A stretch of DNA of 45,258 bases from Candidatus Planktophila sp. (GTDB taxonomy: Bacteria; Actinomycetota; Actinomycetes; Nanopelagicales; Nanopelagicaceae). The position numbers and the translations under genes are program-made. The notes under the pieces are model-generated. The model was not told where the DNA came from. It saw only the letters and a program-made list of their open reading frames with translations, and made no database searches. Numbering within the stretch: the first letter of the stretch is position 1; each line of letters starts with the position of its first letter. Below are positions 1 to 45,258 of this stretch, in pieces. The stretch spans positions 1-45,258 of the forward strand of contig SHVG01000004.1 in assembly GCA_009691145.1 (NCBI GenBank), read 5' to 3'.

Positions 1-261
1 ACTCCAGCGGCAAAAGACTTACTTGCACTGCGCGGTTATGACCCACTTCTTGGTGCACGTCCACTGCGTCGCACAATTCAACGTGAGATCGAAGATGCAC
101 TCTCTGAGCGCATCTTGTTCGGCGAACTCAAAGCCGGCGAAATTATCGTTGTAGATGTCGAGGGCGAAGGCACCGATGCAATCTTCACCTTCAAGGGTGC
201 TCCAAAGGTTGTAACACCAGATAGTCCTGGAGATTTATCTCAAGAGGCACCAACGGCTTAA
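1..261 (+). CDS. clpC: ClpC ATPase, C-terminal fragment
   Basis: This is the last 86 codons of a gene that begins before the window; it ends in TAA at 259-261. The translation carries GYDPLLGARPLRRTIQREIE, the sensor-2 helix of the second AAA+ module of Clp/Hsp100 ATPases, where the Arg of GAR contacts ATP. It then shows the small C-terminal beta region and a short polar tail. In the family, ClpC is a hexameric unfoldase that feeds proteins to the ClpP peptidase in the cytoplasm. Proximity to mutY and radA matches the neighbourhood of clpC1 in mycobacteria, which favours ClpC over ClpB. It ends one base before the oppositely oriented acetyltransferase stop. Confidence 0.85.
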   Translation, partial: TPAAKDLLALRGYDPLLGARPLRRTIQREIEDALSERILFGELKAGEIIVVDVEGEGTDAIFTFKGAPKVVTPDSPGDLSQEAPTA

Positions 262-262
262 A

Positions 263-730
263 TTAAGAGCCTAACTTCTTTAGAGCATCACCACTTACGC
301 GATAGACAGTCCACTCATCCATTGGCACTGCGCCAAGGGATTTATAGAGTTCAATCGATGGTTCGTTCCAATCAAGGACCCACCATTGCAATCTCTCGTA
401 ATGGCGCTCAACACATATCTTTGCCAGCTCCTTGAGAAGTGCTAAGCCAAAACCTTTTCCGCGATGTGCTGGCTCTATATATAAATCTTCAAGGTAGATC
501 CCGGGCTTGCCCAGCCAGGTTGAATAGTTAAGAAACCAGATAGAGATGCCAACGACGCCACCATTGTCTTCGGCAACATGGCAAAAAGCTGTTGGCCTGT
601 CCCCAAAGATTGTTTCTTCAATCTGTTGCAACGTCGCCTTCGCCTCTAGCGGTGCCTTTTCATACCCAGCTAAATCTTTAATTAACTGCAGGATCCGTGG
701 AGCATCTGCTTTGCGAGCGTAGCGAATCAT
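263..730 (-). CDS. GNAT family N-acetyltransferase
   Basis: A 155-residue single-domain protein. The GNAT acetyl-CoA pyrophosphate loop is visible as the basic, glycine-rich segment PAHRGKGFGLALLKEL (about residues 88-103), preceded by the strand LEDLYIEP and followed by WNEPSIELYKSLGA near the C-terminus. The family moves an acetyl group from acetyl-CoA to an amine. The opening (MIRYARKADAPRILQLIKDLA) and length resemble spermidine/diamine acetyltransferases, but the substrate cannot be read from sequence. Its ATG overlaps the mutY stop (ATGA at 730-727), so it is probably translationally coupled at the end of the radA-mutY operon. Confidence 0.85.
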   Translation of the reverse strand: MIRYARKADAPRILQLIKDLAGYEKAPLEAKATLQQIEETIFGDRPTAFCHVAEDNGGVVGISIWFLNYSTWLGKPGIYLEDLYIEPAHRGKGFGLALLKELAKICVERHYERLQWWVLDWNEPSIELYKSLGAVPMDEWTVYRVSGDALKKLGS

Positions 731-1578
731 TGCGGCAGTCTATATCGAGTGCGAGGCAGTCTTTGGATAAGTTGGTCCTCAAGCAATGTTTTCAAGGCTT
801 TTTCGATCTGTGAAACATCAGGCCAGAGTTTCTTGATCGCATTTTCTGTAAGCGACTCATTCTCGCGCAGTGCTTGAACAATTGTTCCACGGCATTTGCG
901 ATCGGTGTCGTGCCAGTCCTGTGATTTGCGGATGAGATTACTCTTGGGATAACCATTTTTGCGCCAGTTGCATTGGGAGATAACAGGACAGAGCTCGCAG
1001 CGTGGATTTTTGGATGTACAAACAATTGCGCCAAGCTCCATCGTTGCAGCGGCCCATATATGTGCATTTTTTTCTGGCAGCAGAGTTAAGCGCGCGGCCT
1101 TTTCCCTGGTTGTAGGTGCTGGCTTTGGATGCTCATTGCCATCGATGATACGAGTTAAGGTTCTACGGATATTGACATCCATTACTAATGTTTGTTGTTC
1201 AAAGGCAAAGGCTGCAATTGCCGCTGCGGTGTATTCACCGATTCCCGGAAGAGTTTGTAATGTTTCAACATCCTGTGGAAGCTCGTTGTTGAAATCCTCG
1301 CTGATTATCTGTGCCGCTGCATGCAGGCGTAGTGCACGCCTTGGATAACCAAGTCGGCCCCATGCAGTGATCACTTGTGCCGGAGTTGCCATCGCTAAAT
1401 CAGCTGGCGTCGGCCAGCGCTCCATCCATTCGAGCCATTGTGGTAAAACACGGTTAACAGGGGTCTGTTGCAACATGTATTCACTGACCATGACACCCCA
1501 TGGCGACGTGTTGCGCCAGGGTAAATCCCGTTTGTTTCTCTTAAACCAATTAACTATCGGCTTTTCAAGCGGGTTCAT
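727..1578 (-). CDS. mutY: A/G-specific adenine glycosylase MutY
   Basis: A 283-residue base-excision repair enzyme that removes adenine mispaired with 8-oxoguanine or guanine. The HhH-GPD fold is clear: catalytic Glu33 in SEYMLQQT, the hairpin LPGIG at 110-114 and catalytic Asp134 in VMDVNIRR. The [4Fe-4S] cluster motif is intact: Cys187-x6-Cys194-x2-Cys197-x5-Cys203. The E. coli enzyme (about 350 residues) has a MutT-like 8-oxoG recognition domain. Here only about 80 residues follow the cluster and they look like a small helical or winged-helix segment, as in other actinobacterial homologues. The start overlaps the radA stop (ATGA at 1578-1575), indicating an operon. In mycobacteria disA lies next to radA; it is missing here. 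Confidence 0.95.
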   Translation of the reverse strand: MNPLEKPIVNWFKRNKRDLPWRNTSPWGVMVSEYMLQQTPVNRVLPQWLEWMERWPTPADLAMATPAQVITAWGRLGYPRRALRLHAAAQIISEDFNNELPQDVETLQTLPGIGEYTAAAIAAFAFEQQTLVMDVNIRRTLTRIIDGNEHPKPAPTTREKAARLTLLPEKNAHIWAAATMELGAIVCTSKNPRCELCPVISQCNWRKNGYPKSNLIRKSQDWHDTDRKCRGTIVQALRENESLTENAIKKLWPDVSQIEKALKTLLEDQLIQRLPRTRYRLPQ

Positions 1579-2942
1579 TCGCCAGTTATTTTTACCCGTG
1601 AGAGTGCCTGATCAAGTCGTGAAACCTCAACAATCTCCATGCCAGCAATAACTGTCTCTGATCCAGTTGGAACTAGCGCCCTTTTAAAACCTAGGCGAAA
1701 GGCCTCTTGTAGGCGACGGTTAACACCGCTCACCTTTCGGATCTCCCCAGCTAGTCCAACCTCTCCGATAGCCACTAAATCTGCAGGTAGGGCAAGACCT
1801 TTTGCAGCAGAGGCTACGGCCAGTGCAAGGGCTAAATCGGCGGCGGGCTCCGACATTTTTATGCCGCCAACGGTTGCTGCATAGACATCACGGCCACCGA
1901 CGCGGATACCGGCACGAAGTTCTAGGACGGCCAAAGTCATTGATGTGCGCGCAGAGTCAAGGCCGGATACAACACGGCGGGCGTTACCGAAATCGTTTTC
2001 ACGGCCCTGGCTAACAAGGGCTTGAATCTCGGCGAGCAATGGCCGCCTGCCTTCAAGTGTCACAGTTACACAAGTGCCCGGAACTGGTTCGGCGTGACGA
2101 GATGTAAATAAACCAGTGGGATCTAATACTGATTCAATCCCAACATCACTTAAATCAAAGCACCCAACCTCATCGGATGCACCGAAGCGGTTTTTAATTG
2201 CTCGGATTAAACGAAGACGTGAGTGGCGCTCGCCTTCGAACTGCAAAACAACATCCACAATATGTTCGAGCAGACGCGGACCAGCAATTGATCCATCTTT
2301 AGTAATGTGGCCAACTAATAGCAGAGTTATATCGCGATCTTTACAGATTCGGATTAATGCACCAGCGACTTCGCGCACCTGTGTGACTCCGCCGGGGGAG
2401 CCATCGGCAGTTGCGCTACCAATTGTCTGGATTGAATCGATAATAACGAGTTGTGGTTTTACCGCATCGATATGGGCAATTACGGCACCTAGATCGGTTT
2501 CAGAGGCGAGAAATAAAAGTGGATCAATGGCTTTAATGCGCTCTGCACGAAGGCGAACTTGAGAGGCGGATTCTTCGCCACTTATATAAAGGGCCGATAA
2601 ACCCTTAGATGCAGTTTGCGCAGCAACGGAAAGTATAAGCGTTGATTTACCAACTCCAGGTTCACCGGCTAATAAAATCGCCGCTCCTGGAACTAAACCG
2701 CCACCTAAGACTCGATCAAGCTCGCTAACACCTGTTGGGCGTGCATGAGCTGCTGATAAATCAACATCACCGATAGGTGTGGCCTTATGTGTTACATGCC
2801 CTGGAACAAGTGAGAGTTTCTTAGGCGCTGCAATCTCTTCGACGCAGCCCCATGCCTGGCACTCCCCACAGCGACCGACCCATTTCTGCGATGTCCACCC
2901 GCATTCAGTACAGTGGAAGGGATCTTTTTCAACTTTGGCCAT
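1575..2942 (-). CDS. radA: DNA repair protein RadA
   Basis: A 455-residue RecA-related branch-migration helicase (RadA/Sms) acting on recombination intermediates. Domains in order: a four-Cys zinc finger (Cys11, Cys14, Cys25, Cys28), Walker A GEPGVGKST at 93-101, Walker B LVIIDS at 165-170, the RadA-specific KNRFG motif at 250-254 and a C-terminal Lon-protease-like domain. Length is normal for the family. The ATG at 2942 is preceded by TAGGCT six bases upstream with no Shine-Dalgarno, so it seems to start a leaderless transcript of its own, 26 bases after the upstream gene. mutY and the GNAT gene follow with 4-base overlaps. Confidence 0.97.
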   Translation of the reverse strand: MAKVEKDPFHCTECGWTSQKWVGRCGECQAWGCVEEIAAPKKLSLVPGHVTHKATPIGDVDLSAAHARPTGVSELDRVLGGGLVPGAAILLAGEPGVGKSTLILSVAAQTASKGLSALYISGEESASQVRLRAERIKAIDPLLFLASETDLGAVIAHIDAVKPQLVIIDSIQTIGSATADGSPGGVTQVREVAGALIRICKDRDITLLLVGHITKDGSIAGPRLLEHIVDVVLQFEGERHSRLRLIRAIKNRFGASDEVGCFDLSDVGIESVLDPTGLFTSRHAEPVPGTCVTVTLEGRRPLLAEIQALVSQGRENDFGNARRVVSGLDSARTSMTLAVLELRAGIRVGGRDVYAATVGGIKMSEPAADLALALAVASAAKGLALPADLVAIGEVGLAGEIRKVSGVNRRLQEAFRLGFKRALVPTGSETVIAGMEIVEVSRLDQALSRVKITGE

Positions 2943-2954
2943 GGGTAGAGCCTA
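2943..2954 (-). promoter_or_regulatory. radA -10 element, leaderless
   Basis: On the minus strand TAGGCT (2954-2949) is followed by exactly six bases and then the radA ATG at 2942. That places the expected transcription start on or next to the A of ATG. No ribosome binding site fits between them. I see no convincing -35 hexamer. The same arrangement occurs at proC, the HAD phosphatase gene and the histidine phosphatase gene in this window. Confidence 0.6.
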
Positions 2955-2968
2955 GAACGAAGGACTGA

Positions 2969-3781
2969 CTATTTCTTTGCCGCGGCCAGCGTTGCTGGAT
3001 GCTGGATAACAAAGAGCGGTAGTGAGCGTGATTGGGCGTCGCGAATTCCAGCCATACGCATATCGCACAGGCGCGCGAGCTCGGCATATGGAGCCTGACC
3101 CATGAGTTTTTGTAACTCATACTTATTTGAAATATAAACCGGCTCTGTGCCGATGTGGGCATCGGTATTGCTCGTGCAGTACCAATCAAAATCTTCTCCG
3201 CCATCGCCCCATGTAAGTCGCTCGTACTCACCGATTACTGTGACTGAATATTCGCGCTCACCGACTTCGCGAGTTTCAAAACTACGACGTAAAGGTAATT
3301 GCCAGCAAACATCGGGCTTAGTATCTACAAAGTGTTTATTTTCTTTAAGCGCTAAATGGTGTAGAACGCAACCAAAAGATCCGGTGTATCCCGGAGCTTC
3401 ATAGCCTTTGCGATTAAGGAAGATGCAACCATCTTCAACGCGACGAGTTTTACGATCGCCATCTTCATCTTTTTCAGAGATGCGTAATTTTCCGCCTGGC
3501 TTTTTAGGACGGGCCTCTGAATAAAACTGCCACATCTCTGGCGTTAAATACGCTGCAGCCTTATCGGTACGTGCCTCATCATCTTCATCGGTATACATCG
3601 CACCGTCGGTGCAGCAGCCACCATATGGTTGGTTTTTGAATACACCTTGGCAGCCATCGCCATAGATGCATGTCCAGTATGAGGTTAACCATGTGAGGTC
3701 ACACTTAAAGATTTCCTCGGGCTCGCTAGGGTCAGAAAATTCAACCCAATCGCGCGCAAAACCTGGCTTTACTTCAGACAT
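2969..3781 (-). CDS. Cys-rich protein, YkgJ/DUF3109-like
   Basis: A 270-residue cytoplasmic protein with no signal peptide or membrane segment. Cysteines cluster at the N-terminal side (27, 38, 44, then the pair 56-57 in YGGCCTDG), with more at 119, 138 and 159 (DGCIF, FGCVLHH, VCWQLP). This spacing resembles the zinc/iron-chelating YkgJ/DUF3109 type domains; the assignment is by pattern and is not certain. The Cys pair and HH motif suggest a bound metal or Fe-S cluster. The biochemical role is unknown. It lies 26 bases upstream of radA on the same strand and diverges from proC. Confidence 0.6.
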   Translation of the reverse strand: MSEVKPGFARDWVEFSDPSEPEEIFKCDLTWLTSYWTCIYGDGCQGVFKNQPYGGCCTDGAMYTDEDDEARTDKAAAYLTPEMWQFYSEARPKKPGGKLRISEKDEDGDRKTRRVEDGCIFLNRKGYEAPGYTGSFGCVLHHLALKENKHFVDTKPDVCWQLPLRRSFETREVGEREYSVTVIGEYERLTWGDGGEDFDWYCTSNTDAHIGTEPVYISNKYELQKLMGQAPYAELARLCDMRMAGIRDAQSRSLPLFVIQHPATLAAAKK

Positions 3782-3820
3782 AGTCGCAGAGCCTACACGC
3801 TTAACAGGTAGGCTTGCACA
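3782..3820. promoter_or_regulatory. Divergent promoter, Cys-rich gene / proC
   Basis: The 39-base gap holds a perfect inverted repeat: AGCCTAC at 3790-3796 and GTAGGCT at 3808-3814, 11 bases apart. Each arm contains a TAGGCT hexamer pointing outward. Rightward, TAGGCT (3809-3814) sits 6 bases before the proC ATG; leftward, TAGGCT (3795-3790) sits 8 bases before the ATG at 3781. I read it as two back-to-back -10 elements giving leaderless or nearly leaderless mRNAs. The same palindrome could instead be an operator for a dimeric regulator. Confidence 0.55.
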
Positions 3821-4624
3821 ATGAGTAAGTCGATATCAGTCGGTGTAATCGGCGCAGGTGTGATGGGCGAAGCACTCATTGCTGCATTAATTTCATACGG
3901 TGTTAAACCCGAGCTGATAACTATCTCTGAAAAACGTAAAGAACGCGCCGATGAACTCGTTAAGCGCTACGGCATCTCTGTTGCAGAGCTAACGGGCAAG
4001 GTTTCCAAGGCCCAGGCCTTACTTCTCGTCGTAAAGCCACAGGATATGGCCGATGTACTTGCCGAAATCAAGAGTTCGCTCAACCCAGATGCCGTTGTAG
4101 TCACTTTCGCAGCGGGCAAGACAATCTCATTTATCACCGATGCACTCGGTACTGGCAATCCAGTCATACGCGTAATGCCTAATACTGCGACCTTAGTTGG
4201 TGCAGGAATGGCTGCGATCTCACTTGGTCGTGGTGTTAGTGCCGAGCAATCTGATTTTGTTACTGGTTTCTTAGCTGCTACTGGAAAGGTTGTTGAGGTG
4301 CCTGAGGATCTACAGGATGCGGTAACTGCGGCGAGTGGATCAGGTCCGGCATATTTTTTTAGATTCGTCGAAGCGATGGTCGAAGGTGCAAAAGCGCTCG
4401 GGCTGTCCCAGGAAATTGCAACAGAGCTAACCGTACAGACCATGATTGGCGCAGCTAAATTGTTAGAGAGTTCAGGAAAATCGGCCACAACCCTGCGCGA
4501 GAACGTGACAAGTCCCAACGGGACAACGGCTGCGGCTTTAGCATCTTTTGATGCCGATAACATTTCAACAATGGTTGCAACCGCCATGAAAGCCGCGCGC
4601 GATCGCTCGCAGGAATTAGCGTGA
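3821..4624 (+). CDS. proC: Pyrroline-5-carboxylate reductase
   Basis: A 267-residue enzyme catalysing the last step of proline synthesis: NAD(P)H-dependent reduction of pyrroline-5-carboxylate in the cytoplasm. The N-terminal Rossmann motif GAGVMG is at residues 11-16. VVKPQD, RVMPNTATLVGAGM and the C-terminal family signature LRENVTSPNGTTAAAL are all present. Length matches the family. The ATG at 3821 follows TAGGCT by six bases, pointing to leaderless translation. Its TGA overlaps the GTG start of the downstream secreted protein by four bases (GTGA), so the two are probably cotranscribed although no functional link is obvious. Confidence 0.96.
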   Translation: MSKSISVGVIGAGVMGEALIAALISYGVKPELITISEKRKERADELVKRYGISVAELTGKVSKAQALLLVVKPQDMADVLAEIKSSLNPDAVVVTFAAGKTISFITDALGTGNPVIRVMPNTATLVGAGMAAISLGRGVSAEQSDFVTGFLAATGKVVEVPEDLQDAVTAASGSGPAYFFRFVEAMVEGAKALGLSQEIATELTVQTMIGAAKLLESSGKSATTLRENVTSPNGTTAAALASFDADNISTMVATAMKAARDRSQELA

Positions 4625-5808
4625 AGCGGTTTTTAACACTCTTCTTAATCTCAACGCTAGTTGCAACTCCATCTACATATGCCGCGCCGAAAAAGATCGC
4701 AGTCAAAGCTCTAAAGTTAGCGGCAACGATTACAACTAAAGATGATATTGCAGGCTTTGTCGTAAACGCTAAGACGATAGTTATCTTTGGTACGGCACTT
4801 GATAGATCCTTCGCCCGTGCCGTAGATATAAATGGGCAAGAGATATGGAGCATCGCACTTGATCCAAACTCGCCATCGATTGCCAGCGCCGGAGCCGTTG
4901 ATAGCGCTGGAAATATATGGATCGCGGGCTGCACATCGCACTTTCGCCCAACACCTGCACCGTCTGCGACGGCCACCCCGCTCAACCCCGATAGCTTGGT
5001 CGATAGCCCCGATTCATTCAACCCCGATTTGAATGCCGTTGCACTCTGGAAAATCCCCGCAGGAACCTCTACTCCTACCCTCTTTAGCGCCCAACAGAGT
5101 GCACCTGTACTGATTACATCTATAGCCGCCGACAAAAACGGCGTCTCATTAACTGGGATTACTCAATCGACAAAGGGCGGCACAGGCTTTGTGATTAGCG
5201 CAAATAGTGAAGGTGAGTTTAGTAAACCTCTTTTAATCGGCGCAACATCGACAACTCTTGACGCGGTAGTTCGTCATAGTGATGGCTCGTTAACTGTGAC
5301 CGGAGCAAGCTCGGAAACTTTAGGTGGTAAGAAATTAGTTGGCTCCATTGACGGCATAATTATTAAGATTTCAAAAACTAATAGGGTGCTTTCAGTTGTG
5401 CGTAGCTCTGCCCCCAAGGCAAAACGTAACTGGAGTAGCGCTACATCGACACTCTTACTTGGCGGAAGCGTAATCACTGGCCTAAAAACTGAGAGCGCAG
5501 TGACTAAGTTCTCTAATAGTTATGTTCCAACATGGACATATCGCTTCACATCAACTGGCCCCACATTGACCCTAGGTTCGACCTATGCATTTTTCGTCTC
5601 TAAGGGCCCTATCCCAGAGTTAAGTAACTGGGCGCCCAAAAGCCCTCAACCCATTCTCTTAACATTTGATACAAAGGGATCAATTAGTGGCGCATTTAGT
5701 GCAGCCATTGATCAGCGTGAAGTAGTTGGGTTATCTAGTAGCAAAGAGCTAGGGGTTATTTGCCTTACTGCAAGCGCCGAGACGATATCGATCTTTACGC
5801 TAGCCTAA
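4621..5808 (+). CDS. Secreted propeller-like protein, unknown role
   Basis: A 395-residue protein with a clear Sec signal peptide (MKRFLTLFLISTLVATPSTYA, cleavage after AYA-like residues near 21-22). The mature part has degenerate repeats of the type strand-DSAGNIWIAG / ADKNGVSLTGIT / HSDGSLTVTGAS, resembling SBBP or other beta-propeller blades. Around residues 108-138 there is a Pro/Ala/Thr-rich stretch followed by three NPD/SPD units. It starts with GTG, overlapping the proC stop. Expected outside the cytoplasmic membrane. No catalytic motif is recognisable. Its stop abuts the stop of the convergent metalloprotease gene, another exported protein with propeller-like repeats. Confidence 0.75.
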   Translation: MKRFLTLFLISTLVATPSTYAAPKKIAVKALKLAATITTKDDIAGFVVNAKTIVIFGTALDRSFARAVDINGQEIWSIALDPNSPSIASAGAVDSAGNIWIAGCTSHFRPTPAPSATATPLNPDSLVDSPDSFNPDLNAVALWKIPAGTSTPTLFSAQQSAPVLITSIAADKNGVSLTGITQSTKGGTGFVISANSEGEFSKPLLIGATSTTLDAVVRHSDGSLTVTGASSETLGGKKLVGSIDGIIIKISKTNRVLSVVRSSAPKAKRNWSSATSTLLLGGSVITGLKTESAVTKFSNSYVPTWTYRFTSTGPTLTLGSTYAFFVSKGPIPELSNWAPKSPQPILLTFDTKGSISGAFSAAIDQREVVGLSSSKELGVICLTASAETISIFTLA

Positions 5809-8187
5809 TTAGGGCTTTAGTAGCGCTAATTTATTACTGACAGTTGCAAGTAAATACTTAACTTTATTTACGCTAACCCAAGCGCTTTGAGTTGGTTCGA
5901 CACTCTGGCTGCTGCGCACCAAGCGAATAGCAGATTGTCCAATATCGCTCTTGCTTGTATCCAGTGCGCATAGGCGCTCCTGGCAGTTGAAAACGATAGT
6001 TTTTCCATCGATAGATAGGTAAGCACCAGGTGTACCAAAGTTTTCAGTGGTCATCTTCGAAATATTCAATGGCGCGCTCAGCATCACCCAGCGGATCTGA
6101 TCGGGCTTTGGAAAAGAGGTGACAGATGTTGCAAGCCACGCGAGCATGACATCTCCATTTACTTTACTGATTGCAACATCGTATCCAAAGACCGATGCAT
6201 TATCGGTAGAAATATCAAGTGTTTGATAGGACCAGGCTGTTGCATCGGTCCCAACACGAGTTGCAACACGGACAGCACCGGAAGAGATCTCTTTCTTCTG
6301 ATTTACGGTTACAACCGAGTCATATACAACATATGTCTTGCCGCTATCAAAGGTTGCCTGTAAGTGAAAGCCGACATCGCCAGTTGAGCGACCATCGGTC
6401 TTACGGTCGCCATCGACTAACTCATAAACCCAAGGATTGGCTGCGCTCTTTACCGCACCAAGCAAGATGCCTTGACTCTCATCGCGGTAGAAAACCTGCA
6501 CGCTGCCTGCATTTGTCACACAAGCATTTGTCACACTGACATCGCTAGATGTGCGAACTCGGTTTGGGTCTTCGTAGTTATTAACTACCGGCCCATCACC
6601 ATCGACAACTTCAAATACAAAGCTCTTACCATTATAAGTTGCATAACGCAGATCTTTATCGGTGGCATCACTATAGAAAATATGTAAGAGCTGCTTTGTC
6701 CCGCTGCCGTTGACGCATAGAGATACGGGGCTATTAATCGCATGCGATGTGCGACCACTAGTACCACCTGCACCATCAACGGTTACTTTCTTCCAAACCT
6801 TGCCATCAAAGGTTGCAAGCTTTAGATCACCGCTCTTGGTATCGGTATATGCAATCGCGGGCTTGCCATTAAAGGTTGTGCTCGCAACAGATTTTCCATC
6901 GGCGCCGCTATCTAGAACCGTGCTCTTCCAGCCCGCCTGAGGGATTGTGGCCTTAGTTGTTGCAGCTTCAGATACACCGAGAGCGTTCTTTGCAACGACG
7001 GTAAATGTGTATGAAGTACCGTTTTTCAACCCAGTAACAACAACAGGACTTGATAACGCTTTATTCTCAACCCCGGTCTTCACATTCTTTACGATGTACT
7101 CGCTAATTTGTGCTGTACGTAAGTTCACGGGTGGATCAAATGAAATCAGCGCCGATGAATCAGCGGTGAAGGCCTGAACATTACGGGGTACTTGAGGTAA
7201 TCCAGTTGCAATACCGGCAGGTGGTTTGCTCCGCATATCTTCGATCATTGCCAGGAGTAGTGGACCCGGCTCTTTAAATATCTCGCCTGGATCTAAATTA
7301 GGTGTCATGACAGAGTCCAAACCCGACTTTGAAAATGTCGCCTCATCTAAGTGGCTAGTTGAAGAGCCAGGTTCGTAACGCGAAGGCGTGTATAGCTTTG
7401 GCTTAACTCCGCCGTTAGCCTTAATAGCATTTGTGCCAGACCAAACAAGGGGCGCCATTAGCGCTTGAGCTAGCTCTTTTGATGGTGTTGGCAAATCTGC
7501 CAAACGTTGTCCATCTGGTGTCTGGGCAAATGCATCGTATGGTGTTGGTTGATCAAGGCTTGCGATACTAAAGTAAGTGTCATATGCATCATTCGATAAG
7601 AAGCCAAGGCCATGTGCAATTTCATGCAGGAAAACCGACGCAAGATCGTATTCGCGCTGTGATGGCATTCCATCTCCACGTGTGTTCCAACCACCACTTG
7701 AATTAACTTGAATAATAATATCTGGATTGGCCTTATCTAAATCCTTACCGGCGAGAGCGTTTGCAAGGGCTGATGCATACCAGAGTGATTGATCAGGAGC
7801 ACCGGCAAAAGACGAGAAGAAATTTGCTGGGCGTGCGCTGCCGAGGATTCCCCACGAACTCGAACGCCCCCATGATGCATCGACATTAATGACCACAGTG
7901 GATGCAAAGTTTGCAGACCAAACATCGACCGCTGCCTGTACTTCCTTTTTAGCCCAGTCGGGAAAGTTGTTGTAGGTAACATTGAAAGTAGATTTAGCAA
8001 CTCCGACGGCAAACTTTGATCGGGGAGTTGTTGTTGTAACTGGATTTGTTCCGGCATAAATATGGCCCCACTGTGTTGCAGGAATCTCTAAGAAAAGCGC
8101 TTGCGCAGAGGGAGCACTTAGCAGGGATCCAACGAGGGCAGCGGCAACTGCGCCTACTCGTAGATGTTTGAAATGGATGCCCCACAT
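5809..8187 (-). CDS. Secreted zinc metalloprotease, FnIII and propeller repeats
   Basis: An exported protein of about 792 residues. From the chosen ATG at 8187 it opens with MWGIHFKHLRVGAVAAALVG and ends its signal peptide near SAQA. A zincin helix HEIAHGLGF lies about 188 residues in (two His ligands and catalytic Glu). A fibronectin type III-like module follows (roughly residues 335-420). The C-terminal half has repeated units of the form AYTDTKSGDLKLATFDGKVW, suggesting a propeller. In-frame TTG (8205) and GTG (8199) codons would add six or four residues. ATG is preferred because TAGTGT sits 8 bases upstream. Function inferred: extracellular proteolysis of unknown substrate. Confidence 0.82.
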   Translation of the reverse strand: MWGIHFKHLRVGAVAAALVGSLLSAPSAQALFLEIPATQWGHIYAGTNPVTTTTPRSKFAVGVAKSTFNVTYNNFPDWAKKEVQAAVDVWSANFASTVVINVDASWGRSSSWGILGSARPANFFSSFAGAPDQSLWYASALANALAGKDLDKANPDIIIQVNSSGGWNTRGDGMPSQREYDLASVFLHEIAHGLGFLSNDAYDTYFSIASLDQPTPYDAFAQTPDGQRLADLPTPSKELAQALMAPLVWSGTNAIKANGGVKPKLYTPSRYEPGSSTSHLDEATFSKSGLDSVMTPNLDPGEIFKEPGPLLLAMIEDMRSKPPAGIATGLPQVPRNVQAFTADSSALISFDPPVNLRTAQISEYIVKNVKTGVENKALSSPVVVTGLKNGTSYTFTVVAKNALGVSEAATTKATIPQAGWKSTVLDSGADGKSVASTTFNGKPAIAYTDTKSGDLKLATFDGKVWKKVTVDGAGGTSGRTSHAINSPVSLCVNGSGTKQLLHIFYSDATDKDLRYATYNGKSFVFEVVDGDGPVVNNYEDPNRVRTSSDVSVTNACVTNAGSVQVFYRDESQGILLGAVKSAANPWVYELVDGDRKTDGRSTGDVGFHLQATFDSGKTYVVYDSVVTVNQKKEISSGAVRVATRVGTDATAWSYQTLDISTDNASVFGYDVAISKVNGDVMLAWLATSVTSFPKPDQIRWVMLSAPLNISKMTTENFGTPGAYLSIDGKTIVFNCQERLCALDTSKSDIGQSAIRLVRSSQSVEPTQSAWVSVNKVKYLLATVSNKLALLKP

Positions 8188-8201
8188 AAGCGCAAACACT
8201 A
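8188..8201 (-). promoter_or_regulatory. Metalloprotease -10 element candidate
   Basis: On the minus strand TAGTGT (8201-8196) is followed by eight bases and the ATG at 8187. No Shine-Dalgarno precedes this ATG or the upstream TTG/GTG codons. The hexamer fits TANNNT and would put transcription start at or just before the ATG. If correct, the ATG at 8187 is the real start. It is supported only by position and pattern. Confidence 0.4.
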
Positions 8202-8222
8202 CCAAGATGAGATGATTTATCC

Positions 8223-8525
8223 ATGGTCGATAATGCCGATAGCCAACTTTCTAAGGAAACTGACAGGGTTACCACTTGCATTATTACGGTTTTTACCCGC
8301 CACGGTTGCCATCTCTGCCATGTTGCTGTAGAGCAACTGGAAGCAATGAAGGTTGAATTAGATTTTACGATTGAGAAGATTTATATCGATGGAGATGAAA
8401 AGTTAGAAAAACTTTATGGTGAGCAGATTCCAGTTATACAGATTGATGGAGAGCACCATGATTTCTGGCGTATTGACCCAGAACGCTTTAGATCTTCCCT
8501 TGAAAAACATCGTCAGCGTCGATAA
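8223..8525 (+). CDS. Glutaredoxin-like thiol-disulfide protein
   Basis: A 100-residue thioredoxin-fold protein. It has the redox motif Cys29-His-Leu-Cys32 in TRHGCHLC, followed by the alpha-1 helix, a strand-loop DFTIEKIYIDGDEKL and the cis-Pro loop QIPVIQIDG. This is the short glutaredoxin/DUF836 type common in actinobacteria. It is expected to reduce disulfides or act as a small redox carrier in the cytoplasm; the partner is unknown. The ATG at 8223 has only a weak GATGAT hexamer six bases upstream. Its last 38 bases overlap, tail to tail, the end of the XPB helicase gene. Confidence 0.82.
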   Translation: MVDNADSQLSKETDRVTTCIITVFTRHGCHLCHVAVEQLEAMKVELDFTIEKIYIDGDEKLEKLYGEQIPVIQIDGEHHDFWRIDPERFRSSLEKHRQRR

Positions 8526-10137
8526 TTTTGTATGAGTAACCCTGCTCGGCTAAAAAGCGTTGACGGTTTTGTGCAAAGTCTTGATCGATTGTGTCGCGAG
8601 AAATAATAGAGTAAAACTTTGCGCTACGGCCATCGGCCTTTGGTCGAAGGATTCGCCCCAAACGTTGAGCCTCTTCCTGTCGGCTACCAAAAGCACCCGA
8701 TACCTGAATTGCAATAGTTGCATCGGGTAAATCAATTGAGAAGTTAGCGACTTTAGAGACTACTAAGCAGGTGATCTCGCCATTTCTGAACTTGTTAAAG
8801 AGAATCTCGCGCTCTTTTATTGGGGTATCTCCCTTAATTAACGGGACACCAAGTATTTCAGAGAGCTCGTCTAGCTGATCGATGTACTGGCCGATGACCA
8901 AGGTCTGCTCACCTGCATGTTTTTCAACTAAAGCCTCGACGACATTGCGTTTGGTGCGAGTTGTTGCACATGCGCGGTAGCGGTTTTCAGGTTCGGCCGT
9001 TGCATATAACAAACGCTCGCCCTCGGTTAAATTAACGCGGACTTCAATACATTCAGCTGGCGCGATATAGCCTTGCGATTCGATCTCTTTCCACGGCACG
9101 TCATAGCGCTTTGGCCCAATGAGAGAGAAAACCTCGCCCTCCATGCCATCTTCGCGCACCAACGTTGCAGTTAGTCCTAAGCGGCGGCGGGATTGAATAT
9201 CGGCAGTAAAACGAAAGATGGGCGCTGGTAATAAGTGGACTTCGTCGTAGATAATCAAACCCCAGTCATGCGTATCAAAGAGATCTAAATGTGCGTACAC
9301 ACCATTCTTCTTCTTCGTCATAACTTGATAGGTGGCAATAGTTATTGGGCGAATCTCTTTCTTTGCCCCTGAGTACTCACCAATCTCATCTTCACGAAGT
9401 GTTGTGCGCTTTAATAACTCTTCACGCCATTGGCGGGCCGCGATCGTATTTGTAACCAAGATCAAAGTCGTCGCCTTTGCGTGTGCCATCGCCGCAACAC
9501 CCACTATTGTTTTTCCGGCGCCACATGGCAGAACAACTACACCCGAACCACCATGCCAGAAGCCTTCAGCAGCTAACTCTTGGTATGGGCGGATCTTCCA
9601 ATCCTTTTGGACTAACTCGATTGGATGTGCTTGACCATCAACGTAGCCTGCAAAATCCTCGGCCGGCCAGCCCAAGCGCAGCAGTGACTGCTTAATCGCA
9701 CCACGTTGGCTTGGTAGTACTGCAATTGTTTCGGCATCGATACGTGCGCCGAGCAAAGGTGCAATCTTGCGGGCACGGATAACTTCTTCTAGAACTGCGG
9801 TGTCGGTTGTAACAAGGATTAAGCCATGTACTGGATCGGCCTCCAGTCGCAGACGTCCATAGCGCGACATTATTTCGGCGACATCGATTAAGATTGAGTG
9901 CGGTACTGCATATCGAGAGTATTTAATAAGTGTGTCGATTACTTGTTCGGCATCGTGGCCGGCAGCACGTGCATTCCATAAACCAAGTGGTGTTAAACGA
10001 TAGGTGTGAATGTGCTCAGGTGATCGCTCGAGCTCTGCAAAAGGAGCAATTGCGCGGCGGCACTCGGTCGAAAGCGGGTGGTCGATATCGAGAAGTAACG
10101 TCTTATCGCTTTGAACGATTAACGGGCCATCAGTCAT
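8488..10137 (-). CDS. XPB/Ssl2-type DNA helicase
   Basis: A 549-residue superfamily 2 helicase. The opening MTDGPLIVQSDKTLLLDID matches the N-terminus of mycobacterial Ercc3/XPB, so I place the start at ATG 10137, not at the longer in-frame start at 10239. An N-terminal damage-recognition-like region (1-180) precedes Walker A LPCGAGKT (203-210), the DEVH box at 298-301, GLTATL (motif III-like) and the C-terminal helicase lobe with QEEAQRLGRILRP. Bacterial XPB unwinds DNA 3'-5' in vitro; its cellular role, presumed repair, is unsettled. The ATG overlaps the end of the M20 peptidase gene (ATGACTGA), implying coupled translation. Confidence 0.94.
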   Translation of the reverse strand: MTDGPLIVQSDKTLLLDIDHPLSTECRRAIAPFAELERSPEHIHTYRLTPLGLWNARAAGHDAEQVIDTLIKYSRYAVPHSILIDVAEIMSRYGRLRLEADPVHGLILVTTDTAVLEEVIRARKIAPLLGARIDAETIAVLPSQRGAIKQSLLRLGWPAEDFAGYVDGQAHPIELVQKDWKIRPYQELAAEGFWHGGSGVVVLPCGAGKTIVGVAAMAHAKATTLILVTNTIAARQWREELLKRTTLREDEIGEYSGAKKEIRPITIATYQVMTKKKNGVYAHLDLFDTHDWGLIIYDEVHLLPAPIFRFTADIQSRRRLGLTATLVREDGMEGEVFSLIGPKRYDVPWKEIESQGYIAPAECIEVRVNLTEGERLLYATAEPENRYRACATTRTKRNVVEALVEKHAGEQTLVIGQYIDQLDELSEILGVPLIKGDTPIKEREILFNKFRNGEITCLVVSKVANFSIDLPDATIAIQVSGAFGSRQEEAQRLGRILRPKADGRSAKFYSIISRDTIDQDFAQNRQRFLAEQGYSYKIIDADDVFQGKI

Positions 10138-11191
10138 TAAGTATGTCCTTGATAAGTGCGTGTAAAAGTGCGCTGCGGCGCTCAAGAGTCGTGATGTCAA
10201 CCCACTCGTGTGCAGCGTGTGCACCATCTCCGATTGCACCTAAGCCATCTAGCACTTGTGCGCCAGCGGCAGCGGCGAAGTTACCATCACTTGCACCGCC
10301 GACTGATGCATGGCCAAGAGGTGGCATACCTAAGGCTTTAGCAACTTTCTCTGCTCGCTCGTACAGCGCCATTGTCGATGTTGTCTCAAGTGGTGGTCGA
10401 TTAAATCCGCCGGTAATCTCATATCGCGCCGCCGGATTTACAGCAGTTAAATTTCGAACTGCAGTGTCTACTCGTTGCAGTTCGGCTATTGAAAATGAAC
10501 GGATATCAATATCGAGTACGGCTAAATCTGGAACCGTGTTTGTCGTATTGCCCGAACGCAGCATCGTTGGAACAACGGTTGTACCTAACTCTTTGTTTTC
10601 AAGGCCCGAGAGCGCAAGGATTGCATGTCCCATTTCTACCGTGGCGTTAATACCTTTTTCTGGTTCAAGGCCTGCATGCGATGCCTTGCCATGAATCTTT
10701 ACTTGATACATGGCAGTGCCTTTGCGCCCAGTCTTTACTTTTCCATTGAGCGTAGCCTCTAGAACTAAAACAGCTTTAGCCTTTGCCGAGATCTCTTTAA
10801 TAAACTCTCTGCTCGTTGCACTACCTGTCTCCTCATCACTTGTCGCAACAAGGGCTGCCGACCCATTGATACCCTTCATTGCAAAGAGTGCCTGAATAAA
10901 ACCGGCCTTCATATCGAAGATACCTGGGCCGGTAGCGACATTATCTTTAACGCTCCACACAGGTTGGAAAGAGCCTTTGGGCCAGACGGTATCTAAGTGT
11001 GCAAGCATAATCACATCAGGCTTCTCGGCGCCCCACCAAAAAACTGGGCGACCATTAACTTCGCGAATCTGTGCTGGAGTGCCAAGAACGTCGAGTGCGA
11101 TCTGAGTTGCCAGCTTAATTACGTCGCGGCAGGCATCTAGATCATTAGTCGGTGATTCCAACCGCACGAGTTTTTCTAGCGCTGACAACAT
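10130..11191 (-). CDS. M20 family metallopeptidase (carboxypeptidase G2-like)
   Basis: A 353-residue dizinc hydrolase of the M20 (ArgE/DapE/CPG2/PepT) family. Metal ligands and catalytic residues are visible: His65-x-Asp67 in LAHLDTVWP, bridging Asp93 in IFDMKAG, Glu120-Glu121 in SDEETGS, and a late His in AHEWVD. The central dimerisation domain includes HGKASHAGLEPEKG. No signal peptide, so cytoplasmic. The family removes C-terminal glutamate or splits small peptides and acylated amino acids; the substrate cannot be fixed here. It sits 9 bases after the Helicase_C_3-like gene and overlaps the XPB start by eight bases, an unexpected position between two DNA-related genes. Confidence 0.9.
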   Translation of the reverse strand: MLSALEKLVRLESPTNDLDACRDVIKLATQIALDVLGTPAQIREVNGRPVFWWGAEKPDVIMLAHLDTVWPKGSFQPVWSVKDNVATGPGIFDMKAGFIQALFAMKGINGSAALVATSDEETGSATSREFIKEISAKAKAVLVLEATLNGKVKTGRKGTAMYQVKIHGKASHAGLEPEKGINATVEMGHAILALSGLENKELGTTVVPTMLRSGNTTNTVPDLAVLDIDIRSFSIAELQRVDTAVRNLTAVNPAARYEITGGFNRPPLETTSTMALYERAEKVAKALGMPPLGHASVGGASDGNFAAAAGAQVLDGLGAIGDGAHAAHEWVDITTLERRSALLHALIKDILND

Positions 11192-11200
11192 GGACTAATC

Positions 11201-13396
11201 CTATAACGGTGCTACGCCGGTGATGCGGGGAATTCGGAAGGATTGAACTTCGCCCGTTGCATGATCGCGGGCGATTAACGCCCCTGCGCTGACGCGGATT
11301 GGATCGATGATTCGGTGAGTGACCGAGCCATTGTTATCGGCGTATCCAATCGAGAGTGATTTCTCCTCTTGGATAAATCTATTTACTAAATCCATAGTTT
11401 CATTGGCGGTGCTGCGTGGCAATGCACCAAGTGCCTCGCTTGCAACCTGGCGCAATCGCGTCTGCTTATGGCTAGATTTTTCACCGGTACGAATAGCACG
11501 GATGGCGGTATTTAATGAATCCTCACTCGGAACTTCAATCTCACCGATAACACGTGGAGGTCGTGGCTTAGTCAGCGCGCGATTAACACGCGGACCGCTG
11601 AGCATTAAGCCGTTGGAGGATTCGGCGGCTGGCAGATAACCAGATTCTCGTAAAATACGCATTGCATCGGTGGCATCGTGATCGCAGATAACAACTTCGG
11701 GTGCAATACGGCGAAGTGCAAGCACCTCTAACTTTTTATCGTTCATGATCTGTGAGATTAGTGCGGTGTCTTCACAGCGAATAAATGAAGAGGTATTTCC
11801 AACGCGTAACTTGCCATGCTTTTTTGCAACATCGATGATTAAATACTCAAGAGGCTGTGGCATTGGCGTTTTAGATGTCTTGATAAGGAAGGTTTTGATC
11901 TCATCGCCCGTCTTGCCATGATCTAGTGCACGACGGATTGTTGCTTCGCTAAAGCGATAAACGGTTGCACCACCACGGCTTTCGATCTCAGCCATAATCG
12001 CTAACTGCTGTGAAATCTCATGCTCTAGGGGCCCTGGTGCAATTGCGGTGTTATCGCTCTGAATAAGAATATGGTCAACTGTTTTAGGTAAATCATCGTT
12101 GATTAGATTGAGATCGTCACCGTTTAAGAAGCCAACTCCGTATTTAGAGATTGCGCCCTGGCCCGTTATGCCGAGCCACTCGGCCTCACGCAGAGTCCAC
12201 GTAGAGAGCTCTTCTTGCAGAGATGAGTTACGACGGACCGGGGCTCGCCAGTTCATGAGTTCGATAAATGATGTGGCATCTGGTGCAATAGATTGATTCT
12301 CAACCAGAATCGAAAGCGTTAATCCTCGAACACGCGAGGCGTTCACTCGGTCGAGCTCTGGGCCTAACGCTGCAACGTTCTTGGCCTCAGCTCTACCAAC
12401 CAAGCCGCTTACGCGAGATGTAATCAACCAGGCCGATGCCAAGACTTGCCAACGATCGGCAGGTGTCTGCATGAGCCAGATATCAAACTTAGTGCTCGGC
12501 ATGATGCGATCATCAGCGTCGATACTTATTAGTGATGTCAGATATGCCAACTCGGTAATAAAGGCGGTGCATGATTCGTCGACACCGAGGTGATTGGCGA
12601 TTACTTTAAGATCCCGAACACCTAATCCACCGGCACGGAGCGCATCCGCCGGCTCTTCGGCCCAGAAGTTTAATAACTCTTCGACCCAGCGCAGCACCGT
12701 TGAAATATTTGCAATCGCCGCAAGATTTACTTGGCGCTCATCACGCTTGGTACCAGCTAAAACTGGAGGGTTAATAAAGTTTTCTTTATGTGTTTTTCCT
12801 CCGCGCAGATAAATACCAACTTCGCGTGGCAAAATAACCGTGCGCTGATCTAGCGGAACCAAAAACTTTCGCTCTAATAGCCAAGCAACACCTGGACCTG
12901 GATTCTTAATATCTCCGACACTGCCACGTGGTGGCCCCCAAATAAGTCGCTCTAATACTTTCTTTGCATCAGTTGGTGCATTATCTAGTTCGGCAAGTTT
13001 GAGTTTTGCCATCGAAACAGGGCCAAGAGCTGCAGGCTCGTTACCAATCACATCGCGTAACTGTGTTGGAAGACGCATGCCGTCATCGGATGGATAGATA
13101 AGTCCCACAGAGATTAAATGCTCAAGTGCACCAGAGGCAGCTTTATCTGTGAGTGCAACGAGTGATTTAAGCGTGAATGGCTCAGTGAGTGCGCCTGCGG
13201 CCTCTAATACTTGAAACTGCCATTGATTGAGTGAGTCAATTGCTCTGGCCAAACTTGGCGCAGAACATGCACGCACTGCAAGCGATGCGATATCGGGTGG
13301 TACGGGTGTTATGAGATCGGGGCGGGCGATAAATAAAGATAAAAAGGCAGCGTCATCAATACTACGTAAGTAGTCGGAGAATGAGCGCATTTCCAT
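11201..13396 (-). CDS. Helicase_C_3-like protein, XPB neighbour
   Basis: A 731-residue protein of the actinobacterial family found next to XPB (Rv0862c in M. tuberculosis). The middle region, about 405-530, with LNLINDDLPKTVDHILIQSDNT and later VAKKHGKLRVG, matches the helicase-associated Helicase_C_3 type fold. No Walker A or DEAD-box motif is visible, so it should not unwind DNA by itself. The C-terminal segment contains a WYL-like stretch (SIGYADNNGSVTHRIIDPIR), suggesting ligand or nucleic-acid sensing. Function is unknown; partnership with XPB is inferred from conserved adjacency. The start at ATG 13396 (or ATG 13390) follows a TAATGT hexamer (13411-13406) by nine bases. Confidence 0.8.
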   Translation of the reverse strand: MEMRSFSDYLRSIDDAAFLSLFIARPDLITPVPPDIASLAVRACSAPSLARAIDSLNQWQFQVLEAAGALTEPFTLKSLVALTDKAASGALEHLISVGLIYPSDDGMRLPTQLRDVIGNEPAALGPVSMAKLKLAELDNAPTDAKKVLERLIWGPPRGSVGDIKNPGPGVAWLLERKFLVPLDQRTVILPREVGIYLRGGKTHKENFINPPVLAGTKRDERQVNLAAIANISTVLRWVEELLNFWAEEPADALRAGGLGVRDLKVIANHLGVDESCTAFITELAYLTSLISIDADDRIMPSTKFDIWLMQTPADRWQVLASAWLITSRVSGLVGRAEAKNVAALGPELDRVNASRVRGLTLSILVENQSIAPDATSFIELMNWRAPVRRNSSLQEELSTWTLREAEWLGITGQGAISKYGVGFLNGDDLNLINDDLPKTVDHILIQSDNTAIAPGPLEHEISQQLAIMAEIESRGGATVYRFSEATIRRALDHGKTGDEIKTFLIKTSKTPMPQPLEYLIIDVAKKHGKLRVGNTSSFIRCEDTALISQIMNDKKLEVLALRRIAPEVVICDHDATDAMRILRESGYLPAAESSNGLMLSGPRVNRALTKPRPPRVIGEIEVPSEDSLNTAIRAIRTGEKSSHKQTRLRQVASEALGALPRSTANETMDLVNRFIQEEKSLSIGYADNNGSVTHRIIDPIRVSAGALIARDHATGEVQSFRIPRITGVAPL

Positions 13397-13436
13397 AACC
13401 TGCTAACATTACTGGGCTTTAGGAGTTATTGCGTAA

Positions 13437-14204
13437 TCAGTGGCGCTTTCTACGTGGAGTCAGCCATGTCGCAGAGGCTGCAAGGCGCACCACGAAGGGT
13501 GAAATAGCTCGTCCAATAAAACGTGCTCGACGAAAATCATGTATCGGCCAACCCTCAGCCATTGCTCGGAGTCCTAAAATTGCATCGGGATTAATTGCCG
13601 ATGGATGTCCAACGGACTGTAAAAGCGGCAGATCATTATGGCTATCAGAGTATGCATAGCATTCCGTCAAATTTAACCCACTGCGTGCCGCTAAATCTTG
13701 GACGGCAGCTGCCTTCTCTCTTCCGTGTAAGAGCGCACCAGACATTGCACCCGTATATGCACCATCTTTAATCTCAGCTTTACTACCAAGTGCTCCGGTG
13801 AAACCTAAACGGTTAGCAATGAGCACAGCCATATCTTCAGGGGCGGCGGTGACTAACCAGACCTCCTCCTGATTTGAAAGATGTTTCTGAGCAATATCTA
13901 TGGTGCCCTGCCAGATTGCAGGGGATACAAACTCATCATAAATCTCTTGGCCAATGGCTTCGATATCTTTAACAGTATGACCACCGATGAAATCAGTTGC
14001 AGACTTTTGAAAACGTGCAATCTCTTCCTTGTTCTCTTTTCCAGTCAAGCGAAATCTCAGATTAGCCAGAACAAAGCGGGATATGTCCTTCTTCGTGAAG
14101 TAGCCCCGCTGGTACATGCCTCGACCAAGAAAGTAGATCGTAGAGCCACGAATCAGCGTGTTATCGACATCGAAAAAGGCCGCTCGCTTAGCCGTGAGTG
14201 CCAT
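13437..14204 (-). CDS. HAD-IB family phosphatase (SerB-like)
   Basis: A 255-residue haloacid-dehalogenase hydrolase of subfamily IB. Motif I is DVDNT (nucleophile Asp12, acid/base Asp14), motif II the Thr in LVTA near 119, motif III Lys164 in GREKAA and motif IV YSDSHNDLP with Asp187 and Asp191. It hydrolyses a phosphomonoester. Phosphoserine phosphatase is possible but not shown, since IB relatives also act on lipids and nucleotides. The C-terminus ends in a basic tail (TPRRKRH). The ATG at 14204 follows TAGGGT by six bases, again without a Shine-Dalgarno. It diverges from the histidine phosphatase gene. Confidence 0.88.
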   Translation of the reverse strand: MALTAKRAAFFDVDNTLIRGSTIYFLGRGMYQRGYFTKKDISRFVLANLRFRLTGKENKEEIARFQKSATDFIGGHTVKDIEAIGQEIYDEFVSPAIWQGTIDIAQKHLSNQEEVWLVTAAPEDMAVLIANRLGFTGALGSKAEIKDGAYTGAMSGALLHGREKAAAVQDLAARSGLNLTECYAYSDSHNDLPLLQSVGHPSAINPDAILGLRAMAEGWPIHDFRRARFIGRAISPFVVRLAASATWLTPRRKRH

Positions 14205-14254
14205 GTCACTACCCTAACGAACTTGACCGAATAGGGACGCTTTATGCTTGGTCA
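14205..14254. promoter_or_regulatory. Divergent promoter, HAD / histidine phosphatase
   Basis: Leftward, TAGGGT (14216-14211) is followed by six bases and the ATG at 14204. Rightward, TATGCT (14243-14248) is followed by six bases and the ATG at 14255. TTGACC at 14223-14228 resembles a -35 hexamer for the rightward gene, but the 14-base spacer is short. Both starts lack a ribosome binding site, so both mRNAs are probably leaderless. Confidence 0.5.
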
Positions 14255-14875
14255 ATGAGTTCAACGGTCCATGTGATTCGTCACGGCGAAGTAGAAAACC
14301 CAGGCAAAATTCTCTACGGCCGCCAACCCGGATGGAAGTTATCAAAGCGCGGTGTAGAGATGGCTACAACCCTTGGTGATTGGTCTAAATCAATTGATTT
14401 AGGAGCGCTGCATGTTTCTCCACTGCAGCGAGCTCAAGAAACTGCAGCGCCTATTGCAGCAGCGCATAATATTTCAATTACAACCGATGAGCGTTTAATC
14501 GAAGCTACAAATGTATTTGAAGGAAAAGGATTTGGCGTCGGCGACGGAGTTCTACGTCATCTAGCATCGTGGCGACATTTATGGAATCCGTGGAGACCGT
14601 CATGGGGCGAGCCATATGAGGAGCAGATCATACGGATGCTGGCAGCGATCTTTGCAGCACGTGAGGCCGCTCAAGGTAAAGATGCAATCTGTGTATCCCA
14701 CCAACTTCCAATCTGGATTCTACGAAGTGCGATTGAAAGCCGTCGACTGCTACATGATCCGCGTAAACGAGAATGCTCATTAGCATCAGTGACCAGTGTT
14801 CATTTCGATGATGATGCTCTTATCTCAGGTCTTACATACTCCGAACCCGCACGTCATCTTTTACCAAAGAAATAA
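14255..14875 (+). CDS. Histidine phosphatase (phosphoglycerate mutase-like)
   Basis: A 206-residue enzyme of the histidine phosphatase superfamily. The catalytic RHGE motif is at residues 9-12 (VIRHGEVENPG), the second conserved His is in CVSHQLPIW, and SPLQRAQETAAPIA fits the family. The start is set at ATG 14255, because a longer reading from 14198 would add 19 unconserved residues and overlap the divergent gene. In actinobacteria such a gene precedes the cytochrome c maturation genes, as here, but a role in that pathway is unproven. It is followed one base later by the TlpA gene, so it probably heads that operon. Confidence 0.88.
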   Translation: MSSTVHVIRHGEVENPGKILYGRQPGWKLSKRGVEMATTLGDWSKSIDLGALHVSPLQRAQETAAPIAAAHNISITTDERLIEATNVFEGKGFGVGDGVLRHLASWRHLWNPWRPSWGEPYEEQIIRMLAAIFAAREAAQGKDAICVSHQLPIWILRSAIESRRLLHDPRKRECSLASVTSVHFDDDALISGLTYSEPARHLLPKK

Positions 14876-14876
14876 A

Positions 14877-15422
14877 ATGAAGCGCATAAATAAAGTTTTT
14901 GGAGTGTTGATAATTACTATCTCCTTAACTAGCTGCAGCGGTGGCGGTTCATCTAGTTCGCAAGAGAGTTTTGTATCTGGAGATGGCTCGGTAACATTTA
15001 TAAATCCAGCCGATCGCATTGATGCCCCGGCTTTAGCAGGCATGACACTCTCTGGGACAAATTATTCCTATGGAGTTGGCCGGGTTACTGTCGTAAATGT
15101 TTGGGCCTCATGGTGTGCACCTTGCCGTGCTGAAATCCCAACACTGATTGCGCTCTCTAAAAAGTATAGCGATGTCACTTTCATCGGAGTTCTCACTCGC
15201 GATATGCCACCTGCGGCAGAGGCCTTTGCGCGTAGATTCCAAATGCCATATCCAACGCTTATAGATGACTCAGTTCTGCTTGGCTTTAGAGATTCCTTGC
15301 CCGCTAATGCCATCCCATCAACGGCTGTAATCGATAGAAATGGCAAAGTCGCTGGGCGAATCCTGGGCGAAGTTACCGTTGCATCACTGTCTAAATTAAT
15401 CGAAGAAGTGAGCTCGAAGTGA
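14877..15422 (+). CDS. TlpA/ResA thioredoxin-like lipoprotein
   Basis: A 181-residue exported thiol-disulfide reductase. The start at ATG 14877 gives a lipoprotein signal peptide with the lipobox LTSC and lipidated Cys20, then a Gly/Ser linker and a thioredoxin fold with Cys80-Ala-Pro-Cys83 (WASWCAPC). A reading that starts further upstream would destroy the signal peptide. In System II cytochrome c maturation, ResA reduces the apocytochrome CXXCH disulfide on the outer face of the membrane before haem attachment; electrons come through CcdA, encoded next with a 4-base overlap (GTGA). Membrane-anchored, extracytoplasmic. Confidence 0.92.
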   Translation: MKRINKVFGVLIITISLTSCSGGGSSSSQESFVSGDGSVTFINPADRIDAPALAGMTLSGTNYSYGVGRVTVVNVWASWCAPCRAEIPTLIALSKKYSDVTFIGVLTRDMPPAAEAFARRFQMPYPTLIDDSVLLGFRDSLPANAIPSTAVIDRNGKVAGRILGEVTVASLSKLIEEVSSK

Positions 15423-16144
15423 AAGACTTCTTCGTAGAGCAGATTATGAGCGGCTTTTTAATCGCCGCTTTTCCTGTCGCCTTTATCGCCGGTTTTATCT
15501 CCTTTCTCTCCCCATGTGTTTTACCACTTGTACCTGGCTATCTCTCTTTCGCAGCCGGGTTTTCAGCAAACCGTGGCAAGCTCTTTGTGGGCTCTTTGCT
15601 CTTTGTCGGTGGATTCTCTGTTGTATTCATCTCATACGGCGCCCTCTTTGGCGGCTTAGGAAACCAACTCGCTGCACACGAACAACTCATTTCACGGCTT
15701 CTTGGTTTACTAACAATCTTCTTAGGTTTTATATTTCTCGGTAAGTTTCCAATGGCACCAACTCTGCGTCCCCGCATCAAGACAACGGGCGGCTTAATCG
15801 GTGCACCGTTACTTGGATTTTCATTTGGAATCGGTTGGACACCGTGTATTGGGCCTGCCCTTGCCGCGGTGCAGACTCTGGCCTTCCAAGAGTCGAGTGC
15901 AATGCGAGGCGCAGTTCTCTCAATCGGGTATTGCTTAGGTTTGGGCCTGCCCTTTATAGCATCGGGAGTTTTTCTTGATCGTTCACAAAGACTCCGTAAA
16001 TATCTTGTCCGTCGTGGAGATTTAATCTCAAAGATCGGTGGCGTATTTCTTATAGCTATTGGTCTCTTACAAGTCACCGGTATATGGGGAGAGATCATGA
16101 ACTCACTTCGTTCGTTTATTTCAGATTTTATTCCGGTCGTATAA
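15419..16144 (+). CDS. ccdA: Cytochrome c biogenesis protein CcdA
   Basis: A 241-residue integral membrane protein with six predicted helices. It carries the two redox cysteines of the CcdA/DsbD transmembrane family: Cys33 in FLSPCVLPL and Cys143 in GWTPCIGP. CcdA moves reducing equivalents from cytoplasmic thioredoxin across the membrane to ResA-like proteins. The GTG at 15419 overlaps the TlpA stop; an ATG nine codons on is possible. It sits between the TlpA and ResB genes, as expected for a System II cluster. Confidence 0.95.
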   Translation: MKDFFVEQIMSGFLIAAFPVAFIAGFISFLSPCVLPLVPGYLSFAAGFSANRGKLFVGSLLFVGGFSVVFISYGALFGGLGNQLAAHEQLISRLLGLLTIFLGFIFLGKFPMAPTLRPRIKTTGGLIGAPLLGFSFGIGWTPCIGPALAAVQTLAFQESSAMRGAVLSIGYCLGLGLPFIASGVFLDRSQRLRKYLVRRGDLISKIGGVFLIAIGLLQVTGIWGEIMNSLRSFISDFIPVV

Positions 16145-17614
16145 ATGAGCCAAGAGGTACAACTTCCAGAGCTCGACAGCGTGGGCTTACTGCGATATGT
16201 ATGGCGGCAGTTAACAAGTATGCGTACAGCTTTAATACTTTTGATGTTGTTAGGTATTGCAGCGGTGCCAGGCTCTCTTGTCCCGCAGCGCACGCAAAAC
16301 CCAATGGCGGTAAGCGCTTCATTTAAGAGTTCACCAGAGCTCTCACGATGGATGGATCGCTTCTCCCTCTTTGATGTCTATGGATCGCCCTGGTTTAGCG
16401 CGATTTATATTCTTCTCTTCGTCTCGCTCATCGGCTGTGTTCTACCGCGCACCTTCGAGCATTTTCATGCCGCACGTGCACTACCGCCTGCAACGCCTAA
16501 AAACCTACACCGCATGGAGTTTTATTCGACATGGCCGGCCGTGGGTAACGAGCTTGAGCTTGCCCGTACCTGGTTTAAATCGCAACGTTTTAGAGTTTTA
16601 GAAAAAGATGGGAGCCTTTCAGCAGAAAAAGGTTTTGCTCGCGAAACCGGCAATCTATTTTTCCACCTAGCTCTTATTTTGATTTTGCTTGGAATCTCGT
16701 TTTCATCACTCTTTGGTATGCGGGGCGAGGCGATTCTAAATGTTGGCGAACGCTTTGTTAATACTCCTACGAGTTATGACTCTTTAGCCTATGGAAAACT
16801 CTTCAAAGATGGCAAGTTAGAGAAGTTTATAATCACCGTCGATAAATTTGATGCGACATATAACGTTGTAACCACTGCCCCCGAGGACTACACACTCAAT
16901 GTGAGTTTGCGGACGGGAGATTTAACAACGGTGGAAAAGCAGGTTATTAAAGTTAATTCGCCACTTGCGATTGGAAATACAAAAATCTATCTTCAGGCAA
17001 ATGGTTATTCACCAGTTGTGACGGTACGAGATTCAAAGGGCAACGTTGCTCTGCAAGGCGCAGTGCCATTTCTGCCACAGGATTCAAATCTGCGTTCAAT
17101 CGGTGCGATTAAAGCCCCCGATGCCGATCCACAAGTGGGTTTTGTTGGATCTTTTGTTCCGACCTACCAGCGCAGCGATGGCAACGGTGCAATAAGCGTC
17201 TTCCCGCAGGCCCTTGACCCACGCCTGTTGCTCTCGGCCTGGGGCGGTGATCTCGGTTTAGATTCCGGCGTTCCGCAATCGATTTATCGAATCGATACGT
17301 CATCCATGTCACAGCTTGGCTTGAAATCATTAAAGCCGGGCGAAGTATTTACCTATGCCGGCGGCTCCATAACCTTTGAAGGTTATGTGCAGTGGGTCAA
17401 CCTTCAGATTGTCGATGATCCTGGCAAGAACTTTGCACTGCTCGGGGCTATTGTTGCCATCCTTGGACTGCTGGCATCGCTGTTTACGCGCCGTCGCAGA
17501 ATCTGGATTCGCGTAGGAGATGTAGTTGAGGTCGCAGGTCTTGCAAAGAATGCAGCACCGGGACTAGAGCAAGAGCTAGCAATCTTCACAACTGTCTTGA
17601 AGGGTGAGAAATAA
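16145..17614 (+). CDS. resB: Cytochrome c biogenesis protein ResB
   Basis: A 489-residue membrane protein of the ResB/Ccs1 family. Hydrophobic segments fall at about 25-45 (RTALILLMLLGIAAVPGSLV), 78-98, 170-190 and near the C-terminus around 430-450. A large extracytoplasmic domain lies between the third and fourth. ResB and CcsB together form the System II cytochrome c synthase that exports haem and ligates it to apocytochromes. The start ATG follows the ccdA TAA directly and the stop TAA is followed at once by the ccsB ATG. No c-type cytochrome gene lies in this window. Confidence 0.94.
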   Translation: MSQEVQLPELDSVGLLRYVWRQLTSMRTALILLMLLGIAAVPGSLVPQRTQNPMAVSASFKSSPELSRWMDRFSLFDVYGSPWFSAIYILLFVSLIGCVLPRTFEHFHAARALPPATPKNLHRMEFYSTWPAVGNELELARTWFKSQRFRVLEKDGSLSAEKGFARETGNLFFHLALILILLGISFSSLFGMRGEAILNVGERFVNTPTSYDSLAYGKLFKDGKLEKFIITVDKFDATYNVVTTAPEDYTLNVSLRTGDLTTVEKQVIKVNSPLAIGNTKIYLQANGYSPVVTVRDSKGNVALQGAVPFLPQDSNLRSIGAIKAPDADPQVGFVGSFVPTYQRSDGNGAISVFPQALDPRLLLSAWGGDLGLDSGVPQSIYRIDTSSMSQLGLKSLKPGEVFTYAGGSITFEGYVQWVNLQIVDDPGKNFALLGAIVAILGLLASLFTRRRRIWIRVGDVVEVAGLAKNAAPGLEQELAIFTTVLKGEK

Positions 17615-18508
17615 ATGTCACGCACATGGGCCTATCTCTCTAATTATTTAATTTATTCATCCATGGCCGTGTATACGCTCTCATTCTTTGCACATGCAGT
17701 TGAAACCGCCTGGGCGGTAAAGATTCCCAATGCAACAACTTCCAAGACGTTGGATTACAAGCGCACTGAAAAGGTTGCACGTATCGCAACTGCGATGATG
17801 ATTCTAGGATTTCTACTTCTATTGGCAGGTGTTATCGCTCGTGGAGTATCGGCTGGACGAGTGCCGTGGGGCAATATGTATGAGTTTTCAATTACTGGAG
17901 CCTTAGCTTTTTCTGGTACCTACCTTGCCGCACTTCGCAAATACGATCTGCGTTGGCTGGGCCTGTTAGTTTCAATCGCGGTTCTGTTGACTCTCGGTAC
18001 TGCAGTGGCGGTTTTGTATCGCCCAAGTGCACCTCTTGTTCCGGCTCTTAAATCAACCTGGTTAGTAATCCATGTTTCGGCGGCGATCATTTCAGGTGGA
18101 GTTTTTTTACTTGCAAATGCAATCGCTGCAGCGTATTTATATTTAGATTCGATGGAGTCAAAGGGCGAGCGCACTGCATGGGCCAAACGCCTGCCATCTC
18201 TTGAGTATTTAGATCAACTCTCATACCGCTTAGTTGCATTTGTATTTCCACTATGGACATTTGCTGTTATCGCAGGTGCGATCTGGGCAGAGAGTGCATG
18301 GGGGCGTTATTGGGGCTGGGATCCAAAAGAGACCTGGGCATTTATTACGTGGGTTGCATATGCGGCATATTTGCATGCGCGCGTAACGATTGGTTGGCGC
18401 GGCCGACGTGCAGCATGGCTATGTTTATTTGCAGGCTCTACATTTTTATTTAACTACGTGTACGTCAATGTTTGGGGCAGTGGAAAACATACGTATTCCG
18501 GGCTTTAA
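17615..18508 (+). CDS. ccsB: Cytochrome c biogenesis protein CcsB/ResC
   Basis: A 297-residue polytopic membrane protein with about eight helices. It holds the Trp-rich WWD-type haem-handling motif at about 224-246, including WGRYWGWDPKETW. Candidate axial histidines are His153 (VIHVSAA), His254 (YLHAR) and His292 (GKHTYS). With ResB it transports haem to the outer face and joins it to CXXCH motifs. It closes the operon that begins with the histidine phosphatase gene. Its stop TAA and the stop of the convergent small membrane protein share one TTAA (18505-18508), leaving no room for a separate terminator. Confidence 0.96.
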   Translation: MSRTWAYLSNYLIYSSMAVYTLSFFAHAVETAWAVKIPNATTSKTLDYKRTEKVARIATAMMILGFLLLLAGVIARGVSAGRVPWGNMYEFSITGALAFSGTYLAALRKYDLRWLGLLVSIAVLLTLGTAVAVLYRPSAPLVPALKSTWLVIHVSAAIISGGVFLLANAIAAAYLYLDSMESKGERTAWAKRLPSLEYLDQLSYRLVAFVFPLWTFAVIAGAIWAESAWGRYWGWDPKETWAFITWVAYAAYLHARVTIGWRGRRAAWLCLFAGSTFLFNYVYVNVWGSGKHTYSGL

Positions 18509-18756
18509 AGCTTTCTTAAGAAATCCGGATCATCATCTGGCGGCAAGATACGACGCTTTGGCCCCTTGAAGCCTTTAGGTTTATTTCTACCGGCAACTAT
18601 ATAAGCGATCGGCCCAATTGTTCCGATAAGAATAATTATCAAGATCCAACCCCACTTTGGAAGATTCTTGATTTGTGACTCATCTGCGCGGGCACAATCT
18701 ATGAGTGCATAGATGGTTAGACCAAAGACAAGAAGTAAGGGGATGACACGTGACAT
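18505..18756 (-). CDS. Small membrane protein, PLDc_N domain
   Basis: An 83-residue protein with two hydrophobic segments (about 4-20 and 35-56, including WILIIILIGTIGPIAYIV), then a basic, Pro-rich cytoplasmic tail. The pattern, with DCAR after helix one and P-x-A-Y-x-x-x-GR at the end of helix two, fits the phospholipase D nuclease N-terminal (PLDc_N) domain, which occurs alone in many actinobacteria. Function unknown. It lies seven bases after menA on the same strand, so it is likely cotranscribed with menE and menA, as in other actinobacterial men clusters. Confidence 0.8.
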   Translation of the reverse strand: MSRVIPLLLVFGLTIYALIDCARADESQIKNLPKWGWILIIILIGTIGPIAYIVAGRNKPKGFKGPKRRILPPDDDPDFLRKL

Positions 18757-18763
18757 GGCGCAA

Positions 18764-19609
18764 TTATATCGCTAAGGCCAGTGTAAAGAGTGCTGAAAAG
18801 GTGAGTTGAAGTTTTGCGGTCTTACCTAAGAGTGGAATCAAGGCCGCCCCACTTGTTCCGCCCATGACTTGGCGGGCTAATGAGAATGTAAGTGGTGCCA
18901 CAAGAAGCGTTAAGAGCGCAGTTGGTTTGAATGTAGCGATCGCAGCGGTGTGGGCCATTACGAGCAAGGCAACGAAGGCGCGACGGGCCGCTAAATCGCC
19001 CATGCGAACGGCGAGGGTTTTCTTGCCAACTACTACATCTTGAGTTAAATCTCGAAGGTTATTGATTGCAAGAATTGCACATGAGAGTGCGCCCATTGGT
19101 ATAGCAACGATAAAACTCATAACGGTGATGGTCTCAGTCTGCACGTAGAAAGTTCCGATAGTTGCAACTAAACCAAAGAAGACGAAGACTGATATCTCTC
19201 CAAAGCCTCTGTAGCCATATGGTTTGTGCCCACCTGTGTAGCTCCAAGCCGCTGCGATAGAGATAGCACCGACGGCGATAAGAACCGGGGAGGTTAATAT
19301 CGCTAACCACACTCCGCATATCGAGGCGATTGCAAAAGAGATAAAGGCCGCAGCTCTTACGCTCTGCGGAGTTGCCAAAGCACTAGCCACCAAACGTGTT
19401 GGGCCAATGCGATGAGTGTCGCTTCCTTTGATGCCATCAGAGTAATCATTAGCAAAGTTCACACCGATTTGAAGCCAGAGAGAGACCTTGAGAGCAAGAG
19501 CTGCACGGAACCAGTTGAAATCGCTGCCTGCCAGTGCCGATGCAACTAAGACCGGCGCAATTGCAGCGGGAAGGGTGCGCGGACGTGCGCCGAGAATCCA
19601 TTTATTCAT
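18764..19609 (-). CDS. menA: 1,4-dihydroxy-2-naphthoate polyprenyltransferase MenA
   Basis: A 281-residue UbiA-family membrane enzyme that attaches the polyprenyl tail to 1,4-dihydroxy-2-naphthoate, giving demethylmenaquinone. The first Asp-rich motif is NDYSDGIKG (Asn54, Asp55, Asp58) and the second NNLRDLTQD (Asp187, Asp191). Both bind the Mg-diphosphate of the prenyl donor. About eight helices. The prenyl donor may come from the synthase at 41764. Its ATG overlaps the menE stop by eight bases (ATGAATAA), so menE, menA and the PLDc_N gene form one leftward operon. Confidence 0.95.
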   Translation of the reverse strand: MNKWILGARPRTLPAAIAPVLVASALAGSDFNWFRAALALKVSLWLQIGVNFANDYSDGIKGSDTHRIGPTRLVASALATPQSVRAAAFISFAIASICGVWLAILTSPVLIAVGAISIAAAWSYTGGHKPYGYRGFGEISVFVFFGLVATIGTFYVQTETITVMSFIVAIPMGALSCAILAINNLRDLTQDVVVGKKTLAVRMGDLAARRAFVALLVMAHTAAIATFKPTALLTLLVAPLTFSLARQVMGGTSGAALIPLLGKTAKLQLTFSALFTLALAI

Positions 19610-20678
19610 GCTCCACCATCTTTGCTAGAGCTAAGCGATCTACTTTGCCTATACCGAGCAATGGTAGTGACTCTATGATATGGATTCCCTTTGGCTTAGC
19701 GATAGCGCCAAGGGCGGCCTCTAAGTAATGTGAAATCTCTGTCTCATTAACCTCACCAACGATTGCTAGGTGAAGGGCCTGCCCCCACTGTGGATCACCG
19801 ATAGCAAATGCGGCGCACTCAAGATCGGGGTAACGAACCGAGAGCGTGGCCTCAATAGCGGTGAGTGAGAGGTTTTCTCCACCAGTAATAATGACATCAT
19901 CGGCACGACCCAGCACCCGAAGTTTTCCATCCTTAATCTCTCCAAAATCATTGGTAATAAACCAACCATCATGTAGTTGAAAGAGATCGGAGGAGTTTAA
20001 GTAATCAGTTGCTAAGACGGAACCGCGAATTTTAATAACTCCTCTTTCGGTAATGGCGAACTCAACACCATGTAATCCCTGTCCCTCATAGACACAACCT
20101 CCGCAGGTTTCAGTCATGCCATATGTTTCAACAACATGTATTCCGGCAGCTTCGGCCTGAGTGCGAAGTGTTGGAGCAAGGGCGGCACCGCCGACTAGAA
20201 CAGCTTGTGTACCTTGCAAGTGGCGCAGTAATCGCTCATCTGAATTAAGAGCTCTAAATAACTGGGTTGGAACAATTGATGTGAAATCTACTTTCGGATA
20301 CTCACCATCGAAATTTCGTAGGTCAACTGGAAGGGTGCCTACCTCTATCGAACGGATAATTACATTTACTGCAGCTATATGAGTAACTGGAAGAAGTAGC
20401 GACCACTGTGCACCGGCGATAGCGCCGATGAAAGAGTTAGATGCCTGCGCCGATGCGATTAGTGAATCACGCGTGAAGGCGACCTCCTTGATTAATCCCG
20501 TGCTTCCACTAGTGCCAACAACGATGGCGATATTTTTCGCAGCCAGCTTAGACCGAACCTCGCCGAAGCTAAGGGCAGGGCCGTGCCCAACCAGGGCGGC
20601 AGTGATTTGCACCGCTAACTGCGTGATTTCACAGGCAGGGCTGGCTTGTAGTAATTCTCGTTGTGACGACATGTCCAT
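19602..20678 (-). CDS. menE: o-succinylbenzoate-CoA ligase MenE
   Basis: A 358-residue acyl-adenylate-forming enzyme that activates o-succinylbenzoate with ATP and CoA. The P-loop is TSGSTGLIK (56-64), the adenine motif is ETYGMTETCGG, the hinge region is GRADDVIITGGEN and the catalytic Lys345 is in GIGKVDR near the C-terminus. It is shorter than E. coli MenE (about 450 residues), as usual in actinobacteria. The start is ATG 20678; a second ATG two codons on is also possible. TAGCCT lies nine bases upstream, overlapping the mirrored -10 of menB. Confidence 0.93.
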   Translation of the reverse strand: MDMSSQRELLQASPACEITQLAVQITAALVGHGPALSFGEVRSKLAAKNIAIVVGTSGSTGLIKEVAFTRDSLIASAQASNSFIGAIAGAQWSLLLPVTHIAAVNVIIRSIEVGTLPVDLRNFDGEYPKVDFTSIVPTQLFRALNSDERLLRHLQGTQAVLVGGAALAPTLRTQAEAAGIHVVETYGMTETCGGCVYEGQGLHGVEFAITERGVIKIRGSVLATDYLNSSDLFQLHDGWFITNDFGEIKDGKLRVLGRADDVIITGGENLSLTAIEATLSVRYPDLECAAFAIGDPQWGQALHLAIVGEVNETEISHYLEAALGAIAKPKGIHIIESLPLLGIGKVDRLALAKMVEHE

Positions 20679-20719
20679 TGCAGCCGTAGGCTATCGCTAG
20701 CAACGATATTGGAGGAAAT
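20679..20719. promoter_or_regulatory. Divergent menE/menB promoter and menB RBS
   Basis: The heptamer TAGGCTA at 20687-20693 reads TAGGCT rightward and TAGCCT leftward, so two -10 elements overlap almost completely. Leftward transcription would start about two bases before the menE ATG. Rightward transcription would start near 20699 and give menB a short leader with a good Shine-Dalgarno, GGAGGAA (20711-20717), placed for the GTG at 20720. No clear -35 elements. Confidence 0.55.
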
Positions 20720-21598
20720 GTGAGCAAGCCGATTAATCGCGAGTTTGGTAGCCGTGAGATCCCTAGTTGGGTAGTGGCCCCAGGTGGAGAGAGCTTCACC
20801 GACATTAGATATCAAATGAGTGAGGGTATGGCCAAAATCACCATTAACCGTCCCGAGCTTCACAACGCATTTCGCCCGCAGACGATCATTGAGCTGATTG
20901 AGGCTTTTTCACTAGCGCGCAACAATGAAGATGTTGGCGTAATTATTTTAACTGGCGAAGGCACAAAGGCTTTCTGTTCAGGTGGAGATATTAATGTGCG
21001 CGGTGATGATGGATATCTTGGCGATGACAAACTCTCCAAAAAAGGCATTGGTCGATTAAATGTTTTGGATCTGCAGGTGCAGATTCGCCGTATACCTAAA
21101 CCAGTTGTTGCAATGGTTGCTGGGTGGGCTATTGGCGGCGGACATGTTTTACATGTCGTCTGTGATTTAACAATCGCTGCCGATAATGCAAAGTTTGGTC
21201 AGACCGGTCCAATGGTTGGCTCATTTGACGGTGGCTACGGTGCCGGCTTATTAGCCGCACACGTTGGTCAAAAAAAGGCGCGCGAGATCTGGTTTATGAC
21301 AAGGCAGTACGGTGCGCAAGAGGCTTTAGATATGGGCTTGGTCAATACCGTTGTTCCAGTTGCCGAACTAGAGGCTGAAACAGTTTCGTGGTGTCGCGAG
21401 ATGCTTCGCAACTCACCACTTGCTCTACGTTTATTGAAATCTAGTTTGAACGCCGCAGATGATGGTTTAGCTGGAGTACAACAGTTAGCTGGCGATGCAA
21501 CGCTGCTGTTTTATTTGAGCGAAGAAGGTCAAGAAGGCCGCGATGCTTATAAGGAAAAGCGCTCTCCCGATTTCAAGAAATTCCCAAAGCGCCCATAA
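20720..21598 (+). CDS. menB: 1,4-dihydroxy-2-naphthoyl-CoA synthase MenB
   Basis: A 292-residue crotonase-fold enzyme that closes the second ring of the menaquinone nucleus from o-succinylbenzoyl-CoA. The oxyanion-hole region [12 protein letters not shown] and the MenB signature [17 protein letters not shown] are present, as is the C-terminal [12 protein letters not shown] typical of MenB. The GTG start at 20720 is fixed by GGAGGAA just upstream, because the overlapping ATG (20718) runs into TGA at once. menC follows after three bases. Confidence 0.97.
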
Positions 21599-21601
21599 GC
21601 A

Positions 21602-22573
21602 ATGCTTGACTCAATCCTAGGTTCACTCAAAGTTGTTGCACTTGCGACTAAGACCGACTTTCGCTCGGTTACCTCGCGCGAGGTTGCACTCTTTGAAGGC
21701 CCAATGGGTTGGGCAGAGTTCTCTCCATTTCTTGAATACAGTTACGAAGAGTCGATACCGTGGTTTCTCAGTGCGATAGAAGCGGCATATATTAAAACGC
21801 CACCACTAATTAGAGCCACTGTCGAAGTGAATGCAACGATGCCGGCGATCGATAACCCAGATGAAATCGCCGAGATTCTCAGCTCTTTTGATGGGGCTAC
21901 AGTCGTAAAGATCAAAGTCGGCGGGGATGCAAGGGCGGATTTAGCCCGTATTGCATGCGTACGAGAGCTATGTCCAGAGGCCCGGATCAGGATTGATGTC
22001 AATGGTTTGTGGAGCGTTGATCAAGCGGAGGCATTTTTAGATCAAGTGGGCGAGATTGAATATGTTGAGCAACCATGTTTGACGATTGATGAGCTGCGTG
22101 AACTCAAAAAGCGTTCGGGAGTAAAAATCGCAGGGGATGAAATAATCAGAAAAGCTAAGAATCCCTTCGCTATAGATCTCTCTGACGCCATCGATATTCT
22201 TATCTTAAAGGTCGCACCGTTAGGTGGAATAACTCGTGCCATTGAAATCGCACACCACCACCAACTCCCAGTTGCAGTTTCAAGTGCACTGGAGAGCGCA
22301 GTTGGAATTTCATATGGATTAAAGCTTGCTGCAGCCCTACCCCAGTTAGATTTCGCATGCGGTCTTGGTACTGGGGCATTGCTTGCAGTTGATGTAGCCG
22401 AGCTGCCAATTATCAATGGAGCGATTCAGGTAAGAGATGTAGCACCTGACTCTGGCGCTCTCATCAAATACGCAGTGTCGAACGAGCGTCTAAACTGGTG
22501 GAAGAATCGGATTCGAATGACATGGAGCGCTGGTGCGCAGGCAATTGTGCAGGAGAAAGGGTGGATCCTATGA
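21602..22573 (+). CDS. menC: o-succinylbenzoate synthase MenC
   Basis: A 323-residue enolase-superfamily dehydratase that converts SHCHC to o-succinylbenzoate. The barrel shows the expected catalytic Lys in VVKIKVGGDA, metal ligands Asp in RIDVNG, Glu in VEQPC and Asp in AGDE, and the second Lys in LILKVAPLGG. Length matches the family. It sits between menB and menD with the same orientation. Its TGA overlaps the menD ATG by four bases (ATGA), supporting coupled translation. Confidence 0.94.
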   Translation: MLDSILGSLKVVALATKTDFRSVTSREVALFEGPMGWAEFSPFLEYSYEESIPWFLSAIEAAYIKTPPLIRATVEVNATMPAIDNPDEIAEILSSFDGATVVKIKVGGDARADLARIACVRELCPEARIRIDVNGLWSVDQAEAFLDQVGEIEYVEQPCLTIDELRELKKRSGVKIAGDEIIRKAKNPFAIDLSDAIDILILKVAPLGGITRAIEIAHHHQLPVAVSSALESAVGISYGLKLAAALPQLDFACGLGTGALLAVDVAELPIINGAIQVRDVAPDSGALIKYAVSNERLNWWKNRIRMTWSAGAQAIVQEKGWIL

Positions 22574-24144
22574 ACGCATCAACATCCTTAGCGCGCGTCA
22601 TTGTCCGCCAGATTATTGAGGCCGGTATTACCGATGTAGTTATCTCTCCTGGCTCCCGTAACGCACCGCTTTCTCTAGCCTTTAACGCCGCAGCTGCGCG
22701 AGGGTTAATTACAATTCATATACGAATCGATGAGCGCACAGCTGCTTTTTTTGCACTCGGCTTAGTTAAATCAACTGGGCGAGCAGTACCAGTTGTGTGT
22801 ACGAGCGGTACGGCCGTAGCCAATTACCATCCAGCTGTTTTAGAGGCCAACCACACCAATGCAGCGCTCTTAGTTTTAACTGCCGATCGCCCTGCGATGC
22901 TTCGTCGCACCGGTGCAAATCAAACAACAGAGCAGGCACGGATCTTTGGCAAGGCGGTTAGATACTTTGCCGATATCGATGGTCCGGTTTTTCCGATGGA
23001 GCTGCCGCTAGATAGTCTGCGCTTTGGGCCCGTGCATTTAAATCTACAGTTTGATGAGCCCTTATTGCCCGATGATTCAACACAGTGGCTAGATGAGATT
23101 AAGCTCGCTCCGATTACTTTCAAGGCGCGAAAAAAGACGGCCGCATTAAAGCTTCAAGCTAACCGAGGTGTTCTAGTGATTGGCCATGATCGAGGCGGAT
23201 TAAGTGTTGAGGCGGTCACAAAGTTTGCTAAAAAACTTAACTGGCCCATCATCGCTGAGGACCCTCTCTCTTTTCCAGATGCGATTGCACATGCATCGAT
23301 TTTTTTAACCTCCCCTGCAGTGCGAAGTGTCTTAGCTGCGCAGGTCGCCATAGTTATTGGCCGCACCACGCTTTCGCGATCGGTCAACGCTCTCATCGGG
23401 TTAGCGCCAGTGACATATGTGATTGATCCACGTATTGCAACCGTCGATGGTGATCGAGCGGCAGATAAACGTTTCACTGAGGTTCCAACTCTAGATTGCG
23501 TTATGGCATCCGATGATTGGATTGCGCAGTGGCGGAAATACTCACAACGATGTGCGAAGTTAATTACCGAAATCGCGGGCTGGAATGAAGCATCGATAGC
23601 CAAAGAGATCGCTGCGGCGATCCCAGATGGCTCGGCGCTCTTTGTTTCATCTTCGCGCCCGATTCGTGACCTCGAGGGATTTGCAACTCCACGCAGTGGA
23701 ATCACAACTTATGCCAATCGTGGATTAGCTGGGATTGATGGCAATATATCTACAGCGCTAGGAGTGGCCTCGGGTCACGTCCAGACATTTGCAGTGCTAG
23801 GCGATTTAGCTTTTCTACATGACATTACAGGTTTGATTACCCATGAAGATATCAACTGTAGATTTATCGTAATCAATAACGATGGTGGTGGAATATTTTC
23901 AACTCTGCCACAGCGCGGGGTAGAGGGATTTGAAACCGTCTTTGGAACACCACATGGCTTAGATCTTGCAACGATTGCCCTCTCCTTTGGTATACCAGCA
24001 TCAACAATTACGACTATCGCCCAGCTCAAGAAAGTATTTTCAGCACCCGTCAAAGGCATATCGGTTGTTGTTGCAAAAGTTCAATCGCGTGAGGCAAATG
24101 CCGATACCCTAAAAGCTATTTATGAAAAGATGAACTCTATTTAA
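22570..24144 (+). CDS. menD: SEPHCHC synthase MenD
   Basis: A 524-residue thiamine-diphosphate enzyme that joins 2-oxoglutarate and isochorismate in the first committed step of menaquinone synthesis. Visible motifs are VISPGSRNAPLS near the N-terminus, TTEQARIFG, and the Mg/ThDP region GDLAFLHD through NNDGGGIFSTL. The start ATG 22570 is chosen because MNASTSLARV matches the family N-terminus. AGGAGAAAGG at 22551-22560 supplies the ribosome site; GTG 22561 is an alternative that would add three residues. The stop shares TTAA (24141-24144) with the convergent menF stop. Confidence 0.96.
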   Translation: MNASTSLARVIVRQIIEAGITDVVISPGSRNAPLSLAFNAAAARGLITIHIRIDERTAAFFALGLVKSTGRAVPVVCTSGTAVANYHPAVLEANHTNAALLVLTADRPAMLRRTGANQTTEQARIFGKAVRYFADIDGPVFPMELPLDSLRFGPVHLNLQFDEPLLPDDSTQWLDEIKLAPITFKARKKTAALKLQANRGVLVIGHDRGGLSVEAVTKFAKKLNWPIIAEDPLSFPDAIAHASIFLTSPAVRSVLAAQVAIVIGRTTLSRSVNALIGLAPVTYVIDPRIATVDGDRAADKRFTEVPTLDCVMASDDWIAQWRKYSQRCAKLITEIAGWNEASIAKEIAAAIPDGSALFVSSSRPIRDLEGFATPRSGITTYANRGLAGIDGNISTALGVASGHVQTFAVLGDLAFLHDITGLITHEDINCRFIVINNDGGGIFSTLPQRGVEGFETVFGTPHGLDLATIALSFGIPASTITTIAQLKKVFSAPVKGISVVVAKVQSREANADTLKAIYEKMNSI

Positions 24145-25361
24145 GCAAGCGCACTGCGCATGGGAACAAGTTTGGCTTCACTTTCAGCTAACTCTTTAGA
24201 TGGATCAGAGCCTGCAACGATTCCGCAGCCGGCAAAGATCCGTATCGAATCCCCATTTATCTGGCCACAGCGCAGCGCGATTCCGAGCTCGCCATCACCG
24301 GCGGCATCGATCCAACCGACTGGGCCGGCGTAACGCCCACGTGACATAGATTCGATCTCAGTAATAAGTTGTCCAGCCTGCTCACGCGGTGTGCCACAAA
24401 CGGCGGCCGATGGATGAAGTTGTTCGAGAATCGTAAATGCATCCACATGGGCTAATTTTTCAGCTAACGCCCCGGTTACGTCGGTTGCTAAGTGCATGAC
24501 ATTTGCTAAGTGCAGTACATAGGGCGAGTCAGGGACATTTGTCGATGTGCAAAATGGTTCGAGGGCATCGGCTACAGATTGCACTGCATATAGATGTTCC
24601 TCTAGATCCTTCGATGATCGTGCAAGAGATGCCGCAAGTGCTAAATCTCGCTCGTCATCACCAGTCTTGCTAATCGTGCCGGCTAAAACACGGGAAGTAA
24701 CCATCTTGCGCGACAAGCGCAGTAGTAGTTCGGGTGTTGCACCGACAAGGCCTGCCACTGCGAAGTTCCATGTCGAGGGATATTCGGCGGCTAACTTCTT
24801 CAAAATTGTGCGAGGCTCAATATTTTTATCTGCATGCCCTGTGAAATCCCGTGCCAGCACAACCTTATCGAGCGCACCGCTTTGAATACGATTGATGGCC
24901 GTAGATACACGGGCCTTCCATGCAGCATCTGCATTGTTTTCGCTATCCCATGCAATTGTATTATGAATTAAATCTGGCGCGGTTACATTTAAATCTGGCT
25001 GAGGTGATGAACCAATCCAGGTGATCCATGATTTATCGCCCTTCTTACCAACTATCACTTGCGGAATTATCAAAACCGATTCATCGTCGGGAGAAAAAGA
25101 AAAAGATGCAAAGAGAACCGGCCCTGTGCCATTTCCATGAACAGAGTTTGTAACGGCGAAGCCTTCGAGTTGTTTGAGCCACCAGTTACGTGCATCGACA
25201 AAGCGTTGCGGGCCACTGATGGTCGTTGTTGCGAAAACACCCCAACCAACTAAGCCCTCACCAGCTCTCACCCACGAGAGTGGATTGGCATCGGGCAATA
25301 AATCCAGCAGTGGCAGGTGCTCACCACAGTGCGTAGTTGTAACGGGGATTAGCGTGGGCAT
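24141..25361 (-). CDS. menF: Isochorismate synthase MenF
   Basis: A 406-residue chorismate-utilising enzyme that converts chorismate to isochorismate, the substrate of MenD. Conserved family blocks are LDKVVLARD, FAVAGLVGATPELLLRL, TSRVLAGTIS, HPSAAVCGTPR and the Mg-binding C-terminal region SRGRYAGPVGW with RCGQI. Siderophore-type isochorismate synthases share these blocks; the location among men genes supports MenF. It starts ten bases after bioY on the same strand, so the two are probably cotranscribed. Its end overlaps menD tail to tail. Confidence 0.92.
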   Translation of the reverse strand: MPTLIPVTTTHCGEHLPLLDLLPDANPLSWVRAGEGLVGWGVFATTTISGPQRFVDARNWWLKQLEGFAVTNSVHGNGTGPVLFASFSFSPDDESVLIIPQVIVGKKGDKSWITWIGSSPQPDLNVTAPDLIHNTIAWDSENNADAAWKARVSTAINRIQSGALDKVVLARDFTGHADKNIEPRTILKKLAAEYPSTWNFAVAGLVGATPELLLRLSRKMVTSRVLAGTISKTGDDERDLALAASLARSSKDLEEHLYAVQSVADALEPFCTSTNVPDSPYVLHLANVMHLATDVTGALAEKLAHVDAFTILEQLHPSAAVCGTPREQAGQLITEIESMSRGRYAGPVGWIDAAGDGELGIALRCGQINGDSIRIFAGCGIVAGSDPSKELAESEAKLVPMRSALA

Positions 25362-25371
25362 TAGTTATTTT

Positions 25372-25956
25372 TTAGCGGTTCTTATGGTTTACGAAGCGCC
25401 ACAGAATTGGGAGCGATGTTCCTGCGATGGCGATTTTTAATGCCTCTCCAACAATGAATGGCGTAAATCCAGCAGCAATTGTCCAGGCCCAATCTTTGCC
25501 AGTGAAATGATGTAACCAAACAAGTCCACATGAGAAAATAATAAGATTGCCAAATAACATCGATGGAAGCGATGTAAGAAATCTCTGATCTAATCTGCGC
25601 TTAGCTAAAAACCCTAAGAGATATGTTGCAACCATCATTCCAATTAAATATCCGCCCGTTGCACCGGTGATTTTTTCAACTCCAGAGCTGGCTCCGGCAA
25701 ATACCGGTGCACCTGCAATGCCTGCTAGTAGGTACATGGCAAAGGTCGCTAAGCCGAGCCCTGATCCATATGTAGTTCCTATTAAGAGCACTCCTAGAGT
25801 TTGACCCGTAACAGGTACTGGGGAGCCAGGGATAGGGATTGCAATGCGTGCCATCGCTGCAAGGAAGAGAACTCCGCCTGCAGCTAATGCCGCCTTAGTT
25901 AGCGCCGAGCTGTGTGGCAGGACAGTTGCACGAAGGCAAGTAGCAGGAAATGACAT
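25372..25956 (-). CDS. bioY: BioY-type biotin transporter subunit
   Basis: A 194-residue membrane protein of the BioY family, the substrate-binding S component of energy-coupling-factor transporters for biotin. About six helices. Signature segments include IPGSPVPVTGQTLGVLL, YLLAGIAGAPVFAG and GGYLIGMMVA. No BioM/BioN or EcfAT genes are adjacent, so it either borrows a shared ECF module or works alone. The start ATG 25956 has a moderate Shine-Dalgarno (AGGAG, nine bases upstream). TAGGCT at 25996-25991 is a candidate -10. Its grouping with menF has no clear metabolic reason. Confidence 0.92.
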   Translation of the reverse strand: MSFPATCLRATVLPHSSALTKAALAAGGVLFLAAMARIAIPIPGSPVPVTGQTLGVLLIGTTYGSGLGLATFAMYLLAGIAGAPVFAGASSGVEKITGATGGYLIGMMVATYLLGFLAKRRLDQRFLTSLPSMLFGNLIIFSCGLVWLHHFTGKDWAWTIAAGFTPFIVGEALKIAIAGTSLPILWRFVNHKNR

Positions 25957-26016
25957 CGGTGGGTCTCCTAGAGCGATGAAGTTGTGGATGAGCCTACTTC
26001 AAGGGAGAATGCAGTT
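25957..26016. promoter_or_regulatory. bioY/menG divergent region
   Basis: This 60-base gap between the bioY start and the chosen menG start holds ribosome sites for both genes: AGGAG for bioY (minus strand, about 25966-25970) and AAGGGAG at 26001-26007 for menG. Leftward TAGGCT at 25996-25991 is a plausible bioY -10, giving a leader of roughly 27 bases. I see no clear rightward -10 for menG and no riboswitch-sized leader. Confidence 0.4.
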
Positions 26017-26709
26017 ATGTCCCGCGCAAATCTCGGCAAAGATCCAGATGAGGTTGCAGCGATGTTTGATGGAGTGGCACAGCGATACGACATCGTTAAC
26101 GATCTCCTATCTCTTGGCCGAACTAAGGCCTGGCGCCGGGCGGCTACTAAGATCATCGCTCCAGCCCCAGGTATGGAGATCCTGGATGTGGCGGCCGGGC
26201 CTGGCTCATCATCGGAGCCGCTGCACAGGGCAGGGGCTACCGTCCTTGCAACGGATTTCTCTGAGGGGATGTTGGCCCAGGGGCGAAAGGCCCGTCCCTA
26301 TCTGAACTTTTCCACAGCCGATGCCCTCAACCTGCCCTTTGAGGCAGAGCGCTTTGATGTCACGACCATCTCCTTTGGCCTTCGAAATACTGTGGACTAC
26401 CCAAAGGCGCTCGCTGAGGCGCTACGCGTGACAAAGACAGGGGGGCGCATGGTCGTCATCGAGTTTTCGCACCCCACCTGGCGCCCATTTCGCCGGCTTT
26501 ATATGGGCTATCTCATGCGCGTCCTGCCGGCGATAGCGCGAAGAACCGCCTCAAATCCCGAGGCCTATCTCTATTTAGCCGAGTCCATTAGGGCCTGGCC
26601 CGACCAAGTGCAGTTAGCTGCGGCCATGAAGGCGGCAGGTTGGGGCTCGGTTACATGGAAAAACCTGAGCTTTGGAGTTGTTGCAGTTCACATCGGGATA
26701 AAAGGGTAG
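26017..26709 (+). CDS. menG: Demethylmenaquinone methyltransferase MenG/UbiE
   Basis: A 230-residue SAM-dependent methyltransferase performing the last step of menaquinone synthesis. The start ATG 26017 is preferred over GTG 25984 because MSRANLGKDPDEVAAMFDGV matches the actinobacterial N-terminus and AAGGGAG lies nine bases upstream. SAM motif I is ILDVAAGPGSSSEPL; RMVVIEFSHPTWRP and the C-terminal GVVAVHIGIK are family blocks. The base composition is odd: about 60% GC through most of the gene (26101-26640) against about 45-50% on both sides, returning to background near each end. The nuo operon follows after 40 bases. Confidence 0.95.
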   Translation: MSRANLGKDPDEVAAMFDGVAQRYDIVNDLLSLGRTKAWRRAATKIIAPAPGMEILDVAAGPGSSSEPLHRAGATVLATDFSEGMLAQGRKARPYLNFSTADALNLPFEAERFDVTTISFGLRNTVDYPKALAEALRVTKTGGRMVVIEFSHPTWRPFRRLYMGYLMRVLPAIARRTASNPEAYLYLAESIRAWPDQVQLAAAMKAAGWGSVTWKNLSFGVVAVHIGIKG

Positions 26710-26715
26710 CGGTCA

Positions 26716-26749
26716 TTGGACTAGCCCCAACGACTCTAAGATTTATTTC
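26716..26749 (+). promoter_or_regulatory. nuo operon promoter
   Basis: TTGGAC at 26716-26721 and TAAGAT at 26737-26742 are separated by 15 bases, a near-consensus -35/-10 pair just after the menG stop. Seven bases follow TAAGAT before the nuoA GTG at 26750, and there is no Shine-Dalgarno, so the nuo mRNA probably begins at or within a base or two of its start codon. This would drive the nuo genes separately from menG. Confidence 0.55.
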
Positions 26750-27121
26750 GTGATATCCACATCGAATCCATACGTGCCGATTCTGGTGCTTGGGGCTATC
26801 GGCTTTGGCTTTGCGATATTTTCAGTTGTAGCAGGTGCCTTAACTGGACCAGCTCGCTACAACCGCGCAAAGCTGGATGCATACGAGTGTGGAATCGAGC
26901 CATCACCACAAGCGGCCGAAGGTGGGCGCTTTCCAGTCAAGTATTTCTTAACTGCAATGCTTTTTATTATCTTTGATATAGAAATTGTTTTTCTCTATCC
27001 ATGGGCAGTGACCTTTGACCAGCTAGGGATCTTTGGCCTTGTTGAAATGGCGATCTTTATCGGTACCGTCTTTGTTGCATATGCCTATGTCTGGCGCCGC
27101 GGCGGATTGGAATGGGATTAA
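26750..27121 (+). CDS. nuoA: NADH-quinone oxidoreductase subunit A
   Basis: A 123-residue membrane subunit with three helices. It carries the conserved loop YECGIEPSPQAAEGGRFPVKYF, containing the Cys that lines the quinone channel region, and FDIEIVFLYPWAV in helix two. NuoA belongs to the proton-pumping arm of complex I at the junction with the peripheral arm. GTG start at 26750; a leaderless transcript is likely. First gene of the 14-gene operon, three bases before nuoB. Confidence 0.96.
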   Translation: MISTSNPYVPILVLGAIGFGFAIFSVVAGALTGPARYNRAKLDAYECGIEPSPQAAEGGRFPVKYFLTAMLFIIFDIEIVFLYPWAVTFDQLGIFGLVEMAIFIGTVFVAYAYVWRRGGLEWD

Positions 27122-27124
27122 AGA

Positions 27125-27682
27125 ATGGGTCTAGAAGAAAAAATTCCAAGTGGTTTTCTATTAACGACAGTTGAAAAGCTTGCCGGCTATATGCGCAAGA
27201 ACTCATTGTGGCCAGCCACTTTTGGCCTTGCATGTTGCGCAATCGAAATGATGGCCGTTGGCTCTGCTGCAAAATACGATATTTCACGCTTTGGTATGGA
27301 GGTCTTTCGCGCATCACCGCGTCAGGCCGATCTGATGATTGTGGCCGGCCGTGTATCTAACAAGATGGCACCAGTCCTGCGTCAGATTTACGACCAAATG
27401 TCGGCCCCTAAATGGGTCCTTGCTATGGGTGCCTGCGCGTCATCGGGTGGAATGTTTAACAACTATGCAATCGTGCAGGGCGTTGATCACGTAGTACCAG
27501 TTGATATCTATCTTCCTGGCTGTCCACCGCGTCCTGAGATGTTGATGGATGCAATTTTGAAACTTCACGAAAAGATTTACGATGAAAAACTCGGTTCTAA
27601 TCGTGCACAGATTGTGAAAGAAGTTGAACTCGCAGCGATGAATGCAAAGCCAACGCATGAGATGAAGGGCTTGCTCGCATAA
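27125..27682 (+). CDS. nuoB: NADH-quinone oxidoreductase subunit B
   Basis: A 185-residue peripheral subunit carrying the terminal [4Fe-4S] cluster N2, which passes electrons to menaquinone. The ligands are the tandem Cys37-Cys38 in GLACCAIEM, Cys104 in MGACASSGG and Cys133 in LPGCPPRPE, all intact. The [NiFe]-hydrogenase-like small-subunit fold is of normal length. nuoC begins directly after its TAA. Confidence 0.97.
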
Positions 27683-28312
27683 ATGACTGACTCTGACATG
27701 TTTGGTGCACGCGGTACTGGGGATACATCTGGTTACGGCGGTCTTGTCCGCAGCCCGGCCTCTGCGGGCTCATCGGAGCGCCCCTATGGTGGTTATTTCG
27801 ATGGGATTGCCGATGATTTAGAGCGCGCATACCCCGAATTTTCTACTGCAATTGAGCGCATAGTTGTTGATCGCGGCGAATTAACTCTGCATGTAAAGCG
27901 TGAAAAATTAGTAGAAGTTGCGATGATTCTGCGCGATAGTCTGAAGTTTGAAATGTGCATGGGCGTCTCTGGAATCCATTACCCAAATAATCTTGGCTGC
28001 GAACTTGTTGCCGTCTATCCACTTCTTTCGATGACTAATAACCGTCGAATTCGCCTCGAAGTCTGCGTTTCAGATTCAGATGCACATATTCCATCACTGG
28101 TTAAAGTATGGGCTGGCAACAACTGGCATGAGCGCGAAACATTCGACATGTTTGGAATCATCTTCGATGGCCACCCAGGGCTCACTCGCATCTTGATGCC
28201 AGATGATTGGCAAGGTCACCCACAACGTAAAGACTATGCACTTGGTGGGATTCCAGTTGAGTACAAGGGTGCGACGATTCCAGCACCTGATAATCGCCGG
28301 AGTTATAAATGA
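27683..28312 (+). CDS. nuoC: NADH-quinone oxidoreductase subunit C
   Basis: A 209-residue peripheral-arm subunit of the 30-kDa type. The signature [18 protein letters not shown] with downstream [19 protein letters not shown] is present. The first 40 or so residues form a Gly/Ser-rich extension common in actinobacteria. NuoC has no cofactor and helps bind NuoB and NuoD. It is a separate gene here, not fused to nuoD as in E. coli. Its TGA overlaps the nuoD ATG (ATGA). Confidence 0.96.
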
Positions 28313-29646
28313 CAACATTTGATCCATACGCACCATCACGCGAGACAACCGAGGGCACCGTCTTCTCAGTTACCGGTGGCGATTGGGACTCACTCGTACA
28401 GGAAATTGGCTCGACAAAAGAAGAGCGCGTTGTTGTCAACATGGGTCCACAGCATCCATCGACACATGGTGTGCTGCGCTTAGTTCTAGAGCTTGAGGGC
28501 GAAACCGTTACAGAGGTGCGTTGCGGTATTGGTTATCTCCATACTGGAATTGAAAAGAATATGGAGTTCCGTAATTGGACTCAGGGTACGACTTTTGTAA
28601 CACGCATGGATTATCTAGGACCGATTTTTAACGAGACCGCATACTGTTTAGCCATTGAAAAGCTACTTGGAATAACCAATGATCTTCCTGAGCGGGCTAG
28701 CGTTATTCGCGTCATGATGATGGAGCTCAACCGAATCTCCTCACATATGGTCGCACTTGGCACCGGAGCTCTCGAACTCGGGGCAATTACCCCCATGTTC
28801 TATGCCTTCCGTGAACGCGAGATTGTCTTAGATCTCTTTGAAATGATCTCTGGTTTGCGCATGAATATGGCCTATATCCGCCCAGGTGGTGTCCAACAGG
28901 ATCTACCAGAGGGAGCAATTGCCAAGATCCGCGATGCAGTAAAACTGATGCGCAAGAACTTTAAAGACAACACATCCTTGCTAGTCGGTAACTCCATCTG
29001 GCTTAAGCGAACACAAGGAATTGGTTATTTAGATTTGGCTGGCGCAACGACACTTGGCATCACGGGGCCAGTGCTTCGCTCAACCGGCCTGCCATGGGAT
29101 CTACGTAAGGTACAGCCATATTGTGGGTATGAAAACTATAACTTTGATGTCATTACCGCCGATACATGCGATGTCTATGGACGTTTCTTGATTCGCATGA
29201 ACGAGCTCGAGCAGTCATTGCGCATTATCGAACAGGCTTTAGATAAATTAGAAAAGCTTGAAGGGGCACCAGTTATGGTCGCTGATAAAAAGATTGCATG
29301 GCCAGCCCAGCTAACACTTGGCAGCGATGGACTTGGTAACTCACTCAACCATATCCGCGAAATCATGGGCACCTCGATGGAGTCTTTGATTCACCACTTT
29401 AAATTAGTTACCGAAGGCTTTCAGGTTCCTTCTGGCCAGGTATATGCAGCCGTTGAATCTGCTCGTGGAGAGCTTGGCGCACATGTTGTATCCGATGGCG
29501 GAACCCGCCCATATCGAATGCACTTTCGTGAACCATCATTTAATAATCTACAAGCAACATCTGCAATGAGTGAGGGCGGAATGATCGCTGACATTATTGG
29601 TGCAGTTGCATCCATCGACCCAGTTATGGGAGGTGTCGACCGCTAA
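28309..29646 (+). CDS. nuoD: NADH-quinone oxidoreductase subunit D
   Basis: A 445-residue subunit of the 49-kDa type that forms the quinone-binding cavity with NuoB. The quinone-site loop [20 protein letters not shown] is present, with its conserved His residues, followed by [16 protein letters not shown] and the C-terminal [17 protein letters not shown]. About 45 residues precede the conserved core, a normal actinobacterial extension. It overlaps nuoC by four bases and nuoE by one (TAATG). Confidence 0.97.
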
Positions 29647-30272
29647 TGGCTTACTCAAACGAAGATCTCGCAACTATGGATTCAATCATCAAGCGTTATC
29701 CGCGCTCTCGTTCTGCGATTATGCCACTTCTGCACTTTGTGCAGTCCCGCGTTGGTTTTGTAAATGGCGAGGGCATTGAACTTATTGCAAAACTACTAAC
29801 TCTTGAAGCGGCAGAGGTTTCAGCCGTTGCTACTTTTTATACGCAGTACAAGCGCAGCCCAGTTGGTGAATACCACGTTGGCGTATGCACAAATACTTTA
29901 TGTGCAGTAATGGGCGGAGATGCCATCTTTGCCGGGCTTAAAGAGCACCTGGGCCTGGAAAACGATGGGGTTACCGCCGATGGCAAAGTCTCTCTCGAGC
30001 ATATCGAGTGCAACGCTGCATGTGATTACGCACCCGTAGTTATGGCCAACTGGGAGTTCTATGACAACCAGACTGTGCAGTCGGCAAAGGATTTAGTTGA
30101 TTCAATGCAAAGTGGCAATCCAAAGCCGCCAACACGTGGAGCAAACACTTTAGTTACTTGGAAAGAAGCATCGGCTGTTCTGGCAGGTATCAACGATGGA
30201 AAAGCACATGAGGGTGTTCAAGCAGGCGGGCCAACACTTCTTGGCTTAAAGATTTCGAAAGAGGGCAAGTAA
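29646..30272 (+). CDS. nuoE: NADH-quinone oxidoreductase subunit E
   Basis: A 208-residue thioredoxin-fold subunit carrying [2Fe-2S] cluster N1a in the NADH-oxidising module. The ligands are Cys81 and Cys86 (GVCTNTLC) and Cys122 and Cys126 (IECNAACDYAP). The tail after residue 155 is longer than in E. coli NuoE (166 residues) and is typical of actinobacteria. Overlaps nuoD and nuoF by one base each. Confidence 0.96.
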   Translation: MAYSNEDLATMDSIIKRYPRSRSAIMPLLHFVQSRVGFVNGEGIELIAKLLTLEAAEVSAVATFYTQYKRSPVGEYHVGVCTNTLCAVMGGDAIFAGLKEHLGLENDGVTADGKVSLEHIECNAACDYAPVVMANWEFYDNQTVQSAKDLVDSMQSGNPKPPTRGANTLVTWKEASAVLAGINDGKAHEGVQAGGPTLLGLKISKEGK

Positions 30273-31558
30273 TGAGACAGTTAGTGCCCGTACTTTCAGC
30301 GCATTGGGATGAAAAGGATTCATTTACAATCGAGGCTTACACGCGCCATGGTGGATACAAGGCTGCACAAAAAGCATTAGCTATGGATCCAGATGCCGTC
30401 ATCCAATTAGTTAAGGACTCAGGTCTGCGTGGCCGTGGTGGTGCAGGTTTCCCAACTGGAATGAAATGGGGATTTATTCCGCAGGGTGATAATAAAGCCC
30501 ACTACTTAGTAGTTAACGCCGATGAATCCGAACCAGGGACATGCAAAGACATGCCATTACTTATGGCTAACCCACATGTTTTAATTGAAGGCTGCATCAT
30601 TGCCTGCCATGCAATTCGTGCGAAGTATGCATTTATTTATATTCGTGGAGAAGTCACGCATATTGTCCGCCGAGTCAATCAAGCAATCGAAGATGCCTAC
30701 AAGGCAGGCCACTTAGGCAATGGCGTTGAGATTGTTCTGCACGTTGGCGCAGGTGCATATATCTGTGGCGAAGAAACGGCATTACTTGATTCACTCGAAG
30801 GCTTCCGCGGCCAACCCCGTCTGCGTCCGCCATTTCCAGCGATCGCCGGTTTGTATGCGATGCCAACAGTTGTCAATAACGTCGAATCCATCGCATCGGT
30901 TCCTGCGATTATTTTAAATGGTGCTCAGTGGTACCAGTCGATGGGTACTGAAAAGAGCAAGGGAACAACGCTCTATTCGCTATCGGGCCACGTCAAGAAC
31001 CCTGGTCAGTTCGAAGCACCCCTTGGGATAACTCTGCGTGAGCTCCTCGAGCTTGCCGGCGGAATACGTGATGGCCATCGCTTAAAGTTTTGGACACCCG
31101 GTGGATCATCGACTCCGATATTTACCGATGCACACTTAGATATCCCTTTAGATTACGAAGGCGTTGCAGCAGCTGGATCCATGCTTGGAACAAAGGCTTT
31201 ACAGATTTTCGATGAGACAACCTCGATTGTTCGCGCCGTACTGCGGTGGACCGAGTTCTATAAGCATGAGTCCTGCGGCAAGTGCACACCATGTCGCGAA
31301 GGCACGTGGTGGTTAGTGCAAATCCTGCGCGATTTAGATGCAGGTGTGGGCACAGAGGAGGATCTCAATAAGCTTCTAGATATCTGTGACAATATCGCTG
31401 GCCGTTCATTTTGCGCTCTAGCCGATGGTGCTGTTGCACCGATTATCTCTTCGCTCCAATATTTCCGCCAAGAGTATCTAGATCAACTTGCTAATAAGGG
31501 TCCACTCTTTGATCCAATGGATTCAACTTTATTTGCATCCTCAAAGGCGGGTGCGTAA
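30272..31558 (+). CDS. nuoF: NADH-quinone oxidoreductase subunit F
   Basis: A 428-residue subunit that binds NADH, FMN and cluster N3. The nucleotide loop GRGGAGFPTGMKWGF begins at 54. Cluster N3 ligands are Cys335-x2-Cys338-x2-Cys341 (CGKCTPC) and Cys381 (GRSFCALAD), exactly the expected spacing. It is the electron entry point of complex I, so the enzyme is predicted to use NADH directly. nuoG begins straight after its TAA. Confidence 0.97.
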   Translation: MRQLVPVLSAHWDEKDSFTIEAYTRHGGYKAAQKALAMDPDAVIQLVKDSGLRGRGGAGFPTGMKWGFIPQGDNKAHYLVVNADESEPGTCKDMPLLMANPHVLIEGCIIACHAIRAKYAFIYIRGEVTHIVRRVNQAIEDAYKAGHLGNGVEIVLHVGAGAYICGEETALLDSLEGFRGQPRLRPPFPAIAGLYAMPTVVNNVESIASVPAIILNGAQWYQSMGTEKSKGTTLYSLSGHVKNPGQFEAPLGITLRELLELAGGIRDGHRLKFWTPGGSSTPIFTDAHLDIPLDYEGVAAAGSMLGTKALQIFDETTSIVRAVLRWTEFYKHESCGKCTPCREGTWWLVQILRDLDAGVGTEEDLNKLLDICDNIAGRSFCALADGAVAPIISSLQYFRQEYLDQLANKGPLFDPMDSTLFASSKAGA

Positions 31559-33910
31559 GTGAGCACCACCGAGATTGTTGACATGATTACCGTCGTTATC
31601 GATGGCTTTGAAGTAAGTGTTCCAAAGGGAACATTAATTATCCGCGCAGCCGAGCAACTCGGTATCCAGATTCCACGCTTTTGTGATCACCCGCTGCTAG
31701 ATCCAGTTGGTGCATGCCGTCAATGTTTAGTCGATATCGAAATCAACGGTCACGCATTTGCAAAACCTCAGGCCTCATGCACAATCCCTGTAGAGCCAGG
31801 AATGATTGTAAAAACTCAACTCACATCTGTCGTTGCCGATAAAGCACAGAAGGGTGTGATGGAGCTTTTGCTCATTAACCACCCACTGGACTGCCCAGTC
31901 TGCGACAAAGGTGGAGAGTGTCCATTACAAAACCAGGCGATGAGTAATGGTCAGGGACAAACTCGTTTCGAAGGCACCAAGCGCACCTTTGAAAAGCCAG
32001 TCAATATCTCCTCACAGGTCTTACTTGATCGTGAACGCTGTATTTTATGCGCACGCTGCACTCGTTTTTCAGATCAAATCGCTAGTGATCCCTTCATTAC
32101 TCTCAATGAGCGTGGAGCGCTGCAGCAGGTTGGTATCTACGAAAAGGTCCCATTTAAATCGTATTTCTCTGGCAATAGCGTCCAGATCTGCCCAGTCGGT
32201 GCTTTGACCGGCGCTTCTTACCGATTCCGCGCCCGTCCATTTGATTTGGTCTCAACACCATCGGCATGTGAGCACTGTGCATCTGGCTGCGATATGCGCA
32301 CCGATGTCCGTCGGGGTAAGACACTTCGTCGTCTTGCCGGTGATGATCCAACCGTAAATGAAGAGTGGAACTGCGATAAGGGACGCTGGGCATTTAAATA
32401 TATAACTGCAATTGACCGCTTAACTCACCCACTCGTGCGCAATGATGCAGGTGTTCTAGTCGAGGCATCATGGCCAGAAGCGCTTGCTGCAGCGGCTAAA
32501 GGTTTAAAGGAAAATACTTCGGCAGTGCTAGTCGGTGGCCGTGCAACCTATGAAGATGCATATGGCTATAGCAAGTTTGCACGTGTAGCACTTGGTACCA
32601 ACGACATTGATTTCCGATCACGTCTTTCCTCCGATGAAGAGCGCGAATTTTTAGCGGCCCATGTAGTTGGTTCATCAACGACATATCGCGATATCGATCG
32701 TGCTGATCATGTTTTGTTAGTCGGCTTCGAACCCGAAGAAGAGTCACCCATAGTCTTCTTGCGATTAAATAAGCAGTTCCGCAAGCGCGCCTTAAAAGTA
32801 ACGGCAGTTGCTAGCAAGCTTTCAATCGGTGTCGACAAACTCAAGGGTGAGTTTGTAAAGGTTGCTCCTGGTCAAGAAGCAGCTGCCATTGCAAAGGCTG
32901 CACTCACTTCTCAATCAATTATTCTTGTTGGAGAGCGTGCCTCTGAGAGTGCCGGAGCATTAACGGCCATTGCCGCGTTGGCAGATTCAACGGGTGCAAA
33001 GATCGCTTGGATTCCACGCCGCGCAGGCGAGCGTGGCGCCCTAGAGGCTGGAGCGATCGGCAACTTGTTGCCAGGTGGCCGCCCAGTTGCAGATGCCGCA
33101 GCCCGCGTGGATATCGCCGCGCTGTGGGGAACATCTACACTTCCATCGAGTAATGGCCGCAGTAGCGATGAGATTATTGCGGCAGTACATTCAGGTGATA
33201 TCGCTGCACTACTAGTTGGTGGCGTTGATCCACTCGATGGCAATAACAGCGCAGCGGCCTTAGCCGCACTTGAGAGAGCATTTGTTGTCTGCCTTGAAAT
33301 CGCACCGAGTGAAGTCACGATGCGCGCAAATGTTGTTCTGCCAGTTGCAGCAATCACTGAAAAGAGCGGATCATTTTTAAATTGGGAAGGCCGCGCGCGT
33401 TCATTTGATGCCGCAGTCGACGAATCACTTAATCGCAGTGATCTTCGAATCCTTTCAATGATTGCCCAAGAGATGGGTGCTGCACTAAACCTGGGTACCG
33501 TGAGAGCGGCGGCAAAAGAGATTGCATCACTTGGCCCATGGGATGGCGCACGAGTATCAATGAAGGCGGTTAGTGCGGCAAAGGCCCCAGCATTAAAAGC
33601 AGATCAATTTATTCTTAACTCATGGAGACGTTTGTTAGATCTTGGAACCCTTCAAAAGGGTGAAGAAAACTTAGCTGGCACTGCGCGTCAAACCATTGCA
33701 GTGATATCCCCAAGCCGTGCTCAAGTAATGGGTGTGACAGATGGAGATCTATTAAAGATTTCAACTGCACAGGGCTCGGTAACTTTGGCCGCTTTAGTTG
33801 AAGATATTCATGACGATGCAGTCTGGGCACCACGTAATTCACGTGGCTCTCAATTACTTGTAAACCTAGGTGTCGGACATGGCGCAGTAGTTACGGTGGT
33901 GAAGCTATGA
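31559..33910 (+). CDS. nuoG: NADH-quinone oxidoreductase subunit G
   Basis: A 783-residue iron-sulfur subunit. Clusters readable in order are N1b (Cys42, Cys53, Cys56, Cys74), N5 (His108, Cys112, Cys115, Cys121), N4 (from RCILCARC near 160) and the extra N7 cluster with Cys237-x2-Cys240-x3-Cys244-x27-Cys272. N7 is kept only in some bacteria. The rest is a molybdopterin-oxidoreductase-like domain without obvious cofactor, as usual in complex I. GTG start; the stop overlaps nuoH by four bases (ATGA). Confidence 0.96.
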
Positions 33911-35154
33911 CAACAGCACAATTAATCGGTGCCGATCCAGGTTGGTTAATCACCGTAAAGGCCTTACTCGTCTTTATCGCTTGTGTAGTTCTGACCCTGC
34001 TTTCGGTATGGGGAGAGCGCCGCTTAGTGGCTCGCATGCAACAGCGCCCAGGACCCAACCGTGTTGGCCCATTTGGATTAATTCAAGCACTAGCCGATGG
34101 TGTGAAACTCGCACTTAAAGAGGATATTATTCCGGCAGCTGCCGATAAGGTCGTCTTTGTTTTAGCTCCAATTATTAGTGCTACAACCTGCTTTATGTCC
34201 TTTGCCGTTATCCCTATTACTGGCCCAGTGACCTTGTTTGGTCAAAAAACTGCGATGCAGTTAACCGATCTTCCAATCGGGGTTCTCTATGTCCTGGCAA
34301 TCTCATCAGTTGGTGTCTATGGCATTATCTTGGCCGGTTGGTCATCAGGCTCTACTTATCCACTTCTTGGTGGTCTGCGCTCTAGCGCACAGGTTATTTC
34401 CTATGAAATCGCGATGGGGCTCTCTCTTGTCGCCGTATTTATCTATGCAGGCTCCATGTCGACATCAGATATCGTGGCCGCTCAATCTACGATGTGGTAC
34501 GCCGTTGTCTTGTTCCCATCCTTTGTCATCTATGCAATATCTATGGTCGGTGAAACCAACCGTGCACCATTTGATTTAGCTGAAGCCGAAGGCGAGCTCG
34601 TCGGTGGTTTTCATACCGAGTATTCATCTCTAAAGTTCGCACTCTTCTTCCTAGCTGAATACGTCAATATCGTTGCCGTATCTGCCCTTGCAACGACACT
34701 CTTCCTTGGTGGCTACCACGCACCACCGTTCTTAGGCTTTACTGAAAACTGGCTCGGTGGTTGGTTCACTGCAATCTGGTTCTTCTCTAAGGTATTGGTC
34801 TTCTTCTTCGTATTCGTCTGGCTACGAGGAACACTGCCTCGTCTGCGTTACGACCAGTTCATGCAGTTTGGCTGGAAGGTATTGATTCCAGTTTCAATCG
34901 TATGGATCCTTGTAGTTGCAACACTTCGTCTACTTTCACTGCAGGGAGCGCCGCGCTTAGTCGTTGTCGGCTTTGCAAGCTTTGTAGTTCTGCTCGTCAT
35001 GTTGGTCAATATCGGCTTTGAGAACGCCAAAAAGAAGAGGGAATTGGCCGTGATCGATGATGCATCAGCGCCAAGCTTTGCCGTTCCATCACTTCCGATG
35101 AATATCTCGAGTATCAATGTTTCATCACCTAACAAAGGAGTCGACCGTGGCTGA
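33907..35154 (+). CDS. nuoH: NADH-quinone oxidoreductase subunit H
   Basis: A 415-residue membrane subunit with eight to nine helices, linking quinone reduction to proton pumping. Conserved segments are the basic loop [24 protein letters not shown]... (about 40-60), the acidic loop [22 protein letters not shown] and [14 protein letters not shown]. The final 60 or so residues are a variable polar extension. The end of the gene contains the nuoI ribosome site (AAAGGAG, 35134-35140) and overlaps the nuoI start by eight bases. Confidence 0.96.
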
Positions 35155-35755
35155 GATCGAACCTTTAAAGAACAACGACGTAGATCTTAAAAAAGTTGAG
35201 TTCACTCAAGTCGATCAACCTGGCTCCGTTGGATTATTTGGCCACATGAAAGGCTTCTGGGTTACTTTTTCAACGATCTTTAAGAGGCCTGAAACCGTTG
35301 AATACCCTGAGGTTAAGGTACCTACACAGGAGCGCTTCCACGGACGCCACCAGTTAAACCGCCACCCAGATGGTCTTGAAAAATGTATTGGCTGCGAGCT
35401 CTGTGCATGGGCCTGTCCAGCAGATGCGATCTATGTTGAAGGTGCCGACAACACCGAAGAGCATCGCATGTCACCTGGTGAGCGCTACGGCAAGGTCTAT
35501 CAAATTAACTATCTGCGCTGCGTTTTCTGCGGACTCTGTATCGAAGCCTGCCCAACGCGAGCGCTTACGATGATAAATGAGTACGAGCTCGCCGATGACT
35601 CGCGCGAAAAACTAATCTTTGAAAAAGATGACCTACTTGGGCCACTACGTGCCGGTATGTTGATGCCACCGCATCCAATGTATCCAGGTATGGATGATAA
35701 AAATTACTACAGAGGCGAAGTCACTGAAGCTCACCCATCACAGGACGTAAAGTAA
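35147..35755 (+). CDS. nuoI: NADH-quinone oxidoreductase subunit I
   Basis: A 202-residue ferredoxin-like subunit with clusters N6a and N6b. The first motif is Cys80-x2-Cys83-x2-Cys86-x3-Cys90-Pro, the second Cys125-x2-Cys128-x2-Cys131-x3-Cys135-Pro. GTG 35147 is chosen as the start because AAAGGAG lies six bases upstream; the alternative ATG at 35117 would add ten residues and overlap nuoH by 38 bases. nuoJ follows at once. Confidence 0.95.
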
Positions 35756-36547
35756 ATGAACGAGTTAGCCCTACAAGTTGGTCAGACTGCAGCCCCTGAA
35801 GCGATGCTTTTCTGGATTCTTGCACCGTTAACTCTTGCAGCCGCTCTTGGAATGTTACTGGTTAAAAAAGCCGTTCACTCTGCAATCTTGATGGCATTTG
35901 TCATGGTCGCACTTGCAATCTTCTATATCGCACAGGGTGCACCGTTTCTTGGAATCGTACAGATCGTTGTCTACACAGGCGCGGTCATGATGCTCTTTCT
36001 CTTTATTCTTATGCTCGTCGGTGTTGATTCATCGGACTCGCTCACAGAGACAATCCGCGGTCTTCGCCCAATTGCAATTACTGCAGCGGTAGGTTTTGGC
36101 GGCCTCTTAGTATCTCTGCTGGGTCGTGCATCAATTGGTCGCGGCGCAGTTGGTATTGAGGCCGCAAACTCCGAAGGAAATGTCGAAGGAATCGCACAGC
36201 TACTATTTTCAACATTTGTATGGCCATTTGAAGTCGTATCGGCCCTGCTTATTACCGCAGCACTCGGCGCAATGGTCTTAGCTCACCACCACCGAATTCA
36301 AGAGCGCCCAACTCAGCGCCAACTTTCAATCGATAGGTTCCGTGGAGATTCACTGGCAACGGCCGCTGGGCTTCCAGCCCCTGGTGTATTTGCCCGCCAC
36401 AACGCCGTAGATGTTCCAGCGCTTCTGCCCGATGGTAGCCCAGCGCCAGCATCGGTCAATGCCAGTTTAAAGGCACGCGGAGATGTCTTAGATTCATCGC
36501 ACTTTGAACTCGGCACGGTCGACACCAGCGTTGAGGAAGAGAAGTAA
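35756..36547 (+). CDS. nuoJ: NADH-quinone oxidoreductase subunit J
   Basis: A 263-residue membrane subunit with five helices. Conserved YTGAVMMLFLFILMLVG forms the helix with the pi-bulge implicated in proton transfer. After residue about 180 there is a long hydrophilic tail of roughly 85 residues, absent from E. coli NuoJ (184 residues) and usual in actinobacteria. It abuts nuoI upstream and nuoK downstream with no spacer. Confidence 0.95.
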   Translation: MNELALQVGQTAAPEAMLFWILAPLTLAAALGMLLVKKAVHSAILMAFVMVALAIFYIAQGAPFLGIVQIVVYTGAVMMLFLFILMLVGVDSSDSLTETIRGLRPIAITAAVGFGGLLVSLLGRASIGRGAVGIEAANSEGNVEGIAQLLFSTFVWPFEVVSALLITAALGAMVLAHHHRIQERPTQRQLSIDRFRGDSLATAAGLPAPGVFARHNAVDVPALLPDGSPAPASVNASLKARGDVLDSSHFELGTVDTSVEEEK

Positions 36548-36847
36548 ATGAACGCCGCTAACTATCTCTATCTCTCAGCAATGCTCTTTACTATCGGCGC
36601 CGTTGGTGTAGTCGTTCGCCGTAACGCGATTGTTGTCTTCATGTGCATCGAGCTCATGCTCAACGCCGCTAATCTTTCATTTGTAACTTTCTCTCGCATC
36701 AATGGAGATCTCAACGGCCAGGTAGTCGCCTTCTTTACGATGGTGGTTGCCGCCTGCGAAGTTGTGGTTGGTTTGGCAATTATCGTGACGATTTATCGCT
36801 CACGTCGATCAGCATCAGTCGATGATGCCAGTTTGTTGAAGCGATAA
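36548..36847 (+). CDS. nuoK: NADH-quinone oxidoreductase subunit K
   Basis: A 99-residue membrane subunit with three helices. The buried acidic residues needed for proton translocation are present: Glu in [11 protein letters not shown] and Glu in [12 protein letters not shown]. Length equals the family norm. It shares the MrpC-like fold of cation antiporter subunits. nuoL starts two bases after its TAA. Confidence 0.96.
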
Positions 36848-36849
36848 CG

Positions 36850-38739
36850 ATGATGAGTTCACATAGCCTTGTCTATCTCATTGCACTGCCACTTGCTGGC
36901 GCTGCGATTTTATTACTAGCCGGACGCCGCAGTGATAAGTGGGGACACTTACTTGCAACAGGACTTAGCGCATCTTCCTTCTTTCTCGGGCTTTATCAAC
37001 TCTCCTTGATGCTTAGTCGCTCAAATGAGCAGCGACCAGTAGGCCAAAAACTCTTTGAGTGGATATCGGTTGGCACATTCAATATCGATGCTGGCCTGAT
37101 GTTGGATCAGCTCTCTATCTGTTTCGTTCTTTTGATTACAGGTGTCGGTACGTTGATTCATATCTATTCGATCTCATACATGTCACACGATCCGGACCGT
37201 CGACGCTTCTTTGCATTCTTAAACCTCTTTATCGCCGCGATGTTGCTCCTTGTATTAGGCGATAGCTATCTCAATCTTTATGTGGGTTGGGAGGGTGTAG
37301 GTCTTGCCTCGTACCTCTTAATCGGCTTCTGGAACCAGAAGCTTGCATATGCAACGGCCTCTAAAAAAGCATTTGTTATGAACCGTATCGGCGATATGGG
37401 GCTCTCATTTGCCATCATGATCGCCTTTGCAACGATGGGCACAGTCTCATTTACCGGTGTAAAAGCCGCGGCCGAGCACACATCAACGGCGGCCCTGACC
37501 GCTATCGGCATCATGTTATTGCTTGCAGCTACTGGAAAGTCGGCGCAATTTCCGCTGCAGGCATGGCTTGGCGATGCGATGGCAGGTCCAACTCCAGTAT
37601 CAGCCCTTATCCACGCTGCGACAATGGTTACCGCTGGCGTCTATTTAATTACACGCTCTAACTTCATCTTTGATGCCGCCCCTACTGCCCAACTATTAGT
37701 TGTAATCGTTGGTGCAATCACTTTGATGTTCGGTGCCTTAATCGGTACAGCTAAAGATGATATTAAAAAAGCACTTGCTGCCTCAACAATGTCGCAGATT
37801 GGCTACATGATCTTAGGTGCAGGACTTGGCCCAGTTGGATATGCATTTGCAATCATGCACCTGCTTACTCATGGTTTCTTTAAAGCTGGAATGTTCCTTG
37901 GAGCAGGTTCGGTCATACACGGTATGAACGATGAAGTAAATATACGCAAATACGGCGCACTCCGTAAGTTCATGCCGATTACCTTTGCAACATTTGGTTT
38001 TGGCTACTTAGCGATTTTGGGCGTACCGCCATTTGCAGGCTTTTACTCTAAAGATATGATTATTGAAACGGCCTTTAACTCTGGCGGTATCAAGGGAATC
38101 ATCCTTGGATCGGTCACATTATTAGGTGCAGGTATCACCGCCTTCTACATGACGCGCGTAATGATTCTTACCTTTACCGGCACATCTCGCTGGGATGAAG
38201 AAGTGCATCCATATGAATCTCCATGGTTGATGTGGCTGCCAATGGCGATCCTTGCAGTTGGTTCAGTTACATCTGGATATCTATTGAGCCATGGTAATGC
38301 ACTTGTTAACTGGCTTTCCCCTCTATTTGAAAGCCATGGTGAGCACGACGAATTTCTGCCTCCAATGGTTGTCTCGGGCCTTGCATTAGCAATGGTCGCA
38401 ATCGGTGTTGCCATCGCATTCCTTAAATACTCACGAAGTGATGTCGATGCCGTTGCACCGAGCGATGTATCAATCTTTACAACGATTGCACGTCAAGACT
38501 TAATGCAGGATCGCTTCAATGAGGCAGTCTTCATGCGTCCTGGTCAACTGCTTACCAGCGTCTTAGTCAAGACCGATGAGGCGATTATCGATGGCGCAGT
38601 CCGCGGTGTTGGTCGGGCGGCGATGGGCACAGGTGCAACTCTGCGTGGGGTTCAGAGCGGTTTTGTCCGCAGCTATGCGGCATTGATTTTGATCGGTGCA
38701 GTTGCACTAATCGCAGCCATCTGGGTGGTGGTTCAGTAA
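36850..38739 (+). CDS. nuoL: NADH-quinone oxidoreductase subunit L
   Basis: A 629-residue antiporter-like proton pump subunit with about 16 helices and the lateral helix at the C-terminal end. Conserved features are Glu in [18 protein letters not shown], the Lys of helix TM7 in [39 protein letters not shown] and [17 protein letters not shown]. An adjacent ATG at 36853 is an equally possible start. It overlaps nuoM by one base. Confidence 0.96.
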
Positions 38740-40247
38740 TGACGTGGTTAACACTTTTGATGGCATTGCCACTTGCCGGCTCTCTAGCAGTTGCTGCTCT
38801 GCCAAAGACAAATGAGAAGTTAGTCAAGCAAACCGCCCTTGCCACAACTCTGATTGTTATGGCTGCAACGATTGCAATGGCTTTAGGGTTTCAACGCGAT
38901 AACGTCGAGCTTCAATTCGTTGAAAAGTACTCTTGGATTCCATTTTTTGGAATCAACTACGCACTCGGCATAGATGGACTCGCCTTGGTACTGATTTTAA
39001 TGTCAACAATTTTAGCCCCTGTCGTTGTTCTTGCGGGCTGGAATGAATCCCACGGTGGACGTTGGAGTGTGAAGACTTTCTATATTCTTATCCTTGTCTT
39101 AGAGACGATGATGATCGGTGTATTTGCCGCAACCGATGTGTTTCTCTTTTATGTAATCTTCGAAGCGATGTTAATTCCGGTCTACTTCCTTATCGGGGGA
39201 TATGGCACGGGCGAGCGATCAGCTGCAGCAGTTAAGTTTTTGATTTATAGCCTCTTTGGTGGTTTGTTGATGTTGGCATCAATCATCGCGCTCTACGTGA
39301 TGTCAGGTGCTCAAGGAGGACATACATTTGATTTAGCCGCGCTCTCTTCCCTTGAGATGAGTTCGACTACACAGGACCTCTTGTTCTTAGGTTTCTTTAT
39401 CGCCTTTGCAATTAAAGCTCCGTTGTGGCCGCTTCATACCTGGCTACCAGATGCTGCCGAATCAGCTACACCGGGTACATCGGTGCTGCTCCTTGGTGTT
39501 TTAGACAAGGTCGGCACCTTCGGAATGATTCGCTACTGCTTAACGCTATTTCCAGAGGCGAGTAAGACATTTACACCGATGATCTTGGTCTTGGCTGTTA
39601 TTTCAATTATCTACGGAGCAATCCTTGCTATTGGCCAGCGTGATTTAAAGCGTCTGATCGCCTTCACATCGATCTCTCACTTCGGCTTTATCACCATGGG
39701 AATCTTTGCAATGACCTCACAAGGCCATAGCGGGGCAACGTTATATATGTTTAACCATGCTTTCTCGACCGCCGCCCTGTTCCTAGTTGGTGGTTGGATG
39801 ATTTCTCGACGCGGATCCTCAACGATCGCCGACTTCGGCGGCCTACAACGCATCACGCCGGTAATGGCCTGGATGTTCTTTTTAGCTGGCATGTCATCTC
39901 TTGCACTTCCTGGCCTGTCGAGCTTTGTGAGCGAGTTTTTAGTTCTTGTCGGTACCTTCACGCGTTATCCAGCACATGCCGTGATTGCAACATGTGGAAT
40001 TGTTTTAGCTGCGCTATACATCTTGATTCCAGTGCAGAAGGCGCTACATGGTCCTACAACGCCAGGCAATGAAAACCTTAGTGATCTCAATCTTCGCGAG
40101 AAGATCGCAATTGCTCCAGTAATCGCGATCATCGTTGTTCTTGGCTTCTATCCATCACCACTGCTCAAAGTCATTAACCCAGCGGCCTCACACGTAATCG
40201 CGCAATTGGGCTTTAACGATCCAGTTCCAACGAATGGCAGCAAATAA
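38739..40247 (+). CDS. nuoM: NADH-quinone oxidoreductase subunit M
   Basis: A 502-residue antiporter-like proton pump subunit with about 14 helices. The key Glu is in FYVIFEAMLIPVYFLIG and the TM7 Lys in FAIKAPLWPLHTWLPDA. GTSVLLLGVLDKVGTFGMIR and LKRLIAFTSISHFGF follow as in the family. One-base overlaps (TAATG) with nuoL and nuoN point to one polycistronic mRNA. Confidence 0.96.
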   Translation: MTWLTLLMALPLAGSLAVAALPKTNEKLVKQTALATTLIVMAATIAMALGFQRDNVELQFVEKYSWIPFFGINYALGIDGLALVLILMSTILAPVVVLAGWNESHGGRWSVKTFYILILVLETMMIGVFAATDVFLFYVIFEAMLIPVYFLIGGYGTGERSAAAVKFLIYSLFGGLLMLASIIALYVMSGAQGGHTFDLAALSSLEMSSTTQDLLFLGFFIAFAIKAPLWPLHTWLPDAAESATPGTSVLLLGVLDKVGTFGMIRYCLTLFPEASKTFTPMILVLAVISIIYGAILAIGQRDLKRLIAFTSISHFGFITMGIFAMTSQGHSGATLYMFNHAFSTAALFLVGGWMISRRGSSTIADFGGLQRITPVMAWMFFLAGMSSLALPGLSSFVSEFLVLVGTFTRYPAHAVIATCGIVLAALYILIPVQKALHGPTTPGNENLSDLNLREKIAIAPVIAIIVVLGFYPSPLLKVINPAASHVIAQLGFNDPVPTNGSK

Positions 40248-41764
40248 TGGTATTCACAGCCCCAGTTCTTAACTACACACTTCTTTCACCGATTTTAATT
40301 CTCCTTGCCGGTGCATTAATCGGTGTCCTTGTTGAAGCCTTTGTATCAAAGGCGCTTCGCTCGATAACGCAGTTAACACTGACCATCGGTACTCTTGTCT
40401 TATCCCTTGCGCAAGTATGGAAAATCCGTAACGCGCAATCTACGACCGCTGCGATGGGATCGGTAGTCATCGATGGCCCAGCTATTTTGTTGCAGGCCTC
40501 AATCCTTATTATTGCAATCATCTCTGTCTTTGTTATTGCCGATACCGATCACTTCACCGCTCTTGCCGCAGCTCTACCGGGCTCTGACGAGGAGCGCCAT
40601 GCGGTACAGACCGGCAATCAAGTAACCGAGGTTTACCCACTCACGCTCTTTGCAATCTCAGGAATGATGTTGTTCCCGGTTTCAAGTGATCTCATCACTC
40701 TATTTGTCGCCCTTGAAATGTTATCGCTGCCGCTCTACTTAATGGCCGGTCTTTCTCGCCGCCGCCGTTTGGCATCCCAGGAGGCAGCGCTTAAATACTT
40801 CTTACTGGGCGCCTTTTCCTCAGCGTTTTTCCTCTTTGGAATGGCCTATTTATATGGGTATTCAGCCTCAGTCACATTTGCAGGAATCCGTGAATCAGTA
40901 GTCGGCGGCAGTGGCAACGATGTACTGCTCCTAATCGGTATTGCATTTGTATCGATTGGTCTGCTCTTTAAAGTCGGTGCTGTGCCATTCCATGCCTGGT
41001 CACCCGATGTTTATCAAGGCGCACCTACTCCAATCACTGGATTTATGGCGGCAGCCACAAAGATTGCAGCCTTTGGTGCGATGCTGCGTATTTACTACAC
41101 CGTCTTTGCAAATGCACAATGGTCATGGTCGCCATTACTTTCTGCAATCGCTGTCATCACGATGTTATTTGGCTCTTTTGTTGCAATCGCCCAGCGCGAT
41201 GTAAAGCGCATGTTGGCTTACTCATCAATTGCTCATGCAGGCTTTTTGCTCGCAGGTGTCATTGCGCTCAATAAGGCCGGGCTAGATGCCTCGATTTTTT
41301 ACTTATTTGCTTACGGTGTTGCAACAGTTGGTGCATTTGCAATTGTGACATTAGTTCGCGACTCAGCCGGTGAAGTCACCGACTTAAATCGCTGGAAGGG
41401 CTTAGGCAAGCGATCCCCTTGGGTCGCAGCTACATTTGCAGGATTTTTATTAGCCTTTGCCGGAATCCCTCTGACAAGTGGATTCATCGGAAAGTTTTCA
41501 ATCTTTTCTGCCGCCTATGAAAGTGGAGCTAAGGGCGTTGTAATCGTCGGCGTACTTTCAAGTGCAATCGCAGCCTTCTTCTATATCCGTGTAATCGTTC
41601 TGATGTTCTTCACCGATCCTGTGCAAGATGGCACAAGTGTTGAGATCCCATCCGAACTCACACGGATTGCAATAATCTTTTCAATCGTTGTCACCATCGC
41701 ACTTGGTGTGTACCCAGCTCCACTGCTTGACTTCATAACAAACCTCGCGATTTTCATTCGCTAA
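40247..41764 (+). CDS. nuoN: NADH-quinone oxidoreductase subunit N
   Basis: A 505-residue antiporter-like proton pump subunit with about 14 helices. It has VALEMLSLPLYLMAGLSRR with the conserved Glu, LFKVGAVPFHAWSPDVYQGAPTP... (the TM7 Lys), and VKRMLAYSSIAHAGFLLAG. It completes complex I. The TAA overlaps the ATG of the prenyl synthase by one base, so the synthase is on the same transcript. Confidence 0.95.
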   Translation: MVFTAPVLNYTLLSPILILLAGALIGVLVEAFVSKALRSITQLTLTIGTLVLSLAQVWKIRNAQSTTAAMGSVVIDGPAILLQASILIIAIISVFVIADTDHFTALAAALPGSDEERHAVQTGNQVTEVYPLTLFAISGMMLFPVSSDLITLFVALEMLSLPLYLMAGLSRRRRLASQEAALKYFLLGAFSSAFFLFGMAYLYGYSASVTFAGIRESVVGGSGNDVLLLIGIAFVSIGLLFKVGAVPFHAWSPDVYQGAPTPITGFMAAATKIAAFGAMLRIYYTVFANAQWSWSPLLSAIAVITMLFGSFVAIAQRDVKRMLAYSSIAHAGFLLAGVIALNKAGLDASIFYLFAYGVATVGAFAIVTLVRDSAGEVTDLNRWKGLGKRSPWVAATFAGFLLAFAGIPLTSGFIGKFSIFSAAYESGAKGVVIVGVLSSAIAAFFYIRVIVLMFFTDPVQDGTSVEIPSELTRIAIIFSIVVTIALGVYPAPLLDFITNLAIFIR

Positions 41765-42753
41765 TGTCATCATTTGGTATTCCCAACGTTGCTCCGGCAC
41801 TTGAAGCCACGCTCGTTGCTCAGATGGCACAGGTCGAAGCCCTGCTCTTAAGCCACACCAGGAGCCACTACCCCTTTGTCGATGAGACTGCCCACCACTT
41901 AGTCGCAGCTGCTGGAAAGCGCCTACGCCCCTTATTAACCCTATTAACGGCACAGTTTGGCGATCCCACAGGCCAGGCTGTGATCACTGCCGCCGTTGCC
42001 TGCGAGATTACTCATATTGCAACGCTGTATCACGATGATGTTATGGATGTAGCACCACTTCGCCGCGGGGTCGAGAGTGCGAATCTGCGCTGGGGCAACA
42101 CCATCGCGATCTTGACCGGTGATTTTCTCTTTGCAAAATCCTCCGATTTATTAGCAGATCTCGGGCCAGAGGCTGTGCGCTTGCAAGCGCGAACATTTGA
42201 GCGCCTTGTTATCGGGCAGATCATGGAGACACAGGGACCAAAGCCTGGCCAAGATCCACTTGATTATTACTTAAAGGTTGTCGCCGATAAGACAGGTTCG
42301 TTAATCGCGGCCAGCGCGCGCTATGGCGCGATGGTTTCAGGTGCTCCAGTAGAGATTATGGATACCGTTACTAAATTTGGTGAAAAGATCGGTGTAGCTT
42401 TTCAATTGGCCGATGATGTTATCGATATAGCAAGTGAGTCAACTCAATCAGGAAAGAGACCAGGTGCTGATTTACGTGAAGGTGTTCCAACGCTCGTTAC
42501 ATTAAATGTTATGAAATCCAAGGATTCGGCCGATCGCGAATTGCAACAATTATTATCGGCTCCGATTGAGGATGAGGCAACTGTCCAAGAGGTACTGACT
42601 GCCCTACGCAACCACCCCGCCCTTGGTGAATCCCGTGAACAGCTGCATCAAGTGGCGCGCCAGGCACGCCTTGCACTTGGACCATTACCCATCAGTGATG
42701 CAACAGGTGCCTTGATGTCGCTATGCGACGCCGTTATTGACCGCTCGGCTTGA
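41764..42753 (+). CDS. Long-chain polyprenyl diphosphate synthase
   Basis: A 329-residue trans-prenyltransferase that extends allylic diphosphates with isopentenyl diphosphate. The first Asp-rich motif is DDVMD (Asp91, Asp92, Asp95) and the second is DDVID near 215. The residue five before the first motif is small (Ala86), and His90 directly precedes it. In this family that favours long products, so I infer a menaquinone tail synthase and not a farnesyl or geranylgeranyl enzyme. Position at the end of the nuo operon matches other actinobacteria. The 3' end overlaps rarD tail to tail by 33 bases. Confidence 0.92.
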   Translation: MSSFGIPNVAPALEATLVAQMAQVEALLLSHTRSHYPFVDETAHHLVAAAGKRLRPLLTLLTAQFGDPTGQAVITAAVACEITHIATLYHDDVMDVAPLRRGVESANLRWGNTIAILTGDFLFAKSSDLLADLGPEAVRLQARTFERLVIGQIMETQGPKPGQDPLDYYLKVVADKTGSLIAASARYGAMVSGAPVEIMDTVTKFGEKIGVAFQLADDVIDIASESTQSGKRPGADLREGVPTLVTLNVMKSKDSADRELQQLLSAPIEDEATVQEVLTALRNHPALGESREQLHQVARQARLALGPLPISDATGALMSLCDAVIDRSA

Positions 42754-43611
42754 TTTAACTAAATCAAGGGCTAGTACGCTCAGTGCCACCCAAATAAGAA
42801 AGAAACCAGCCCACTTTGCAGTAGACATATCTTCATGGCGGATCCACACACCAATGCAAAAAGTCAACGTGGGTGTTATGTACTGCAACAAACCAATAAC
42901 GGTAAGTGGCAGTCGAGTTGTGGATCCATTAAATAAAAGAAGTGGAATTGCAGTAATAGCCCCTGCACTAATTAAGAGAATCGTTATTCCTGCGCCGCGG
43001 CCAAACTGTCCAGCGCCTTGATTGCCGATGTAGAGCAGGTAGAGCAGGTATGGCAGGCTTGCAATCAGGGTTTCAATGGCTAAACCTTCTAATGCCCCTA
43101 AGCCCAGCTGCTTCTTTATAACACCGTAACTACCCCATGAAAGTGCTAGAGCAATTGCGATCCATGGCGGTCGGCCGTAATCAATAGCAAGAACCAAGAC
43201 GCCAACTGCTGCAATAGCAACGGATGCCCACTGCAATCTATGCATCTTCTCCTTAAGTAAAAAAACACCAAATGCAATAATGAATAACGGGTTGATGTAG
43301 TAACCAAGTGAGGCCTCGACTACGTGGCCATTATTAGTTGCCCAGATATAAACTAGCCAGTTAATTGAAATCAATACTGTCGTTAAAAATAATGTAGCTG
43401 TAACCTTGGGACGCTTTAAAATTTGACTTGCCAAACTAAGAGATTTTGTGATTGCTAAAATAAGGATGCAGAAAACTAAAGTCCAGACCGCACGGTGCGA
43501 AACAATTTCAAGGGCAGATGCGGGCTCGAGTAGGGGCCAGTAGAGAGGAAAGAGGCCCCAGAGAACGTAGGCACTTACTCCGAAGAGTAAGCCGGTTTTG
43601 TTTTTATCCAA
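42721..43611 (-). CDS. rarD: RarD/EamA family membrane transporter
   Basis: A 296-residue membrane protein with about ten helices in two five-helix halves, the EamA/DMT layout. YVLWGLFPLYWPLLEP near the start and EIVSHRAVWTLVFC are typical of the RarD subgroup. The substrate is unknown; related proteins export amino acids or other metabolites. The start codon is TTG at 43611, immediately after the yajQ TAA, with no clear ribosome site; translational coupling to yajQ is likely. Confidence 0.9.
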   Translation of the reverse strand: MDKNKTGLLFGVSAYVLWGLFPLYWPLLEPASALEIVSHRAVWTLVFCILILAITKSLSLASQILKRPKVTATLFLTTVLISINWLVYIWATNNGHVVEASLGYYINPLFIIAFGVFLLKEKMHRLQWASVAIAAVGVLVLAIDYGRPPWIAIALALSWGSYGVIKKQLGLGALEGLAIETLIASLPYLLYLLYIGNQGAGQFGRGAGITILLISAGAITAIPLLLFNGSTTRLPLTVIGLLQYITPTLTFCIGVWIRHEDMSTAKWAGFFLIWVALSVLALDLVKSSRAVNNGVA

Positions 43612-44103
43612 TTATCTGAAGTTCGTAAATTGAACTGCGAAATCCCAACCACCATCTTTCACCATCGCCATGGTCTCTTGCAGGTCATCACGGCTCTTTG
43701 ATGTAACACGAAGCTCATCACCTTGAATCTGAGTCTTGACAGATTTAGGACCTTCATCGCGGATTTTTTTTGCAATTTTTTTGGCGTTCTCCGTTGAGAT
43801 GCCTTCCTTTAAAGGCGCAGCAATCTTATAAATCTTTCCAGATAAAAATGGCGCACCGGCATCCAGATGCTTGAGTGAAACTCCACGCTTAATCATCTTG
43901 TCTTTTACTACATCAAGGGCGGCCTTAGCGCGCTCTTCAGTATCTGCCTCGATTAAAATCTTTTCGCCCTCTAACTCAATCTTGGATCCAGTATTCTTAA
44001 AATCAAAGCGAGTATCAATTTCACGGATCGCTTGATTTATAGCGTTATCGAGCTCCATACGATCAATCTTGGAGGTTACGTCAAAACTTGCATCTGCTGC
44101 CAC
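43612..44103 (-). CDS. yajQ: YajQ family nucleotide-binding protein
   Basis: A 163-residue cytoplasmic protein of the YajQ (DUF520) family. The opening [20 protein letters not shown] and the end [14 protein letters not shown] are diagnostic. Homologues bind nucleotides, and a Xanthomonas member binds cyclic di-GMP; the role here is unknown. GTG 44103 is chosen as the start because AAGGAG lies six bases upstream; GTG 44118 would add five residues that include the ribosome site itself. rarD follows directly. Confidence 0.93.
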
Positions 44104-44204
44104 GGTTGGCTCCTTCACTCGAAAAGGCGGTTTGGGCGCCTACGTGCCTAAGGTATCCTTTTCCTTCGTACTATCCATAATTGCCGCACTACTTGTTCGA
44201 CCTT

Positions 44205-44289
44205 GGCGGGTTGCCCGAGCGGCCAATGGGAGGGGACTGTAAATCCCCCGGCTCTGCCTTCGAAGGTTCAAATCCTTCACCCGCCACCA
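44205..44289 (+). tRNA. tRNA-Tyr (GTA)
   Basis: An 85-base class II tRNA. The acceptor stem GGCGGGT (44205-44211) pairs with ACCCGCC (44279-44285), followed by discriminator A and an encoded CCA (44287-44289). The anticodon stem GGGGA/TCCCC frames the loop CTGTAAA with anticodon GTA at 44239-44241. A long variable arm follows, as expected for bacterial tRNA-Tyr. The T arm is GAAGG-TTCAAAT-CCTTC (44262-44278). It is the last background-composition feature before the AT-rich patch. Confidence 0.97.
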
Positions 44290-44366
44290 AAGCGGTGACG
44301 TGAATTCAGTTTAGAACACTGGATCTACGTCACTGATAGTAGTCACTGGTTGCCGTAACTTTCATT
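44290..44366. repeat. Small repeats after tRNA-Tyr
   Basis: This 77-base gap holds an inverted repeat, GTGACGT (44295-44301) and ACGTCAC (44327-44333), part of a longer imperfect stem. CACTG occurs three times at near-even spacing: 44317, 44331 and 44344. There is no U-run to make a standard terminator. The spacer could be a transcript end, a protein-binding site or a recombination scar. No gene is visible. Confidence 0.4.
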
Positions 44367-44606
44367 TTAAGCAGTTTCTATAGTCGCATAAGGATCGCCA
44401 GGCGCTACTTCATCATCAATTTTTACAAGAAATTCAAGAATCTTTCCAGCAACAGGTGATTCCACGTCTATTGTTGCTTTATCAGTTTCTACCGAGAGTA
44501 AAATGTCTCCTGTATTAATCTGCTGTCCAATCTCCGCCTTTATCTCAATGATGAATACAGAATTAACATTTTCTCCTACTCGCGGCATCTTGACTTTAGT
44601 GAGCAT
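44367..44606 (-). CDS. Stand-alone lipoyl/biotinyl carrier domain
   Basis: A 79-residue protein made of a single biotinyl/lipoyl hammerhead domain. The modified lysine is in the hairpin VETDKATIDVESPVAG, which is the lipoyl form (DKA) and not the biotin form (MKM). Such domains normally form the N-terminus of E2 acyltransferases of 2-oxoacid dehydrogenases; here the linker and catalytic domain are absent. ATG start with GGGGAAA about seven bases upstream, so it may be a functional free carrier. It follows the broken CoA-transferase by 23 bases on the same strand in an AT-rich patch. Confidence 0.8.
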   Translation of the reverse strand: MLTKVKMPRVGENVNSVFIIEIKAEIGQQINTGDILLSVETDKATIDVESPVAGKILEFLVKIDDEVAPGDPYATIETA

Positions 44607-44629
44607 GATTCATTTCCCCTATTTCTCAA

Positions 44630-45034
44630 TTAGGCAATCGTTTTATTGTTCTTTAACACTTCGATATGACTTAGACTTAACCCTAAAATATCTTGAAGAA
44701 CAGCACTTGTATGCTCTCCAAGAGTTGGTGCGGTTTGAGGCTCTATATTTTCGGTAGCTGTAAATCGAATTGGAGAGGCTATATTGGGGATATATCCAAT
44801 TCCTGCTTGATTTTTAATATGGAATATTGGATTTTCTGAGGAAGCTCGTGGGTCGTTCTTTAAAAGATCTTTGAATGTTTGATATTTAGACCAGCTCACC
44901 TTGAATTCTCTAAAAACTTTACTCACCTCTGACAGGCTCATATCCCTAATAATTGGTTCGATAATACCTGCTATTTCGCGTCTGAAAAAATATCGTTGGC
45001 TCTCGTCATCAAAATTTACAGCTTCTTTATTAGT
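44630..45034 (-). pseudogene. CoA-transferase family III fragment (C-terminal)
   Basis: An open frame of 134 residues after an in-frame TAA (45037-45035) reads NFDDESQRYFFRREIAGIIE, then a segment with VSWSKYQTFKDLLKNDPRAS, then TLGEHTSAVLQDILGLS. These are C-terminal blocks of CaiB/BaiF-type CoA-transferases, closest in my recollection to the 2-methylfumaryl-CoA isomerase subgroup. The family has about 400 residues, so the N-terminal two thirds with the catalytic Asp are missing. An ATG at 44941 could start a 103-residue product, but it would lack the active site. GC is about 35-38%, well below the flanks. Confidence 0.7.
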
Positions 45035-45046
45035 TTAGTCAATGGG

Positions 45047-45075
45047 TTGACTGGAGTTATTCCGTCGCCTAGCCT
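45047..45075 (+). promoter_or_regulatory. Promoter of glyoxalase-family gene
   Basis: TTGACT at 45047-45052 and TAGCCT at 45070-45075 are separated by 17 bases, the best -35/-10 pair in the window. The start of transcription would be near 45082, giving a leader of about 30 bases that contains the G-run (45101-45105) before TTG 45112. It sits where composition returns to background after the AT-rich patch. Confidence 0.55.
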
Positions 45076-45111
45076 AGGGATTGTTAGGTGGGCTTCACCA
45101 GGGGGCATGAA

Positions 45112-45258
45112 TTGGCGCAGATAACGAAGGCGCATCACACAGGTATTTCTGTGCGATCGCTGCAAGAATCTACAAAGTTTTATAAGGAACTCCTAGGGTT
45201 TGAAGAAGTATTTTCCTGGAATCCACAAGCTGAATACATCGGCGTCCTCACGGGGTAT
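45112..45258 (+). CDS. VOC/glyoxalase family protein, N-terminal fragment
   Basis: The first 49 codons of a gene cut by the window end. The translation includes ITKAHHTGISVRSLQESTKF and YKELLGFEEVF, the first beta-alpha-beta unit of the vicinal oxygen chelate (glyoxalase/dioxygenase) superfamily, with a potential metal His at the start (HHTGI). The start is TTG 45112 with a G-run about six bases upstream; GTG 45088 in the same frame would add eight residues. Members include lactoylglutathione lyase and methylmalonyl-CoA epimerase; this piece is too short to choose. Confidence 0.72.
   Translation, partial: MAQITKAHHTGISVRSLQESTKFYKELLGFEEVFSWNPQAEYIGVLTGY

Follow-up and report, generated by a model that had tools for sequence, protein, structure and literature searches.

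The 757 bases that follow tRNA-Tyr at positions 44290-45046 of the window, which is the whole 45258-bp contig G000:C19 of a 1.08-Mb MAG with 79% completeness, are probably what remains of a catabolic gene cluster of LacI type, most of it now deleted, that once filled a hypervariable slot 3′ of the tRNA gene. The pieces retained are a lipoyl gene, the C-terminus of a CoA-transferase, one operator palindrome and the start of a glyoxalase gene. An earlier note, made from the letters of the window, had proposed a decayed island or the scar of one. The comparison with relatives bears this out: they hold a full cluster of about 11 kb in the same interval, the window keeps two collinear pieces of it, and the locus is variable. 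The stretch is thus an ordinary genomic-island remnant at a variable locus and represents no new kind of element.

Composition and retained genes

The GC content of positions 44290-45046 is 37.8%, about 5 standard deviations below the contig mean for windows of 757 bases (48.6%, sd 2.2) and the lowest among 1781 such windows sampled along the contig. GC recovers to 0.515 at positions 45035-45102, and the AT-rich stretch ends about 200 bases before the contig end. It is therefore evident that GC drops after tRNA-Tyr and then returns to background, as the earlier note had described. The low GC does not stand as a sign of decay, since the intact copies in relatives are also AT-rich (39-43% GC): their transferases have 41-43% GC, their lipoyl genes 39-42% and their whole tRNA-to-glyoxalase intervals 41-43%. 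AT-richness through pseudogene decay was accordingly rejected, and the low GC appears to be mostly inherited, as a property of the cluster when intact. The transferase fragment (0.366) is somewhat lower in GC than the full gene (0.41-0.43). These values show that low GC beside a tRNA gene can be native to a cassette and need not indicate decay.

The lipoyl ORF (44367-44606, minus strand) encodes a stand-alone lipoyl-domain protein of 79 amino acids, matches Biotin_lipoyl PF00364 in full length (E 5e-17; the alignment reaches the last of 73 profile positions) and carries the lipoylation motif ETDKA. It is 67-81% identical to its counterparts in G246, G160, G253, G212 and G233, where the gene adjoins an intact CoA-transferase, and it keeps 48 of 51 invariant sites. 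We considered whether the ORF is a broken E2 and rejected this reading because relatives carry the same stand-alone gene, of 78-80 amino acids. The "orphan lipoyl domain" of the earlier note is, by these alignments, a complete gene retained from the lost cluster.

The same note's CoA-transferase fragment was confirmed as such. Positions 44630-45034 (minus strand) encode the C-terminal third of a CoA-transferase of family III, 2-methylfumaryl-CoA isomerase-like, which matches CoA_transf_3 (PF02515) only at profile positions 265-366 of 366 and TIGR04253 at positions 272-400 of 403. About 272 N-terminal residues are absent and about 134 C-terminal residues are left. The TIGR04253 cut-off of 725 bits is missed both by the fragment (97.6 bits) and by an intact relative (431.7 bits). 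Full-length homologues with open frames of 411-416 codons occur in five relatives, which are diverged, the fragment being about 50% identical to their transferases. All 134 codons of the fragment are open, with zero stops. Among 48 sites that are invariant in the five intact homologues, the fragment keeps 44 (92%), and the intact genes keep 94-100% in the same test. The dN between the fragment and its relatives is 0.40-0.48, compared with 0.08-0.56 among intact genes, with dS saturated and no rate ratio claimed. What is left is still constrained coding sequence, with no stops and near-normal conservation, and the truncation therefore looks recent.

Besides G000, 10 of the 135 genus genomes match the fragment (E 0.001), five of them strongly, and in none of the matching genomes was the same truncation found. 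A scan of viral contigs gave no relative of the fragment, and a viral origin was rejected on this ground. A search of the named genomes with the fragment returned zero matches; with the intact transferases it returned two relatives, both Actinomycetota MAGs of one series (UFOp-RH-20apr16-71 and UFOp-RH-14apr17-219). Genome size, base composition and these names suggest a freshwater actinobacterium of the Nanopelagicales type.

The intact cluster and the junction

In G212, G233 and G246 the interval from tRNA-Tyr to the glyoxalase gene measures 10.7-11.7 kb, compared with 822 bases in the window, so that the larger island that the earlier note had suggested looking for does exist in relatives. 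The order in three loci (L093, L096 and L097) is yajQ, tRNA-Tyr, lipoyl gene, full CoA-transferase and glyoxalase; the pieces in the window match the intact cluster in order and orientation and are collinear with it within 0.8 kb. As assigned by Pfam and NCBIfam, the G212 cluster reads from the tRNA as PsiE, LarA-like, PfkB, SDR, lipoyl, CoA-transferase 2 (2-methylfumaryl-CoA isomerase-like), MaoC, CitE-like lyase, CoA-transferase 1 and MaoC, and then, divergent, as an enolase-superfamily dehydratase, LacI, glyoxalase, a muconolactone-isomerase-like protein, E1 beta and E1 alpha. Four genomes (G212, G233, G246 and G160) combine the lipoyl gene with a full-length transferase and the glyoxalase; in G160 the cluster lies about 15 kb off, on the opposite side of yajQ, and G253 has the transferase and the lipoyl gene on a short contig. 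Both genes were seen intact at this place in 3 of the 135 genus genomes (G212, G233 and G246), which falls short of the genus-wide presence that the earlier note had named as speaking against its reading. Among 80 loci gathered by the transferase, the lipoyl gene was seen in only three actinobacterial MAGs (L150-L152).

The inferred deletion junction, at positions 45030-45036, is where transferase homology ends and the glyoxalase-promoter region starts; we placed it by the alignment of the fragment together with the glyoxalase upstream regions of L093, L096, L097 and L101. Transferase homology runs out at about 45034, and at the same position starts a LacI-type operator-like palindrome, TTTAGTCAATGGGTTGACTGG (45034-45054, plus strand), which has one match in the window against 0.01 expected. 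In L093 and L097 the palindrome stands before both the glyoxalase and the divergent operon, and L095 has one copy of it. The first gene past the junction is the 5′ part of the glyoxalase gene (45112-45258, plus strand; TTG start by homology), broken off by the contig end and 90-94% identical to G212, G233, G246, G160 and G044; the glyoxalase of an intact relative matches PF00903.

Only about 220 bases separate the junction from the contig end, G000 is the one genome in which it was found, and a mis-join or a skipped stretch in this 79%-complete MAG would look identical to a deletion. The cluster might then be intact or otherwise arranged in the population, and the assembler would have fused two collinear pieces close to where the contig stops. 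Contigs are prone to end here: within the genus, a break in or at the end of tRNA-Tyr is seen in at least seven further MAG contigs (G054:C5, G024:C13, G038:C3, G059:C110, G035:C43, G023:C33 and G193:C40), as expected where strains differ. However, the two pieces stand in the correct order and orientation, there is no run of N at the junction, and no direct repeat of at least 12 bases across it could explain a false join. The missing genes were also not found elsewhere in the assembly: DNA search detected none of the other cluster genes in G000, protein search detected no CitE-like lyase, and a second CoA-transferase was not found either, these absences being soft because the MAG is incomplete and DNA search may miss diverged genes. 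We consider an assembly artefact unlikely, though it deserves to be kept in mind, and favor a genuine deletion.

The retained pieces could also be read as a reduced working unit, in which the lipoyl carrier is kept together with the glyoxalase and with E1 alpha and beta beyond the contig end, divergent from one operator, and only the CoA-transferase part is dead. The intact lipoyl ORF, with its motif and invariant sites, the operator kept between two divergent remnants, and the position of E1 beta and E1 alpha after the glyoxalase in relatives agree with such a unit. Yet the presumed user of the operator, LacI, is no longer encoded in the interval, the contig stops short of E1, and the conservation may simply reflect how recent the event is. 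A working unit of this kind is on balance rather improbable; if it were true, genome streamlining would have reduced the pathway to its oxidative-decarboxylation part.

Under the preferred reading, a residue of a mostly deleted cluster, this lineage would have lost sequence to either side of the lipoyl gene, in an event that looks recent. One loss, of about 7 kb, would start within the CoA-transferase, extend as far as the glyoxalase operator and have taken most of the transferase, MaoC, the CitE-like lyase, the other CoA-transferase, MaoC, the dehydratase and LacI. Illegitimate deletion is the likely route at this inner junction, where any repeat seen is at most a few bases long. In the other, the roughly 3 kb that separated the lipoyl gene from the tRNA would have been removed or replaced. 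Given the divergence of the intact relatives, the ancestral sequence and the breakpoints can be given only approximately.

Among the papers searched, none was found to describe this locus or a cluster that combines lipoyl, CoA-transferase, citrate-lyase and MaoC genes. The intact cluster resembles the genes of the 3-hydroxypropionate bi-cycle and of mesaconate conversion (Mct, Meh or Mch, Mcl; homologues in Chloroploca and Accumulibacter) in having homologues of the CoA-transferase (TIGR04253, 432 bits), of the MaoC hydratases (PF19315) and of the CitE/HpcH lyase. It differs in that its scores fall under the NCBIfam equivalog cut-offs (432 versus 725 bits for TIGR04253) and in that further components are present, namely LacI, an enolase-superfamily dehydratase, E1 alpha/beta and the stand-alone lipoyl protein; the window itself holds a fragment only. 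In L093 (18-11175), the stand-alone lipoyl protein is seen beside E1 alpha/beta, MaoC, CoA-transferases and the CitE-like lyase in one intact cluster.

A variable slot at tRNA-Tyr and the question of integration

The boundary of the variable locus is tRNA-Tyr(gta), predicted by ARAGORN at positions 44205-44289 (plus strand). Its neighbor on the stable side is yajQ (DUF520; 43612-44118, minus strand; PF04461, E 1.8e-56), a gene present in 139 of 151 family genomes. The genus-wide conserved block consists of yajQ and tRNA-Tyr, and in most genomes the alignment stops at the tRNA 3′ end. Sequence after the tRNA varies between genomes: among 40 loci (39 from relatives and the window, each with at least 900 bases after tRNA-Tyr), we counted 22 families of first genes. 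The slot 3′ of tRNA-Tyr is a variable locus, a hot spot with the same flank and different content between relatives. The window's own spacer between the tRNA and the lipoyl stop (44290-44366, 77 bases) has no counterpart found in relatives, and blastn alignments to them end at about 44353-44363. A weak hairpin in the spacer (44293-44335; fold z -2.3) was equaled by 8 of 200 shuffles.

We then asked about integrases, given that the earlier note had pointed to tRNA 3′ ends as integration points. Copies of the 3′ half of tRNA-Tyr, which begin in the anticodon stem or loop, are present in G000:C31, G041:C6, G039:C54 and G051:C37, and tRNA-Tyr is probably an attachment site for some elements. In G039:C54 (L131, 7-1416), a tyrosine integrase gene (PF00589) lies about 210 bases from the copy, which is likely the end of an integrated element. 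In this respect the genus resembles hosts of tRNA-targeted integrative elements, which carry a tyrosine integrase and an attR formed by the 3′ part of the tRNA; the stretch in the window differs from these elements in having neither integrase nor repeat.

The copy in G000 itself (C31, L103, 7111-7162, minus strand) begins at the anticodon stem and directly cuts short an xseA-like gene after about 80 codons; it resembles the remnant of an attachment site or a point of rearrangement. C31 could not be identified as the far end of a tRNA-Tyr island, as its neighbor xseA is not near tRNA-Tyr in any relative examined. The same contig (L103, 104-6264) encodes an amidohydrolase, a phosphorylase-like, a RuBisCO-like, a split transketolase and an isomerase-like protein, an arrangement that resembles a salvage cassette for methylthioadenosine or purines. 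We further noticed a reverse transcriptase ORF (PF00078) in G041:C6 (L130, 2-1455), following an ORF with an Asn-rich C-terminus and near the 3′-half tRNA-Tyr copy at 1718-1773, which is possibly a diversity-generating retroelement. G176 (L147, 699-2940) has two full tRNA-Tyr copies about 2.1 kb apart, with differing genes between and beyond them.

The 3′-half copies, one of them in G000 and one beside an integrase, might encourage another view, in which an integrase-mediated element inserted at tRNA-Tyr and the stretch, with its two gene pieces, is the scar. No part of the tRNA 3′ end is repeated near 45050, as the earlier note had already observed, or elsewhere on the same contig; the copy on C31 is the only other one in the genome. 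Although PF00589 tyrosine-recombinase matches occur in 24 genomes, none is near tRNA-Tyr where both positions are known; no integrase was found near tRNA-Tyr in the cluster-bearing relatives, where the note had suggested looking for one, or in 13 complete (single-contig) genomes, whose matches are far away. Moreover, the two pieces belong to metabolic genes whose order is unchanged. Such a scar is therefore very improbable, and an integrase-type insertion of this cluster, as judged from the genomes compared, is not supported. The claim about the tRNA 3′ end thus probably holds for some other elements of the genus and finds no support for this cluster.

For the residue of a mostly deleted cluster, the likely form of turnover beside the tRNA would be cassette exchange, with the conserved yajQ-tRNA-Tyr side as its anchor. 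A related case is fGI1 of 'Candidatus Actinomarinales', a tRNA-associated flexible genomic island of marine actinobacteria with cassette exchange and partial tRNA repeats (PMC7771536). Both systems belong to streamlined aquatic actinobacteria, have a tRNA gene at the edge of a position whose content differs between relatives, and show partial tRNA copies at the ends of some insertions. They differ in that fGI1 has envelope-sugar genes and five tRNAs, whereas the locus here has one tRNA-Tyr and a catabolic cluster, with no tRNA repeat at the remnant.

The intact cluster, with its stand-alone lipoyl protein, E1 and mesaconyl-CoA-type enzymes, may merit more study than the remnant. The locus illustrates how, in an actinobacterial genus with small genomes, the slot 3′ of tRNA-Tyr varies: catabolic cassettes appear to come and go there, and one has probably been partly deleted.
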